In this document: positions 1 through 64,000 of the stretch, one piece after another
Numbering within the stretch: position 1 is the stretch's first letter
Layout: each line of letters starts with the position of its first letter
Origin: Phlyctochytrium arcticum
Taxonomy: Eukaryota > Chytridiomycota > Chytridiomycetes > Chytridiales > Chytridiaceae
DNA length: 64,000 nucleotides
Reading direction: 5' to 3'
Assembly (NCBI GenBank): GCA_025602905.1
Contig: JAHLKI010000034.1
Span: 182,335 to 246,334 of the forward strand
Position numbers and translations under genes: made by a program
The notes under the pieces: generated by a model
What the model was told of the DNA's origin: nothing
The model's database searches: none
Seen by the model: the letters and a program-made list of their open reading frames with translations, nothing else

Positions 1-826
1 ACACCCCACAATCGTCTTATCCATTATCAGAACTTGTCCTCGTATGGTTGTCGAATAGTCCATTCCCGTTACTCCAAACCTAAACGGATATGCACCAAAC
101 AACAACAGCTGCAGCAACAGCGGCCATTCAAAGGTGTTACGTCCCCCCCCGTTGTCCGCCAAGGCGAGAGATTCCTCACAAGGTCGTCGGCGCTTGTCGT
201 ATCCCAGCCATCAGGAAGTATCATACACTTCCTTTCTTGCTGTTGGAATTTTTCTTGCTGTTGGAACCTTTCCTGCTGTATAAAGTGGATCGCCCAACTT
301 CCCGTTCGTAATACGCTTGGGGTGAAATTTTTACAAAGCTACAGAGCAGCGCCTCTGGTTGCGGGACCGTTTGCAGTTATTTTGTGCTGCTCCACAATTT
401 AGAAATTTTAGAAATGGAAGGTTATTATGACATCCGGATAAAGGACTGATATCTAGAGTATATTGGGTGGTCGGCCGGAATCATGAATGGATCTAGTCAA
501 GATGTAGGTTGGAAATGGCGGGGATCGTTGAGACCAATTACCCACTACCGGTATATAGTGGAAATCGCCCATGATGTCTCTTCCGCCAGATCAACTCTGA
601 CACTAGTTACGCTTGTATACGTTGCGCATAACGGTCTGGGTGGAGAAAGCAAGAGACGGTGGTAAATAGACGGCAAAAGTATCATTATCATCAAGGAAGA
701 AATAACAAAGTAAAGAAAGAAACAAAAGTAGCAACTAAAATACAAATCATCTCTCACAAAGCAACGGTTGAGAAATCAACCCATTTGGTATAGAAAAGGA
801 ACCAGAGTGTAGTTTGTTTCCAACGG
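1..826. other. Intergenic, no gene recognised
   Basis: I find only short, unrelated open frames here and no domain or convincing splice pair. The right end is presumably 3' flank of the minus-strand WD40-CCCH gene. Confidence 0.5.
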
Positions 827-2797
827 TTAAGAAGTTCCCGGAGGGGCCTCAGGCTGCCATGAGCCATTGTCGTCATTAGGGGCTTGTCCATTCGCCAAAT
901 CTCCACCAAAGAGTTCGCCATGCGCTGACCCGCTCGCACTGGGTAAAGGCGGGAACATGTGGGCTTGAATAACGGGCGGGGTGCCCGGGTGTAATCTTGG
1001 CGAAGAAGAAGAAGTGGTGGGTAAAGGGTGGATGTTGCGACAGGTATCTCCGAACCGGCAGCGGCCTTGCATGTGGAACTGGCAGACCATCGGGGGACGT
1101 CGACTGTGGTGGGATGGTCCGCTACCGCTGGTACTATCCCCATTGCTCGTCACACTACCGCGGCGACCAAAGCTGCCCCGTCTGCCTTGCTGCTTGTTGC
1201 TCCCTGAACCGTCCAGGCTTTGCTTGGACTGTCGGCGGACCGGACGAGGACCGTTCCCAAAGTTTGGAGTTATTTGGGGAGAGTAGGGTGGTGTGCTGGG
1301 CACCGACGAGAGAGGAGACATGAGCGGTGTGTTGCTAATGGGATGAACGAATACATTCGGGTTTTGGGTAAGATGCGGAGGCGGCGGCGCCGCGGCGTAC
1401 GCTTCCGGGTGATGATGAGGGAATGGAGGAGGTTGCCCACCACCATGTGACACTTGCGGATACCCCGGGAAATTATGTTGGTATTGATGCTGCTGCATGT
1501 ATTGCGGGGGTGGTGCTTGTGGGGGAAAAGCGTAGGGCATACCAGGAGGCATGTACATTCCTGGATTGTGTTGTTGCGTGTGCTGCGGGTACATCATGGG
1601 TTGGTGGTACTGCTGAGGTGCGGGCATGGGAGGCGGGATATAAGTCGTGTGGATGGCGGGACCGGATGTAGCCGGCGGGAGCTTGTCTAACAAATTTTGG
1701 AATTCAGCACCAAAGCCCGTACATCTTCAATACGGAAAACATACCTAGATCCCAACACTTTATAGCGCCCTCCGAATCCGCAGTGAAAAGCTTTCTGCCA
1801 GGAGCAAACTGGCAAGCGTTGATGCTAAGGCGGTGACCGCGAAGATAGGCTACAGCGTCGCCTGTGATAACGTTCCAAACTCTGAGATACCCATTCCAGC
1901 TGCCTGACACTAGCAAGCCGTCATCCCGTCCATAGTTGGACGCTTGATGAGGATGGTTTCCTAACCGGCGGACGCTATGTTCTCCGTTTTCGGAGGGCCG
2001 GCGGCCGTCTACTCCACGATTTACCGGAAAGCCGACCGTGAGCGATGAGACATATACGTCATGTCCTTCAAATTTTCGCAAGAGATTTCCAGAGGGTATA
2101 TCCCATTCGCATACTTGACAATCATTTCCGCTGGAATACAGCTTTTGATGCACGATTTGCAATGCCGTTACTTCTGCCGTGTGAGCTTCAAATGTGCCCA
2201 CATTCGTTCCATCTTCCATCTCATAAACGGCAATAGCCCCGGTGGACATTCCCACAAAAAGCCTTGTTCCATCGCCAGCAAGGCATTCAATCGTCCCAGA
2301 CTCCTTCTTGTCCCCTCCAGGTTCCATACAACCAGTGAGTACCCCGATATTGACATCCCATTCAAAAACTGCGTGACTTTCGCCGCCTCCGCCATACAAT
2401 TTGTTGGTCGCAGGCTCGTAGTGAAGGGCGTTGGCGTAGGGGCACGAAAGGGTATGCAGAACTTCTGCCGTATCAAGTGACCAGATTTTTACCGTATCAT
2501 CCCACGCCGCGCTGAATAAACGACCATGGCCAGTAGCCACAGCTCGAACCCAGCGACGGTGGCCCACAAAGTCCCGAACATGTTCTAGGGTATCGGTGTT
2601 CCACTCCTAATGAAAAACAAGAATAAATACACACGACCTGGCATGAAATGGCGAGATTCAGAACAAACCTCGAGTGCCCCATCTTTGCCTGCACTAAACA
2701 AGGAATTTCCCGAGACCAGGAGTGCTGAAAGCGACTTCCCTGTCGGCGGTTTGACAACCGCCGCCGTCTCGTCCCTCACCGGCGATTGCCCCGCCAT
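827..2797 (-). CDS. WD40-repeat protein with C-terminal CCCH zinc finger
   Basis: Three exons read on the minus strand: 2797-2669, 2606-1745 and 1686-827. Introns are 62 and 58 nt (donors GTTTGT and GTATGT). The sum is 1851 nt, 616 aa. Residues about 15-330 are WD40 repeats (visible units include DDTVKIWSLDT, CQVCEWDIPSGN, GYLRVWNVITGD and AIKCWDL). A Pro/Gln/His-rich low-complexity linker follows. One zinc finger, C-x7-C-x5-C-x3-H, sits at about C532, C540, C546 and H550. CCCH fingers usually bind RNA and WD40 propellers scaffold partners, so an mRNA-binding adaptor is the likely role (inference). Plant ZFWD proteins combine the same domains, but with the finger N-terminal. The start is uncertain: the frame stays open, without an ATG, for about 240 nt upstream of 2797, through a basic Arg/Asn/Ser-rich stretch, so a further 5' exon is likely. 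Confidence 0.85.
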
Positions 2798-4391
2798 GTG
2801 GTTGTCCACCTGGCTGATAGGTAATCGAAGCAGCTTGTTTGCGTTTTCCCTTAAATCCCACTTGGCGGCGAGAGTGTACTGGTTGCTGGATCGTCTCCTC
2901 TGGGTATTGAGGTATCGAAGCTTCCTTCTGCAGAGATGTTGGCCGTGATTCCCACGGTCAAAGCGTTTGTCACGGTTGTGGTTTCGAGAGCCCGAACCAC
3001 TTGAAGTCTTTCGAACGAAAGGCGCTGCGCAAATGCTTAGTAGAATAAGCCACGTTCAGGGCCTGCGCAAAACTCCCCCAAGATCTTGCGCTGAAATCTT
3101 GAAAACGATCGAGACTTTGGCATCACATTAGCTGGTCAAGGGCGGGTCCGAGATCTCCAACACGGTCGGCAATGAGTCTGGGGGCTGACTTGCCTGCAGG
3201 GAATCAGGAATCGCTGTAGAGTTTTTTGCACTTGGTCACGCAATGTAAATCACCCTTTGCGAGTGACAGTTGACCTTCTCGAAGCTGCACAACCCCATCC
3301 TTTCATCTCGTTGATGGCATTACTCCAGGCATCATTTCGCACGAAGATTCTCTCATTTAGTGTTCCGCTTTTCTCATGCTCAAGATGAATAGTGGAATAT
3401 GCTTGATCGAAAAAGAACCTCGTTTCTTGCATGGACTGTCCTTGCGGCCTTGCCTGCATTAGATGGTTGAAAAGCCCATGTCAGTCTTCACATCCATATC
3501 CCTGTGAAAGTTCCAGTGACAGTACCGGCCAATAACTTTGTGTCCGTGACCCACACTCTTTCTGCGATGCGCCGGAGACCTCAAATGATGCGGAAGTCAG
3601 CAAAGGATCCTAAACCAAATGTGTAACAAACGGCGTGAAAGCCGCTGAGAGAAGATCAAAGGGGAGGATCATTACCCGTCGGCTTTCTGATGTGAGAAAA
3701 TGGTATGTTCCTATTCACGCATTTGGGTAACAACACCCAAACGGGGCGATGGAAATTTCCCTCTAAAGTGATTTCTGGTCTTTGGTGGGCCTTACTCCTG
3801 TGGGTACATGCACTGTGCTGGATCCAGAGCTGGAGCAGCCACCACCTGTCAGTCTGACAGCTGTCAACTGCTTGTCCTTGGCGGACATGGATGCGCACAG
3901 GTGCCCAGCCGGCGCGTGGGAAACTTTCTTAGAGTCTTGGGCTTGCACACGCTGTCCTGTCCAACGACCGGGGAAGAGTTTCCATTTCTTTAGCCAAAGA
4001 AGTTCAGCGCTTAATGCTCTTGACTGGCAATGCTAGAGCGTGCACGGCATCGGATAACATGAATACGTATGTTCCGTTTTAAAGTCGTTGCATGCCGGAA
4101 GCCAAATGTCACATAGTTTCCGGCATCTCAGCTTCCTTCTGTAAAGAATCAGTCAAAAGTGTCGAATTTTTTCGTTCCTCACGCCAGAGCTGTCAAAAAC
4201 ACCCCTGGGAAGCAAGTGACAGGTGTTGCTCGGGGAGAAAAAGAATTACCGCAAGATTGGACACGGCCCTTGCTTCATTTGTGCGTTTCCGCGCTGCCCT
4301 GTTGGCTGAAGGTGGAGGTGGGGTATAGACTGACAGGATGCCTTCGGTGGGGTAGGAGTTGAACGCTTTGTTCTCTCTCCCGCAAAATCCC
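2798..4391. other. Long intergenic region with possible 5' exon of the WD40 gene
   Basis: The minus-strand frame of the WD40-CCCH gene continues open to about 3040. A splice-like CTACTAAG plus downstream CAG lies just beyond, so part of this stretch may be coding. I could not find a donor exon that joins in phase. The rest (about 3050-4390) shows no domain or consistent reading frame. Confidence 0.4.
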
Positions 4392-4399
4392 TATAAAAG
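4392..4399 (+). promoter_or_regulatory. TATA box of the Asn-rich gene
   Basis: TATAAAAG lies about 110 nt upstream of the ATG at 4504, with a pyrimidine/CA-rich leader in between. This is the usual spacing for a TATA-driven promoter with a short 5' UTR. Confidence 0.5.
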
Positions 4400-4503
4400 C
4401 CGGACGGTCTGGTCACCCTCTGGCCATTCATTAACTGCTTCCAACGCACCCAGTCCTACTCACACTCAAACTCATCACCACCAAACCTTCTCTCTACTTC
4501 CCA

Positions 4504-6286
4504 ATGGCTTCCAACCTTAACGTGGAGGATCTGTTGTCTGTCCTCTCTGAACTCACCGGAAACACCTTCGATAATGGCATGGTATGTATCTGCATGTCCC
4601 ATGACTCTTCTACATTGACTGACTTCGAACCTTTAACAGAGCAACTCCTTCAACCGCATGGGTGGTGTCCGTCCCGGCATGTTTGGCGGACTTCGCAACT
4701 CCATGAGCAGCGACAACCTCGGTCTCGGAGGCATGAACCGCAACTACGGCAGCAACATGTTCGATGGATCCAACTACAACGACATCTCTGGCAACAGCCG
4801 CATGCACGGAAACAACATGTTCGATGTGTCCAACTACAATGACATGTCTCGCGGATTCAACTCCAACTCCAGCTACGGCGGCAACAACATGATGTCCGGA
4901 AACTCCTGTCACGAGTGCGACCGCAACCTTTTCAACAACGTTGGTCAGAACAACCGGATGTCCATGAACTGCGGTCACAACATGATGCGCGGCGGCAACG
5001 TGGGCTGGGGTATGAACAACGGACGAGGCAACATTGCAACACCCGAAATGCTCTTGGTCATTGTCCTCGCCGAGCTCATCATGCACGCGTACGGTCGCAA
5101 CCAGATGGATGGCTTTGGAGGAAAGAACCAGTTCGACAACAGCCTGATTGACGAGATTTTCAACACTCGCCGTCGTGGTGCTCTCCAAATTGACGATCTG
5201 GTCGACATTGTGCAAGAGCTGTCTGCAACGCGCGGCAACAACCGCCAGTACGGCAACCAAGGACGTCCCAACAATCTTTTCAACGGTCAATCTGGTCGCC
5301 AGAATGTTCGCCCCAACGAGCTTGAACAGATGCTCTCGGAGATGCTGGAGAACATCCAATTGAACGGCCGCGAGAACCAGGGAACATTCCGCAACAAAAA
5401 CGTCGGCAGCATGATTGACCAACTTCGCATGCGCGGCAACAACGACTCTCTTCTCCAGGATGTTGTCATGGTCTTGATCAACCGTCTTGTTCGCAGCCTC
5501 GACATGAACGACCATCAGTCAGCTCGCTTCGAGCTTGATCTTTTGCAGTTTCTGCTGAACAACATCAGCAACCAAGATGGAATGACCAACAACATTGATA
5601 TCTCCGAAGTCCTTCAAATGCTGCTCAACGGATACGACATGCCCATGCGTAACCAGTTTGGCAAGCACGATGTTATTCGCCAAATTTTGCGCATGCAGAA
5701 CAACAACGGTGGCGGTATGATGCGGCGCGGCAACGGAATGTCTGGCCGTACAAGCACCAACAACAATAACCAAATCTTGCACATGCTCCGTCAGTGGTTC
5801 CGGGACCAAGATGGCAGTGACGAGCAAGATTTTCGTGACCAGCGCTTTCGCAACTTTCTCGGGCAATTCAACAACGGGTCCATCGGACAGAGATTCCCCG
5901 GCGGGTTCAACCAGTCATCGGAAGGACGCAACAACTGGACGAACAACCAGACATCGGCACCGTGGTTCGAGAACGAGGAAAACTTCTTCGGACCTTCGCA
6001 ACAAAGGCAAGGCTCCCGCGGCGGGTTCAACAACGTCTTTGGAGGAGGTCAGTCCGCGACTCAACAATTCCGACGTGGAGGGTTGGTCGACGCCCTCATC
6101 GACACCTTCGCCTCCCAGCGCGGCCAAGGACAATTCAACAACATCCGCAGCACCACCAAAAACTTTGGAACCAACAACAACCGCGGGTCTGCCGTCGATG
6201 CCTTACTCGACGAGCTCACCAATGGAGGCGGGCAAAACGTTCAAGGTCGCCGCAACAGCCGCGTTGGGCCTTGGGTCAATGTCTAG
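4504..6286 (+). CDS. Asn/Gly-rich low-complexity protein
   Basis: Two exons, 4504-4581 and 4640-6286, separated by a 58-nt intron (GTATGT...TTAACAG), give 574 aa. The short N-terminus (MASNLNVEDLLSVLSELTGN) is followed by a long region dominated by Asn, Gly, Arg, Met and Gln, with repeated NNN, GGN and RGN runs. Interspersed Leu-rich amphipathic segments recur in the pattern DxLL/LLxxL (for example around LVDIVQELSATRG, LEQMLSEMLENI and ALLDELTNG). There is no signal peptide or membrane segment. I do not recognise a family. The composition is prion-like, which hints at a condensate-forming or RNA-associated protein, but that is inference from composition only. A TATA box precedes it. The 3' end is odd: a shifted frame just past the stop looks spliced and coding. 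Confidence 0.7.
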
Positions 6287-6512
6287 TCTCACAGATTCTT
6301 CCGGGCAATCCTCTACTAATAGCGAGTAAGTCCTTCCTATTTCTTCCTTGGGAACGTTAACCAACTTTCTTTCAAGATATCAGATTGTCTCTATTCCTGG
6401 CACTCCTGGTTCAGAACAGGAAAGTGGTTCTCCGTCGCCTGAAAGGAAAAGTTCACACTCTCGAGAGGACTCTGGTGCTTCTTCTACTTATAATGGGGAT
6501 GATTGTTCTTAG
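6279..6512 (+). other. Candidate spliced Ser-rich tail or small ORF overlapping the stop
   Basis: An ATG at 6279, in a frame shifted from the Asn-rich gene, runs to 6325. A consensus donor (GTAAGT at 6326), a CGTTAACC branch-like site and an acceptor ending at 6376 define a 51-nt intron. The frame then continues to a stop at 6510-6512. The product is 60 aa, Ser/Glu/Gly-rich. It could be an alternative C-terminus of the Asn-rich protein (needing a further frame change upstream), a separate small protein, or chance. Confidence 0.3.
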
Positions 6513-6989
6513 TATGATAGATAGTTTGTATTGTTTAAAATTTTGTTCATATATCTGATAAAGCAATAAAGCAATAAAATTGTGCTGTGAAAGAAAGTTT
6601 TTGTTCATACTTGATGTGACGCTGTCAAAAGCTTCTTTATTTTCTGCTTTATTCTCACGATGACTGTTCATCTTGCCTATGTGTGGCTTGAAAACGTGCG
6701 GGATTTGGGCGTGAAGTAGAGTGATACCGGAAGGTGACCAATCTTGCTTTTCGGTTGTACATCCTGCCATCGAGGTTTTAACTACTTCTTAGAACCCATT
6801 TTGTATCCAGAGCTTTGAGCCCATGCGATAGCTCATTATGTTCAGTCTCAGGAAAGAGAAGAAACATGCAATATGTTTTACGTGAGATATTTATGACAAC
6901 CATAAAAAAAGTCAGAGACCATGGGAAAAGATGCAGAAATAAGGTATAAAACCAATGCAGAGGCAATCTAGCTACGAACAGTTTGGTTA
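6513..6989. other. Convergent intergenic spacer
   Basis: AT-rich DNA between the 3' ends of the Asn-rich gene and the minus-strand glycosyltransferase. AATAAA-like motifs near 6565-6580 could serve as polyadenylation signals. No gene is seen. Confidence 0.4.
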
Positions 6990-8573
6990 TCATGGAAGAC
7001 TCTGCAGAGTTTTCTTGGTAACTGGTATAAGGTGAGGACGACTGGAGATGTTGGGTATGGAGGTCACATTTGCGTTGTGAGTGGTCTCCTCGTTGTCATT
7101 GGCAATAGTGCAATAGGCAGAAAGCAGGTCCTTGACAGCCATGTTGATCCCAAACCCATCCACCGCAATTCTCCGAGCTCGAACACGCGCAGTCTCTCGC
7201 TCATACTGGAAGCAATGGATGACCTTCTGCACAAAATCGTGCGTATCATGCTCTTCAAACATCCAGTCGTCCAACTCTCGGTAGACGCTTTTGAAGGCAC
7301 CAGCTCGCACCATCACGGAAGGGGTACCGCAAGCCAGGGCTTCTGCGACGGTAAACCCAAATGTCTCGGAAGCGGACGCGGAAACAAAGATGTCAGCGTG
7401 AGCGTAGTAGGCGGCAATTTCGCGCTCAGACAGAACCATGCCGGTAAAGATGACTCGGTGAGAGGACGTTGATGCTGGAATGGCTGAGGAAAGGGCAAGG
7501 GCGGAAAAGGGTGGTTCAATCGCAGCAGATGTGGCGGCAGTGGAGGTACTTGGAGCAGGATTTGAGAAAACAGCGTCAGATCCCACAGTGGCGTCTGCGA
7601 CTTCCTTCAAATCGGAGCGAGATGGGCCATCACCAACTATGACAAGGGTAGCATTGGCGAGGAGGGGATCCGCCAGACAAGATATGAGGAACTCTACATT
7701 TTTCTCAGGGGCAAGACGGCCGATGTACACCATTGTTGGCCCGCGGCGGAAGCTGCTGCTGCCTGGCGAGATGGGTCGCTCGTTCACTGAGTACGGAGGT
7801 AAAAATTCCTGATCCATCCCGCGAGGTTGAAAAGTCGCGTACTCTGGGCCATCCGCCTTCTCCTCCTCCTGTTCCATTTTCAGGTCATGCAAGCTCGCAC
7901 CTCTCCTCAACACTGAGTTCATGGTACCATTCGTACTTGGTGTAAACACGTCCGTGTCGAGGCCACTCTTCATAAAGTGGATCTTTCGCGCAAAACGAGA
8001 AATGACAGAGTCTGCTGTTTTTGATGGAATTCCGACCAAATCCGCAAAGAAAACCATTGGTACGATATACACCCATGTGTAAATCAAGTTGATGAAGTTG
8101 CCCGCAAGCCGATGGTACCAGGTGTTCTTGTCCATAAAGTAGGCTTGTTTATAATACTCCATGTAAACGTGGTAAGAAATGTAAATCTTGACTCCGCGTA
8201 ACCAAAAGAGTGGGGTGATTGCCCAGAACGCAAGGCAAAGAGGCGTTACCATATGGAGGACGTCATATGGAACGGGCCGAAATGGGTTGAGGAGCTCCCC
8301 CAAAATGTACAGAGGTGGACAGGCAAACATCCGCTGGCGTGGGTAAAACGGATTGGGTAGCGATGGGACCACAATATCACACGCTGCACCGGCGACGGAT
8401 GCAACCGTCACGACATGTCCTTCATCTCTGTAGCCCTTGATCAGGTTCTTGAAGCGATTGGCGATACCTGAGACATACGGGGGAAGGTACTCGCTTGCTA
8501 CGAGGATGCGTAGCGGCTGATGACCGAGATAGCTTGTAGGAGGTAAATCAGTGACATTTCTCACGACAGACAT
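6990..8573 (-). CDS. GT4-family glycosyltransferase, SQD2-like
   Basis: A single exon of 527 aa. The N-terminal Rossmann lobe begins LRILVASEYLPPYVSGIANR, the acceptor-lobe signature of the GT4 sulfoquinovosyl/digalactosyl-type enzymes, followed by a hydrophobic stretch (LCLAFWAITPLFWL) and SYHVYMEYYKQ. The C-terminal nucleotide-sugar lobe has MVYIGRLAPEKNVEFLI and the GT4 motif SASETFGFTVAEALACGTPSV with the paired Glu residues. A Ser/Ala-rich insertion interrupts the C-lobe. Known GT4 relatives transfer a sugar from a UDP or GDP donor to a lipid head group; here a membrane-lipid acceptor is plausible. SQD2 makes sulfoquinovosyl diacylglycerol in plants and bacteria, but the substrate cannot be read from this sequence. 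There is no signal peptide. The start at 8573 is the first ATG and precedes the conserved lobe by about 20 residues. Confidence 0.85.
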   Translation of the reverse strand: MSVVRNVTDLPPTSYLGHQPLRILVASEYLPPYVSGIANRFKNLIKGYRDEGHVVTVASVAGAACDIVVPSLPNPFYPRQRMFACPPLYILGELLNPFRPVPYDVLHMVTPLCLAFWAITPLFWLRGVKIYISYHVYMEYYKQAYFMDKNTWYHRLAGNFINLIYTWVYIVPMVFFADLVGIPSKTADSVISRFARKIHFMKSGLDTDVFTPSTNGTMNSVLRRGASLHDLKMEQEEEKADGPEYATFQPRGMDQEFLPPYSVNERPISPGSSSFRRGPTMVYIGRLAPEKNVEFLISCLADPLLANATLVIVGDGPSRSDLKEVADATVGSDAVFSNPAPSTSTAATSAAIEPPFSALALSSAIPASTSSHRVIFTGMVLSEREIAAYYAHADIFVSASASETFGFTVAEALACGTPSVMVRAGAFKSVYRELDDWMFEEHDTHDFVQKVIHCFQYERETARVRARRIAVDGFGINMAVKDLLSAYCTIANDNEETTHNANVTSIPNISSRPHLIPVTKKTLQSLP

Positions 8574-9352
8574 TTTTGCTGATTGGAAAGTTGCTCCAAA
8601 CTTGTGGGGAGTTGAGAAGAACGAGATTCTCTAAATGTTTTATGTTTCGGCGACCTTTAAGACCCGCGTAATGTCCACAATCAAGCGATTTTTCCTAATG
8701 CACTGGCGCTCGTTTGGATTCAAAATGAGGCTGGAAAGTGCAAGAATAAGTTGTTGCCAACCCAGCACACTCAAGGCCGCACGTTTTCACCGAAGGCTCC
8801 CCAACGTTTTTCGCTGGCTGGCGTTAGATCTGATCTGCCGGGGCCGATAAAGCAGTGGTGGGCGCCAACAGAATTTACAGCATAATGTGACTATATAAGA
8901 CAAAATCTTCTTTTGAGAATGCAGCGAAGGATATTCAGGGCGGATTTCGCTTTTATAGATAATACCATTTGGCCTCCGTTAATGTGAAATGAACGGCCCA
9001 AGAGCGGAAGGGCACACAGCCGAGTGATGGGAGGTGTTCCGGTTAGAATCCCAGCAATAGAACACATGAGCCGCCGTTCCGCTCATTGTAATCACCCTAA
9101 ACCGAAAAACTCGGGAGTAAATGGGGTAACTTTTGAAAACAGAATGTCTTTGGTTTCGGGAAAATCAACGGAGGAGCAATTTGCATCCAGCCCGAGTGAA
9201 AGGCGGCACAGTCATGTAACAACTGGATAATAGCAGATTTCCTTCTTGGTGGACATCGGTGGAGTTTTGGTGGAGAGCCAAAAATTGTGAATGGCAATGA
9301 AATACATAAAAACAGGTGTCAAAAATAAATGTAAAAGGTGACAAAGGACTAT
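8574..9352. other. Intergenic, no gene recognised
   Basis: Contains the 5' flank of the glycosyltransferase and the 3' flank of eIF3e. Only short, unsupported open frames are present. Confidence 0.5.
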
Positions 9353-11097
9353 CTATTCGTCAGAGTGGACAGGGCGCTTTTCACGATCATTTCGCTCGCC
9401 ACCTCGATCACCACCTCGGTCACCGCCGCTACGTGCTCCGCCCCGACCTCGTCCACCGCCCCGCTTCCGGTTCGCCAGCTCCTGTTCCCGCTTCTCAATG
9501 TTGGACGCCAAAAGCGATGATCGGAAAGACAGGGCCCGCGTTCGCTCAATGACCTGCAGGTAAACTGAGTTCTGCTGAGTTCCCATGACCACCGTATTCG
9601 TTTTAGAGTCAATCTTGGCATCCATACGTGCATTTCGGATAAGGTTGACAATCCATTTCTCGCCCTCCTCAGAGCTCAAATCAAGCTTTTGGCTGACGTC
9701 TTTGATGTCGATACACTGGTGGATACGGCAGTAGGTCTCGAAAATGAACAGACGACCGTTCTCCTTGAAATCCTCCTGTAGCGAGACGAGGAAGAAGTCG
9801 TTGTTGATGACTTCATCGCACTCCTTCAATTTGATCTGAGCGCCGTCAAAGTCAAAGTTGACGTAAAGACATTCGATAAACTCAATGATGGGGTCTCGGT
9901 ATCCTGCAGACTCCTGTTGGACAACTCGGATCAAGTCCTTCAAAACGTTCCGTCGCTTCTTGTTAACAACAATGGCGGTGGCAAGGTAACGAAGTACCCA
10001 GGGACATGCGGTTTGGATGGTATTCAGGTACTGGGGTTGGAAGAAGAGGTCGATGATGCCATCGCGACCTTTAGGGTGGTTGAAGAAAACGAAAAGAGAC
10101 CAGTGGATCAACCATGATCGTTGTTGAAGGGCTTGCAAATGGGAAGAGAAGTTGCGCTGTTCGATCATTTCCTTGAGGCGGGTAAGATCCTCATAGGCGG
10201 TCTCCCAATTTTGGGTAAGAATTTCGGCCGCAAGCTTTCCCCACAGAGAGCTAACGTTCTGGTCGTAATCCGTTGACTGAAAGTAGAAAATCGATCAGCT
10301 CCGGGTAGATTTGCCGCCATTATAAACAAACAAATTACCAGAATTCGAAAATGGTACAACATCTCGGCAGCACTGGTGTAATTGCCGATATCGTAGTTGT
10401 AAAGCGCAAACTCGTAGAGCGTGTTCAGCATTTCGGGTTTGAACTATCACATCAGTAACGTTAGTCTCGCCACAAACATATAGTTTCAACAGGAAGGCAC
10501 AAATGGCGTACGTTGTAGTTTTCCGTCAGAAACTGAATGTTGGCCAGCTTGTCTTGCTTCAATTGCTGAATGACGACGGGATCCTGAATCATGTCCATGA
10601 TTTGGGAACTCTGCTCGGTCAAATGTTCGAACTTTTGCAAAACACCCGCTCGTCGCTCCTCGTAACCTATCAGGAAACATAGATGTTATTTTTCATTCTC
10701 GAAAAACATATGGAAGTTCTTGCTAATATCCAATTGATCCAACTCCTTCCCCCCATCCGGGTCAAACAAGCTTTCCCTCTTTCCGCAGACTCTCGTTTTC
10801 TCTATCGGCAGCTTACCCGGCTCATTCTCGCCATCTTCCTCCAATCCCTGAATTTCCTTGTAAATTTGATTGGTGTAATCTATCATCTTTGTCTTAGACA
10901 AAAGATCATATTTCGCCTGCATCAGATCCTTGTGATTGTAAAGCTAAATTGAACGGAGTTCCAGCATTAATATCTTTGCTTGTCAAGTCCTCGTATGTCA
11001 AAGGTACCTCATTGCCAAGCAGAAATTCGAGGAGAGGGGCCACCATGTGACGGTCCAGGTACTGCCCGATCTTCGCGGTCAAATCGTGAGCCGCCAT
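9353..11097 (-). CDS. INT6: Translation initiation factor eIF3 subunit e (INT6)
   Basis: Five exons on the minus strand: 11097-11008, 10928-10817, 10666-10512, 10443-10339 and 10276-9353. They sum to 1386 nt, 461 aa. The product is the e subunit of eIF3, the scaffold that recruits the 40S ribosome and mRNA. Diagnostic blocks are [26 protein letters not shown] at the N-terminus, then [58 protein letters not shown] and the PCI-domain core [19 protein letters not shown]. The usual length is about 445 aa. An unusual feature is the Arg/Gly-rich C-terminal tail ([14 protein letters not shown]), typical of RNA-binding or arginine-methylated tails. Introns are 79, 150, 68 and 62 nt with GT-AG ends. 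All joins keep the frame. Confidence 0.97.
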
Positions 11098-12430
11098 GAT
11101 TGCAACTCCTTGTAGGTCTCCTTCCGGTCCTCGGAGACGTTGTAGGGGGGAAAAGTTGGTTTGGGCGTGAATCAATCACCCCGGTCGCTACTTGCAAAGG
11201 CCTCGTTTTGCGAATTTGCGAACATTGGATTTACGAAGCTGTTGTTAAGGCAACCAGCTCACGTGATCTCCAGTCCAAAAGTCCAAAAGTTGAAAGTCTG
11301 GCGGCTCGCCTTGCATGAGCTCTTTGACGAACACCAGCGAACGCCGTGTGGTTTATATTTGGCCGTCCCATAATAAAGCAATTGGTTGGGCGTTGATGAG
11401 TTGGAGAGAACAGCTGGGACAAATCAGGGACAGCTAGCGACAAGTCATTTTCTTCTTCAGTAGCGAAAGATCTACTTCAGGCATCAGACAACCTCAAGCG
11501 GCAAGGTCATGAACCTTCCTTCATAAGCTGCTCCGTGTTCCTTGAGATTTTGACTTTTCATGCGCGGAGCGTCCGAGCGGGGTTGGCTTTTCCCAAGAAT
11601 TTACAGAGGGTGCATATATTCAGCTCCGCCCGCATGAGCTTGCTTCGCTCAATCAGCATGATAAATATCAAGGGCCTGCTCAGATTTGTCTCTAGTTGCT
11701 CAGATTTGCAGCGAGGGTAAGGATCTGGACAGACACGTTGATGTGTCATGGAACTTGGAAGTTTTCCAGGTTTCATCCTGCTATGTTCTGTCCAAGCACA
11801 CCGTGATGCCCCATCTGCTGAAAGGCGTGGTCGCTGCATTTCCAGCCCAGCATAGCCGTATTTTTTTAGCAAGTTCTGCTCGGATCAACAGCTGCAGTGT
11901 GCAAAGCTGGCATGCACAGAGCCTATTTTTTGATCAACACCCTACATACAATAATAGGCCGAAGTTCTTGAGTACATTCCGACTCAATAGGAATTCATGA
12001 ACCGTTTATTTTTATAACTTGCCAGAAAAGTCACCACCACAGGCGACGGAGATGCGGCCATGTGTTCAATATGTACGAGGTGGACCAGGTGCTTGAAATA
12101 CACCTGACGCACACTACCCACGTTTCCTCATACGCACTTTTTCCGGTACTCGAGGACTCGAGTACATACTTTGATGAAAGCTTGGGAAAGTCATGGATGA
12201 AATGCATGCATCAAGAAGCAATTAAAACGTGGTCCGCTCAGGAAAGATCTTGGTCCGGTCACCATCTGGTGCGACGTGCATCAACATAACCGGGCCAAAT
12301 GCGAACAAAGCGGCACTGTGGAGTCTCCTGCGGAACGCGTTGGGCACGCTCAGTTGACGCGGGGTTCACTGATGCGCACACAAAAGGAGGACAACTCTAC
12401 CTCAGCGGGCCAACTATGGGGATGGTATCT
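11098..12430. other. Intergenic between divergent genes
   Basis: This is the divergent promoter region of eIF3e (minus) and the Vps62-family gene (plus). I see no domain-bearing frame. Confidence 0.5.
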
Positions 12431-12438
12431 TATAAAAG
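12431..12438 (+). promoter_or_regulatory. TATA box of the Vps62-family gene
   Basis: TATAAAAG lies 74 nt upstream of the ATG at 12505, well placed for a core promoter. Confidence 0.55.
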
Positions 12439-12504
12439 ACGACGGGAGGGGGTCGATTCTCCTCCGGTATCCCTCAACCCTCATAGAACGCAGTACCCAT
12501 CATC

Positions 12505-13662
12505 ATGAAGGGCCTTGGAGCTACCTGTGCTTTGTTGTTGTCATCAGTCGCATTGGTGACAGCCGTCCCCACACAACATCGAAGAGCCGATGACTGCTCG
12601 GTCCCAGATTTTGTTGTGAAGCATGGTAAGTACACACGGTCTTGGTTGCCTTGAAGCTTCATACATTTGGCTCATCCCCTTTTCCAATGTGAATCAGCTC
12701 CAATCACCTTTCTGCACAAGGATGACAAGTACAAGGGCGGGAAAATTGCCGACTTCCTGAAGGTCACAAACATTCTGGGACAAGACCGCAAACCCGCCGA
12801 AGGACCTTCCCCTCGCACCTTATCCAACATCAACAAATATTCCGACAAAACTTACCTTTCGGCTCCAGATGATGTGGAGAAGGACCCCCAATGGATGCTC
12901 GGCGTGGACAACCCAGATTCAACCCTCATTGTGGTCCCAAAAGAGAATAACATTGTCGATGCATTTTGGTTCATGTGGTACCCTTACAACTTTGGGCCCG
13001 CTGTCTTTGGCAAGCGATTTGGAAATCACGTTGGGGACTGGGAACACATTATGGTCCGTTTCGAGAACTCCAAGCCTACCTCCGTGTACTATTCTGCTCA
13101 TGATGGCGGGTATGCAGTCACCTGGAACGCAGCCCGAAAAATCGGTGATCGTCCCATTGGATACGTTGCAAGAGGAACACATGCAAACTACCCCAACAAT
13201 GGCCGAGACGGCAAGCATGCTTACACCATCCCATTGGGACTTTTGGCGGACTACACCACCGATGAGAAATCCGGAGTCAAGCCATGGGATCTCAACGAGA
13301 ATAGGCTCTCCTACTGCCTAAAAAACGACGTCTTCACCCCCGCCTCAACACCAAACTCTCCACCTCTACCAATTGAATGGCTCTCCTACGCTGGACGTTG
13401 GGGAGACCAGGAGCTCGTGTCGAGTGATCCGCGACAGTACAACATCTTTGGTCAAAAGCACTATGTTACCGGCCCACAAGGTCCCAACTTCAAAAATCTT
13501 ATGCGAAAGGATGTTTGCGGCAAATCCAACGGCAAGTGTGATGTTGACGATAAGAACAAGAACCCGACAGTCTGGGATGAAATCTTCCCCAAGAAGAACC
13601 TTCTTGGAAACGACACCGACCCCGAATTCTTGAACGAAGGAGACGATTTCTCCTTCCCTTAG
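12505..13662 (+). CDS. Secreted Vps62-family protein
   Basis: Two exons, 12505-12625 and 12698-13662, with a 72-nt intron (GTAAGT...AATCAG); 361 aa. Residues 1-21 form a signal peptide (MKGLGATCALLLSSVALVTA) followed by a QHRRA dibasic site, so the protein is probably secreted. The body matches the Vps62 / DUF946 family: DAFWFMWYPYNFG, NHVGDWEHIMVRF, YYSAHDGG, YVARGTHANYP and YAGRWGD. Yeast Vps62 was named from vacuolar sorting phenotypes; the biochemical role of the family is not settled. The His/Asp-rich conserved blocks suggest a metal-binding or enzymatic fold, but that is inference. The signal peptide sits on its own exon. The exon join restores HAPITF across the intron. Confidence 0.9.
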
Positions 13663-14303
13663 CTTCCTAGTCATCGTGCTTGAAAAACCCTCTGTTACGG
13701 TAGTTTCTCTAGATCCTCATAGCACCCTTTTTCCACTCGAGTAAAACAGCATCCTTAGAATAAAAATAGAATAATAGAACATGATCAAAATAATCTCAAG
13801 ACTCAAGAGCCGCTCTTTCTTTCCGCAAATGTTTTGGAGCACACGACTCTGCGGCTCTGCGACTCTGTTGGTAAGTTTGTGTAACTTTGGAAAGAACGTT
13901 ACACCAAAGGTTAACCAGCAAAACAAGACGAAATGAACATTTCGAAAGTCGGGAAAAATGTTAAACCCAATTAGAAGTTGAGCCAAAATTGCAAATGAAA
14001 AAGTTTGAGTTTGAAAGGTTTACTTTGTTAAAGTGTAGGAAAGTGTAGGAAGTGTATATACAACGATGCAATGGGATGCATATCTACAAGAAGAAGGGGG
14101 GGAAGAGACCCTTTTTTTGTACAAGACTATGTGTGTTTTGGGCGAAATGAGAATTTACAAGCCAAAGATGTGAAGGGAGGAGGGAGGATGAGGTACAGAA
14201 TAGATAGGGGGGAAGTTGGTCACGACAGAAACGGAAGGGGTATGGAGGGTGATGGACGTTTCATCGGAGAAGGTGTGGTGGGAAGAAGATGAGAGATGAG
14301 AAT
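13663..14303. other. Convergent intergenic spacer
   Basis: Lies between the 3' ends of the Vps62-family gene and secreted-protein copy 1. The right part (from about 14030) is the purine-rich 3' flank, partly shared with copy 2. No gene is seen. Confidence 0.4.
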
Positions 14304-15695
14304 CTACTCGGCGTCGTCGGGGTTGGGCTTGCCGGCACCATCGTCCTCAGCGTCAGCGAGAGTGGCAACATCGTCGTCTTCGTGGCCAGCGTCACGGCGA
14401 GCCAGGTAGCGGCGGGCGGTTGCACCGAGAGCCTTAGCAAGACCGGGAGCAAGAGCAGCATTCTTGTTGGTCTTGAGAGAGTTGTTCTTCATGCCAAAGA
14501 CTTCAGGGGTGGCGAGACCGTCCTTGGTGGCAACACCCTGCTGGGTAAGACCGGCCTTGGCGAACTTGGGGAGGAAAGCGTCGCGGATGGCAGTGTAGTC
14601 GACGTTGGTAACATAGGTGTTGGTGAATTGGCGCTTGGCGTTGTCGTTGAGGACGACGGCGTACTTCTGGCCTTCAAAGACTCCGTTGGCACCCTTGGCG
14701 GCTCCAGCATCGAGCGCAGACTGAGCAGCCTTGTTCTCCTTGATGGCGGCGGCTTCGGCCTTCTTGACAGCGTTCTCGACCTGGCCTCGGAGGTTGTTTC
14801 GCTGGGCAATGACGTTGGCGGGCTCAGCGTCCTTCAGGAGACCACCGTTACCAGTGTAGGACTGAAGTTCGATACGGGCCTTGAGCTGGGCACCGACGGC
14901 ATCGGGCTGTTGACCACGGTAACCAGAGTGGGTAGAGTCGATGTGGGCGGTGTCGAAGGAGTCGGAGTAGAACAAGGCGGCGTTGAACTTGACCGAGGAT
15001 TGCTGACGAGAGCGGAGGCGGGCACCCTTGGGAGCGGCAATCTCAAAGTTGGAGCAGACAGAGTAGGTACGGGGCTCAACCGAGTGCCAGTACAATTGCA
15101 TGAGGCAACCAGCTCCGGGGCCACAGACGTTGGGGAAGTCGGCGGGGACAGTGAAGTTGGGACGGTTCTGGGCGTAACCTCCACCACAGGGGAAGCGAGA
15201 GATGGGAGCAACTTGGGGGGTAGCGGCCTTCATGTCGGACCAGATGTTGACCTCGCACTCTCCGTCGTGGGGGTTGTTGAACTGAAGTGGGATCTCGACG
15301 GTCTGACCGGCGGTGACAGACATGAGAGGGGCGGTGGCAATACCGTCAGTTCGGCAGGGTGTCATGTCGAGAGCAGCTTCCTTGGCAGTGTTACGCTTGT
15401 TGGCCTCGTTGTCAATGTTGGATCGAAGGAAGTTGTCGTTGTTGTTCTTCTCCTGGGCGACGAGCTTGGCGATACCGAAGGTGGATGGGACTTGGTAGGC
15501 AAAGATGTTGGCATTCTGGCGACGGGCAAGACCCTTGAGAGAACCGTCACGACCGGCAGCCAAAGCGGGGTTCTTCTGGAGCTGAGTGTCGGCGAAACCG
15601 TTGCCCTTCTTGGAAGCAATGCGCATATCAGCGGTGGCGGAGCCAATGGCACCGAGCAGGACGATGGCCTGAACAATAGATTGTTGGGATGGCAT
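14304..15695 (-). CDS. Secreted Cys-containing protein, copy 1
   Basis: A single exon of 463 aa, not recognised as a named family. Residues 1-22 (MPSQQSIVQAIVLLGAIGSATA) are a clear signal peptide. A central domain (about residues 110-220) has paired Cys blocks: TPCRTDG, TAGQTVEIPLQFNNPHDGECEVNIWSD, RFPCGGGYAQ, NVCGPGAGCLMQLYWHS and YSVCSNFE. This resembles the beta-sandwich of chitin-binding type-4/LPMO-like secreted proteins, but there is no N-terminal His. A helical Ala/Lys-rich region follows, and the C-terminus is acidic (EDDDVATLADAEDDGAGKPNPDDAE). It is predicted to be extracellular or cell-wall associated. The protein is identical to the second copy at 19243-20634, and about 90 nt of 5' leader and the 3' flank are also shared. 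The leader is rich in (CCA)n on the coding strand. A TATA box lies about 200 nt upstream. Confidence 0.85.
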   Translation of the reverse strand: MPSQQSIVQAIVLLGAIGSATADMRIASKKGNGFADTQLQKNPALAAGRDGSLKGLARRQNANIFAYQVPSTFGIAKLVAQEKNNNDNFLRSNIDNEANKRNTAKEAALDMTPCRTDGIATAPLMSVTAGQTVEIPLQFNNPHDGECEVNIWSDMKAATPQVAPISRFPCGGGYAQNRPNFTVPADFPNVCGPGAGCLMQLYWHSVEPRTYSVCSNFEIAAPKGARLRSRQQSSVKFNAALFYSDSFDTAHIDSTHSGYRGQQPDAVGAQLKARIELQSYTGNGGLLKDAEPANVIAQRNNLRGQVENAVKKAEAAAIKENKAAQSALDAGAAKGANGVFEGQKYAVVLNDNAKRQFTNTYVTNVDYTAIRDAFLPKFAKAGLTQQGVATKDGLATPEVFGMKNNSLKTNKNAALAPGLAKALGATARRYLARRDAGHEDDDVATLADAEDDGAGKPNPDDAE

Positions 15696-15890
15696 GTTGT
15701 TGGTTGTTGTTGTGGTGGTGGAAGGGGTTGATGTGGTGGTGGTGGTGGTTGATGAAGAAGAAGGAGAAGTGGTCGAAGGAGATGAGCCCGAAGGGAGTTG
15801 CTTGTGGTTGCAGAGGCAGGGAAGAGGAGAAGAGGAGAAGAGGAGGAGAGTTGGTGAGGAATCTGGAAAGGGAGGGCCGGGAAGGCATCA

Positions 15891-15897
15891 TTTTATA
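15891..15897 (-). promoter_or_regulatory. TATA box of secreted-protein copy 1
   Basis: TATAAAA on the minus strand, about 200 nt upstream of the ATG at 15695. Copy 2 has the equivalent box at a similar distance. Confidence 0.45.
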
Positions 15898-18286
15898 GGA
15901 CTTTGCTCGCCCCGGGGAGGGGATAGTAAACTACGGCGAGTTGAGTTGTGCGCCGGAGCTCAAAGTCGGCTGGCCGTTCATTGGCAATACGCGTAGACGC
16001 GCATCGGACGCGTCAAAGCCGGCCGACCAATTTCGCTGGCCGTTTCTGAAACTAACGGTCGAGTCACGGCGTTGCGGGCGCCACTCTGAATGGAGAGCCG
16101 GCCAGTCAAAACGGGTCGCCCGGCAATAGCAAAGCGACAAATTGCTTCATCAAACGGTCGGCATTAGGCCGGCGGGCAGCCCGACAACGAATGCGAGCAA
16201 AAGAATGTTGGCATGTTCCAGTTTCGTTTCAGAGCTTCCTCGGCAGTGAGCCCCTGGATGTAAAGAAAAAAAGGCATAGATGCCTCTCTATGTGAAGGAA
16301 AAAATGGCATAGATGCCTATCTAACCCCTCCATGTATGAGCCGCATGTATGGCCGCAAACTGCCCAACGTAGCTGTTCTTTGGAATGTTGTTGGCCGTCT
16401 CTTTTCTGAAACATTAAATCCTGGAAGCGTTATTTTCGCTATGTGGAGTTCTCAATTGATGATGTAAAAGGGTTTCTAGGAAGTTTACCGTACTAGTTTC
16501 AATTGGAACAGGCTGCTCAGCTGCGGCCTTGTCCCATCCGCATCCATCCGCATGTTTTCAGACATTCCCATTTGGGAGGGAGACATGCAGTTTCTGGTGC
16601 ACCTGTATCGTCGCATATACGGCGTTCGATGCTTGAGCTTGTCCGCCGTACTTATCTTTATTCCCTCGCTTAATTTTGTGGTAAGGACGCACTGCTTAGA
16701 CCCCGCTATCGTCCTTAGTCACTGACCTGCACGAACCATATCCGCTGGAACATTCTGCTCATCTGCTCATCAGATGTCTCTACGACCTGTGAGGTGCATG
16801 CAGCGGGGGGTGAGAAGGGGGATATTTAATTTCCTCCGTGCTGAAGGTCAAAGCTCTCTTATTCAGCATCTGACTACCAAGGTAAGATATCCGAAGCTAT
16901 GGTATCTTAGGGGCTGGGGATGAATCTTCGCTCCACCGTGCGCGTGAAAAGCATTTGGGATACATAGTTTCTTCCAGAGTCATTAACCGAGAATGAATGA
17001 ATCAAATTGATAGCATCTATGTTTTCCTTCTTTACCAGAAACAATTAAGAAATCCCTGTCCCGCTTATGAATTGAAGCGGTCCCGCACAATTTCGGATGC
17101 AAGTTCATGTAAAAGCGAGCATTGCCAATACCTACTTCATGTAATTCGACTTCATATATCTTGCAGGATGCAGGCAGTTACTAAGAGGCCATCAATGTAC
17201 TTGGTGATAATTTAGAAGCAAGGTGCCGTCTCATGAACCCCAAAAGATTGACTTGTAAATCTCAACAATAAAGAACGATTGTCGATATAAGTTACACTCA
17301 AATGAAAGTCAAAGTAGATAACATTCTAGAGTTTAATCAGTAGCCCTTTCGAATAGGTTTGGCAAAAAGGTATTGTGGTCGAGATAGAACAAACAAAACG
17401 GAAGCAGCTTGACCTTACGTGTTTTTCGGAGATATACAAGAAATGCAGTCTCAAGGAACAGTGCTCGTTATTTACTGAGAATCCATTCTTTCAAAGATAC
17501 ATTTGCTCTGGACGGTTAGACAAGCCTAGGCCAAGTCATACAACTGTTTACAGAAGTAGACGAATTGTATTACATGCCAGCACTATCTAAAAAGCATGTA
17601 TGATTTTGATGCGGCTTTCTCGTTAGCCTGGTTGATGAGATTGCATCTGCTCGGGCAGCTGTCATCCGGACCATTTCCAGACTTTAGCATAGCACTTTCT
17701 GTGACTTGCCATGTGTCGGCTTGATGATAGGAAATGTTGAAATCCCCGCTAATTAGTGACTACACACTTTGGGCCCGTTGGTCTGATGTGCACCGACCTG
17801 CGAGTGCCAGCCCATTCTTCAGTTCCCTCGCATATATTTCTGCTGCGGACTTCATCAGGTCGGCGGTATGCACGGTGGGTGTTGGTTGAATAAAAAGTGC
17901 TGCGCGGCAAACAACTCCCGTGGGGTTGTTGGACAATTCTCCCGGCACACTATACAAAACGAACATCTCCTCGACGATACCATCTTCTTCTGCGGACCTT
18001 CCGTCCTTGAATTGACGGGAAGAAACCAACAAGAAAAGACAGTACTCTCCGATTTCCGATGTTTTCCGACTATCCAGATTTAAAACTCCGCTGGCCCAGC
18101 CGCGCCAGACGAGCACTCACCGCGTCATGGCATCTATCCTGTTTTAGGCTGTTAAGCACCTCAATTAAGGGCTGCTGCGTCCAAAAGCGGAATAAAACCT
18201 TGTCGCGCTGGGGTAACGTATGTGAGGAGGAACGCGTCCCGGCACCAAAAAGTCGACTACGGGAATGTCGTGCATTTCAGCGGCCA
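15898..18286. other. Intergenic, no gene recognised
   Basis: Long stretch between the duplicated secreted-protein genes. Open frames are short and without recognisable motifs. It holds a small duplicated palindromic block near 16270. Confidence 0.45.
16268..16322. repeat. Two-copy direct repeat with palindromic core
   Basis: Two near-identical units of about 37 bp, each containing the palindrome GGCATAGATGCC preceded by an A-run. This could be a tandem protein-binding site; nothing more is visible. Confidence 0.5.
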
Positions 18287-18290
18287 GGGA

Positions 18291-18520
18291 CATGCACATA
18301 CGCTACAGACACCGGACGTGGCCAGAAACGAATTCGTTGGATGATTCTAGTGTGGTGGTTTCTTTTCTTGATAGTTTTTAAATTGGTGTGGGCTGCCAGC
18401 GAATGGTTTTTAGCTCTCCCTAAGCCGAACCCCATGGGAAAAACGTTCATACGTTACAGACACCGGACGTAGCCAAAAACGAATTCGTTAAACGATTCTG
18501 GCGCAGTGGTTTCTTATGCT
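18291..18520. repeat. Direct repeat, two copies about 150 bp apart
   Basis: Blocks at about 18296-18370 and 18446-18518 share GACACCGGACGT, a CGAATTCGTT core and the following GATTCT...GTGGTTTCTT. They differ by scattered substitutions, so this is an old local duplication. Confidence 0.6.
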
Positions 18521-18661
18521 TGTATGGTCAATCATGCGAATGATGGCTCATCCCACACATCAGAGGCGACTTTGGAAAGTTGGCGATTGCCTAGTCAAGC
18601 CATTCACTGTACAGTCCACAACATGATCATTGATGAGTGAAGTAACGAGAATGATTGTGGC

Positions 18662-18811
18662 TTGGCAATGTCTCCAAATTACGCGCCAAGATTGTTCCTA
18701 TCTACGACTGTTTGGCAATGTCTCCAAATTACACGCCAAGATTGTTTTCCATCTACAGCTTTTGGCAATGTCTCCAAATTACATGCCAAGATCAGTTCCA
18801 TCCACTGAAAC
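18662..18811. repeat. Three tandem 50-bp repeats
   Basis: Units start at 18662, 18712 and 18762, an exact 50-bp period. Each contains TTGGCAATGTCTCCAAATTA followed by GCCAAGAT, so each carries a TTGGC...GCCAA dyad spaced by about 18 nt. They sit about 430 bp beyond the 3' end of secreted-protein copy 2 (stop at 19243). The role is unknown. Confidence 0.8.
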
Positions 18812-19242
18812 TTGTGATTGGTCACGCAAAGTTACAAGAGAATGAATTTGAGGTGAGCAAAGAGTTTGCGCAAGAGTTTGAGAAGCTTAATTGTAACCAA
18901 CAGATTGAATGACAAGAATGGATCAAGTGGGCAAAGGAGTTGAGTGCAGTTATTCTTTTGTTCTTTGTTATTGTGAGCATATACAGTAAAAGGAAAGTGT
19001 AAAGTGTAAGAAGCGTATATACAGTGTATGCCTCCCCAATTTATACAATCAGAATCAAGAAGTCAGAGGGAAGGGGGTGTGTACAAGACAATGTGCAAGA
19101 GTCGGCAAAAATATACAGGCCGGAAGGGGAAGAGAGAAGTGGCAGAATGTTGGTCACGATGGGAATTGGGGGGATGATGAGATGTGAGAGAGACCCGTCG
19201 GATAGGATAAGGTGTGGTGGGAAGAAGATGAGAGATGAGAAT

Positions 19243-20634
19243 CTACTCGGCGTCGTCGGGGTTGGGCTTGCCGGCACCATCGTCCTCAGCGTCAGCGAGA
19301 GTGGCAACATCGTCGTCTTCGTGGCCAGCGTCACGGCGAGCCAGGTAGCGGCGGGCGGTTGCACCGAGAGCCTTAGCAAGACCGGGAGCAAGAGCAGCAT
19401 TCTTGTTGGTCTTGAGAGAGTTGTTCTTCATGCCAAAGACTTCAGGGGTGGCGAGACCGTCCTTGGTGGCAACACCTTGCTGGGTAAGACCGGCCTTGGC
19501 GAACTTGGGGAGGAAAGCGTCGCGGATGGCAGTGTAGTCGACGTTGGTGACATAGGTGTTGGTGAATTGGCGCTTGGCGTTGTCGTTGAGGACGACGGCG
19601 TACTTCTGGCCTTCAAAGACTCCGTTGGCACCCTTGGCGGCTCCAGCATCGAGCGCAGACTGAGCAGCCTTGTTCTCCTTGATGGCGGCGGCTTCGGCCT
19701 TCTTGACAGCGTTCTCGACCTGGCCTCGGAGGTTGTTTCGCTGGGCAATGACGTTGGCGGGCTCGGCATCCTTCAGGAGACCACCGTTACCAGTGTAGGA
19801 CTGAAGTTCGATACGGGCCTTGAGCTGGGCACCGACGGCATCGGGCTGTTGACCACGGTAACCAGAGTGGGTAGAGTCGATGTGGGCGGTGTCGAAGGAG
19901 TCGGAGTAGAACAAGGCGGCGTTGAACTTGACCGAGGATTGCTGACGAGAGCGGAGGCGGGCACCCTTGGGAGCGGCAATCTCAAAGTTGGAGCAAACAG
20001 AGTAGGTACGGGGCTCAACCGAGTGCCAGTACAATTGCATGAGGCAACCAGCTCCGGGGCCACAGACGTTGGGGAAGTCGGCGGGGACAGTGAAGTTGGG
20101 ACGGTTCTGGGCGTAACCTCCACCACAGGGGAAGCGAGAGATGGGAGCAACTTGGGGGGTAGCGGCCTTCATGTCGGACCAGATGTTGACCTCGCACTCT
20201 CCGTCGTGGGGGTTGTTGAACTGAAGTGGGATCTCGACGGTCTGACCGGCGGTGACAGACATGAGAGGGGCGGTGGCAATACCGTCAGTTCGGCAGGGTG
20301 TCATGTCGAGAGCAGCTTCCTTGGCAGTGTTACGCTTGTTGGCCTCGTTGTCAATGTTGGATCGAAGGAAGTTGTCGTTGTTGTTCTTCTCCTGGGCGAC
20401 GAGCTTGGCGATACCGAAGGTGGATGGGACTTGGTAGGCAAAGATGTTGGCATTCTGGCGACGGGCAAGACCCTTGAGAGAACCGTCACGACCGGCAGCC
20501 AAAGCGGGGTTCTTCTGGAGCTGAGTGTCGGCGAAACCGTTGCCCTTCTTGGAAGCAATGCGCATATCAGCGGTGGCGGAGCCAATGGCACCGAGCAGGA
20601 CGATGGCCTGAACAATAGATTGTTGGGATGGCAT
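19243..20634 (-). CDS. Secreted Cys-containing protein, copy 2
   Basis: A 463-aa single-exon gene encoding the same protein as the gene at 14304-15695: signal peptide, Cys-rich central beta-type domain, Ala/Lys helical region and acidic tail. The frame is open further upstream to 20904, but I chose the ATG at 20634 because it matches copy 1 and begins the signal peptide. The differences I can find (for example at 19478, 19549, 19764, 19767 and 19995) are all synonymous. Homology covers the coding region, about 90 nt of 5' leader and the immediate 3' flank, then breaks down. Both copies keep a TATA box at a similar position, so both are probably expressed. Confidence 0.85.
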   Translation of the reverse strand: MPSQQSIVQAIVLLGAIGSATADMRIASKKGNGFADTQLQKNPALAAGRDGSLKGLARRQNANIFAYQVPSTFGIAKLVAQEKNNNDNFLRSNIDNEANKRNTAKEAALDMTPCRTDGIATAPLMSVTAGQTVEIPLQFNNPHDGECEVNIWSDMKAATPQVAPISRFPCGGGYAQNRPNFTVPADFPNVCGPGAGCLMQLYWHSVEPRTYSVCSNFEIAAPKGARLRSRQQSSVKFNAALFYSDSFDTAHIDSTHSGYRGQQPDAVGAQLKARIELQSYTGNGGLLKDAEPANVIAQRNNLRGQVENAVKKAEAAAIKENKAAQSALDAGAAKGANGVFEGQKYAVVLNDNAKRQFTNTYVTNVDYTAIRDAFLPKFAKAGLTQQGVATKDGLATPEVFGMKNNSLKTNKNAALAPGLAKALGATARRYLARRDAGHEDDDVATLADAEDDGAGKPNPDDAE

Positions 20635-20813
20635 GTTGTTGGTTGTTGTGGTGGTGGTGGAAGGGGTTGATGTGGTGGTGGTGGTGGTTGATGAAGAAGG
20701 AGAAGAAGAAGGGCTGCCCGAGATGAAGAGTAGGGTGCGGGTGCGGAGGAGAAGACCGGAAGAAGGTGGGAGAGTTGGTGAGGAGTCTGGGGAAGGGCGG
20801 AGAAGCTGGACGC

Positions 20814-20820
20814 TTTTATA
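20814..20820 (-). promoter_or_regulatory. TATA box of secreted-protein copy 2
   Basis: TATAAAA on the minus strand, about 180 nt upstream of the ATG at 20634, paralogous to the box at copy 1. Confidence 0.45.
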
Positions 20821-23038
20821 GGGGATTCCACCCCCCACCCCCTTCGGACAACCAGTAGTGCTGCAGCTGGAGGCAGAAATCAACGCGACGCGTCGGAAGA
20901 ACAAAGACTCGCCGTTTCTGAAACGGAGAGGTCGATTTGCCAGCTTGTTTCAGGAAATCAGACGGCTCGGAGGAGTTTGCCTATTTTGCCAGCGCCACCC
21001 TGTGTTATGGGCCTTAACGGCACGCACGGCTTAGCGCCCACTCATATTGTTCAGCCGTGGCGGTTTGATTGACGGCTGTTAATTTTCGACTAATTTTCAT
21101 GGCCTTTGTCTCAATGAATGGGCCCAATGGACAGGTTAATTTCATGCTTTGTGCAGTAGTTGAGTTGTATAGACAGACAGTGACTATGTCCTCCAAAACA
21201 TCTTCGCATGCATATTGCCTAATATGTCTTCATATCACACGGCAATGCAGGGATCCTCAATGCATCAGAAAGTCATATAACTGATACTGATCCGGCCGTA
21301 ATGTGTAAACGGGGACTTCAGAGGCCTATCCTGTGGGCGGGAACCAATACTGACTGCGTTGACTGCTAAACCGCACGAATAGATCGACGTTCGATATGTT
21401 GCTTTTCTGATGTGCATCCTGAAACGAGATTTCCTCAAAGCCCCGTGAACAAAGCCGGCCTTGAAGTTTTCGTCTGCTGGGCGGCTGCAGAATGGTAGGC
21501 TGGACTTTATACCTGAGGTATTTTTGCCGCCCCGCCTCGACCAACCGCAAAAATGCCGCGCGTCCCAGCTGCGGCAGTCGACCGCACTTGGCCGTCTCTA
21601 AAGTCGCCAAATGGCCGTTTTGCAAATAGAATCCCAGCGTACGCCAAATAATGGAAGCGTTGGCCGAAAGTCCGCTAGAAAGGTCGCCGCTCCATAGTTT
21701 ATTGTGGGGTCTCAGCAATGTCTCAGCAACTAATCATACTAATGGCAAGAGTAATAGATGCAGCTGTCGACAATCAAAGTCTGCGCTACCTACCGCACTT
21801 TTCCACCTACGCGCGGTGCAGCAAAGCGTTTTGTTGAACCTCCCACCGATACCCAGCACTGTCTTCATTCTCGTAAACCACCCAATTATTCGCCACAATA
21901 AAGGATCAAAGCCGCCGCATAGCGCACAACATCAATTAGTCAAAGTTGTCGCAAATCGCATGAAACGTTCTTTGGGAAGTCTCTCTAGCCACATCACGGG
22001 AAAACTGATTATCAACAGGTCTGTTATTAGTGCTATTATGTACTATATAGCGTATCGCCTGTCATTCATGAAAACTCCTTGAGTGGTACGCCGGTATGAA
22101 TTGCCATATCGGAAAGCTGAAGCTGGCGGCCAGCATGTCTGCTCGTCAGATTTCATTCATTCGTCCATCATTGATTGTCAACTATAGTCTGCCACCATGA
22201 GTGGTGTTGAGGGATATGAATTACTATATCGTACGCGTATAATGCTGAAGCTGATGTCCAGCATGTCTGCTCGTTCATTCTTCATCAAGGATAACGTTGG
22301 GCGTCAACCTCCCATGTCCAGTCTGAGCGTGGTAAAGAAAGGTACTATCTATCGGCTTGGTCCCCGTATCAGACCTCATGTTTCCCTCTGAGGTTTTCAT
22401 GGAACGAAGAGCATAAATAGTTTTTCCATTGGTAGCCACAGTAAATCAAGATTAAATTTTTGGAAACATTTGGTCTTCTGATTTCGGTCCTCGAATAGTT
22501 GTCCTACGGCACCCGAGGTAAAGATGGCACATGTACAAATTCCGTTTCTGGGTTAGCTGAATCATTCACCAAGTGGAGCACCAAGTACTCATCATGCGGT
22601 GTGAAAAGTCATGGAAGTCGAACGGGATCTACTCGAGTATCATCTCGCACAAAAATCTTGGTGCCAAGAATTGTCAAACATGAGATTTTCTAGCGGTAGG
22701 CTAAAAAGCCTGAAAACGCCCCGTACCGGTCTATTCATCTTGGTGGCAAGCACTGGTGGCAAGAGGAATCTACGAGTCCGCATTGATGATGAAAGTTCAA
22801 CGCATGGACGTTCGGTAGTGCCGCATTCACCTGTTGGGGAAAATGCAGCGATTCGCGTTGATTCGTCAAGACTTGGACGACGACAATCTATCATATTAAA
22901 ATTCGGGGACAACTGTACAGCCCAGAGTAAAATGCTCTATATACGAAGGATGAGGCAAATATGAGGTTTATGATCTTGCAAAAATAGCGGCGAATATATG
23001 CAAAGTGGCGCCGACAAGCACCTTACTCTATTTCAAGT
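20821..23038. other. Intergenic, no gene recognised
   Basis: The 5' flank of secreted-protein copy 2 and the 3' flank of the zinc-finger gene, with only short unsupported frames between them. Includes a degenerate direct repeat near 22.1-22.3 kb. Confidence 0.45.
22093..22275. repeat. Degenerate direct repeat
   Basis: Blocks at 22093-22146 and 22213-22275 share the order TATGAATT, CCATATCG/CTATATCG, GCTGAAGCTG and CCAGCATGTCTGCTCGT, with an extra short insertion in the second copy. No coding meaning is evident. Confidence 0.5.
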
Positions 23039-25394
23039 CTACTCCGTCATTCCATCTCCGTCCTCTTCCCCTATCTCATCATCGGACGGCCTATCCCGGC
23101 CACCACCTCCACCATGCTGCGCTTCCAGTCCCCTAATAAATGCATCAACCGGATCATATTCTTCCATCTTGATTTCCACCTCGGAATTGCCACGCTCCTG
23201 CTTTTGCTTTGCTGCATTCACTTCGTTAATTTTTATCGAGCATGGCGATTCTTTGCCCGAATCGCCAGTCTTGAGATGCCGTCGAAGAGCATCGGACCGG
23301 GCAAAAGCTTTTTGGCATGCGATACAAATGTACGGTTTGAGACCCCTGGAAACGTTGAAAAAACGTTAGAAACATGTATCGAGTCTTAACAAGGAGGTAA
23401 CGCAAACTTACACATGCAACTTCATATGACGTTTTAAATCATGTTTGCGCGAAAACGTGACGGGACAATGCTCGCAAACAAATGGACGCTCGCCTGTATG
23501 CGATCGGTAATGTGACTTCAAATTGTACGGTCGCGTGAAGGCTGCATATTAGAGTTAGAACCGAACGCAAAAACCAGAGATCAACCGCCCTCTTACTTTT
23601 GCCACACCCTGGGTAGGGACATTGATATAGTGTTTGCGTTGACGTTTTCACTGCCATTTGTGACGGTTTGGGGAGCGGTGGCATGCTCGGGTCTGCGGGT
23701 ACGGGCGATCCTCGTCGATCACGCGGCGGCAAGTTGCCTGTAGACACAGGGGATGAATCGCTTCCAGACGTTGATGAAATGAACTTTCCGGTTGAGTCTA
23801 TAAGTGGTGGTTCGAGTAAACCGCTGCTGGAGGAACTTGTTGATGAGGATGTAAGCGTATGATGCAGAGGGGGTCGTTTTGGGCTATGGTGGCGATAGGC
23901 CGAGCCTGCATTGGCCTCGACTGATGCTTCACGCGACGGGGCAACGCTCGAGGCTGGCGAATGAAACTGTGGGGAAAGGGAGTGTTCTTTGGGCGACTGA
24001 GTACCCAACAGTAACGAGGTGGGCGCAAAATGACCGGGGATTTGGGGGTTATAAGTATAGAGTGGTTGTTGCTGTTGTTGTTGTTGCTGTTGATTATGTG
24101 CAGAGGGGTCTTGCTGATAGGTTTGCGTTGGAGACACGCTTTCCTCATATTCCTGAAATTCTACCATCAGATCATCAAAGGACAGAGTGTGCTGGACCTG
24201 GTTGGCGTTTGCTTCAATTCCTGCTTTATGAGTGACCATACTTTGGGCCAACTGTTGCTGATATAGTAATAACTGCCGCTGACGTTGTTGATACTGCAGA
24301 GCTGCCAGCTGATCTTGAGTCAAGTTACTATACGCATCCGGAGGACTGAGAGCACCCAAATCCAGAAATTGCGTTATGGCAGTAGCGGGAAGCTCCAATG
24401 GAGCAGGATTGGTGCTGTAAGAGAGATATTGACTGGGGGAATAAGCTGCTGCGGGAAGTGGTGAGCTGGTAGGACCCAACGCGGGCGAGCTATTTGGTGA
24501 AGGTATGGCGTGAATCATTGGAGAGGATAATTGCACAACGTTCACCATTCTGTAAAGCACAAAGTAGAGATATCAATTTCTTGAATAGGCGGTAAAATGC
24601 TCGACATCTGATACTTACGAAGGGTCATATTGCGATGGAGTCAGATACCCGTCATCACTCATATCATCGACGCTTATTGACAAATCCTGGAAACCACTCA
24701 AAGAGTTTGAACTCGAACGCCGGGAAACTCGAGCGGGAATCTGAAGAAACGGCGCCGCCGTATCAACACCATTATTGTCAAACTGAGATGGGTCCAGAGC
24801 TGGAGGAACATCGGATGTTGCCGATAAGCTTTCATTGTCGGATTCACCACTGTATATAGATGACCGACTATCATCCACCGCCGCGTCCCGCCATCCATAC
24901 TGCGGCTGCTGAAACGCAGGATCTTCAAAGTTTACAGTCAAATGGGGAACGGATCCGTAGACACTCCCTCCTGAACTGGCGCTGGAAAGGCCAGCTGTCA
25001 GATTGGGCATAGATGTAAAAGTCGTGTTTTGCGGTAAATTGCTATCGGGTTCAAACAAAAGAATATCGGGCCGTGCGGATCCGGGTTGTTGATGTTGTGT
25101 GTGAGGTTGCTGATGTTGGTAATGTTGTTGTTGGTAATGTTGATGTTGTTGCGACTGCTGAAGATCAGGGCCGTTCAGAAGTTCTAGGGCCTTATCTATC
25201 TCATCTTGCTGTTGGTCCAGACTGTCATGTTGTGAATAGTATTGATGTTGATTGTTCATGTTGAGATCGGAGAGCGCGTAGTCTAATTGGCTCTTGCCGG
25301 CGTTAATAAGCGGAATGTAATGCGGTTGGTGTTCTTCTTGAATAGTTAGATCGTCTTGATGTTGAGTTTCCTTTGAAAAGGACGTGGTCATCAT
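23039..25394 (-). CDS. Crz1-like C2H2 zinc-finger transcription factor
   Basis: Four exons on the minus strand: 25394-24619, 24549-23597, 23541-23412 and 23345-23039. They sum to 2166 nt, 721 aa. The N-terminal 560 residues are Gln/Ser/Pro/His-rich and disordered, with poly-Gln runs, typical of a transactivation region. Three consecutive C2H2 fingers follow: [25 protein letters not shown], then [24 protein letters not shown], then [22 protein letters not shown]. The [10 protein letters not shown]...RPF and [10 protein letters not shown] signatures are those of yeast Crz1, the calcineurin-activated factor that enters the nucleus on calcium signalling. Introns fall between and within the fingers, and the joins rebuild them perfectly. 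Many Ser-rich stretches ([11 protein letters not shown]) could be phosphoregulated. A PxLxV-type segment (VPHLTVNF) might be a calcineurin docking site; that is speculative. Confidence 0.93.
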
Positions 25395-26175
25395 CTCTGC
25401 CGTGCTGGACAAATTCCACAACGTCCACTAAGTAGAGGGTCGCGGGAGACAACTCGGCTCAGACTTGTGCGAGCCAACGTCAACCAGCTCTACTAGCAAA
25501 AGCCTACGCGTGTAAATCTTCGATATTGGACAGCAACCCGATTGTAAATTGTAATCCGTGCAGAAAGGACCGAGGGACTTTAGGCCTCCACAAGGCAATT
25601 TGACGCTTGTTTCGTCACGATTCTTTGGCGGCTTGGAAATGAGGGTCGCAAGGGATCCGCACGGGGTCTATCCAAAAACAAGACTGAAATCAGGAAACCC
25701 GTGGTAGGCGCTACTATTGGCTGATAATATTAACTTACCGAGGGTCGCTCTCAATGTTCTGCACAAATGTTTGCTGAAATCGAATTTCGGGTGATTGTTC
25801 GAGAGCAACCTTCGCCGCTTGCCACACTGCCACTGGCCGTCTGCTGCGCATTGCTCTCGTGCGTGGCTTGGGACAGGCTCAGTCATTGGGAAACTCCGCT
25901 CCTCCGCTCGGGGACTGGCGCGGGCACTCGCCGGAGAGTATCTGGAGTATTCATTCTATTCTGGGATGGGGTATTCTCAGACTCCAAACAGATCACAGAT
26001 TGCCGAGGGGTCCTATGCGTGCTTTCTGTATACAAGCAGATGAACCAGTATGAAATCTACTCGACTATTTAACGTTTACGGGGGGATGTCGCGCACAGGA
26101 CATTCACGGTGCTGCCCACAATCTACCTCTATAGTCACTGAGTTCTACGCAAGGCTCAAGATCAACTTGGAGACC
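25395..26175. other. Intergenic, no gene recognised
   Basis: The 5' flank of the Crz1-like gene and the 3' flank of the small-molecule kinase. No supported coding frame. Confidence 0.5.
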
Positions 26176-27326
26176 TTAGATCCAAAGACTTCCGAATAAG
26201 CTTTGGCGGACCCACTCCGTATCTTGTTTGATTCCGGCCCTCAGATACTCCAAGCCCATTTTGATACATTCTTCAATCTTGTCCTTGGGCCAACCCGTCT
26301 GTGCTGGAAACACCAACAGATGCATGCCAAAATGCGTGGCCGCTGTCATGGCGTGCTGGGTGGCATTTTCCACAGATCGCGCATACGTACTCAAAAAAGA
26401 CTGAATGAGTAAATGTGAAACTGGGTTGGAATGAAAGTGATGAGGCAGATACATCTCGGCAACCATTTGTCCAATATCAAATCCAGGGGAGCATAAACGA
26501 GTGGCCTCCCAATCCAAAACGTAAAGCGTTGCGTCAGGTGATGAAGTCTCACTCTTTCCCAAAACATTTGGAATAAGAACATTCCCTGTCCAGAAATCAC
26601 CATGTGTGATCGTATTGCACTTTTCGCTTTGATCAAAAAAGACTTTCGAGCCAAAGGCTTTGGCTTCTGCAAACAGGTCTTGCTGTCCGGCCAGGATCTC
26701 TGGGAATGCGTCGATGACCCCCGCCAGTTGTTCGTACGTGAAATTGAATAGCACTTTTGTTGACACTGTGTAATTCCTCAACACTTGGCGCAATGGTTCC
26801 TGTTCAAGTTGAATCCCCCATCTGTGCAGCTCAGCCAGGTACTTTCCTAAAGCACCCCCAATCTTTCCAGCATTTCCTGCATCTAGTTCGTCATTGACCA
26901 GAGCCGTCTTGAGCGTGCGAGCCTGCTTGACATCTTCGTAGATGGTTGTATTGTGCTCCTTGATGTGCAATAGGGGTTTCGGAGACGTAACAGACACATT
27001 TTGATAGGAGGTTTGAAAATTAATCAAGTGAGAAAGCACTGTGTACTCAAAATGCTATCAAACTGTCAATTCGGCGGTATACCTAGCGAAATCATATTGC
27101 AGCTCACGTTTCGCTCAGCCTCAAACTTGAATGCTTTCCACTTGGCAATGTACGGTTCTGCATGTTTGATGAAGACTGTGTCATATTTGCCATCTGGATT
27201 GTCGCAAAATGCACGAAACGAAAAGTTGGCGTTTCCCTCGCTGATCTGCTCAATCTTGACCGAATGGAATGGGGTTGCGGCCAAAAGCTCGGTGAACTGC
27301 TTGGGGTCAGTGTACTCTTCGGGCAT
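26176..27326 (-). CDS. APH-family kinase, methylthioribose-kinase-like
   Basis: Two exons, 27326-27083 and 27038-26176, with a 44-nt intron; 368 aa. The fold is the aminoglycoside-phosphotransferase / choline-kinase type. The N-lobe glycine-loop region is KIEQISEGNANFSFRAF followed by a Lys-containing strand (DTVFIKHAEPYIAKW), close to the pattern of S-methyl-5-thioribose kinase. The catalytic loop is HGDFWTGN (about H227, D229, N234), and the metal-binding Asp is in VLDWEATRLCSPGFDIGQ (about D257). It should phosphorylate a small alcohol substrate with ATP in the cytoplasm. Methylthioribose (methionine salvage) is possible, but the length and residues do not prove it. The upstream frame has no ATG before 27326. 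The next gene upstream, on the same strand, is another sugar kinase. Confidence 0.82.
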
Positions 27327-27653
27327 CGTGTACGTTATAGGTATCAACTACCGAACAAATGGCCGGCCAAAACGTCTCGCTGGAAAAGTTGGCGAAAATC
27401 TCAAACGTCGCACAAGTTGCCAACGATGTATGCCTGATGTATGCGCAAATCTATATATGACAGAGATATGAATAATGTGCAGTATGATATATACAACGTT
27501 GAAATCTACAGCGAACCAAGCAATCCTTTGTCCTTTATGCTATTCTTTGTGGTGCTCCAGTACTTGATATGTAACATCTCGTTGGGCGTGAAAGAGAGCC
27601 CAATAACTGCATCCACATTGCTACCCACCTCTACAAACTCGTAGCTACAGTGA
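27327..27653. other. Intergenic spacer between two kinase genes
   Basis: Promoter region of the APH-family kinase and 3' flank of gluconokinase. No gene is seen. Confidence 0.45.
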
Positions 27654-28284
27654 CTACCGAAGCTGCAATTGCCTATACGACCGCTCTACTACTTCGTCAG
27701 GACTACCATCTACATCTACGATAATCGTGTCCGTTTCCATGGCTGGATCAGGCTCCTCCAGGATCTCAAATTGACTTTTCAGCAACTCTGCCTTGAAAAA
27801 ATGCTCTTTGCGAGCAGCAACTCGGTTGCACAATAACGTTTGGCTACCCTTCAGATACAAGAATCGCAGGTCATGGGTATTTGGATCAACAGATTTCCGG
27901 AGATGGTCGCGGTATGTTCGTTTCAGAGCGGAGCAGGCAAGAAAGACGGTAACGTTCGGTTGATTGCTGGTGTGAGTACGAAGAGCAGAGACGCAATCGT
28001 CGAGCCAAGGGAATCGGTCTTCATCCGACAGCGGCTTTGATGGGAAAATCCGATTAGCCAACAAAAAGGACCCTCGGTTCATAGACAACACAGTGCGTAC
28101 ATACCTGTCCACTTTGCATCTTGGCCCGATTAGCTTCCGAATGCAGGTCGTCGGCGTCAATGTATGTTCCGCGCGGACCGACTCGGTCTGCCAGGCCTCG
28201 AGCTATCGTACTTTTTCCGCTGCCGGCTGTACCCATTATTATCACGACCTGCCATGGTTCGACGACGTTGGTGCTTCCTTGCAT
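27654..28284 (-). CDS. Gluconokinase
   Basis: Two exons, 28284-28105 and 28034-27654, with a 70-nt intron (GTATGT...AAAG); 186 aa, the usual size for thermoresistant-type gluconokinase. It phosphorylates D-gluconate with ATP to 6-phosphogluconate, feeding the pentose phosphate pathway. The P-loop GTAGSGKS is at residues 18-25. Family motifs are YIDADDLHSEANRAKMQSGQ (gluconate binding), PLSDEDRFPWL across the exon join, ACSALKRTYRDHLR (the CSALK signature) and FLYLKGSQTLLCNRVAARKEHFFKAELLKSQFEILEEP near the C-terminus. All conserved elements are present and in order. Confidence 0.95.
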
Positions 28285-28921
28285 GTTGTGCTGAACTCTT
28301 TTCTAGCGCCTTTCCTCTGGTAAATACGTAGAGGATTCACAAGGCTGAAGGTTTAAAGTTCAAAAACTGAGGCAAATGCACACGTCACTGATGCTGGAAA
28401 TTGTATGACTGCGCCTCCAGCCTTGGTAAGCCGAAACTCCGCTATTATTCCGCTTGAGGCTTATATACCCTCGCGGCATCCACGGGTACCGACATTGAAT
28501 AACCCGGTGAATAAGGAATAACAACCTTAAGATGTGCTGAATAACCACCGCAGTATAGTTTGCAAGCATGTATGCTTTGTTTGTCTCCTGGAAATCATAT
28601 TTTCCATTGTAGGTGATCGGTTCAGGAGACACTCACGAGTGGGAAAAGGGTGAAAAAGAATCAACCAAATGAGACCACAATTTACCCGTGCCCGCGGCGA
28701 CAAGGTTTAAAGGTTAAGCTTAAAGTATATAACAGTCCACGACACCCAAAACAACTGTTCCAAACTTGGGTTCTGTTATGTGCGGGCAGAAACGATTGTC
28801 CGGCCCGACCGGCCCTCCGTGGGTTGTGCCTGGGGAGCCCAAACTACAATATGGATCTAAAGCTGTGATTTTCCCTGAAGTTTTGCGCTTCTGATAATAG
28901 TAGTTCAATTCACACCTTTGC
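28285..28921. other. Intergenic, no gene recognised
   Basis: Divergent spacer between gluconokinase (minus) and a small plus-strand ORF. No domain is seen. Confidence 0.45.
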
Positions 28922-29296
28922 ATGATGGACCGCCTGGCAATTACCTTCATTTCCATGGGTATCTCAATACCAGTTATACTGTGCCTGATCATATTATGGT
29001 TCCGGCGATACCATAGGCAACACCGAGTTGCCAAAATGCGAGAGGTTCCAAAAATTTCCATCATATGCGCTACCCCCGGCTCAAGCATGGCAAGCGGTTT
29101 ACATTGGCTGCCACGGATACCAGACGTGACTGGACGGTTTCTATCAGTAAAGGCAAGCCCAAGAGATGTAGAAAGCGCAGAAGTGGCGCCTACGGCTCAG
29201 CGTCAAGAGAAAGCCAAGGCGAAAGCTAAGGCGAAAGCCAAGCGGGCCCGGGACAAGCAGGAGACGAGTCCACTTAACCCTGAAGATACACTATAG
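28922..29296 (+). CDS. Small single-pass membrane protein, hypothetical
   Basis: An uninterrupted frame of 124 aa. Residues about 5-27 form a strong transmembrane helix (ITFISMGISIPVILCLIILWF), followed at once by a basic stretch (RRYHRQHRVAKMR) as in a membrane-anchored cytosolic protein. The C-terminal third is highly charged, with a repeated Lys-Ala run (KAKAKAKAKAKRARDKQE). I do not recognise a family. Compositional logic and a clean ATG support it, but the length is modest and there is no splice evidence, so it may be chance. Confidence 0.4.
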   Translation: MMDRLAITFISMGISIPVILCLIILWFRRYHRQHRVAKMREVPKISIICATPGSSMASGLHWLPRIPDVTGRFLSVKASPRDVESAEVAPTAQRQEKAKAKAKAKAKRARDKQETSPLNPEDTL

Positions 29297-29544
29297 TCGA
29301 GCTATAACCCGCTTGCGCATACAATCAGTCCACGAGCCACACATCCCAGGGACCAGCCCATCGACCCACTAAATGTGGCATCCGAGGCGTACGTACTGGT
29401 CAAAAGAGTAGTTCTTCAAAAGCAGCCAGTGCGGGCAACGAGACAAATTGTCATGGCGATGTGTTTTTTCATTTGTAAATATAATAATTCTCCAAAAAAG
29501 AATGAAGGATATAGGATACATCCCGAAAATGCGAATGTTGGCAT

Positions 29545-32500
29545 TCATTGCTTGACCAGTTTCTTTGCCGTACCGATTTGACACGAGTTGACCTAAGGGA
29601 AGAGACCACCAGTCATTCACAGTGTTCATCTGACATTCCCAAGAAAAACACAAAATTACCTTGGTCGCAAAACGTAAGGAACACAATGTTTCCTGGAATG
29701 AACCGGCCAACGGCGAGACGTTGACAAACATCAGTGTTTTCGAATTGCCACCTGTAATTCCAGAAAAGTCAGCACTTACTCATGGTATCACGGGGATGCC
29801 GACAACACACTTACCAAGACTTCCTTGCAAAAGATACGTCAGCTTGCTGTTACGGTACGGCACAAACTTATCGCCATTGGCCAAAGCATAAATAACATCT
29901 CCCAAGCAACTCAGACTCTTGTTGATGGCTTGCGTCTCCTTTAGACGGTCCCCAGTAGACCCGGATGATGAGAGCCGCTCAGATCCGGCCAAATCGATCA
30001 AATTGAGAATACCCTGACTGCTCTCCGATGTGAGGGAATTATAACCAGTGAGGCGAAGGGTAAAGACGCTGAGTTACTAGGTAAGCAAGGATAAACTGGG
30101 TTGAGACATCCCGCTTGACCTACCTGTGACTTCTGGACGACCGTTCATTGCAGTTAGTGGCTGCAACAGCCCGATTGTGGGAGGCCTTCTTCAAAACATT
30201 GTGCACCTCTGCCGGTGTCGTCACTTGCACTAAACGAAAAGAGAAAAGTCAGCACTAAAGGCTTGATTCATTATTTCATCGCGAGGCAAACCTGTTTGAA
30301 TTTCCGTCACACTTGTTTTGCCCGTGACCGGATGATGTTTAATATCGTGCTTCTTATCTTCTCCAGTTGTGCTTCCTCCGCCAATCAAATCACGTATGCT
30401 TTCATTGTAAATCTCCAAATACTGCGCCTCCATTTCATAGGTCCAGCCTTTTTCTTGGAGTGCCTGCGCGGTGGCAAATATTTGGAGCACCGCTCGGGGA
30501 ATCATTCCCATTTGCTCAGAATCATCCGTTGCATTGGAAGGGCCTTCCATGCTGTTGAAAATGGGTACTTAGTAGGGTTGACAGCAGATATGTTGCAAAT
30601 TTCTTACGTGAATGTCTTTCCGCTTCCAGTTTGACCGTATGCAAAGATGCAAACATTATACCCGTCGAGGGCCGATTGAACAAGTTGAGAAATTTCGTCG
30701 AATACCTCAAGTTGCTTGGTACCAGGTTGAAACACCTAACGTTAAATCTCCTTAGCACTCTGCTCAAATGTAGCAATGCTTGAAAGGTACCATACCCGAT
30801 CGAAAGAGAAGGGGTAAGCCTTGGCAACAGCTTTTTGACCCGATGCGGACTCCTGTGACATTTGATTGAGATTTTCTTTATCGGGTTAAAAGACGATGTT
30901 TAGCTTACCACTGATTGCCGGAGTTCTATTATCTTATCATCATTATCGGAAAAGCCGATATGTGACAGAATCTCGTCCGATTTGTCGCTCAGTTCACCCT
31001 CTACAGTAACAAGGAATGAGCATCAACCCCACCCAAAGGAGTTAAAATTGAAGACTTACGAAGTGGGGGCCGAACACGACAGAATACCCGAATATTGCCC
31101 TTCAATTCCTACGATATTCATCGTTAGTCTGGCAATCGGGCACTGGCATTTGGCACAGACACTATACCTGGATGGTATTATGTAATTTTCGGCGCATCGT
31201 TTCCTCTTCACGGACTTTTGATTCTAATGTCTGGGCTAGAGCTTGGGCATCAGCCAATGCTGTCTCCAGCTCTGCGACACGGGCATCACGGATTCGAACA
31301 GTCTCCTCTGTTTGCTGTGAACAGGAGTGTAAAGGGTCAGCCGTGTATCAGGTTATCAAGAAAAAATGCATTCGTACCTCTAATCGTAGCTTGTTGGCTC
31401 GACAGTCAGCCTCCAACGTAATCGTCAAAGTTGATTGTGACGAGATGGTTGACTATTCACCAAGTAAAATTAGCGATGGAAGGATTAGAAAACATGGGAG
31501 GTTTTGCACTTACACGTAGTCGAGAATTCTCTTCCTTTGCCGATGTCAGCTCTTCCTCCAAATTGTTGTAGTTTCGTTTCAGTTTGTCTAGCTCCTGATT
31601 AACATCGTCTAATTCGCGCTTATGGCGGGATTGACAAATCGCCAGCTCTTCTTCGTGCCTTCGTTTGAGAGACTGCAAAAACATCGCTTGAGAAACCCCC
31701 CTTCCAAAAGGAACAGCAAACGCCTCAAAATACCTCTTGCTCGTTTTTAAGGTTGGTGAGTTGTGAGACGTATGTATGGTTCTCCTGCTCTTTCACTACA
31801 ACTTGATTTTCGAGGGTTTGACGGAATGAAATCAATTCATTTACTAGTAAAGAGACGCGTCAATCTTCAGTTTACAGAGGATGACTAGTAGTTACGTACT
31901 GGTGGAACGACTACTGGAAAGTTCCTCGGTAAGATTTGATATTTGTGTTTTGGAGTTGCTCAGTTCTGAGCGCACATCATTATTATACTCTTCGAGATCC
32001 TGAAGTCGCCCCTGTCGGATCAAACTGTCAGGAATTGAGCGAGTTGATAAGATGACATTTGTTTCGGACCTTCACATCGTAAGCGGCGCGCTTCTTTTTA
32101 GGGGGACCAGATAAGGTGCTATCCGGGGCAGGGTTCTTGGCTGGTGCGGCAGCTTTTACAGTTGCTGATGTCTTTGCCGCAGGTGCACGGGCGCCAGTTA
32201 CTCCAGGCCGTAATGTTCGTGTAGTTCCTGATGTCGTTCTGGGTGCTGTGGTCCTCGGAGCGGCCACCCTACTTTTCGCCAAAGCAGTGGTGCGAACCCC
32301 CGAAACTCTTGTCGTTTTCGTAGTTCCAGTCCCGACACCTTCACCCGATTCTGTTCTAAGTCGCGTATTTCGCGTTGCGGGACCAGACGCCCCAACTTCT
32401 GGCTTTCGTTTCAAGGAAGTATTATGAACGGGAAAAGCCTCAGAAGTGGGGGGGTGGTCCTCCTGTTGGGCAGCACGAGTGTCAACCCAACGGTTAGGAG

Positions 32501-32766
32501 CCGCACACCTCCCATCGAAAAAAAATAAGGCTGGCCTACCTGTGGTACAACGTTCTCCTCCTCTACTGATGGGTCCGCTTTGGTTAGCCCAAGACTGATA
32601 GGCTTCAGCGCTAGTTGCGCTATTTTACTTGGAGGTTTCAACCGTCCCGGTGTGGAATTTCCCAACGGTAACCGGCTCGTTGCTGTTGTCTATACATGAC
32701 AAATGTTTCATCAGCGTAGCACTTCTGAAAAGTTGAATTCCTGATCATTACGTTTTTGTTTTCCAT
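29545..32766 (-). CDS. Kinesin-14 (C-terminal motor kinesin, KAR3/KlpA-like)
   Basis: I resolve 17 exons: 32766-32752, 32689-32540, 32462-32070, 32011-31900, 31843-31734, 31672-31514, 31452-31378, 31314-31168, 31108-31060, 31000-30909, 30852-30796, 30735-30608, 30551-30292, 30229-30124, 30068-29815, 29751-29660 and 29592-29545. The sum is 2247 nt, 748 aa, with every join in phase. The basic N-terminal tail (about 1-185, Arg/Thr/Pro/Ala-rich, with [10 protein letters not shown], a likely nuclear-localisation or microtubule-binding segment) is followed by a coiled coil (about 187-385). The kinesin-14 neck [16 protein letters not shown] leads into the motor. The P-loop is GQTGSGKT (487-494), switch [10 protein letters not shown] (610-618) and switch II DLAGSE (643-648). 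Motor-last order means a minus-end-directed spindle motor. The first exon is only 15 nt (MENKN). The exon 3/4 boundary is the least certain. Confidence 0.93.
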
Positions 32767-33172
32767 CCTGACGCGTTTTTTGAGCCTTTCTTGATTCCTC
32801 TACAGATCCTTTGCTGGTAATCGTATGTGGATAGGTTGGAGTGTCGTTCGTTAGTCTTTTTTTTTGGCGATGATTGAATCTTGGCTACATTTTTGGAACG
32901 CGAATTCCTGTTTGCTCCTTTCGGACACGTGTCACATGATTTCAGCATCTTGATTCTTGAGAAAACTCTGCAGAGTCCCCCGGAGAGTCCCCAGTGCCCC
33001 CCTCTTCTCAGATGTACTTTCACTTTGTGAATCGAAGACGCAATCTGCCTACAACCTCACTGGATCAGCGGAACCCACTATAGGGTGGTCAAATTTGAGT
33101 ACTTTTTTACATGAAAACCAAGAAATTTATACAGGGGAGGGGCATAACGGACAAAGTGTACAGGTAAAAGGT
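32767..33172. other. Intergenic, no gene recognised
   Basis: Short spacer between the kinesin start and the end of the LPMO-like gene, both on the minus strand. Nothing else is seen. Confidence 0.45.
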
Positions 33173-34289
33173 CTAGAAGAAATGTATCGCAGCAGCAGCG
33201 GCTGCTACTAATGCTGCTCCCACCGACCGCATCGGCAGCGATGCTCCTCCGGATGCAACAGTGCCGGTCTTCTTGGGGGAGGAGGAGGAAGTGGATGACG
33301 GAGAAGAGGAAGATCGAGTTGGAGTCGCGGGAGAATTCGTTGCTGCAAAAAGATGATTCATGCGATGAGACAAAATGCATTTAAAGTTTCAATTATGATA
33401 TTGAGCTTTACCTGATGTTGCCGAACCCGAGCCTATTGGCATTTTCCGACAGCGACCGGGGTTTTCGGGTTTTGCGTAATGACGACGGGAGGTGGAGTTT
33501 GGGGTGCAGGTGCAGGTGCAGGTGCAGGTGCGGGAGCGGGAGCGGGAGCGGGAGCCGGGGCAGGTTCAGGAGCACGTTCGGGGGCGGGTGCAGGAGCGGG
33601 TGCGGGTGCAGGAGCAGATTCGGGAGCAGGAGCGGGAGCAGGAGGAGCAGCAGGTAACTGGTCAGCCTCTCGTTGAGGAGCAGCAGGGCCGGCCGGTTGC
33701 GCACCTTGAACAACGACGTCCGCGCATTCTAGGTAAAATCCACCGTCTTCCTCACTGGCCCACATCCACTGCAAAACGGCATTCTGAGAGGCGCGTTCAT
33801 TTGGAAGACGGATTTGAGCACCTGAAAACCAACCCAGTTAGAATTAACCATCATTTTAAAAATCAGGATAGGCCTTCACCTTGAGTGGCAGCGTCCAGCC
33901 CATTGGCGAGGACGGTGAAGGGCTCCCCGGGCGCATACTGAATGGCAACTTGAACACCTGGCGCAGATGTATGGGGGATGGTGACTTCCCATCCGACGGG
34001 AATGGTGCTGCCAGCCGTCAAAGTGGCAGTGGGCGCTCCGGGTGTATTGTTACTTCCACATCCCTGCAATTGCTCGGCGGTCGGGGGGAAATTGGCAAAC
34101 TTGGGACCGGGGGCAACACCCTGACCAGCTATAAAAGGAACGTTCAGTCTGAGCCCCATTTTCCATTTACGTGCCGACTACCAAAGACATACCTCGCGGA
34201 GTAGGATTCTTCAAAATGGCGTGTGCATCAACGACACAGGCGACAGCCGCAACCATTCCCAATGCCGATGTGAATCCCAATTTGACCAT
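33173..34289 (-). CDS. Secreted LPMO-like copper-site protein with Pro/Ala linker and probable GPI anchor
   Basis: Exons 34289-34193, 34128-33880 and from 33821 down. Signal peptide MVKLGFTSALGMVAAVACVVDA is followed directly by His (HAILKNPTPR), the N-terminal histidine that forms half of the copper brace in LPMOs. The compact domain (CGSNNTPGAPTATLTAGSTI ... LQWMWASEEDGGFYLECADVVV) resembles LPMO-like X325/BIM1-type proteins, which bind copper and are often GPI-anchored; family placement is tentative. After the domain comes a Pro-Ala repeat linker. The straight frame ends at 33433 (QNPKTPVAVGKCQ). A further exon (from about 33350 to 33173) in another frame encodes a Ser/Thr-rich stalk and a hydrophobic tail (SVGAALVAAAAAAIHFF) typical of a GPI signal. 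Joining it needs a weak donor inside the linker or a frame correction. Confidence 0.75.
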
Positions 34290-35113
34290 TGTTGACGATG
34301 ATGTGTTGTGATTAAAGAAATGTAAACAAAAAGTTGCGAGAGAAAGGTGGAATGAATTGAATGGGCCACTGATGAAAAAAAAGGTCAAGTGTCCTGGGGC
34401 TGCGAGAGCGAAAGGTCCATGTTCTCCCTTTCCTATATACCGCGCAATGCCCAAAAGTGCGCTATTATTGCCCTCTCAGGCCGCTGAAACGCCGAGACTT
34501 TCTTGTGCCCCCGCTACCGCTCTCTGGCTTACCGCTAGAACCATTGATTTTGGGTCGTGTTGGCCCATCGCTTGCTTGCCTTTTCCTTGCTCCCCAAAAG
34601 CCGTATTTTTGCCCATACCCAAAAAACGCATCTGCCATACTTTCCGCTTTTTCAAGCTGCGTTTTTTGAAAGTTTGCTTGATATCCTATACCCCGCACCT
34701 ATACCTTGATTAAATCATTTCCTCCCAGCTTTTTAATGTTTGCTTGACAGTGTGTGTGCTGGAAAAACTTGAAACAATGAAACGAGGGGCGTGTGTGAGA
34801 TTCCATAATTGGCCGCAACTTTTAGAACGCCAACCGTGCGGCCATTGCGCAGTACGCCTCATTTTCGGAAAAAAAGTTGTTTCGGGTGAGTCCATGTTTT
34901 CTTTTGTGGTGCTAGATGAATGTAACATATCACTTTGATGAACCCTGGGCTCTGGTCAGTTTGGAAGATGCCATCCACAAAAACGTGGTTTTGGGTTGGG
35001 GTATATTTTTCTCTGAACCGAAGACTTCGGATTTTCAACTAAAGACATTTTGGCACACAGAACGTTTTTGACCCTGAGAAAGCGTCAATTCTCGAATATA
35101 AAAAAAAACAGTT
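34290..35113. other. Intergenic, no gene recognised
   Basis: Promoter side of the LPMO-like gene (a TATATA motif near 34432) and DNA up to the copia relic. No supported frame. Confidence 0.45.
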
Positions 35114-35197
35114 CCTGTTATATATAATGTGGTCGTTGGTCGACCTCGTACCGACTCTTTAGTCTTTGATTCAATACATTGAGTTCACTTTACAACA
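35114..35197 (+). repeat. 5' LTR remnant of the copia element
   Basis: Matches the last 80 or so bp of the LTR at 41196-41337 (ATAATGTGGTCGTTG, then GACTCTTTAGTCTTTGATTC, then TTCACTTTACAACA) with about three substitutions over the best 67 bp. The first 60 or so bp of the LTR are missing here. Confidence 0.8.
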
Positions 35198-37159
35198 CGT
35201 TGTCTGACACCTAGCTCTATAACCAACTGAGCACGATCTCTAAATCAGCATCCGCTATGACCATCCAGGCTGCGAGATTCGAACAGTTATTCGCGGAACT
35301 ATATCTCCTGGTCCCAAAACACTCAAGATCACTTGTTTGAGGATGGTTTAGAACATGCATTAGTACCACGCCCTGATGTGCCCAACATACCCATCCCCGG
35401 TCCCAATACCGCCACAACTATCGAAGAAGATACCGAAGCTAATACGGTACCAAGAAAATCGAACAATTGGGAGAGCGTGCCCAAACTCATTTGTTTATCA
35501 AGCGACACCCGTTTACAGACTTACAAGAACAAAGATTCCTTTAAACTCTGCCTTGAACTCTGGCAACAATTACAAACCGCCTTCGCCTTTACGAAAAGAT
35601 GGAAATGATAACCGATACCAACTTGATTCAAAAGACAATATCATTTCCGAATTATTCGATGGTATTATCATTTCTGTACCGAAACTTGAAATGTCAAAAC
35701 ATCTTGCCGCTATGCAAACAACCGAAAAGCCAGAAAACAATTGAAACTAGGGACAACGAGGGGAAAGATGTACATGCATCTTTATGCGTGATGGGGAGAT
35801 TGAAAAAACTTTGAAAAGTCTAGAGAATCGCCAATACATCAACTACAAATGCTGCCAATAAACAGTCTTACAACTATTATGCGCAACTTTCAAATGATCA
35901 AACGTCATCACCATCCAAAGACCCTACGACTGACAACTAAACCGCTATGTACAAGCTTTGGCATGCTCGTTTCAATCATCCGGAAATGATTATGTTCGGC
36001 GTTTTTCTGAACGCAGTGGGAGATATGAACCTCCCCAGGCGACAATTCAACAAAGGTTTACATTCAGCTCACCAGGCCGACCATGTGCATTAGCCAAAAA
36101 GGAACCTACTGAGGCCCCTCCATTTCTAAGTCGGCTGAGCATTGACATCCAGAAACCAGTAAACCCAGTATATCCTCCTTCGGGCCAATTTGAATACCTT
36201 ACGGTTTTTGGAGACTCATCATCCCGTTTGGTCCGAGATGTTTACCCGGAAAGATCCGCGTTGACAATGCGAGAGAGAATTTACCTCACCACGTACTGAA
36301 GCATGCTTGGCTTTGTGCGGCGCGGAACTGGCGACTGCGCAAAGCAATACTTTTGGGATCAAGACTTCCAGCCTCCACATGAAGTCATACCTTTCTACAT
36401 GCAGTCAACGTTCTGAACCGGATTTCTCTTGTATGAAGGAAAGCCCCCACCAGTTACTCAATGGACATCTGTCAAGCGTCGACCATACTCGAGTTTTTGG
36501 AAGCTCGGTTTACGTCCCCATCCAACCACCCAATAGAATTGAGATGGGACATTTGGAATCTATGTCGCTTATGACAGCACTAGCAAGATTTCAAAACCTA
36601 CATCCGGCTTGGTTTTCAACACCCGCATTTCCAATTGCAGTTTTCGATTAAACCTAACTTTCCCACAGAGGATCAGCGCAAAGAACGAGATGTCCCATTC
36701 TGTGCACACCACTACCATTATTTTTGATAAATAATTGGACACCGACCAACAATCGATTAAGGAAGCACATAGACCCTCGGAATGATACAAGGTGCACACG
36801 CGACACGCGCTGAAACGAATCCATTTTCGGAGAGAAGTGTCCTGGGTTCCATTCAGGAAATCCCCACCGCCTTCGCTCCAGTAGGATGTCGAGTAGGATT
36901 GCACCCCATACGCAATTAAGATGGAGAAGTTGTACGACGCAAAGCACGATATGTAACCAAAGGATACGCCCAGCGCCACGGCATTGACTTTACCAAAACC
37001 TGCGCTCCGGTTTCTGATGCAGTATTCTTCAGTTTCCTCCTCGGATTCGCTACCAGTGAGGAGCGCCTGATGCACCTGATGGACGTAGTTACCGTTTCCT
37101 TAAGGGAACAAAGTGGACAAGGGCATATCGAAGAGGGTACGAGAAATGGAATAATTCGC

Positions 37160-37437
37160 AAATTCCCTCTGTTAGGGTGAATCGAGCCATGAAGGCTTCC
37201 CTCTGTTAGGGTGACATGAGCCCTGTTGGCTTCCCTCTGTTAGGGCAAATCGAGCGCTTCCCTCTGTTAGGGTGAATGAAGCCCTGTAGGCTTCACTCTG
37301 TTAGGGCGAATCGAGCGCTTCCCTCTGTTAGGGTGAATTAACCCCTGTCGGCTTCCCTCTGTTAGGGCGAATCGAGCGCTTCCCACTGTTAGAGTGAATC
37401 AATTCAAGCTTCCCTCCGTTAGGTTGAACCGAACCAC
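37160..37437. repeat. Nine tandem repeats with a CCCTCTGTTAGGG hairpin
   Basis: Nine units, each beginning CTTCCCTCTGTTAGGG or a close variant, alternate between about 34-bp and 27-bp lengths in the middle of the array, a long-short higher-order pattern. CCCT-CTGTT-AGGG can fold as a small stem-loop. Units 8 and 9 are the most diverged. The array marks the left part of the insert in the copia RT. Confidence 0.9.
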
Positions 37438-37520
37438 GAGGTAATAGTATCAACGATCGAACCGTTTTTCGACCGTGGCGGAAAACGCTAATTTGTAGAA
37501 GATAGAATGTATGAATTGGG

Positions 37521-37561
37521 TTTATCGATAAAGTAGTTGCGTTTATTGATAAAGTAGTCGC
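37521..37561. repeat. Tandem TTTATCGATAAAGTAGT pair
   Basis: Two 21-bp units, TTTATCGATAAAGTAGTTGC and TTTATTGATAAAGTAGTCGC. The TTTATCGATAAA core is palindromic. A third TTATCGATAA core lies at about 39167, just before the IS607 recombinase ATG, so these may be binding or end sequences of the inserted element(s). Confidence 0.6.
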
Positions 37562-37630
37562 TTCAATCCCACAAGCTAAAAAGAAACACGACGTGTGACG
37601 TTCCCCTTATCATTTACGTGTGAACACGCC

Positions 37631-38880
37631 ATGTCCTACCAACTATTACAGCAGGTAAGCCAGCTCATCAACAGATACGAAAAGGAACAAACCGAACGCA
37701 TTAGAAAATTGCAAGAAGAGAACAACAATTTACGACTGGACTTGATAGCCGCACAGAAAGAAAAGAATCCGAACAACGCTTGTTTCCGAAGATTAGCCAC
37801 TGCCAGTACGTCCTGTTGCCACCATCTGCTTTTGCATGTATCGTTTTGACAACGAAGCAGGTGATGTACGTCAACGGTGCGTTCTTTGAGGGTTTCCCGA
37901 TTACGTATGGTCTTGCTAACCGGATGATCGACGGTACATTCGTCGGATGGACATCTCGATGATGTGTACCGCTCGTCAACCGTAAATGTCTCAAAGTGGC
38001 GCAGCGAGAAGACGAAATACGGTTGTCAACGGACATGTTCTCAAGGTTAAACATCTCTCGGCAAAAACTTACAATGTCGTATACGGTATCTGCACCTCAA
38101 GCCAAGCTGTTTGGATTCACTCCGAAATATGTCTGGGACGACTTTACAGTAGAGCACGCAGTGCTGGCCCGGCTGATCAAGAAACAAACCTTTGCGCTGT
38201 TTATGGACATCGAGGACAAGGAGATGGAAATCAAGACGGTGTCCACCAATATACTCAACGAAAATGGGATCGATTTGATGGAGTTTCGTCAACTGGCGAT
38301 GAAGCAAAGGAGAACCGCACTGAAACAGGCCAGATTAGTAGAGGCCCAAATGTTGCTGGACCAAGAAGGGGCTGATCAAGAACCAGTCCATCTGGAACTC
38401 TATGGGGATGCCACCAACCCAGCAATACTGTTGGAAAGCCACGACCGGGGAGAAGAGGAACACACTACAGATGCTGAAGACGCCGATGAAGAGGTGCAAG
38501 TTGATAGCGAGAACCAGTTCGACACCCAGTTCGATACCCAGTATGAAGATGAAGATAGCAATAGCGATGGAAAGCAAGAAGGGTTGAGTGACGAAATTGT
38601 GTCACTGCTACAAGAACTGGAGAAGTACCGAGACGGACACTGTGATAGGTGTGCATCGAAAGATAGGGAGTTAGAAGCATTGAGGGCCGACTTACGAGAA
38701 TGTCAACGAGAACGGGACCTCTGGCGACGTCGATATATGGAAATGGAAGGAAACGAACGAAAAGCTGTGAAAGGCAAGAAGCGAACTCGCTTCGAACAGA
38801 TTGAAAGTAATGGGTCCCATTACGCATTTGAGGGAATTGAAAAAACAGATTTGGATGTAACATTGAGACCTCATCGATGA
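37631..38880 (+). pseudogene. Broken gene for an unknown coiled-coil protein
   Basis: The frame from ATG 37631 encodes a coiled coil (SQLINRYEKEQTERIRKLQE...). Homologous-looking coding continues in another frame from about 37760 (LPPSAFACIVLTTKQVMYVN, then FEGFPITYGLANRMIDGTFV) and runs into the 295-codon frame 37996-38880 after a single TGA near 37965. The long frame has a globular-looking part (SAPQAKLFGFTPKYVWDDFT, MDIEDKEMEIKTVSTNIL), an acidic Asp/Glu/Ser stretch and a Glu/Arg-rich C-terminal coiled coil with one CDRC. One frameshift and one stop separate the pieces, so a single gene of about 410 codons has decayed only slightly. The family is not recognised. It sits in the mobile insert next to a Pif1-like fragment and an IS607-Fanzor relic. 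Confidence 0.5.
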
Positions 38881-39106
38881 TAAGGACCTGCAAGATCTGC
38901 CAAGGAACTCTACTGCGCCGTTGTACTTTGTGGTAATCGGTTATACTTCGGGTGTCAGGTTTGATTCCAAGAAAGCGGTGAATGGTTTGACCACCCACGT
39001 TCAAAGCAGCCACACCTGTGGGTGCCAAGACGCGGTAAATAATATTCCTAGCGTCGAACTCTCCACAAAGATACTTGATCAAGAAGCTTTTTCCAGTACC
39101 GTTCAA
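38870..39106 (-). pseudogene. Pif1-like helicase fragment
   Basis: About 75 codons on the minus strand preserve the first helicase motifs of the Pif1/RecD-like family: Walker A LNGTGKSFLIKYLCGEF, motif Ia VLAPTGVAALNVGGQTIHRFLGI, and Walker B LIIDEVSMLHPNLF. Similarity stops near 38870, exactly where the plus-strand unknown gene ends, and starts abruptly at 39106 without an upstream exon. It is therefore truncated at both sides. Full Pif1 enzymes are 5'-3' DNA helicases of several hundred residues and are found in Helitrons, giant viruses and cellular genomes. Which of these is the source cannot be told from this piece. Confidence 0.8.
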
Positions 39107-39193
39107 ACTAACTGGTTAGACCTGATTAGGTAATGCCTTTGGTTATTCCTGTATATTTTCTTTTTTTTATCGATAAGGAGAACGTCTATATAA

Positions 39194-39649
39194 ATGCTGG
39201 CGGGAAGGGCTGCCAAGCACCTCGGGGTATCCGCTGTTACATTACGCCGTTGGGAACAACAAGGTCGGATTCAAACAACTAGAGCCCCCAGTGGTCATCG
39301 GATATACGATGTCACTTCAATTCGAATGCCCCCCACCACCTCCACCTCCACCTCAGCCCCCTCCTCACCTACCTCCTTCACAGGCAAAACTCAAGAAAAG
39401 GAAAAAGAAGGAGGAAAAAGAGAAAGTTACATCTACGCCAGAGTCTCCAGTCGTAAACAACACCCAGACCTTCAACGACAAGTTGCCTTGCTCAAACAAC
39501 GATACCCCTCCTTCACAGTCATCACCGATATTGGGTCAGGGATCAACATTCTCTTGGGTTTACGAGAAGGATATGTACAGGTTAGCGAAAACCAAGCTAA
39601 TCCCAGCATCGTAGCTCTGGATCCAGGAGTTGTCAGCTTTCACACATAA
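39194..39649 (+). CDS. Chimeric IS607-type TnpA / Fanzor relic ORF
   Basis: A 151-aa open frame with two unrelated ends. Residues 1-43 (LAGRAAKHLGVSAVTLRRWE, then GHRIYDVTS) are the MerR-like helix-turn-helix of IS607-family recombinases. A Pro/Ser/Thr/Lys low-complexity linker follows, then the serine-recombinase start (SYIYARVSSRKQHPDLQRQV, catalytic Ser in YARVSS) up to ITDIGSGIN. The rest of the recombinase is gone. The frame then reads ENQANPSIVALDPGVVSFHT, which matches the RuvC-I motif of TnpB/Fanzor nucleases (catalytic Asp in LDPGV). In intact elements tnpA and fanzor are separate genes, so an internal deletion has fused them. It is probably non-functional as recombinase or nuclease. 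Eukaryotic IS607 elements with Fanzor are known from Spizellomyces. Confidence 0.8.
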   Translation: MLAGRAAKHLGVSAVTLRRWEQQGRIQTTRAPSGHRIYDVTSIRMPPTTSTSTSAPSSPTSFTGKTQEKEKEGGKRESYIYARVSSRKQHPDLQRQVALLKQRYPSFTVITDIGSGINILLGLREGYVQVSENQANPSIVALDPGVVSFHT

Positions 39650-39818
39650 TATTCTCCCACGCATGGGTCTGGTAGCATTGGTACACCAGATATCGAACGT
39701 ATCGTTCGTTGCTGTAATGGTTCGAGATGTGAATGCCGCGAAAGGCATCCTTCTGCGAGCGCTAGCGTGTGGAGCGCTCGCCGCGCCTGAGACTTCGGTC
39801 GATGATGGCTTTGGCTGA
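39650..39818 (+). pseudogene. Fanzor (TnpB-like nuclease) C-terminal relic
   Basis: Directly after the TAA that closes the chimeric ORF, the same frame continues YSPTHGSGSIGTPDIERIV, the usual Fanzor continuation after RuvC-I. Then, after a frame change and an internal deletion, VRDVNAAKGILLRALACGAL matches the RuvC-III block (RDxNAAxNILLRAL) that ends the nuclease domain. RuvC-II and the zinc ribbon are missing. The catalytic-region order is therefore right, but the gene is heavily deleted. Any guide-RNA (omega RNA) segment should start near this 3' end and run into about 39820-39980. Confidence 0.75.
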
Positions 39819-41042
39819 TGGGCCCTTGTACAACATTAGTACATGCACATGGATCATTGGCTATATTTGACTAGTTCTGTATAGTAGTGTTCCGATGTAA
39901 TCCATCCGGCTGAACCAGTTATTTGAACATTCTCCCCAAAAAGAGCGTGCTGTACAATGGCTTCTTGCTCACTGTTGAGGGGAGTAGCTGTTTCCGAGCA
40001 GGAATTTTCGGTATAAAGTTGGGTCAGGGCTCGTAGCAGTTGCCCATATAGTTACACATCATTCTTCAAGTTTACAAATCTGCTGTGCTCTTATTTGTGA
40101 CCCTGCGTATCTACTAAACGACCGAGACCTGTAGTCACCATCGCTGCTGTTGACGTAGATAATCTGAATATCATCGGCGCAGAAATGCTATCTATTACAC
40201 ACGGCTAAGTCTTGCATAAGAGTTCGAAAATGAAAGACTTTGTTCATATTACTTACTGTTAATGGCTTACAGATCGAATATCTCAACCAGCCCCGAAGGC
40301 ACTGGCATTTTCTTACATCAAACGGGTTATATCACACAGCTTTTGAAACGTTTTTTTTTCAATGGACGCAACAAATCCAACTCATACACCAATGGAAGTC
40401 TGCAGCTTGAGAAGCAAACGAAGCACCGTTGGACCCTGCAGTCCCATATTTCGTGTCTAAACTCGACCTGACCGCGAAACTTAAAAGACCCCATTGAACG
40501 ACATTGGGTTGGCGTCAAATGCAACATGAAATACCTGAAAGGAACTTCCGAGTTCAATTTTATTTTTCCCACGCAAATCAGACCAGATTTTGACCGGATA
40601 CACCGACGCCTGGTCCCGATCGGATTACCCCATTGGCAAGTCTCAAAGCGGATATGTATACCTGGTCGGGAGGAACCGCAATCAGCTGGAACCCAAGCAA
40701 ATAAACCATGGTCACGATATCGACAAATCAATCAGAAGTGATTGTGACGTACGAAGCAGCCCGAGAGGCCTTTGTTTTTCGCCGAGCTTTAAACTTCATC
40801 AACTCAGACTGTTTGCATTGCCACAACTTTCGATGAACCAACTGTCTTATACGGTGACAACGCCGCCATCATCAGCCAAATCGAAAAAGGATACATAAAC
40901 TGCTCGCGAACCCGCCATATAGATCTAAGTATTTCTACGCACACGAAATCAGTCAGATCGACATCGAAGTTACAAAGATTGCGTCAATCGACAACGAAAC
41001 TCGGACTACGGAGTCATCGGACTCTAGACAACAACACCTGAT

Positions 41043-41195
41043 TCGGTTCAGGGGGAGTATATACGGCATAATACAACAATCAACTGAGTCTTGCAACTAC
41101 TGAACTCGGTTCAGGGGGAGTATAAGGCATACTACAACAATCAACTGAGTCTTTCTTACAACTACTGAACTACAGCTCAGCATTTGAGGGGGAGT
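41043..41195 (+). repeat. Duplicated polypurine-tract block before the 3' LTR
   Basis: Two copies of about 60 bp, each containing GGTTCAGGGGGAGTATA and AACAATCAACTGAGTCTT, precede a third purine tract (GAGGGGGAG) that directly abuts the LTR start TGTTGTGACTC. This looks like duplication of the element's polypurine tract. Confidence 0.7.
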
Positions 41196-41337
41196 GTTGT
41201 GACTCAGTTTCCCGAGATCAACACGCGTTGGTTATCTCAGCAAGTCCGACGCGTACCTTGTATATAATGTGGTCGTTGCTCGACCTCGGACCGACTCTTT
41301 AGTCTTTGATTCAATACGTTGAGTTCACTTTACAACA
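41196..41337 (+). repeat. 3' LTR of the copia element
   Basis: 142 bp starting TGTTGTGACTC and ending TTTACAACA (TG...CA with a short inverted repeat), immediately after a polypurine tract. It shares its last 80 or so bp with 35114-35197. Confidence 0.85.
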
Positions 41338-41578
41338 GTTCCATATTTTTGCGCGCGCGCACGTCCGTGCCTGGGCGATGCCTGTGTTCTTTAGTACGGT
41401 ATGATACCTGTGTAGACGATTACGCTTTTTGTTTTACACAAGAACATTTCAAGAGACCTGAGGTTTTTTGGGTGAAACGATTCGCAAAACAACATTTGAT
41501 AATGTTGAACCTATCCTCCATCAAACTATACCAGACCCCATGTATATATATACAAACTATTCTTGATTTCACGCAGCA

Positions 41579-42985
41579 TCAAGAAACCAGACCCGTCAAC
41601 TCCCCAGCCGCAGCCATCTCCTTAACAATATCCAGTCCACCCACCAACTCCCCTTTAATGTATACTTGGGGATACGTAGGCCACGACGAAAACGTCTACA
41701 AAAAAAATCAAAAAAAAGGAAAAATTTGGGCAATGGTGTTTTTACCTTTAACCCCTGTCGAACCTCTTCATCTTCGAGAATGTCAAAAGTGTCGTAGGTG
41801 ATGTTATTGTCGCTTAGGAGTTTGGTGATTTGACGTGAAAACCCGCATTTGGGGGTTGTTGGGTCGCCTTTCATGAACAACTAAAAAAACAATTAGGATT
41901 TTTGGGTGAAGGGGGGGAGATGTGTTATTACCATGACGGGAGCGCGGTTGATACTGAGAAGGGAGAGGGGGGTTAATGGGGGTGAAATGGAAGGGGGGGA
42001 GGGGGGACGGCTTACAGTTTGGTGAGTCGGGTATCGAGGTCTTCTTCAATGGGGGCCAATTTTTGGAATTCGCCAGAGGCCACCATTTCTTTCAGGATAT
42101 CGAGCCCGCCAATCAACTCGCCATGAATATAAACTAAAAAAAAAAAGTCAGTTATGTTTCTCACGAAACCCAAAAAGAAACGATGAAACTTGTTACTTTG
42201 AGGAAACGTCGGCCAGGCCGAAAACGTTTTCAGGCCCTGTCGGACCTCTTCGTCCGCCAAGATGTTGAATGAGCCGTAGGGGACGTGGAGGTCGGATAAG
42301 ATGGATACCGTCTCTCGGGAGAATCCGCAGCGGGGTGCTTGGGGTGTTCCCTTGATAAAGACCATGACGGGGTGGGATGAGACGAGCGTTTTGAGGCGGA
42401 ATGTCAAGTCTTTCTTTTCGGTGGTGGGTGCCGGTTGGGGTTGTATTGTTGTTATTGTTGTTGGGGTGGGAGCGGCCGGGTTGGCGGTAGGTGTTGTTTT
42501 GGCAGCAGCAGCACCAGCACCAGCGTATTTTTCGACCGTGCTGGATAAACTCCCCGCATTCGCACCCTCAATCCGTGCCAACACCTTTTTCCCACCATCA
42601 CCCAACACCAAAAATGTGGGTACAGCCGCAATCTCGTATTCTTCAGCTATATCCCCAAAATTCTCTGCTTCAATCTTAAAAAAAACAAAACCATCAAAGA
42701 ACTACTCTTCCCAAATCCGATTTACTGGTCTTTTTTTTACCTGAACAAACGTCAACCCCGGAAACTTATTACTCAATTCGGCAAACACGGCATTCATGTC
42801 GGTGCAGGGGTCAGCCCACGCTGCCCAAAAGTTGAGGACGGTGAGTGGGCGGGAGCCAACGAGGATCGGGAATTGGGATTCAGACGACAGTTCTAATATA
42901 CCCACGACTTGTTTTAGAATAGTGGGTGGGGTAACTGGGGATGGGAGCAGGATAACGTACCGACGACATTGTGTTTGGTGGCCAT
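41579..42985 (-). CDS. Monothiol glutaredoxin, Trx-Grx-Grx (Grx3/PICOT type)
   Basis: Seven exons: 42985-42961, 42892-42741, 42674-42197, 42133-42016, 41953-41932, 41880-41746 and 41695-41579. They sum to 1047 nt, 348 aa, all in phase. Residues about 9-110 form a thioredoxin-like domain whose active site is WADPC (34-38), with the first Cys replaced by Ala. An Ala/Pro/Thr linker follows, then two glutaredoxin domains, each with the monothiol CGFS site (Cys about 175 and 277). Their glutathione-binding patches are [16 protein letters not shown] and [16 protein letters not shown]. Grx3/4 proteins bind a bridging [2Fe-2S] cluster with glutathione and serve iron sensing and cytosolic/nuclear iron trafficking. 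Ascomycete Grx3/4 has one Grx domain; the two-Grx form is like animal GLRX3. The introns include a 22-nt exon flanked by two short introns. Confidence 0.95.
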
Positions 42986-45410
42986 ATTGAGAGATCTTTA
43001 GTAGACTGCAAAGGTCTTGAACGAAATGGTGCTTGCAGGATTTTGCACCAAAAGAATCTCTTTGTGATTTCGCATCGTTCATTTATCCCAAATGGGTCAA
43101 ACTGTTTTGTGTAACTGCCGGGAGTCCTTCACTCTCTGTCTCTCAACTCTCAAAAAGAACTTGTTTGCAGGTGTTTACTTGAGCTATATTCATTGCTCCA
43201 GACATATATATTTCCCCCCAAACCTATACAATCCATTTCGTTGATTGATGCCCAAAATCAAAGATAAATACGTTATTTTCTTCTGATTGCACTCGGATTG
43301 GGCAGTACACGACTGGTACATATGAGCGTTTGAAATGCCGACTTTGGGGCAAATGTCAAGTTTACGCTTCTAACTATCCTTACATGTGCCGAAAAAAAAT
43401 ATATATACACTCACCCCGCTCCCTCACCCCACAACCCAAATGTCCTCTCCTCTCTGTTCTTTTCTGAACGTCTCATCCATCCATTCCCGCCCCAACCGAG
43501 TCCATCTCTCCATCCATTCTTCACCTACACACACACACACAAAATTTATCCGCGGGGGATAAATATATTTTTTCAGACCACCCTCCGTCTCGTATTTTGG
43601 TTGGTGAAGGGAATACGAAAATGATGGAAGGAGTTTTTATGCATTCCATCAATTGAATCTTGGTGCAAGAAGTACATACTCAAACGTAGTTACCAAAAAA
43701 AAGGAACCAGAGTATCCTTTTCTTGATCGCTCGAAAGGATTCATGGGTGGGCTCTGAAAGACGAGGTGTGAAATTCCACCGAAAAGCCGGGGGTTTGCAA
43801 CGTCACATCACCAACCTCCTACATCACTCAAAGATTCGACAGGCACCCCAAAATTTTCCAATACACGAACGGTTTTCGTCATGGCCCACCCACGTATCCC
43901 CCAAGTACTGTAGTCTACATTTTGGTGGGCGGACTGGATGTTGGGGAATGGCAGAGTCTAGTTTCCTAAAAAAAACAAAGAATATATGACACTTTTCATT
44001 GGAGATCACTCTGGTGCTCATGACCCGGACTGGCCTCTTTTTATTTTTATCACTCTTCTCATAATCCACCTCTTTGTGTGGATGAACATGAGCATTCACA
44101 TAGACTTTTTTCTTTTCGGGATTATGTTTTTTTGGTTTCGAGAACCCCCCCTCAAATCTTTACCCCAGCTGCAAATTTCACAGAAGGGGATGCATATACA
44201 CCCTATATTCGGACACCGAGTCTCTTCTCTTCTCGGTATGTGCAAAAAAAAACTCTACCCGCTCTCCATTTATATATAGTAGTAGTCATGCTGCTTATGT
44301 GTAAATATTCCCACGCACTGTTTTGGTGGTTTTTTTTAGGAAACACAAATGCAGTATATTGACGGTGGGAAAAAAACGGAATGAGGGTGAGAGGTGCTGC
44401 AACGTTCCGGTACACACTCATCTTATTCCACGTCTTCACCCCCCCCCCCAAGGATTCTCCATTAGGCTCATATCTTGAACATTTTGACAAACGAACTGGT
44501 TTTGGGATATGGGTATGAATTTTCCAAAATATTACCATGAACCGACACGAGACTCTTTAGGAAGCCCCCCCCCTCTACCCCCTCACAATCACATCACCCA
44601 TACCATTCACGATATTCTTGAAGGTTCGACAAGGGAATGGTTTCATCGGATCACAAGAAAGAGCAAGTTGGATGCAATACCAGCGGGTAAAACTATACAC
44701 AAAAGAGCATTACCATGAAAAATCATTCCAAACCCGCATCTTTCTCTTCCAGTGTTTCGCTGGAAAGATGTATACATGTTCCCAGGAGTTGGATGACACA
44801 TGCTTTGCCATGACAGAATGTATGTAAAACATTGTCTTAAACCCCACCCAAGAATGAAAAAAAATAAACGCGTGGGGAAAAAAAAAAAACTTCTTTTGCG
44901 TCGGATCCGGAAACAAAAGCAAACAAACTCACTCATCTTTCAGTATATGGTTGTTGTTGTTTGTTGGCCTCAGGTCTTGAGCAAAAAGGAAAATCCAGTC
45001 AAAAGCAAAAGCCGGTAATGATTCATTCAAATACATGAATGTTGTTTCCCACGCTCAGAGCCAACCAAAAAAAAAAGCGATAAAAAAAAAATAATACAAT
45101 ATTGTCGTGAACCAAGTTCCACGCGGATCCAGAAAGACACGAGAGTAGGTCGAATAAGGGATTTCCATCCATCCATCTGTACAATAAGCATAACCTACAT
45201 CGAAGAACCAAGAACCAATTCATTCTAAATATGAGATCCAATTTCTATTCTTTCACCATTTTCGTCTAACCAAACCATTCTATAAAAACCCATTCACATT
45301 GTTCAACGCCAATCACAAAAAGGATATAATATTCATAAACTACAAAAGAAGAAAATCAAACAAAACAAGAGATTCTTTTTCTAATATAAAAGGGGGGGAT
45401 TCAGATCAAC
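42986..45410. other. Long intergenic region, no gene recognised
   Basis: Rich in A/T runs, homopolymers and a short (CA)n tract near 43530. Some open frames exist (for example near 44078-44362) but they have no domain, no matching splice sites and repeat-like composition. Presumably regulatory and decayed DNA. Confidence 0.4.
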
Positions 45411-47411
45411 TTAGAAGAAGGCCATGAAGGAGACAGCGACGGCTGTGAGCGCGGCCGCGATGGATGAAGCGGGTCGAGAGATGGCGGATGAAAAGACGGG
45501 GTCTTCCTTTTTAGGCGTGTTTGAGGTGGTGGGAGAGTTGGCGGAGCCCGTGGTGGGGTAGGTGATGGGGGTGTTGGGGGTGCCGGTGGGGACGGGGAGG
45601 GCGGTTGGGATGGGTGCGCTGCCGGCGTAGGAGGTGGAAGCGGGGACGGCGGGCTCAAGGGGGGGTTGGACGGCCGTGGCGGTTGGGGCGGGGACGGCGG
45701 TCGCGGTGGGGAGAGCGTAGGTTGGCTTGGGTGCGGGAACTCCAGTTGCGGTGGGGGCGGGCACGGCGGTGGGGATGCCGGTCGCGGTGGGAGCGGGTGC
45801 GGGGGTTCCCGTAGGAACTGGGTAACTTGGCTTGCCGGTGGCGGTTGGGGCGGGCACGGCGGTGGGCACGGCAGTGGGGACTCCAGTAGCAGTAGGGGCG
45901 GGCACGGCAGTAGGGACTCCAGTAGCGGTAGGGGCGGGCACGGCGGTGGGGACTCCAGTGGCCGTAGGGGCAGGGACGGGGGTGGCCGTGGCGACGGGGC
46001 CGGTAGAGGTCTCACAAGGAGTCTCGGTCGGGGCGGGAACTCCAGTAGGGACTCCGGTGGCGGTAGGCTTGGGGACAGCCGTGGTGGTGTCGTCTTCACA
46101 GTCCTCGTCGGGGGTGCCAGTGGGGACGGGGGTAGCGGTAGGCTTGGGAGCGGCCGTGGTGGTAGTGTCCTCTTCACAGTCCTCGTCGGGGGTACCAGTG
46201 GGGACGGGAGTAGCCGTGGGCTGGGCAGCAGCAGAGGTGGTAGTCTCGCAATCCTCGTCGGGGGTTCCAGTAGCAGTGGGGACGGGGGTAGCAGTGACAA
46301 CTACGGTGGTAGTCTCTTCACAGTCCTCGTCGGGGGTTCCAGTAGCCGTGGGGGCGGGAGTAGCGGTTCCAGTAGGGACGGGGGTGGCCGTAGGCTGGGC
46401 AGCCGCAGAGGTGGTAGACTCGCAGTCCTCGTCGGGGGTACCAGTAGGGACGGGGATGTTGGTGCCGGTAGGTTGAGCAGCCGCAGAGGTGGTAGACTCA
46501 CAGTCCTCGTCGGGGGTACCAGTAGGGACAGGGACATTGGTGGCAGTGGCAGTGGGAACTGGGGTGGCAGTTGCAACGGCAGTGGAAGTCTCTTCCTCAC
46601 AGTCCTCGTCGGGGGTACCGGGAGTAGCAGTGGGCTTGGGGGCGGCCGTGGTGGTCTCTTCCTCACAGTCTTCATCGGGGGTACCGGTGGGGACGGGAGT
46701 AGCAGTGGGCTTGGCGGTAGTCTCTTCCTCACAGTCCTCGTCGGGGGTACCGGTAGGAACGGGGGTAGCAGTGGGTTGAGCGGCAGCCGAGGTAGTCTCT
46801 TCGTCACAGTCCTCGTCCTCCTTGGGCTCTTCCTCTTCGCAGGGCTCCTCGGTGGTGGTGGGAGCTGGGGGAGCCGGGGCGGGGGTCTCTTGGGTGGGAG
46901 AAGAGACGATGGCCGTGGTGGTTGGGACAGAGGGGGCCTCGGGAGTCTGGGTGGCAATCAAGGTGGAAGTCTTTTGAGCGGGGACTTCGTAGACTGGCTT
47001 TGTTTCCTTGGGAGCTTCCGTCTTGGGTGCCTCTGGCTGCTTGGGGACGTCTGAGGTCTTGGGAGCCTCAGTCTGCTTGGGAGCCTCGGTGGTCTGCTTG
47101 GGCTTTTCAACGACGACGGTGGTTGTGATGAGCGTCTGCTTGGGAAGTTGCTGGGTGGTAGTAGGAACCTTGTAGACTGGCTTTGTGGTTGAGGTGGCGG
47201 TGGCAATGGGAGCGACGGCGGTAGAGGAGGAGGAAGGAGCAGGAGCAGGGACGGCATAGGTGGGTTTGGGGGTCTTTATGTCGATCTGCGGTTGCTGTTG
47301 GCCTTCCTTGCCGATGGTAGAGATTTGCTCGGTGATGTCGCCCTGGGGAGTGGGGACGGCGAGGACGGAGGCAGCGAGGAGCACGGTGGAGAAGAAGAGT
47401 GCCTTGACCAT
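45411..47411 (-). CDS. GPI-anchored mucin-like cell-surface protein
   Basis: A single exon of 666 aa. Signal peptide MVKALFFSTVLLAASVLAVP is followed by a very long Thr/Pro/Ala/Val-rich region suited to dense O-glycosylation. It contains nine copies of the acidic Cys motif GTPDEDCE, separated by TTTSAAAQPTATPVPT-like spacers, then about ten shorter TATGVPTAVPAP units. The C-terminus (SSAISRPASSIAAALTAVAVSFMAFF) is a textbook GPI-attachment signal: small residues, then a hydrophobic tail with no charged end. It should be a cell-wall or plasma-membrane stalk. Each repeat has a lone Cys, so the chains could cross-link through disulfides (inference). The long open frames on the opposite strand are a by-product of the repeat composition. 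Confidence 0.88.
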   Translation of the reverse strand: MVKALFFSTVLLAASVLAVPTPQGDITEQISTIGKEGQQQPQIDIKTPKPTYAVPAPAPSSSSTAVAPIATATSTTKPVYKVPTTTQQLPKQTLITTTVVVEKPKQTTEAPKQTEAPKTSDVPKQPEAPKTEAPKETKPVYEVPAQKTSTLIATQTPEAPSVPTTTAIVSSPTQETPAPAPPAPTTTEEPCEEEEPKEDEDCDEETTSAAAQPTATPVPTGTPDEDCEEETTAKPTATPVPTGTPDEDCEEETTTAAPKPTATPGTPDEDCEEETSTAVATATPVPTATATNVPVPTGTPDEDCESTTSAAAQPTGTNIPVPTGTPDEDCESTTSAAAQPTATPVPTGTATPAPTATGTPDEDCEETTTVVVTATPVPTATGTPDEDCETTTSAAAQPTATPVPTGTPDEDCEEDTTTTAAPKPTATPVPTGTPDEDCEDDTTTAVPKPTATGVPTGVPAPTETPCETSTGPVATATPVPAPTATGVPTAVPAPTATGVPTAVPAPTATGVPTAVPTAVPAPTATGKPSYPVPTGTPAPAPTATGIPTAVPAPTATGVPAPKPTYALPTATAVPAPTATAVQPPLEPAVPASTSYAGSAPIPTALPVPTGTPNTPITYPTTGSANSPTTSNTPKKEDPVFSSAISRPASSIAAALTAVAVSFMAFF

Positions 47412-48164
47412 CTTGTCGATTTTCTAGTCTATTCTATAAAAAGTCTATGTGTGTTGTTGAGTGTTGGTTGCTGAGTGCGTGCGACAAGACCAGCAGCGAA
47501 TGAGGCTATGAAGATGAGATGTGTCTAGGAATGAAAAGTGCCAGCCCTTTCGTTCGTGTCGCTCGTTCCGGTCTACGTCTACGGTCTTGCGAGAGAGAGT
47601 GCCCTGGCGACTGTCCACCGCCCCTTTATCCCCTCGGCCCCCCTCGGCCCCCCCCGTTACTGACTCAGATATACAACAACAACCACACAAAAAACGCTTG
47701 ATCTTGGGCCGCCCCCCTGCGCCACGCCTCCCCACCCGCCCCAACGCGCAAAAAACACCAAAAGGCCACAAAGCGCCCGTCCGCTTTGCGTCGCCTGCGT
47801 CACCTCACAGAGTCACAGAACAAATAAGCGGCTTCTTACCAGGCAGGCTCTTTTCCATCTGCTTCTTGCGAGATGATTATCCCGACTCGTTACATTCATT
47901 CATTCCATTCATTCGTGGTAGTAGGGCTTTTTGCTACTCGTAGTATGATAGGAGTGAGTTGAGTAGACTTCAGAGCTATCATAGGCAGGAAGCGAGAAGC
48001 CATGGCTGATGAATTGACGGGAAGGATCATCTCCAGACTCCAGCTGCTGATGTCTAACAACAACAACTGTAAAAAAAATGAAAACCCACCCATGGACATG
48101 AGCCGCTTCCTTATCACAGGCACAAGGTTATCTTGGATTAAGCGCAACTCAAAAACATCGAAAT
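47412..48164. other. Intergenic, promoter side of the mucin-like gene
   Basis: No coding region recognised. Contains C-rich blocks (47600-47770) and the 5' flank of the tRNA. Confidence 0.4.
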
Positions 48165-48248
48165 CCGGCTTTAGCTCAGTTGGCAGTAGCATTAGACTGT
48201 AACATTTCAGCAATCTAAGGGTCCCCAGTTCAAATCTGGGAAGCCGGA
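48165..48248 (+). tRNA. tRNA-Tyr (GTA) with 10-nt intron
   Basis: Acceptor stem CCGGCTT / AAGCCGG, with C1-G72 and discriminator A, the eukaryotic tRNA-Tyr identity set. The D-arm begins TAGCTC, the T-arm is CCCAG-TTCAAAT-CTGGG, and the anticodon stem is TTAGA/TCTAA. The anticodon GTA is at 48199-48201. A 10-nt intron (CATTTCAGCA, 48203-48212) follows A37, the standard position for eukaryotic tRNA introns. Confidence 0.95.
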
Positions 48249-49439
48249 GTTTCTTTTTGTTTTGGCATCTTTTCACTGCGGTAGTAAAAGGGACTGACTG
48301 AGAAAACGTTCACGGCGTTCACTCCCTTCTGGAGACGGTCCGACGGACGACCCATGCATGGCCTGGGATGTCTCCTATACGCAAGAGTCTTTCTTTACTG
48401 CTCTGATACTAGGTCGACGGAACCGCTCTGGGGCCGGGCACAATGGTTACAGAAACTCAGACCAAGTGCTTTCATGCTCTCCCAGCTGTCTCTGGACTCT
48501 GGAGATGCTCAGACAGCTCAGTCTGATGGCTGTTGTTCAAAGCAATGGTTGATAAAAAAATGTGGGGCATCGATGCGATCCGAATATAAACAAAAAGGCC
48601 ACGCAGAAGAAAAAAATCTTTCCAGATGTGATCAGAAAACAAACAACAACAACATCCACGACAAAAACACACGACACGATTTAATTGCACACTCAATTCA
48701 AAAAAACTGCGCTGTCTGCGCATGCTGCATTTTTTTGATTGTGGCATTGAACCCGACGATAAGAAAGGTGTGTACGTGCTTTGAGCCACAAGTTACAATG
48801 GACACACCCGGTTACATTTCATGGCCCGTACGGTGCCGTACCGTATATCAAAAGCCAAGAAGTGGACAGTTGGGCCGTCTCTCATCCGCCGGGGATTCTG
48901 TCCATGCATGCATTGCCAGGCTAGATTGATTCCTTATACGTTTTTGAAATGTCTTGGGGGCGGATATTTGGAGTGCATGAGAGCACTTGGATATGACTTT
49001 TTGCTGCCATCCTTTCCTTTGGTGCCCGGGCACCACCACCACCACCAACAACATTCCGCATCCGAAGGAAGATCATATTCTCAGCAATTCGGGTAACAAA
49101 GTAATCCGGCCTTGTTGTCTTGAGACGACCATACGACGGACAAGGTATACCATGGTCTTGCGGGTATACTCGAGTAGTAGATCAGAGTGTCGGTATCTGT
49201 GCCAGCCTGCTTTCTGGCAGGATTGAATGAACACTGTTGCGTTATTATATCACTTCTGCTCACCAGAAGTCCCTTTGTTCCTATCCACAAGTAATGCCTC
49301 AGGCAGAACATATACTACGCATGTGCCGAGATATCTTCTAGTAAAAAGGCTTTTTGCAACGATGACTGGTAAAAGCGCTCTGTTGACACACATTCAGTAT
49401 GGACCAACAAACATGTCTGGTTGCCAGCCCGAGAGTTCC
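48249..49439. other. Intergenic, no gene recognised
   Basis: The longest plus-strand frame (48354-48929) is Cys/Ser-rich without a domain, signal or splice context, and I do not call it. The right end grades into the first segmental-duplication unit (about 49.3 kb). Confidence 0.4.
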
Positions 49440-49995
49440 TAAACTTGAATATCGGTGTCGGGAGATTTGGCACACCCACCCTGCGCCGGTTCGGGTTGAT
49501 GTCCTCCCCAAGCACCATGCCGCAAGAAGCCCGCCTGCTACAACAGCGGCCCCCAACTTTGTGCTGAACGATGAGGACCCCGACTACCCAAATTTGTGTT
49601 GAACGGTGATGATGATGATGATGATGATATAAGTTGCTCTGGGGAATAATCCCACCCCCAGATTCTGTCTCACCCAAATAAAGGACCCATATAATCTCCA
49701 CCAAAGCGTACCAGGATATTACCCATATACCTTCATATATAAACACATCCAATGGCTTTCGCCCAACCTTGATCATTTTCCTTCGCCTTGACCTCTATAT
49801 GTTGTTCGATCCCAATTGGGCGAATACGAGGTCGCCTTCCACTCATCCGTAAGCAAAGTCGGGGTTCCTCCTTTCATATCCGTCGCCGATTGTTCGAAAA
49901 ACAGTTACTGTGGCAAACTCTATACATACCCGCAACAGAGTCGAATGGTGGACGGTACTTAACCCAGGACTTTGAAGAACAAGCAAGCTTGGAAT
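49440..49995 (-). pseudogene. Relic of the PD-(D/E)XK-like gene family (copy A)
   Basis: Minus-strand pieces align in order with the family genes at 55.9-60.9 kb. On the plus strand the C-terminal tail region (near 49440-49620), the block equivalent to the GELGEIIGP part (near 49690) and the domain start (near 49800-49870, including the equivalent of FANWDR) are each recognisable but separated by deletions and stops. The leader at 49880-49990 also matches, with a GGACGGTA...CCCAGGAC remnant of the splice donor region. It cannot encode a complete protein. Confidence 0.6.
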
Positions 49996-50194
49996 GTAAA
50001 AAAAAAAACACGGCGACAAATATTAATGGTAATACATTTTTGATGGCACTAGATCCGTTTGTCGAGTACGGTTACACATCAGATTCTAAAGAACCTCATA
50101 AATTCAGCATCCCGGTTATGTGTTCTTTTCGTATATACTGTCGTTTTCTGGTTAACTCAATTAACTGTAATTTCTAACTTATTTGGATGGATGA

Positions 50195-50643
50195 GATTTT
50201 TTCCCCCTCTAGGGGTGGGAATATGGTGAACTCTATACTTGATTGTATACCGAGATGTTGCTTTGGATATATAGTGTTATGGCCGTTATGTGTGTGTGGA
50301 TATGTTGTCCGTTCTTGAGTGGAAAATACCTGTATATCAGGCTTCAGTAAAAAATGGTGGAGTATATAGGTCCAACTCGGGCCAGCAAGGAAGAATGCAT
50401 AAAAAGAATCTTATACTCCCCCGCTGTTCCCACAAAACGATTTTGGCAACGATCAGTTAGTACAAACACTCAACTTTGCTAAAATAATCATGATGGACAA
50501 GACCAAAAAAAAAAGGTGGTTTGTTGTTTATCCATCTGGGGATTGAAATCTTTGATATATATATATAGCGACCAAATCTCTGACTGCCCTTTTTAGTGTG
50601 CCGTTTTGCTTTTTATACAAAAAGTTTTCCCACGCTCGCGCAG
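50195..50643. repeat. Segmental repeat R, copy A
   Basis: Shares an ordered series of blocks with 57828-58529 and 61388-62080: GGGTGGGAATATGG, CTCTATACTTGA-like, CTTGAGTGGAAAAT, GCTAAAATAATCAT, CTTTGATATA and the terminal TTCCCACGCTCGCGCAG. It is diverged and shortened relative to the other two copies. Confidence 0.65.
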
Positions 50644-53094
50644 TAAGTAGTAGCGCAAAACCCCAAATTGGGGTTTGTTCACTGATGATATTTCCTTCCC
50701 CACCGCGAAAGCATCCCATCCAAGCAAAACACTCACCTGACTAGACAAAAAAAATGTACGGTATTTGGACAAAGAAACAAGGTGAAGACAAAATACCGTT
50801 GGATGATGATGACTATTGTATGTTGTTTGGTAGTAGGTTAATTTTTTTGGTTTTACTTACAAGATACCATGGAAAAAGAGCATGAATAGAGACTTTTTTT
50901 TTGGTTTTTTTTTTTTTTGGTTCGACTGTCATCGTGAACGGGCGCCAAGTATATCCTAACTTTTGGACGGTCAATATGAGTAGCTGAGCGTTGAGCATTT
51001 TGAAAAAGACTCCAGCGCACCCAGAGTTTGGCATACCCTTTTTTTGAACGAAAAAACATCCCGTGTGAATTACGCTTTTCCAAGTCCCTTAAACTGGTCC
51101 AATACCAAAACTTTTTTTTTTCATCCCCACTCTCGTATTCTTCACATGATGCCAAGAACAAAAGTAAAAGTTTCGCAAAGCGCCGAATGGTGGTCCCCGA
51201 TGGTTTATCGTGTAAGGACAGATTTTCCCACGGGGCAAAATAGAAAAATATATATCAAATATACGCCGTTTCCAACCCCGACATTTATGTCATGTTCGAT
51301 ACCTATATATCTTGACCATATCGTTTCTTATTATATCACATCATGCTTGGATAACAAATTTTGCATAGGGAAAAAAGAAACCCCGGCCACATCCTATCCT
51401 TATTCTCAAATAGATGAAGTAGCCTACTCTGGGAGCATCTTGGGGTTTCCTGCAGCAAATCTAGCCTGCCCTTATCCAAGCAGGAAAAACGTGAACGGCT
51501 TGGCAAAAAAAAAGGCGCAAGAAAAGACCAAAGCAATAAAGTTAAGGGTTTGCCATGAGGTGCTTTCTGTTATCTCTTTACTTTTCCTGCTGGATGTTTT
51601 GGCGTGCTGCTGCTTTTCCTGTCCTGCAATGCGTCGTTCCATTTCTTTTATTATTCAGCCTTTCATATCTTGCAGTCCGCTGTATGGACTATACTTGCAC
51701 TATTCAACATTTTTTTTAACACGTTTTGCTTGCAGATTTCCCCCTATCTTCTCTCACTTACACCAAACTCGGTATTGCAAACGTAATTCTAAGCAAGTTG
51801 GTTCGCAAAATTGGAAATCAAACAACATTAGGAAAAAAAAAATGGCAGGGGTCTGACCAACCACCAATTCTGGAAATTGGTTCAGAATTTTAGTGCTGGC
51901 AACACTCATTACTGATCTATACTACGTCTGTTTTTAGTATTCTCCTCCCTATCTAAACTCTCTCTCTCTCTCTATGTCCGTCGGCAGTTGATTCTTAGTT
52001 TTGTCTCCATCTATTTATACACTCTCCCATATCTTCTTTTCATCCCAGCGGAATTCAATCAACTTAAGCCATGAATCGAGTGATCAAGCCGTCTCTATCT
52101 TTTACCTCTCCATATATACTTATCTCTAATCGGTTGCTTACTTGTATTCTGCTGTCGTCCTTTCAACTAGTTATTCCTGCCGAATTGTCTAATTGGCTGC
52201 AACTATCTATCTCCAACTATCTATCTGTTGTCTGTCTTGTTTTCTCCTCTTCTGTATCTATATTCCCCGGTCGACCGCCCAAATTTAGCTACATCTACTT
52301 CTCTCCGATGCTTTCAGAGACTACTGTCTTCTCACCCTTCTATCTCTGTCCGAGTCCGGCAAACAATATATTGTACGAGAGTACTGTGTGGCTAGCTACA
52401 TTTATAACGGTGTACATGTTACATGTACCTTTCTCCGTCTTCACCAGAAGCTATCCACCAATCGAGCTATTGTGGTATGCGTCGACATGCATTTGACAGA
52501 CTACCGTATCGCCTTTTGGGGGCGTTCTATATATATCGTTACTATGATCTTTATTTTTTCTAAACTCTGATGAAATAGTCGAGGATGATGAGGCCGACGT
52601 TTTTTTTGGCAAGGCAGGACGAATGCCTTTCAAGAAAATAAAATATCAGAATCCCGTTGGACCAGTCGAGCCTCTCGCCGTGCGATTTCTTTCGTCTTTG
52701 ATTTTTAATTGATTGTCCTCATACGCCATTCCGCCCATTTCCGAGAAAGACAGTGACCTCACAAACGGCCCTATAATTTTTGCGAGGGTGTGGGGGGGAA
52801 AACGAAGCTCCGACTGAATCATTAGACGTTCAAATACTTTCAAAAAAAGTGATGACCTCTGGAGTTTGTTTGTCTACTGTCGGAATACTAGAAAACGTGC
52901 ATCATTTTGTTGTTCAAGCTTTATAGTAACGTTCGATTATTTGATACCATGGAGTGTTGGACGAGATGAACTACCTAAAAAGTAAGGCGGACATAGACGG
53001 GCCGAGACGTCTGAGGAAGAATAACGTATTCTTTCGTACGCGCGAAACCAGAGGCGTAGAGCAGAGCCATTCATGACACCCGGTTGGGGACGTT
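50644..53094. other. Non-coding, partly duplicated DNA
   Basis: A block near 51440-51560 (TTTCCTGCAGCAAATC followed by CCAAGCAGGAAA) is repeated near 58770-58890, part of the segmental duplication. The open frames at 51044-51856 and 52071-52496 lack domains, start context and codon structure. I do not consider them genes. Confidence 0.4.
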
Positions 53095-53154
53095 GTGAAT
53101 AATGTGTATAATGTGTTCCTTCACGTCGCGGGCCGGGGCTCGGGAGGCTCGGAT

Positions 53155-53625
53155 AGGGACGGGATGACTTCTGGAGTTTCCCGGAGCGTCAATAAGCCTT
53201 GTCCTTCGACCCCAACCACTTCAAGACTAGGAATCCTTGTTCGCAGCTTCTTTTCACGTCCTCCGGGACAATTACATTGTTTTCCTTGTCGAGCATCTCG
53301 GCAAGACCGCCACTTTCGGCGTATCATTTGTTTTATTTTTTCGTGAAAAATCTGTAACTTCATAGGTCAAAACTTTTAGATTCCCAAGTCATGAGGCCCG
53401 ACTGGAAAAGTTGTTAATAACATCACCCATCTTCAATTTTGTGAGACTCGTAGGGATGACATCTTGAGCTACCCGGAGCGGCGAATACACCGTCCGTCGA
53501 ACCTCAAGGCCACTTAAAAATTGTTTTGCAGCTTTTCCTTGCACAACCTTCGGGTACATTCGCAAGACTTTTTGTCCCGCATCCCGGCAGGTCGGCCACG
53601 TTCTGCGTGTTATTTTTGCATGACA
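53155..53625. repeat. Diverged tandem duplication upstream of the I9 gene
   Basis: 53155-53345 and 53450-53625 share GGGATGAC, CCCGGAGCG, a CGTC/CGAACC block, GCAGCTT, TTTTCAC/CTTGCAC, TCCGGG/TTCGGG, ATTCG/CATTG and CGGC blocks in the same order. The second copy lies just upstream of the I9 gene's TATA box. Confidence 0.45.
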
Positions 53626-53743
53626 GAGTACTCAAACGGGAATGTTGCAACCGGGGTGGGAACTTTTTCCAGCCTCTCGTGAGTTCGCGTGGCAAGTCCA
53701 GTTTTGTCTTTGCGCAAAGGTTGCTGAGGATACGTCCAAATGT

Positions 53744-53750
53744 TATAAAA
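53744..53750 (+). promoter_or_regulatory. TATA box of the I9 inhibitor gene
   Basis: TATAAAA, about 110 nt before the open I9 reading frame. Transcription should start near 53775. Confidence 0.5.
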
Positions 53751-53813
53751 GGACGGGCACCGGGTGACCTCCCTTGCATATCAGCATCTCGCAACCTCTT
53801 CTCTACTCAGTAG

Positions 53814-54470
53814 CATCTGCGCTTTCTCAAACCTTCCATCACATCTCATCTTCCCACAGCAGCAGACGTTTCCGGCACTGATGCCGTTCGCATCCCAGAA
53901 CTCCAAGATCTCAAGATCGGCGTCAACTCTGGCACCTTACTCCAATCCCCCACCGTCCCTTACGTTGCCCCCGCGGCCATCAGCCGTCGCGACAATGAAA
54001 TCAACATCCCCGAAGTTCAAACCTACGTCGTCACCTTCAGCAAAGACCTTTCCGCTACCGAGGCTGCTACCATCGAGTCTCAGATCAACACCCGCGGCAA
54101 GTTCGTCGACCGTCTCTCCCTCATCAATGGCGCCGTTGTCCGATGGAACATGAACGAGATCGATGCTCTCAAAAACATGGCTGGCGTTGCTACTGTTGAG
54201 AAGGACAGCGAGGTATCCACCAAGTCCCGCCGCGACAACGAAATGTACATCCCTGAAGTTCAAACCTACATCATCACCTTCAACAAGGACCTTTCCGCTA
54301 CCGAGGCTGCCACCATCGAGTCTCAGATCAACACCCGCGGCAAGTTCGTCGACCGTCTCTCTCTCATCAATGGCGCCGTTGTCCGATGGAACATGAACGA
54401 GATCGACGCCCTCAAGAAGGCTGGCGTTGCTACCGTTGAGAAGGATACCGAAGTCACTACCAAGAACTAA
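53814..54470 (+). CDS. Tandem peptidase-inhibitor I9-domain protein, 5' end unresolved
   Basis: An open frame with two inhibitor-I9 (subtilisin propeptide-like) domains. Domain 1 runs from QTYVVTFSKDLSATEAATIE through GKFVDRLSLINGAVV to GVATVEKDSEV; domain 2 repeats the same order starting QTYIITFNKDLS and ends VEKDTEVTTKN. Stand-alone I9 proteins (yeast Pbi2, Pleurotus POIA1) are small cytosolic inhibitors of subtilisin-like proteases. The two units are nearly identical at DNA level over roughly 200 bp, so the duplication is recent. The start is a problem: after the in-frame TAG at 53811 there is no ATG before the middle of domain 1. The first ATG of the presumed transcript (53881) is in another frame. 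An intron with an unusual start exon, a sequence error or a broken 5' end would explain this. A CAG acceptor-like site lies at 53857-53859. Confidence 0.7.
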   Translation, partial: HLRFLKPSITSHLPTAADVSGTDAVRIPELQDLKIGVNSGTLLQSPTVPYVAPAAISRRDNEINIPEVQTYVVTFSKDLSATEAATIESQINTRGKFVDRLSLINGAVVRWNMNEIDALKNMAGVATVEKDSEVSTKSRRDNEMYIPEVQTYIITFNKDLSATEAATIESQINTRGKFVDRLSLINGAVVRWNMNEIDALKKAGVATVEKDTEVTTKN

Positions 54471-55858
54471 ATGCTAGTTTTCATTTCCCCAACACTTTTC
54501 TTTTACCAAGTAGAACTTCTAAATTTGTTTCACACACACACTTAGCAACTTAATTATTTATGCGTCCTTATATTTAATACACTTTATCTTTTTAACAATG
54601 CGACCTTGTTTTCATCAATGCGTTTATTCTTATCTGGCTATTTGATTCTTACTCTGATCACATCCTTCTTAGGAGATCGATGCCCCTATCTAAACAGCGT
54701 ATCGTGGGTAGACACAATATGATGGCAGCGATGGAAACCCGCGCTGGAAATTAACGGTGCATGGCTACAATGGCAACTTCGCAAATGTAGCAGGTCCAGT
54801 AGAAAGTCATTCAGTTCGCATGACTGACTACCTCGGGTGGGAAAATATTGACGGGTCAATCGAATGGCACAACAGGGAATGCAACAGGGTATCCCGACAG
54901 TTTTTGAAGCGTACTTTGAGACATTTCCCTTCGTAAACATGCCTGGCAGAGTTGTTGCCCTTGTCTGAACGAGCAACATAAACGTGGGACCACATAGAGG
55001 ATATCTTTCATTTTGAAAATGGACGAAAAAACAGCTTCAGCTTTACCGGCAATCCTAACAAATTCAAAATTAATCGAGACTATTCGAAAATGCAGAATAA
55101 TAAGAGATCATTGATGGGTATACAATCTATCCTGACATGATCAAGTTACTAATTAGAGCAGATCGGTCAATAGAGTTCTTGATATCCAGACTGGCAAAAA
55201 GGGTCATGTTCTTGGCGGTAAAATTTATTTTGTGAGACTGCTTTTTCCACAGAAAAGACTGGGTTTGAAAGGAGTTCCTTATTCGGGACGTACATTTCTC
55301 TTCTTTCTTACCATCCAGGAAACACTTAGGAGATGATATCCGTTACAGGATTCGATTCAACTTGTAAAATGCGTATGATAATTGCTTGCTGGCTTTTCTG
55401 TGATTATCTTCCTTCTTTGCTACTCTGCGGGAAACACCTACGACATGCAATCTATGACAGACCAAGCATGCATGGATGCAAATTCCACTGCCCTATTCAT
55501 CTTACACTTTCTCGAAATATTTACTCTTATTACTTCACTTCTTCATGTTACAATACACATGAAGTCTGTTTCTACACCCCTCATACGGGCGGCAACGCCG
55601 CCCCTCTGGGGGATCTGGTATTATATAGTTTGCCTTTTGGCCGTACCATTTCCCTCTTCGCTGACGAAAAAATACACCAGAGCTTTATCCCCGAAGGCGC
55701 AACGGGGCCTTTGTAATTGAAATATACAGATCTCCTTCATCAATCAAGGGCATGGGCTTCTGTGCTGACACATTTATAATAAACCGCGGTTTTCGGGAAT
55801 GGACCAACATGCCTGGCCAGCCCGAGAGTTCTTTGAGAGTTCATACTCATCGTCGTCA
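54471..55858. other. Intergenic, no gene recognised
   Basis: The 3' flank of the I9 gene and the start of segmental unit B (a block at about 55740-55840 matches 49390-49440 and 59510-59620: GGACCAACATGCCTGGCCAG). Overlapping plus-strand frames at 55333-55720 are unsupported. Confidence 0.4.
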
Positions 55859-56494
55859 TTATCGTAAGTATCGTGGTCGGGAAAGAACCCCAGGGCGTCG
55901 GCCATAATTGTTCATGTCCTCTCTGGATTCATGTCGCCCGAACAACAATACCCAGACTATGCCAAGAAGAAAAAAAGCAGCGAAGAACTTTGTGTCGGAC
56001 GATGCTGATGAGTCCCTCCCAACCGAAACAGGCTTCGACTCCCGGTGAATATTTTTCTGCCTGACCGAATTTGTGTTGAACAATGATGATGAGTCGCTCT
56101 CAGGATGAATCCTATTATCAGACTCCGATGAGTCGCTCTCAACCATATAGGGACCAATAATTTCTCCCAACTCCCCACCAAAGTTTGTCTGTCCATACAC
56201 TTCCACCCAAGGATACTTCTTCGCCCACGCCTTCATATACAACTCCAATTGCTGGATAACCTTGTTGCCCGCCCTATTCCTCGCCTTGCAGGCCGTGGGT
56301 CCTGTCTGGTCATTCCTCGCCTTGACCGCTACGACGAGGAATTTATCTCGATTCCCATTGGCGAATACGAGGAGGTCGCCGACACCCTTGTCTGGACGGA
56401 AGGGGACAACGTTCCACTCATCCGTAATGAAGACGGGGAAATTTGCGGGTGGGTTCCTCCTCATTTGCCTTTTGAGATCTTCCTCGGAAGCCAT
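55859..56494 (-). CDS. PD-(D/E)XK-nuclease-like tail-anchored protein, family copy 1
   Basis: A 211-aa intact frame. Core: FPVFITDEWNVVPFRPDKGVGDLLVFANGNRDKFLVVAVKAR, then a helix with RNKVIQQLELYMKAWAKKYP and the strand VYGQTNFGGELGEIIGPY. In relatives the core reads GDLVF-x9-LVVEVKA, spacing Asp and Glu-x-Lys as in PD-(D/E)XK nucleases, with a following Gln-containing helix. Here the catalytic Glu is Ala (VVAVKAR) and one residue is inserted after GDL, so nuclease activity is doubtful. A Ser-rich linker leads to a membrane helix (FFAAFFLLGIVWVLLF) and a short basic tail, the layout of a tail-anchored protein. Upstream it keeps the family acceptor site (CAG before TTTTCAACAATCG) but has no first exon of its own. 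Confidence 0.6.
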   Translation of the reverse strand: MASEEDLKRQMRRNPPANFPVFITDEWNVVPFRPDKGVGDLLVFANGNRDKFLVVAVKARNDQTGPTACKARNRAGNKVIQQLELYMKAWAKKYPWVEVYGQTNFGGELGEIIGPYMVESDSSESDNRIHPESDSSSLFNTNSVRQKNIHRESKPVSVGRDSSASSDTKFFAAFFLLGIVWVLLFGRHESREDMNNYGRRPGVLSRPRYLR

Positions 56495-56599
56495 TGTTTT
56501 GTATGCCGTCGATTGTTGAAAACTGCTATACCGTGTACCAGGGCGGGAGTTAGCAACTAAGTTTTTCTGCCTGACCGAATTTGTGTGGAACGATGATGA

Positions 56600-56998
56600 T
56601 CAGTCGCTCTCAGGGAAAGTTCTACCCCCATACTTTGAGACGCTCTCAACTGAATAGGGACCCTCATTCCCCAGCCACTTCCCACCAAAGTATGTCATCC
56701 CATACACTTTCGCCCCAGGATACTTCTCCGCCCACGCCTTCATGTATCTCTCCAGTTGTTTGCCAGCCTTCTTCCGCGCCCTAGTCCTCGCCGCGCGAGC
56801 CGTGGGGCCTGTCCGGTCACTGCACGCCTTGATTTCTAGGACGAGGTATTCACTTTGGTCCTCATTGGCGAATACGAGGTCGCCGACACCCAAATGTGAA
56901 CGCCCGGGGACAACTTCCCATTCATCCGTAATAAATTTGGGGAAATTGGGGAGTGGGGTCCTCCTTATTAGCGATTTGTGCTCTTTCTCGGTAGCCAT
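56600..56998 (-). CDS. PD-(D/E)XK-nuclease-like protein, family copy 2 (no membrane tail)
   Basis: A 132-aa frame: PNFPKFITDEWEVVPGRS, LGVGDLVFANEDQSEYLVLEIKA, then RTRARKKAGKQLERYMKAWAEKYPG and VYGMTYFGGKWLGNEGPY. The Asp in GDLVF and the Glu-x-Lys (LEIKA) are both kept, so this copy retains the putative active site. It stops shortly after the core (GRTFPESD), losing the Ser-rich linker and membrane helix that copy 1 has, so it would be soluble. Conserved splice sites upstream (acceptor before 57018, donor after 57101, an 82-nt intron) point to a first exon at 57101-57282, but that exon has a frameshift. ATG 56998 gives the intact domain. Confidence 0.6.
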   Translation of the reverse strand: MATEKEHKSLIRRTPLPNFPKFITDEWEVVPGRSHLGVGDLVFANEDQSEYLVLEIKACSDRTGPTARAARTRARKKAGKQLERYMKAWAEKYPGAKVYGMTYFGGKWLGNEGPYSVESVSKYGGRTFPESD

Positions 56999-57100
56999 GT
57001 GCCGCCGATTATTGAAAACTGTTATACTCTGTACGATGGAAGGAGTTAGCAGCTATACCTGCAAGGGAGCCGAACATTGGACGGTATATATAGGACTTAC

Positions 57101-57282
57101 CCAGAATCCGACTATGAAGAACAAGGAAAGAAGAGCAAGCTTGGAAACGTTTTTACGATCAAGGAGCCTGCCGGAGCTGCTGCTGCTGAGCCGCTCGGAG
57201 CAACACGGAGCAAACGGGGCATTTTGACGCTTGCAAACAGTGCTGACGGGATATTTTTAGAGTACCTTGATTTTTGGTACAT
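57101..57282 (-). other. Candidate first exon of the nuclease-like family (unit B)
   Basis: From ATG 57282 it encodes MYQKSRYS...LLRVAPSGSAAA, closely matching the block at 60976-61192 in unit C, and ends at a GTAAGT donor. Compared with unit C there is one extra base in the TTCTTTCC run, which puts a TAG in frame before the donor. It is immediately followed by the copy 2 acceptor. It may instead be 5' UTR. Confidence 0.45.
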
Positions 57283-57497
57283 TTTGCTAGACACTAGATG
57301 AGTTGTCAAAGCAAAAGGCGTAATGACACCAATCGCATCAGGTTCTGTACTGTGAAGAAAACCACAAACTCATCATCAATTTTTTCCTGATGCGTTTTTG
57401 TCCCAAATTTGAATGGTTCATAATTCGAGATCTTTGATGTCCACTTTCATTTTTGGTTTAACTCTATTTAACCCATCACAAAATTCGCTTTGACTTC

Positions 57498-57816
57498 AGG
57501 GTCCTCACAACCACTAATTGGCGGCTCGGCGATGTGGCATGTGGCACAGCCATCGTTTGTGAGTGAGCTTGGAGCGTGTTCAACACACAATTTTATGACA
57601 AGAAGGAAGTTGAATTTCTCAACAATACGTGTGAGACTGGCATAATGAAAAAGGTTGGGGCAATGGAGTTGATGATTGAGAACTGGAATTGTGGGATTCC
57701 AATCAAAAAGCATTGAGATCTAGTGCTCTACACAACTAAGCAATGAGTCATACCACTGTTGGAAATCTGCAGTGGTTTTTGAAAATGCAAATCACGAGGG
57801 GGGTTGTGAGGACCCT
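57498..57816. mobile_element. 319-bp MITE-like element with 15-bp TIRs
   Basis: Ends are AGGGTCCTCACAACC and its exact reverse complement GGTTGTGAGGACCCT. It is flanked by GCTTTGACTTC on both sides (57487-57497 and 57817-57827), an 11-bp target duplication. The paralogous unit C near 61383-61400 shows the empty site with one copy (ACTTTGACTTCTCG). There is no internal ORF. An 8-11-bp duplication is typical of Mutator-like elements, so a non-autonomous MULE is the likely class. Confidence 0.9.
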
Positions 57817-57827
57817 GCTTTGACTTC

Positions 57828-58529
57828 TCGTTCCGGTTTTATACAAATTCTGTACTCGGATTTACAAATTTTAGAGTTGTTTTTATTCATCGGAGGGTAG
57901 AATTGCAGGAATGATGATGATTCTTTCCCCTCTTGGGTGGGAATGATGATATGGCGAACGCTATGCCCAAGTATGTTTCCCACTTTTATAAAATGCTCGT
58001 GGCATTTACTTAGAGCCGGAGATGCTACTTTTCCTCATAATGAATATGTAGTGTCATGGGTGCGTTTGCGAGATGTCTGTGAGGTGAGAGAGGATATATT
58101 GTCGAGTCCAAGCTGTTGTAATATCAGTAGTGGAGATCACTGTAGGATGGATGACTTATGGGGTTCGTATCTTTTGGTACTCGGATCTGGCTGTGTGTTC
58201 TGTTATCAGGTAAAGGTCTTAAGTTCTCAACCAGCTTATCCTCCCTAGCGGAGTTCCTAGTACATGTTTTTACCTCTTGCACCAGGATCTCGAATGGTCC
58301 CCTCATTGACCGAATTCATAACACAAGCGATATTTTATTCTTGGCGGAAAATATAGGGTTTAGTCCTTTTTGAACAAAAATGGTAGATATAACTGGACAA
58401 TGTCAGTACATAAGTCCGACTCGTGTAGCAGGAGAATACATATAGATATAGAGCAGAGATAAGCGGACACCGGGGGGGTTTTTTTTTTACAAATCTGCTT
58501 CATACAAAACATTTCCCACGCTCGCGCAG
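57828..58529. repeat. Segmental repeat R, copy B
   Basis: Colinear with 61388-62080: TCTCGTTCCGGTTTTATACA, GAATTGCAGGAATGATGATG, CTCTTGGGTGGGAATGA, CGCTCGTGGCATTTACTTAGA, and the shared end TTCCCACGCTCGCGCAG. The right part holds an extra piece not seen in copy C. Confidence 0.8.
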
Positions 58530-59609
58530 CAGCGTAAGAAATGGTCCAACGAAAAATCATAAACGGGAACACTACAGTATGGGGGACCCGGAAACAAAAG
58601 TGTGGGATGGAGGAATGTAAGGGGGTTAAGTATGCGGATTTTTACGCTCGGCTTTTGCTTTTTATGATGAGATTGATGTGCATACCTGGTGAATACTTAG
58701 AATCCTCAATATATGAGCATGGTCCTCCTATGAAAAAGTAGTGCCCATTCAGGGTCTTACCAGACTGTTGGTTTCCTGCAGCAAATCCAGGCAAATCCTG
58801 CTTGCTTTTGGCCTGCTCTTGCCCAAGCAGGAAACGTAACAAAAGCTGGGCAAGAAAGGCAAAGGAACAAATAAAGCAAGTAAGACCAAGCATAACAGTT
58901 ACGGCATTGCATGCAATTCCCATGCTTTCTTTTCCTGTCTTCCTGCTCTACTGCTTTATTGCTTGGCCTGCATCTTTTACCTTTCCTGCTGCCTTTCCTG
59001 CCTGGCTTTGTCCTGCACCTTTTGATTACTTTTGCTGTTCACCTTTCATGTCTTGCGGTTTTTCGCTTTTCCTTCATTGACTGTGCTTCCACTCTTTATT
59101 TTGTTATTATGTTTGCGTGCATCTTCCCTCTTTATCTTACCATTTTCAAACAACACTTATGACATGACATTCGATACGGACCACATATAACGAAATCTCC
59201 CTCGCTTCACCAGGATTCTTTTGCTTAGATTTCCTTCCTACGAAACTTGTATTCCCCCACCTCACCTTATGTTTATGTATATCATGAATGTTGGGTATTC
59301 TTCTTTCCTATGCTGTCCTTTGTTCCTTCCTTATCCACCCCTTTCGCGTCTCAAGGTGCGCCGTCCTTGCTGTGAAATGACAGTAGCTACATTCAGGCAG
59401 AACATGTGGTGCATTTGGACTTTTTCAGTTTCTTCTCAAGATGTCTTTTTCACTATAGCTCTGGTGAAGGCTTTGCACGATGTCATTAAAATACAGGTAG
59501 ATGTCCTTCATCAATCAAGGGCAAGAGTAAAAGCGCTCTTTTGACACAAATGTAATGAACGCCTTTTCGGGTATGGACCAACATGCCTGGCCAGCCCAAG
59601 AGTTCATAC
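58530..59609. other. Non-coding, duplicated DNA
   Basis: Pyrimidine-rich stretches and the block shared with 51.4-51.6 kb (TTTCCTGCAGCAAATCC, CCAAGCAGGAAACG). Frames at 58802-59162 are hydrophobic only because of the T-rich composition. No gene is called. Confidence 0.4.
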
Positions 59610-60276
59610 TCAATAACGGTGTCGGGACATTGTCGTCGGCGGCCCACCCACCCTGCGCCGGCCACAATCGTCTCTGTCCTTTTCGGGTTCTTGTCCTCCG
59701 AGCCACCATGCTCCGGCCGCGGCAAGAAGCCTGCCTGCTACAATAGCAGCCCCCAACTTTGTGTTGAACGATGATGATGATGATAAAACAGGTTCCGACT
59801 CCCGGCGAAGGTTTTTCTGCCTGACCGAATTTGTGTTGAACGATGCTGATGACGAGTTGCTCTGAAGTCCTGACTGAGCAACAATCCTACCCCAATACTC
59901 CGGTGAGTCGCTCATAACCAAATAGGACCGATAATCTCCCCCAACTCCCCACCAAAATTTGTCTGTCCATACACATCCGCCTCAGGGTGTATCCTCGTCC
60001 ATGCTTCCATATACACATGCAATTGATCGCCAACCTTCTTCCGCGCCCCAGTCCTCGCCGCGGAGGCCGTGCGCCCTGTTCGGTTATTCCTCGCCTTGAC
60101 TTCTACCACGAGGAGCTTGACCCGATGCCGATCCCAATCCCAACTGCCGAATACGAGGGCGCTGACACCCAAATCAGAACGCCCGGGGACAACTTCCCAT
60201 TCATCCGTAATAAATTTGGGGAAATTGGGGGGTGGGTTCATCCGCATATCCAGTTTGAGCTCGTCCTCGGAAGCCA
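59610..60276 (-). pseudogene. PD-(D/E)XK-nuclease-like family copy 3, frameshifted
   Basis: ATG at 60276 (MASEDELKLDM) opens the family domain: PNFPKFITDEWEVVPGRSDL, KLLVVEVKAR, ARKKVGDQLHVYMEAW, VYGQTNFGGELGEIIGP. The motif Asp is lost (GVSALVF for GVGDLVF), while Glu-x-Lys remains. Near 59926 one G is missing compared with copy 4 (ATAGGACC against ATAGGGACC), which stops the frame at 59912. The tail continues in the next frame: a Ser-rich linker (SSSSSFNTKLG), a membrane helix (AAIVAGRLLAAAGAWWL) and a charged end. It is broken, or a truncated soluble protein. Confidence 0.7.
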
Positions 60277-60861
60277 TTGTTTTGTGGTCGGTGGCCCACC
60301 AACTTTGCGCCGTCGTCGGCGGCCCACCAACCCTGCGCCGGCCATTATCGTCATTATCCTCTTCGGGTTCTTGTCCTCCGTACCACCATACCCAGGCCGC
60401 GGCAAGAAGGACCCCTGCTACAACAGCAGCCTCCAAACTTGTGTTGAACGATGATGATGAATTGTAGCTCTGAGGAACACTCCTACCCCCATACTTCGGT
60501 GAGGCGCTCTCAACCAAATAGGGACCAATAATCTCCCCCAACTCCCCACCAAAGTTTGTCTGCCCATACACTTCCGCCTCAGGATGTTTCCTCGCCCACG
60601 TCTTCATGTGTCTCTCCAGTTGTTGGCCAACCTTCTTCCGCGCCCGAGTCCTCGCCGCGCGGGCCGTGGGCCCTGTCCCCTCATGCCTCGCCTTGACCTC
60701 CACGACGAGGAATTTATTTCGATCCCAATTTGAGAAAACCAGGTCGCCGACACCCAGATCTGAACGCCCGGCACAACTTGCCACTCCTCTGCATCTAAGA
60801 AGGGGAACCTGGCGGGTCGGTTTTCCTTCATATCCGATTTGAGCTGGTCCTCGGTAGCCAT
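60277..60861 (-). pseudogene. PD-(D/E)XK-nuclease-like family copy 4, frameshifted, reads into copy 3
   Basis: Starts at ATG 60861 (MATEDQLKSDMKENRP...EEWQVVPG). A one-base loss near 60769 (CCCGGCACA for CCCGGGGACA on the plus strand) shifts the frame. The rest of the domain is intact in the neighbouring frame: RSDLGVGDLVFSNWDRNKFL, VVEVKARH, RKKVGQQLERHMKTWARKHP, VYGQTNFGGELGEIIGPYLV. A Ser-rich linker, membrane helix (AAVVAGVLLAAAWVWWYGG) and charged tail follow. There is no stop at the end: the frame runs on into the ATG of copy 3. The putative active site (Asp, Glu-x-Lys) is complete apart from the frameshift. Upstream splice sites (acceptor before 60887, donor after 60976, an 88-nt intron) join in phase to the block at 60976-61192. 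Confidence 0.7.
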
Positions 60862-60975
60862 ATTTGTATACCGCCGATTGTTGAAAACTGTTATAGTGTG
60901 TGCGAGGAAAAGGGCGGGAGTTAATAACTAGCCACGCAACGTAGCCGAAAGTAGGACGGTATATATCGTACTTAC

Positions 60976-61192
60976 CCAGAACTTGGACAGTGACGAACAA
61001 GGAATAAGAGCAAGCTTGAAAACTTTTTTCGTAAAGTCCTCCGGAGCCGGAGCAGCCGGAGCTGCTTGCTGTTGCTGCTGCTGAGCCGCTCGGAGCAACT
61101 CGGAGCAACTCGGAGCAAACCGGGCATTTTGACGCTGGTAAAACAGTGCTGAGGGGATGTTTATATATAGAATACCTCGATTTCTGGTACAA
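60976..61192 (-). other. Candidate first exon of the nuclease-like family (unit C)
   Basis: An open block encoding LYQKSRYS...CSELLRVAPSGSAAAT...FVTVQVL, ending at a GTAAGT donor whose phase fits the acceptor before copy 4. It parallels 57101-57282 in unit B, but the ATG there is TTG here (61192), so the start is lost. The exon could have added about 70 residues to the ancestral protein. Confidence 0.4.
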
Positions 61193-61387
61193 TTGCTGGC
61201 GCTAGATCCGTTGTTGAAGCAAAAGGCGTAAAAATCACACCAGTTCGCATCAGGTTTTATATTGTGAAGAAACCCAGAATCTCATCATCAGTTTATGAGT
61301 TTATTTCAACTTTCAAAATGCAATCCGAGTTTCTTTCATGTATACTTTCGTTTTTTGGTTAACTCATTTAAACCATCACAAAACTAA

Positions 61388-62080
61388 CTTTGACTTCTCG
61401 TTCCGGTTTTATACAAATTTTGTACATATTTCGAGTTGTTCTTATTTATCGGACCGTAGAATTGCAGGAATGATGATGGTTCTTCTAGTGGTTCTTTGCC
61501 CTCTTGGGTGGGAATGAAAATATGGTAAACTCTATACTCAAGTATGTTTCCCAGTTCTATAAAACGCTCGTGGCATTTACTTAGAATCGGAGATGTTGCT
61601 TTTCTTCATCATGAGATATGCGTACGTGTGAGAGAGAGGATATGGCGTCGAATCCAAGAGAACTAACATTCTTGAGTGGAAAATATAGATTTTCGTCTTT
61701 TTTGATCAAAAATGGTATATATAACTGGGAACGGCGGCGTGAGCAGCCAAATAGAAATGTCTCAGTATATGTATAGTTCCAACTCGTGCGCAGGAGGAGA
61801 CATACCATACATCTTACTCCCCGCTTTGATCTTGTCTATTCCTCCCTCTCGTATGTTCCTACAAACGATTTTCGCAGATCCACTCATAAACGCTGATATA
61901 CACTCAACTTAGCTAAAATAATCATTATGGGGGCAAGACAAAAAAAGGTGTTATGTTTTCCATCAATCTGGGATTTCAAGCTTTGATATAGCGACAATCT
62001 CTGACTGCGTTTTCCTTTTTATGCCGTGTTTTTTGTTTTACAAATTTCCTTCATACAAAAAAGTTCCCACGCTCGCGCAG
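61388..62080. repeat. Segmental repeat R, copy C
   Basis: The most complete copy: TTTGACTTCTCGTTCCGG at the left, then GAATTGCAGGAATGATGATG, CTCTTGGGTGGGAATGA, GCTCGTGGCATTTACTTAGA, CTTGAGTGGAAAATATAG, CTAAAATAATCAT, and TTCCCACGCTCGCGCAG at the right. The Ty3 pol fragment begins 13 bp beyond the right end. Confidence 0.8.
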
Positions 62081-62093
62081 CAGTGCAATCCTC

Positions 62094-64000
62094 TTGAACC
62101 TAACAAGGGAATGCGCAGTCAGCTTGTTACACTTTAAGATGAAGCGGGATGCCCCACCTTTACCAAAGCGCGCAATTCGCTATCCCGTCAAGTACGAGAA
62201 ACAGATGCGTGAGAAAGAGGCCCAGTACATCAGTGATGGGAGGTGGTATCGGTCCTCGGATCCTGAAGCGGTCCCTACCTTTGTTGTTGCCAAGAAGGAT
62301 CCGGTCACAGGCCGGATGGTGTTCGACGAGCGGGCACGAAACAAGCAAAAGGAGCTCGTTCGGTACACTCTTCCGCACACCGATGGCATCCGAGACGCAG
62401 TACAGGAGGCCACGTTTGCCAGTCAGTTTGATTTGATCAGCGCGTATGAACAGTTTCGGGTGGACCCCGAATGTGAAAAGTACACTGCATTTCTAACACC
62501 TTCTGGTCAATTTCGGTCTCGCGTTCTCTCTATGGGTGATACAAACGGTGTGGCCAACTTCCAGCGTGCGGCAGAGGTCACCGCCGGGCCCAAATTAGGC
62601 ATAAGCGTTCGCCCATACCTGGACAACTTTGTGGTCACGACGAAAGGGAGTCTATTCGAGCGTGCTGCGGAATGCCTCTGGTTACTGGCCCGTTTCCAGG
62701 AATGTGAATGGTTTATTGGATCGTACGACTTCTGTCCGCCGAAGATGGAAGTCCTGGGGAGTCTCATTGGTAATGGGGTCCGACTGCCGGGCACGAAGGT
62801 CATGAGCACGATTCTGGAGGTTCCCACCCCTACTTCCATTGAGCAGGTTGACCGAATGCTGGGTGCCTTTCAGTTTGTTGCTGAGCATTCGTTGGATTCC
62901 GTCGCTGAGCGTTCCTTGTTAGCCGATGTGGTCAAATATCGCAAGGTAAAAGGTCGCAAGCCTGCTGCTCGGCCGCCCCCCTTCAACAGCAACGGTCGTT
63001 TCCTCTGGACGCCAACGCATCAAGCGGCATGGGATCGAATGACGAACGAAATGTCCAGGTGTATGGAGCTTCGCAGTTATGATGTTAACGATCCTTCCCT
63101 CCGTACGTATTTGATTACTGACGCGAGCATTGTCGGCATTGCGGGCTATCTCGCTCAGGGTCCCATCTCCGGCACATGGAAAGACGCATGGCCTATTCGG
63201 TGTTGGTCGCGTTCGTATGTCACCGGGGAACGTAACTATACCACCACACAACAAGAGAAGTTGGCCGTGGTTGAGTCCATCTCACATTATGAGCATTTCC
63301 TTCGGGGAGTGGACTTCACGGTGTGCACGGATCACGAGGCATTGATTCCGCAAGGACACGGTACATCGGCCCCGCTTTCGGACCGGCAGGATGCGCGGTG
63401 GAGTTTGTACCTGTCTTCGTTTGCTCCAACTTGGGAACACATCGCCGGCGCCGATAATGTCCTGGCAGATACGCTTTCCCACCTGTGGGATGAACATCGG
63501 GTGGATGCTGGTGATACGCAAAATCCTAAGGACGATGACGATACTGCAATTTGGCGATGGAACGCTTTTGCCGGGGCTGGGGAGCAGACTATTCCTGAGG
63601 ATATCAACGGCGCACGAGTGATGATGTGCTCTGCCGTTCCTAGTTCTACCGACGATCCGAATCTGCGTGAGCGCCTGATAGCTACATTTGGAGATGGATT
63701 TGACGCTGCTCTCGTGAAGTCCGTAAAGGAAGATCCCCGCTGGGGCGCCGTTTGGGCTGAGCCCGAGCTCCATTCCAGCTTTTCCGTTGTGGATGATATG
63801 CTTATCCTAAATGACACTCGTGTTGTCATTCCTTCATCAATGATCTGGTCCGGCACCTCCGTGCAGCGTCTTCTCATTGAAACGGCGCATCTCGAATTAG
63901 TGCATGTGGGCGCGGAACGGACTTACGCTCATTTGCGACAAGTACTATTGGAAAGGAATGCTATCGGATATTACTACTTACGTTCGGGAGTGTGATCGGT
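62094..64000 (+). mobile_element. Ty3-type retrotransposon pol fragment (RT-RNase H-integrase start)
   Basis: A long frame to 63995 with reverse transcriptase (PPLPKRAIRYPVKYEKQMR, TFVVAKKD, the first active-site Asp in SQFDLISAYEQFRV, and the YxDD box as RPYLDNFVV), then RNase H (LITDASIVGIAGYLAQ, TTQQEKLAVVESI, TDHEAL, the DEDx residues) and the beginning of the integrase zinc-binding region (LIETAHLELVHVGAERTYAH). RT before integrase and the tether GADNVLADTLSHL mark the Ty3 superfamily. Gag, protease and an LTR are not seen upstream: similarity starts at the RT edge, 13 bp after repeat R. The YxDD box carries Asn for the second Asp. Near 63945 a one-base frame change moves the integrase HHCC continuation (ITTYVRECDR) into another frame. 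The element continues past the window edge. Confidence 0.9.

Follow-up and report, generated by a model that had tools for sequence, protein, structure and literature searches.

A Decayed IS607-Fanzor2 Element, Probably Inserted Antisense in a PIF1-Like Helicase Gene of Phlyctochytrium arcticum

Introduction

The mimivirus elements of the ISvMimi_1 type combine a Fanzor2 with an IS607 TnpA (PMC3627910, section 13), and they differ from the locus described here by their giant-virus host. In chytrids, the described system is SPu-1 of Spizellomyces punctatus, which shares with this locus a chytrid host and a Fanzor, but its nuclease is a Fanzor1; SPu-1 has terminal inverted repeats and a TA duplication (PMC3627910, section 5), and the account of it in PMC10432273 places no transposase between its repeats. 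In the table of Bao and Jurka (2013; PMC3627910), the fungi listed with Fanzor2 are four yeasts. Saito et al. (2023; PMC10432273) already report in their survey a broad presence of Fanzor2 in fungi, and therefore the host range found here is not in itself new. According to the passages cited, IS607 inserts at GG without duplication (PMC6188088), a bacterial IS607 TnpB is associated with a GGG motif (PMC10711439), and DPG together with an alternative glutamate is the fingerprint of Fanzor (PMC10711439, section 23). If a living element of the kind treated here behaves like its relatives, for which both activities are established, its TnpA would excise a circle and insert it at GG, and its Fanzor2, carrying a guide RNA from the 3' end of the element, would cut matching DNA.

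The stretch of DNA analyzed, hereafter the window, comprises 64,000 nucleotides of the P. arcticum genome. An original prediction had placed in it an IS607 recombinase fused to a Fanzor nuclease relic. Our analysis indicates, with a probability of about 0.93, that the locus is a decayed copy of an IS607-Fanzor2 element, internally deleted and dead, that was inserted antisense in a PIF1-like helicase gene. The kind of element is already known; what is new is that both of its ends have been located, and its anatomy is unusually clear. The locus provides a well-bounded IS607-Fanzor2 insertion in a eukaryotic genome, whose two ends and target site are known, as is the gene that it interrupted, and no description of this case was found in the open-licence literature on IS607, fungal or chytrid Fanzor, and fused TnpB. 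The features of the locus are collected in Table 1.

Table 1. Features of the relic and of its flanks (positions in the window).
Feature	Position	Strand	Evidence and remarks
Whole IS607-Fanzor2 relic	39101..39907	+	807 bp; limits +/-1-2 bases (crossover within CCG)
Left junction, CCG common to the right junction	39099..39101	.	CC here is GG on the other strand
Right junction, CCG; the right-end tag GATGTAATCYATCCG ends here	39906..39908	.	Agrees with the end of homology to C4
PIF1-like helicase downstream of the insertion, from GTGKS on	38858..39100	-	PF05970, PDB PIF1-type chains
PIF1-like helicase upstream of the insertion, up to ITGSA	39908..40051	-	Aligns jointly with the other flank in 8/10 loci
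151-codon open frame, chain of TnpA and Fanzor DNA	39194..39649	+	151 aa
TnpA remnant, MerR-type HTH plus beginning of the serine recombinase domain	39194..39547	+	118 residues, no stop; no shift in the alignment
Short Fanzor2 remnant just before RuvC-I	39546..39572	+	9 residues, tblastn with P0141 residues 560-568; frame differs from that of TnpA
Fanzor2 RuvC-I remnant, DPG motif	39575..39715	+	In-frame stop 39647-39649; tblastn with P0136, P0140, P0141, and others; own-genome search with P0137
Fanzor2 C-terminal remnant, RuvC-III RDVN	39711..39818	+	tblastn with P0137 residues 382-416; frame differs from that of RuvC-I
3' tail with the right end, a candidate scaffold for a guide RNA	39816..39908	+	70% identity to C4 over 39717-39908

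The TnpA Remnant

The beginning of the open frame had been predicted to be an IS607-type TnpA, and this identity is borne out by profile and protein matches. The TnpA part matches the MerR model of Pfam above its cut-off (E 2.6e-10) and the IS607 transposase model of NCBIfam with E 8.4e-19 and 67.8 bits, a score that falls below the whole-protein cut-off of 110 because the protein is cut short. The Pfam Resolvase model gives 20 bits, below its cut-off of 23.3, and serine recombinase structures match the same part with E values of 1e-5 and 3e-5. In a search of 5.8 billion proteins, the closest one apart from itself is P0002 (256 aa), with 52% identity over 79% of the query.

The homology stops at DIGSGIN, residue 118, which corresponds to residue 112 of the 256 in P0002, and thus over half of that protein is absent. 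With regard to the traits of IS607, a MerR-type HTH lies ahead of a serine recombinase domain that is partial, and this part includes YARVSS, which we take to be the catalytic serine motif; a complete catalytic domain is absent.

The Fanzor2 Remnants

A set of 66 Fanzor2 relatives was gathered by means of a C-terminal Fanzor piece located elsewhere in the genome and was run by tblastn against positions 38001-41000 of the window; the figures given here come from the best 45 rows. These relatives confirmed that the RuvC-I motif (VALDPGVVSF) and the sequence following the stop are Fanzor-like, as had been proposed. The segment 39575-39715 is 64% identical to P0136 (E 1.7e-16), and 39587-39715 is 70% identical to P0137 over 43 residues (E 4.7e-16). 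The RuvC-III motif postulated after a deletion was also recovered: 39711-39815, with RDVNAAKGILLRAL, matches P0137 with 83% identity over 35 residues (E 7e-14), and the natural stop codon of Fanzor follows at 39816-39818. The second frame alone (39630-39815) matched no Pfam or NCBIfam model, and therefore full-length relatives were needed to show its Fanzor identity; the profile check suggested for this half was negative with Pfam and NCBIfam, and tblastn with full-length Fanzor2 relatives was positive.

Residues 243-381 of P0137 (416 aa) have no counterpart in the relic, a gap of about 139 codons in which RuvC-II with its alternative glutamate and the zinc finger are lost. The two pieces overlap by five bases (39711-39715) at this second joint, which would suit a deletion at a short repeat. 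Among the traits of Fanzor2, RuvC-I with DPG is present; the alternative RuvC-II glutamate, six residues ahead of the zinc finger, is deleted here and kept in the five top-listed relatives, all of which have DPG as well; the C4 zinc finger is deleted, and the RuvC-III aspartate is represented by RDVN in another frame. The Fanzor sequence lies downstream of tnpA on the same strand, as is the trait of IS607.

Two deletions, one frameshift, and one stop were counted in the relic. As estimated from the relatives, one deletion removed about 1 kb spanning the boundary of tnpA and Fanzor2, and the other about 420 bp within the Fanzor2 gene. The relic is unable to make the transposase, most of whose catalytic domain is gone, and unable to make the nuclease, which has lost RuvC-II and the zinc finger; neither enzyme can be made from it, and therefore the relic is dead.

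An Open Frame Across Two Genes

The 151-codon frame exists as originally described. However, TnpA and Fanzor meet near 39547 in different frames; the Fanzor frame is regained through a frameshift near 39573, and the stop follows at 39647. The stretch of about 39548-39572 within the "fused" frame seems to be Fanzor DNA read in the wrong frame, as judged from a 9-residue match to P0141. Given the mismatch of frames at the joint, the 151-codon frame is no in-frame weld; as we read the sequence, the continuity across the gene joint is coincidental, the product of two breaks, and yields no new fusion protein. Of the proposal that an internal deletion welded the two genes, the deletion stands, and the in-frame weld has to be given up. 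This removes a false lead, namely, a supposed transposase-nuclease fusion protein.

Two other readings would grant the frame a function. The first is that the 151-aa protein is made and retained as a truncated transposase, which would bind DNA and repress IS607 elements or serve as a regulator in the host. The TnpA part has in fact a start codon and 118 stop-free codons, and the breaks sit in the Fanzor part, but this contrast is weak, given that two random breaks over about 209 codons would both miss TnpA in an estimated 1 of 5 cases. Moreover, the assembly contains no other copy with the same truncation in which constraint could be tested, and TnpA occurs at just one other place in it, and we consider a retained repressor very unlikely. 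The second is that the locus belongs to a spliced gene, either an ordinary host gene from another family or one encoding TnpA and Fanzor. Introns may occur in such elements, as the other TnpA of the assembly, at C8, looks by eye to be interrupted by one, and 4 of 81 Fanzor relatives are predicted chains containing TnpA. Nevertheless, the roughly 139 codons with RuvC-II and the zinc finger, the C-terminal half of TnpA, and the N-terminal half of Fanzor are all absent from the local DNA, so that splicing would be unable to restore them, and the probability of a spliced gene is close to nil. A dead, internally deleted element remains by far the preferred reading of the frame.

Ends of the Element and the Interrupted Helicase Gene

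The original prediction gave the extent as 39194..39818; the parts lie where it put them, but the element is larger, with a TnpA remnant followed by Fanzor2 remnants between the limits listed in Table 1. These limits are uncertain by 1-2 bases because the crossover falls within CCG.

The right end was located by comparison with two sister relics. The DNA of the window relic is 70% identical to the C4 sister over 39717-39908 (E 9e-25), an alignment that reaches past the Fanzor stop, and the last 42 nt resemble the C2 sister weakly (71%, E 1.1, or 0.03 in a smaller set); both alignments end at ATCCG. The 15-base right-end tag was built from the window and C2 sequences, and the scan of the assembly found it exact only in these two. 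With at most one mismatch, 15 sites were found (the window, C2, C4, and 12 others), versus 3 for the backward pattern. Solo right ends were sought among the 12 other near matches and rejected, as none of them shares the upstream tail. A left-end repeat matching the right end was not found, the comparison yielding 7-base direct matches only. The tag offers a handle for finding living copies in related fungi. Two copies of an unrelated repeat, at C2:83600 and C2:408400 (L047, L048), 76% identical over 165 bases, happen to include a near match of it, and the repeat continues past the tag.

Outside the relic, translation of the minus strand gives NSEQEAIVQHALFGENVQITGSA in the right flank, and in the left flank GTGKSFLIKYL with its continuation. 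The uncut left frame matches PF05970 with E 1.4e-12, starting at residue 2 and profile position 31; with the flank cut at 39100 the match has E 1.2e-11, and PDB PIF1-type chains match this flank with E 3e-11 to 1e-6. When 39101-39907 is omitted, a single open frame runs through Walker A, GSAGTGKSFL. We tried 168 CC-to-CC excisions in three frames each; 29 readings were open across the joint, and only one excision of the 168, at 39100/39907, rebuilds Walker A across it. The crossover within CCG leaves no target duplication, in line with the GG (CC) insertion of IS607. The right limit obtained from this reconstruction agrees independently with the point at which homology to the C4 sister stops. 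The site is CC on the tnpA strand, versus GGG for a bacterial IS607 TnpB, and strand or core may thus differ.

For comparison with other helicases, 10 loci were used, six in the own assembly and four viral ones that were found with the left flank alone. Four of the six own loci align through the joint, and the other two (L142, L143) do not and were left out of the scoring of the joined peptide. In the 8 loci scored, the joined peptide aligned through the joint and gained score in every case, from +2.3 bits (L141, L144) to +12 (L147, 53.5 to 65.5), the alignment crossing the joint by just 3-5 residues in four of them. The upstream flank alone (39908..40051) had no significant match, its hits being at chance level (best E 1.3). 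Compared with the stretch before Walker A of six relatives, it clearly beats its shuffles in L147, where 15 of 1000 were as good, but does not for the other five relatives, where 101, 120, 150, 286, and 662 of 1000 shuffles were as good. The insertion is argued from the joined frame, from the Walker A motif, and from the matching position of the right end.

In the history that we propose, an IS607 element with tnpA, Fanzor2, and its 3' end would have entered a CC/GG site in the Walker A codons of a PIF1-like gene, antisense to that gene as read from the anatomy, and by a serine-recombinase exchange, as the family would lead one to expect. The two deletions, together with a frameshift and a stop, would have produced the present relic, and the deletions could have occurred either before or after the insertion.

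The PIF1 family itself gave 102 matches at E <= 0.001 among 109 candidates scored in the assembly, several of them equal-scoring and in long frames. Such frames suggest a repeated element such as a Helitron.

Relatives of the Fanzor Part

A profile built from 15 of the 66 relatives found as its best PDB match the mimivirus TnpB-like L79 (PDB 9b0l), with E 4.5e-46. This best solved relative is presumably the Fanzor2 of an ISvMimi element. Among chytrid and metagenome Fanzor2 proteins (P0136-P0142, of which P0140 and P0141 are from Borealophlyctis nickersoniae), the RuvC-I segment shares 70% identity with P0137 and 68% with P0140; these are long open proteins of 342-790 aa, whereas the window copy lacks most of the protein.

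In prokaryote genomes, the best 80 of at least 445 relatives were considered, mostly cyanobacteria coming first among the matches listed. An IS607 TnpA lies within 3 kb in 22 of these best 80, including the first 16 listed; 21 of the 22 have it on the same strand. Among the loci with cyanobacterial titles, by our own list of these, the proportion is 17 of 21. The presence of TnpA beside TnpB in these loci supports tnpA followed by the nuclease as the ancestral order. The first-listed among the same best 80 include L150-L153 (Microcoleus, Lyngbya, Oscillatoria, Scytonema), where tnpA is likewise upstream of tnpB on the same strand, but which are bacterial and share 33-46% identity with the Fanzor2 query. 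By the profile match, the motifs, and the gene neighborhood of its relatives, the Fanzor part fits the IS607 Fanzor2 or pro-Fanzor lineage. In viral contigs, the search with TnpA P0002 gave one locus and the Fanzor2 profile gave 362 relatives, of which the best 80 were taken.

The predicted chains with TnpA sequence, 4 of 81 Fanzor relatives, are P0123, P0125, P0131, and P0152; by eye, P0126, P0128, and P0131 have another TnpA frame read into Fanzor. These chains could be a gene-model effect, overlapping genes, or intron retention.

Other Copies in the Assembly

The assembly has 31.48 Mb in 91 contigs and is possibly incomplete; the copy searches by protein, family, and DNA scored the best candidates only, and genes split by introns match in parts. 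Complete copies with guide RNAs had been thought probable in other parts of the genome, but the search with the close full-length relative P0137 found fragments and none of full length. It gave 15 matches at E <= 0.001, of which the window accounts for two; the longest match spans 203 of the 416 residues, with 34% identity and 3 stops. Besides the two window matches, identity reaches at least 55% at C2:1679798 (173 residues), C4:27165 (165 residues, 2 stops), and C1:816994 (42 residues). IS607 TnpA was found twice, once in the window and once, decayed, at C8. The zinc-finger family PF07282 gave 32 matches at E <= 10, 13 of them over the cut-off, and thus Fanzor-type sequences are frequent in the assembly.

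A second copy of the deleted form was not found in the assembly, the sole other DNA match being C4, with 106 bases at 79%. This bears on whether the deletions came first and the resulting short element then moved as a MITE-like derivative, by TnpA acting in trans. As would be expected of such a derivative, the relic has kept its two ends and is cleanly inserted, but the deleted form exists in one copy, and none of the 12 further sites that resemble the right-end tag shares upstream sequence with the relic, which makes this course of events unlikely. The original wording, a non-autonomous or dead copy, therefore holds for a dead element, and the single copy speaks against a mobile non-autonomous one.

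The second TnpA, at C8, adjoins a Fanzor of a different and larger family, with an open frame of 731 codons (C8:348997-351189). In the locus L024 (C8:344001-354000, 4997-7908, minus strand), this larger Fanzor overlaps the IS607 TnpA remnants, in which, by eye, a probable short intron (GTATGT...TAG) lies at the KQQG codons and the first part of the HTH is unrecognizable. Its relatives P0121-P0135 are chytrid and metagenome proteins, the named ones belonging to the chytrid fungi Borealophlyctis, Geranomyces, and Thoreauomyces, and none of this family was found in viral contigs. The class of this family, Fanzor1 or Fanzor2, matters because section 24 of PMC10711439 reports no Fanzor1 in IS607 elements.

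In another locus, L026 (C2:1675001-1685000, 3454-5322, plus strand), a frame of 623 codons starts in a pol of Ty1/copia type, recognized by eye, and goes on without a break into C-terminal Fanzor2 sequence (PF07282, E 1.8e-18).

The 3' Tail and Surroundings of the Relic

The tail at 39816-39908 is conserved in the C4 sister relic up to the right end and may be a leftover guide-RNA scaffold. The fold z-scores were -0.03, -1.05, and -0.89 for three stretches of the window, 0.20 for C4, and -1.72 for C2, so in neither the window relic nor its sisters is a guide-RNA fold clearly better than shuffles. Rfam gave nothing at the gathering score; on the opposite strand it listed 4 weak microRNA matches, all scoring far lower. 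It is conceivable, though we regard it as highly improbable, that the right end still yields a guide RNA, whose "ghost" guide would be the adjoining PIF1 sequence, and that the 151-aa truncated TnpA is made and blocks IS607 ends; if this were true, a dead element would keep a regulatory hold on related elements.

The relic lies in a repeat-rich spot, adjoined at 40262-40900 by fragments that resemble, by eye, Ty1/copia reverse transcriptase and RNase H. On the plus strand, a frame of 294 codons (37996-38880) without a Pfam match over the cut-off overlaps the decayed end of PIF1 on the other strand. Further on, at 41596-42611 of the minus strand, two neighboring frames with CGFSR look by eye like glutaredoxin-type proteins in tandem.
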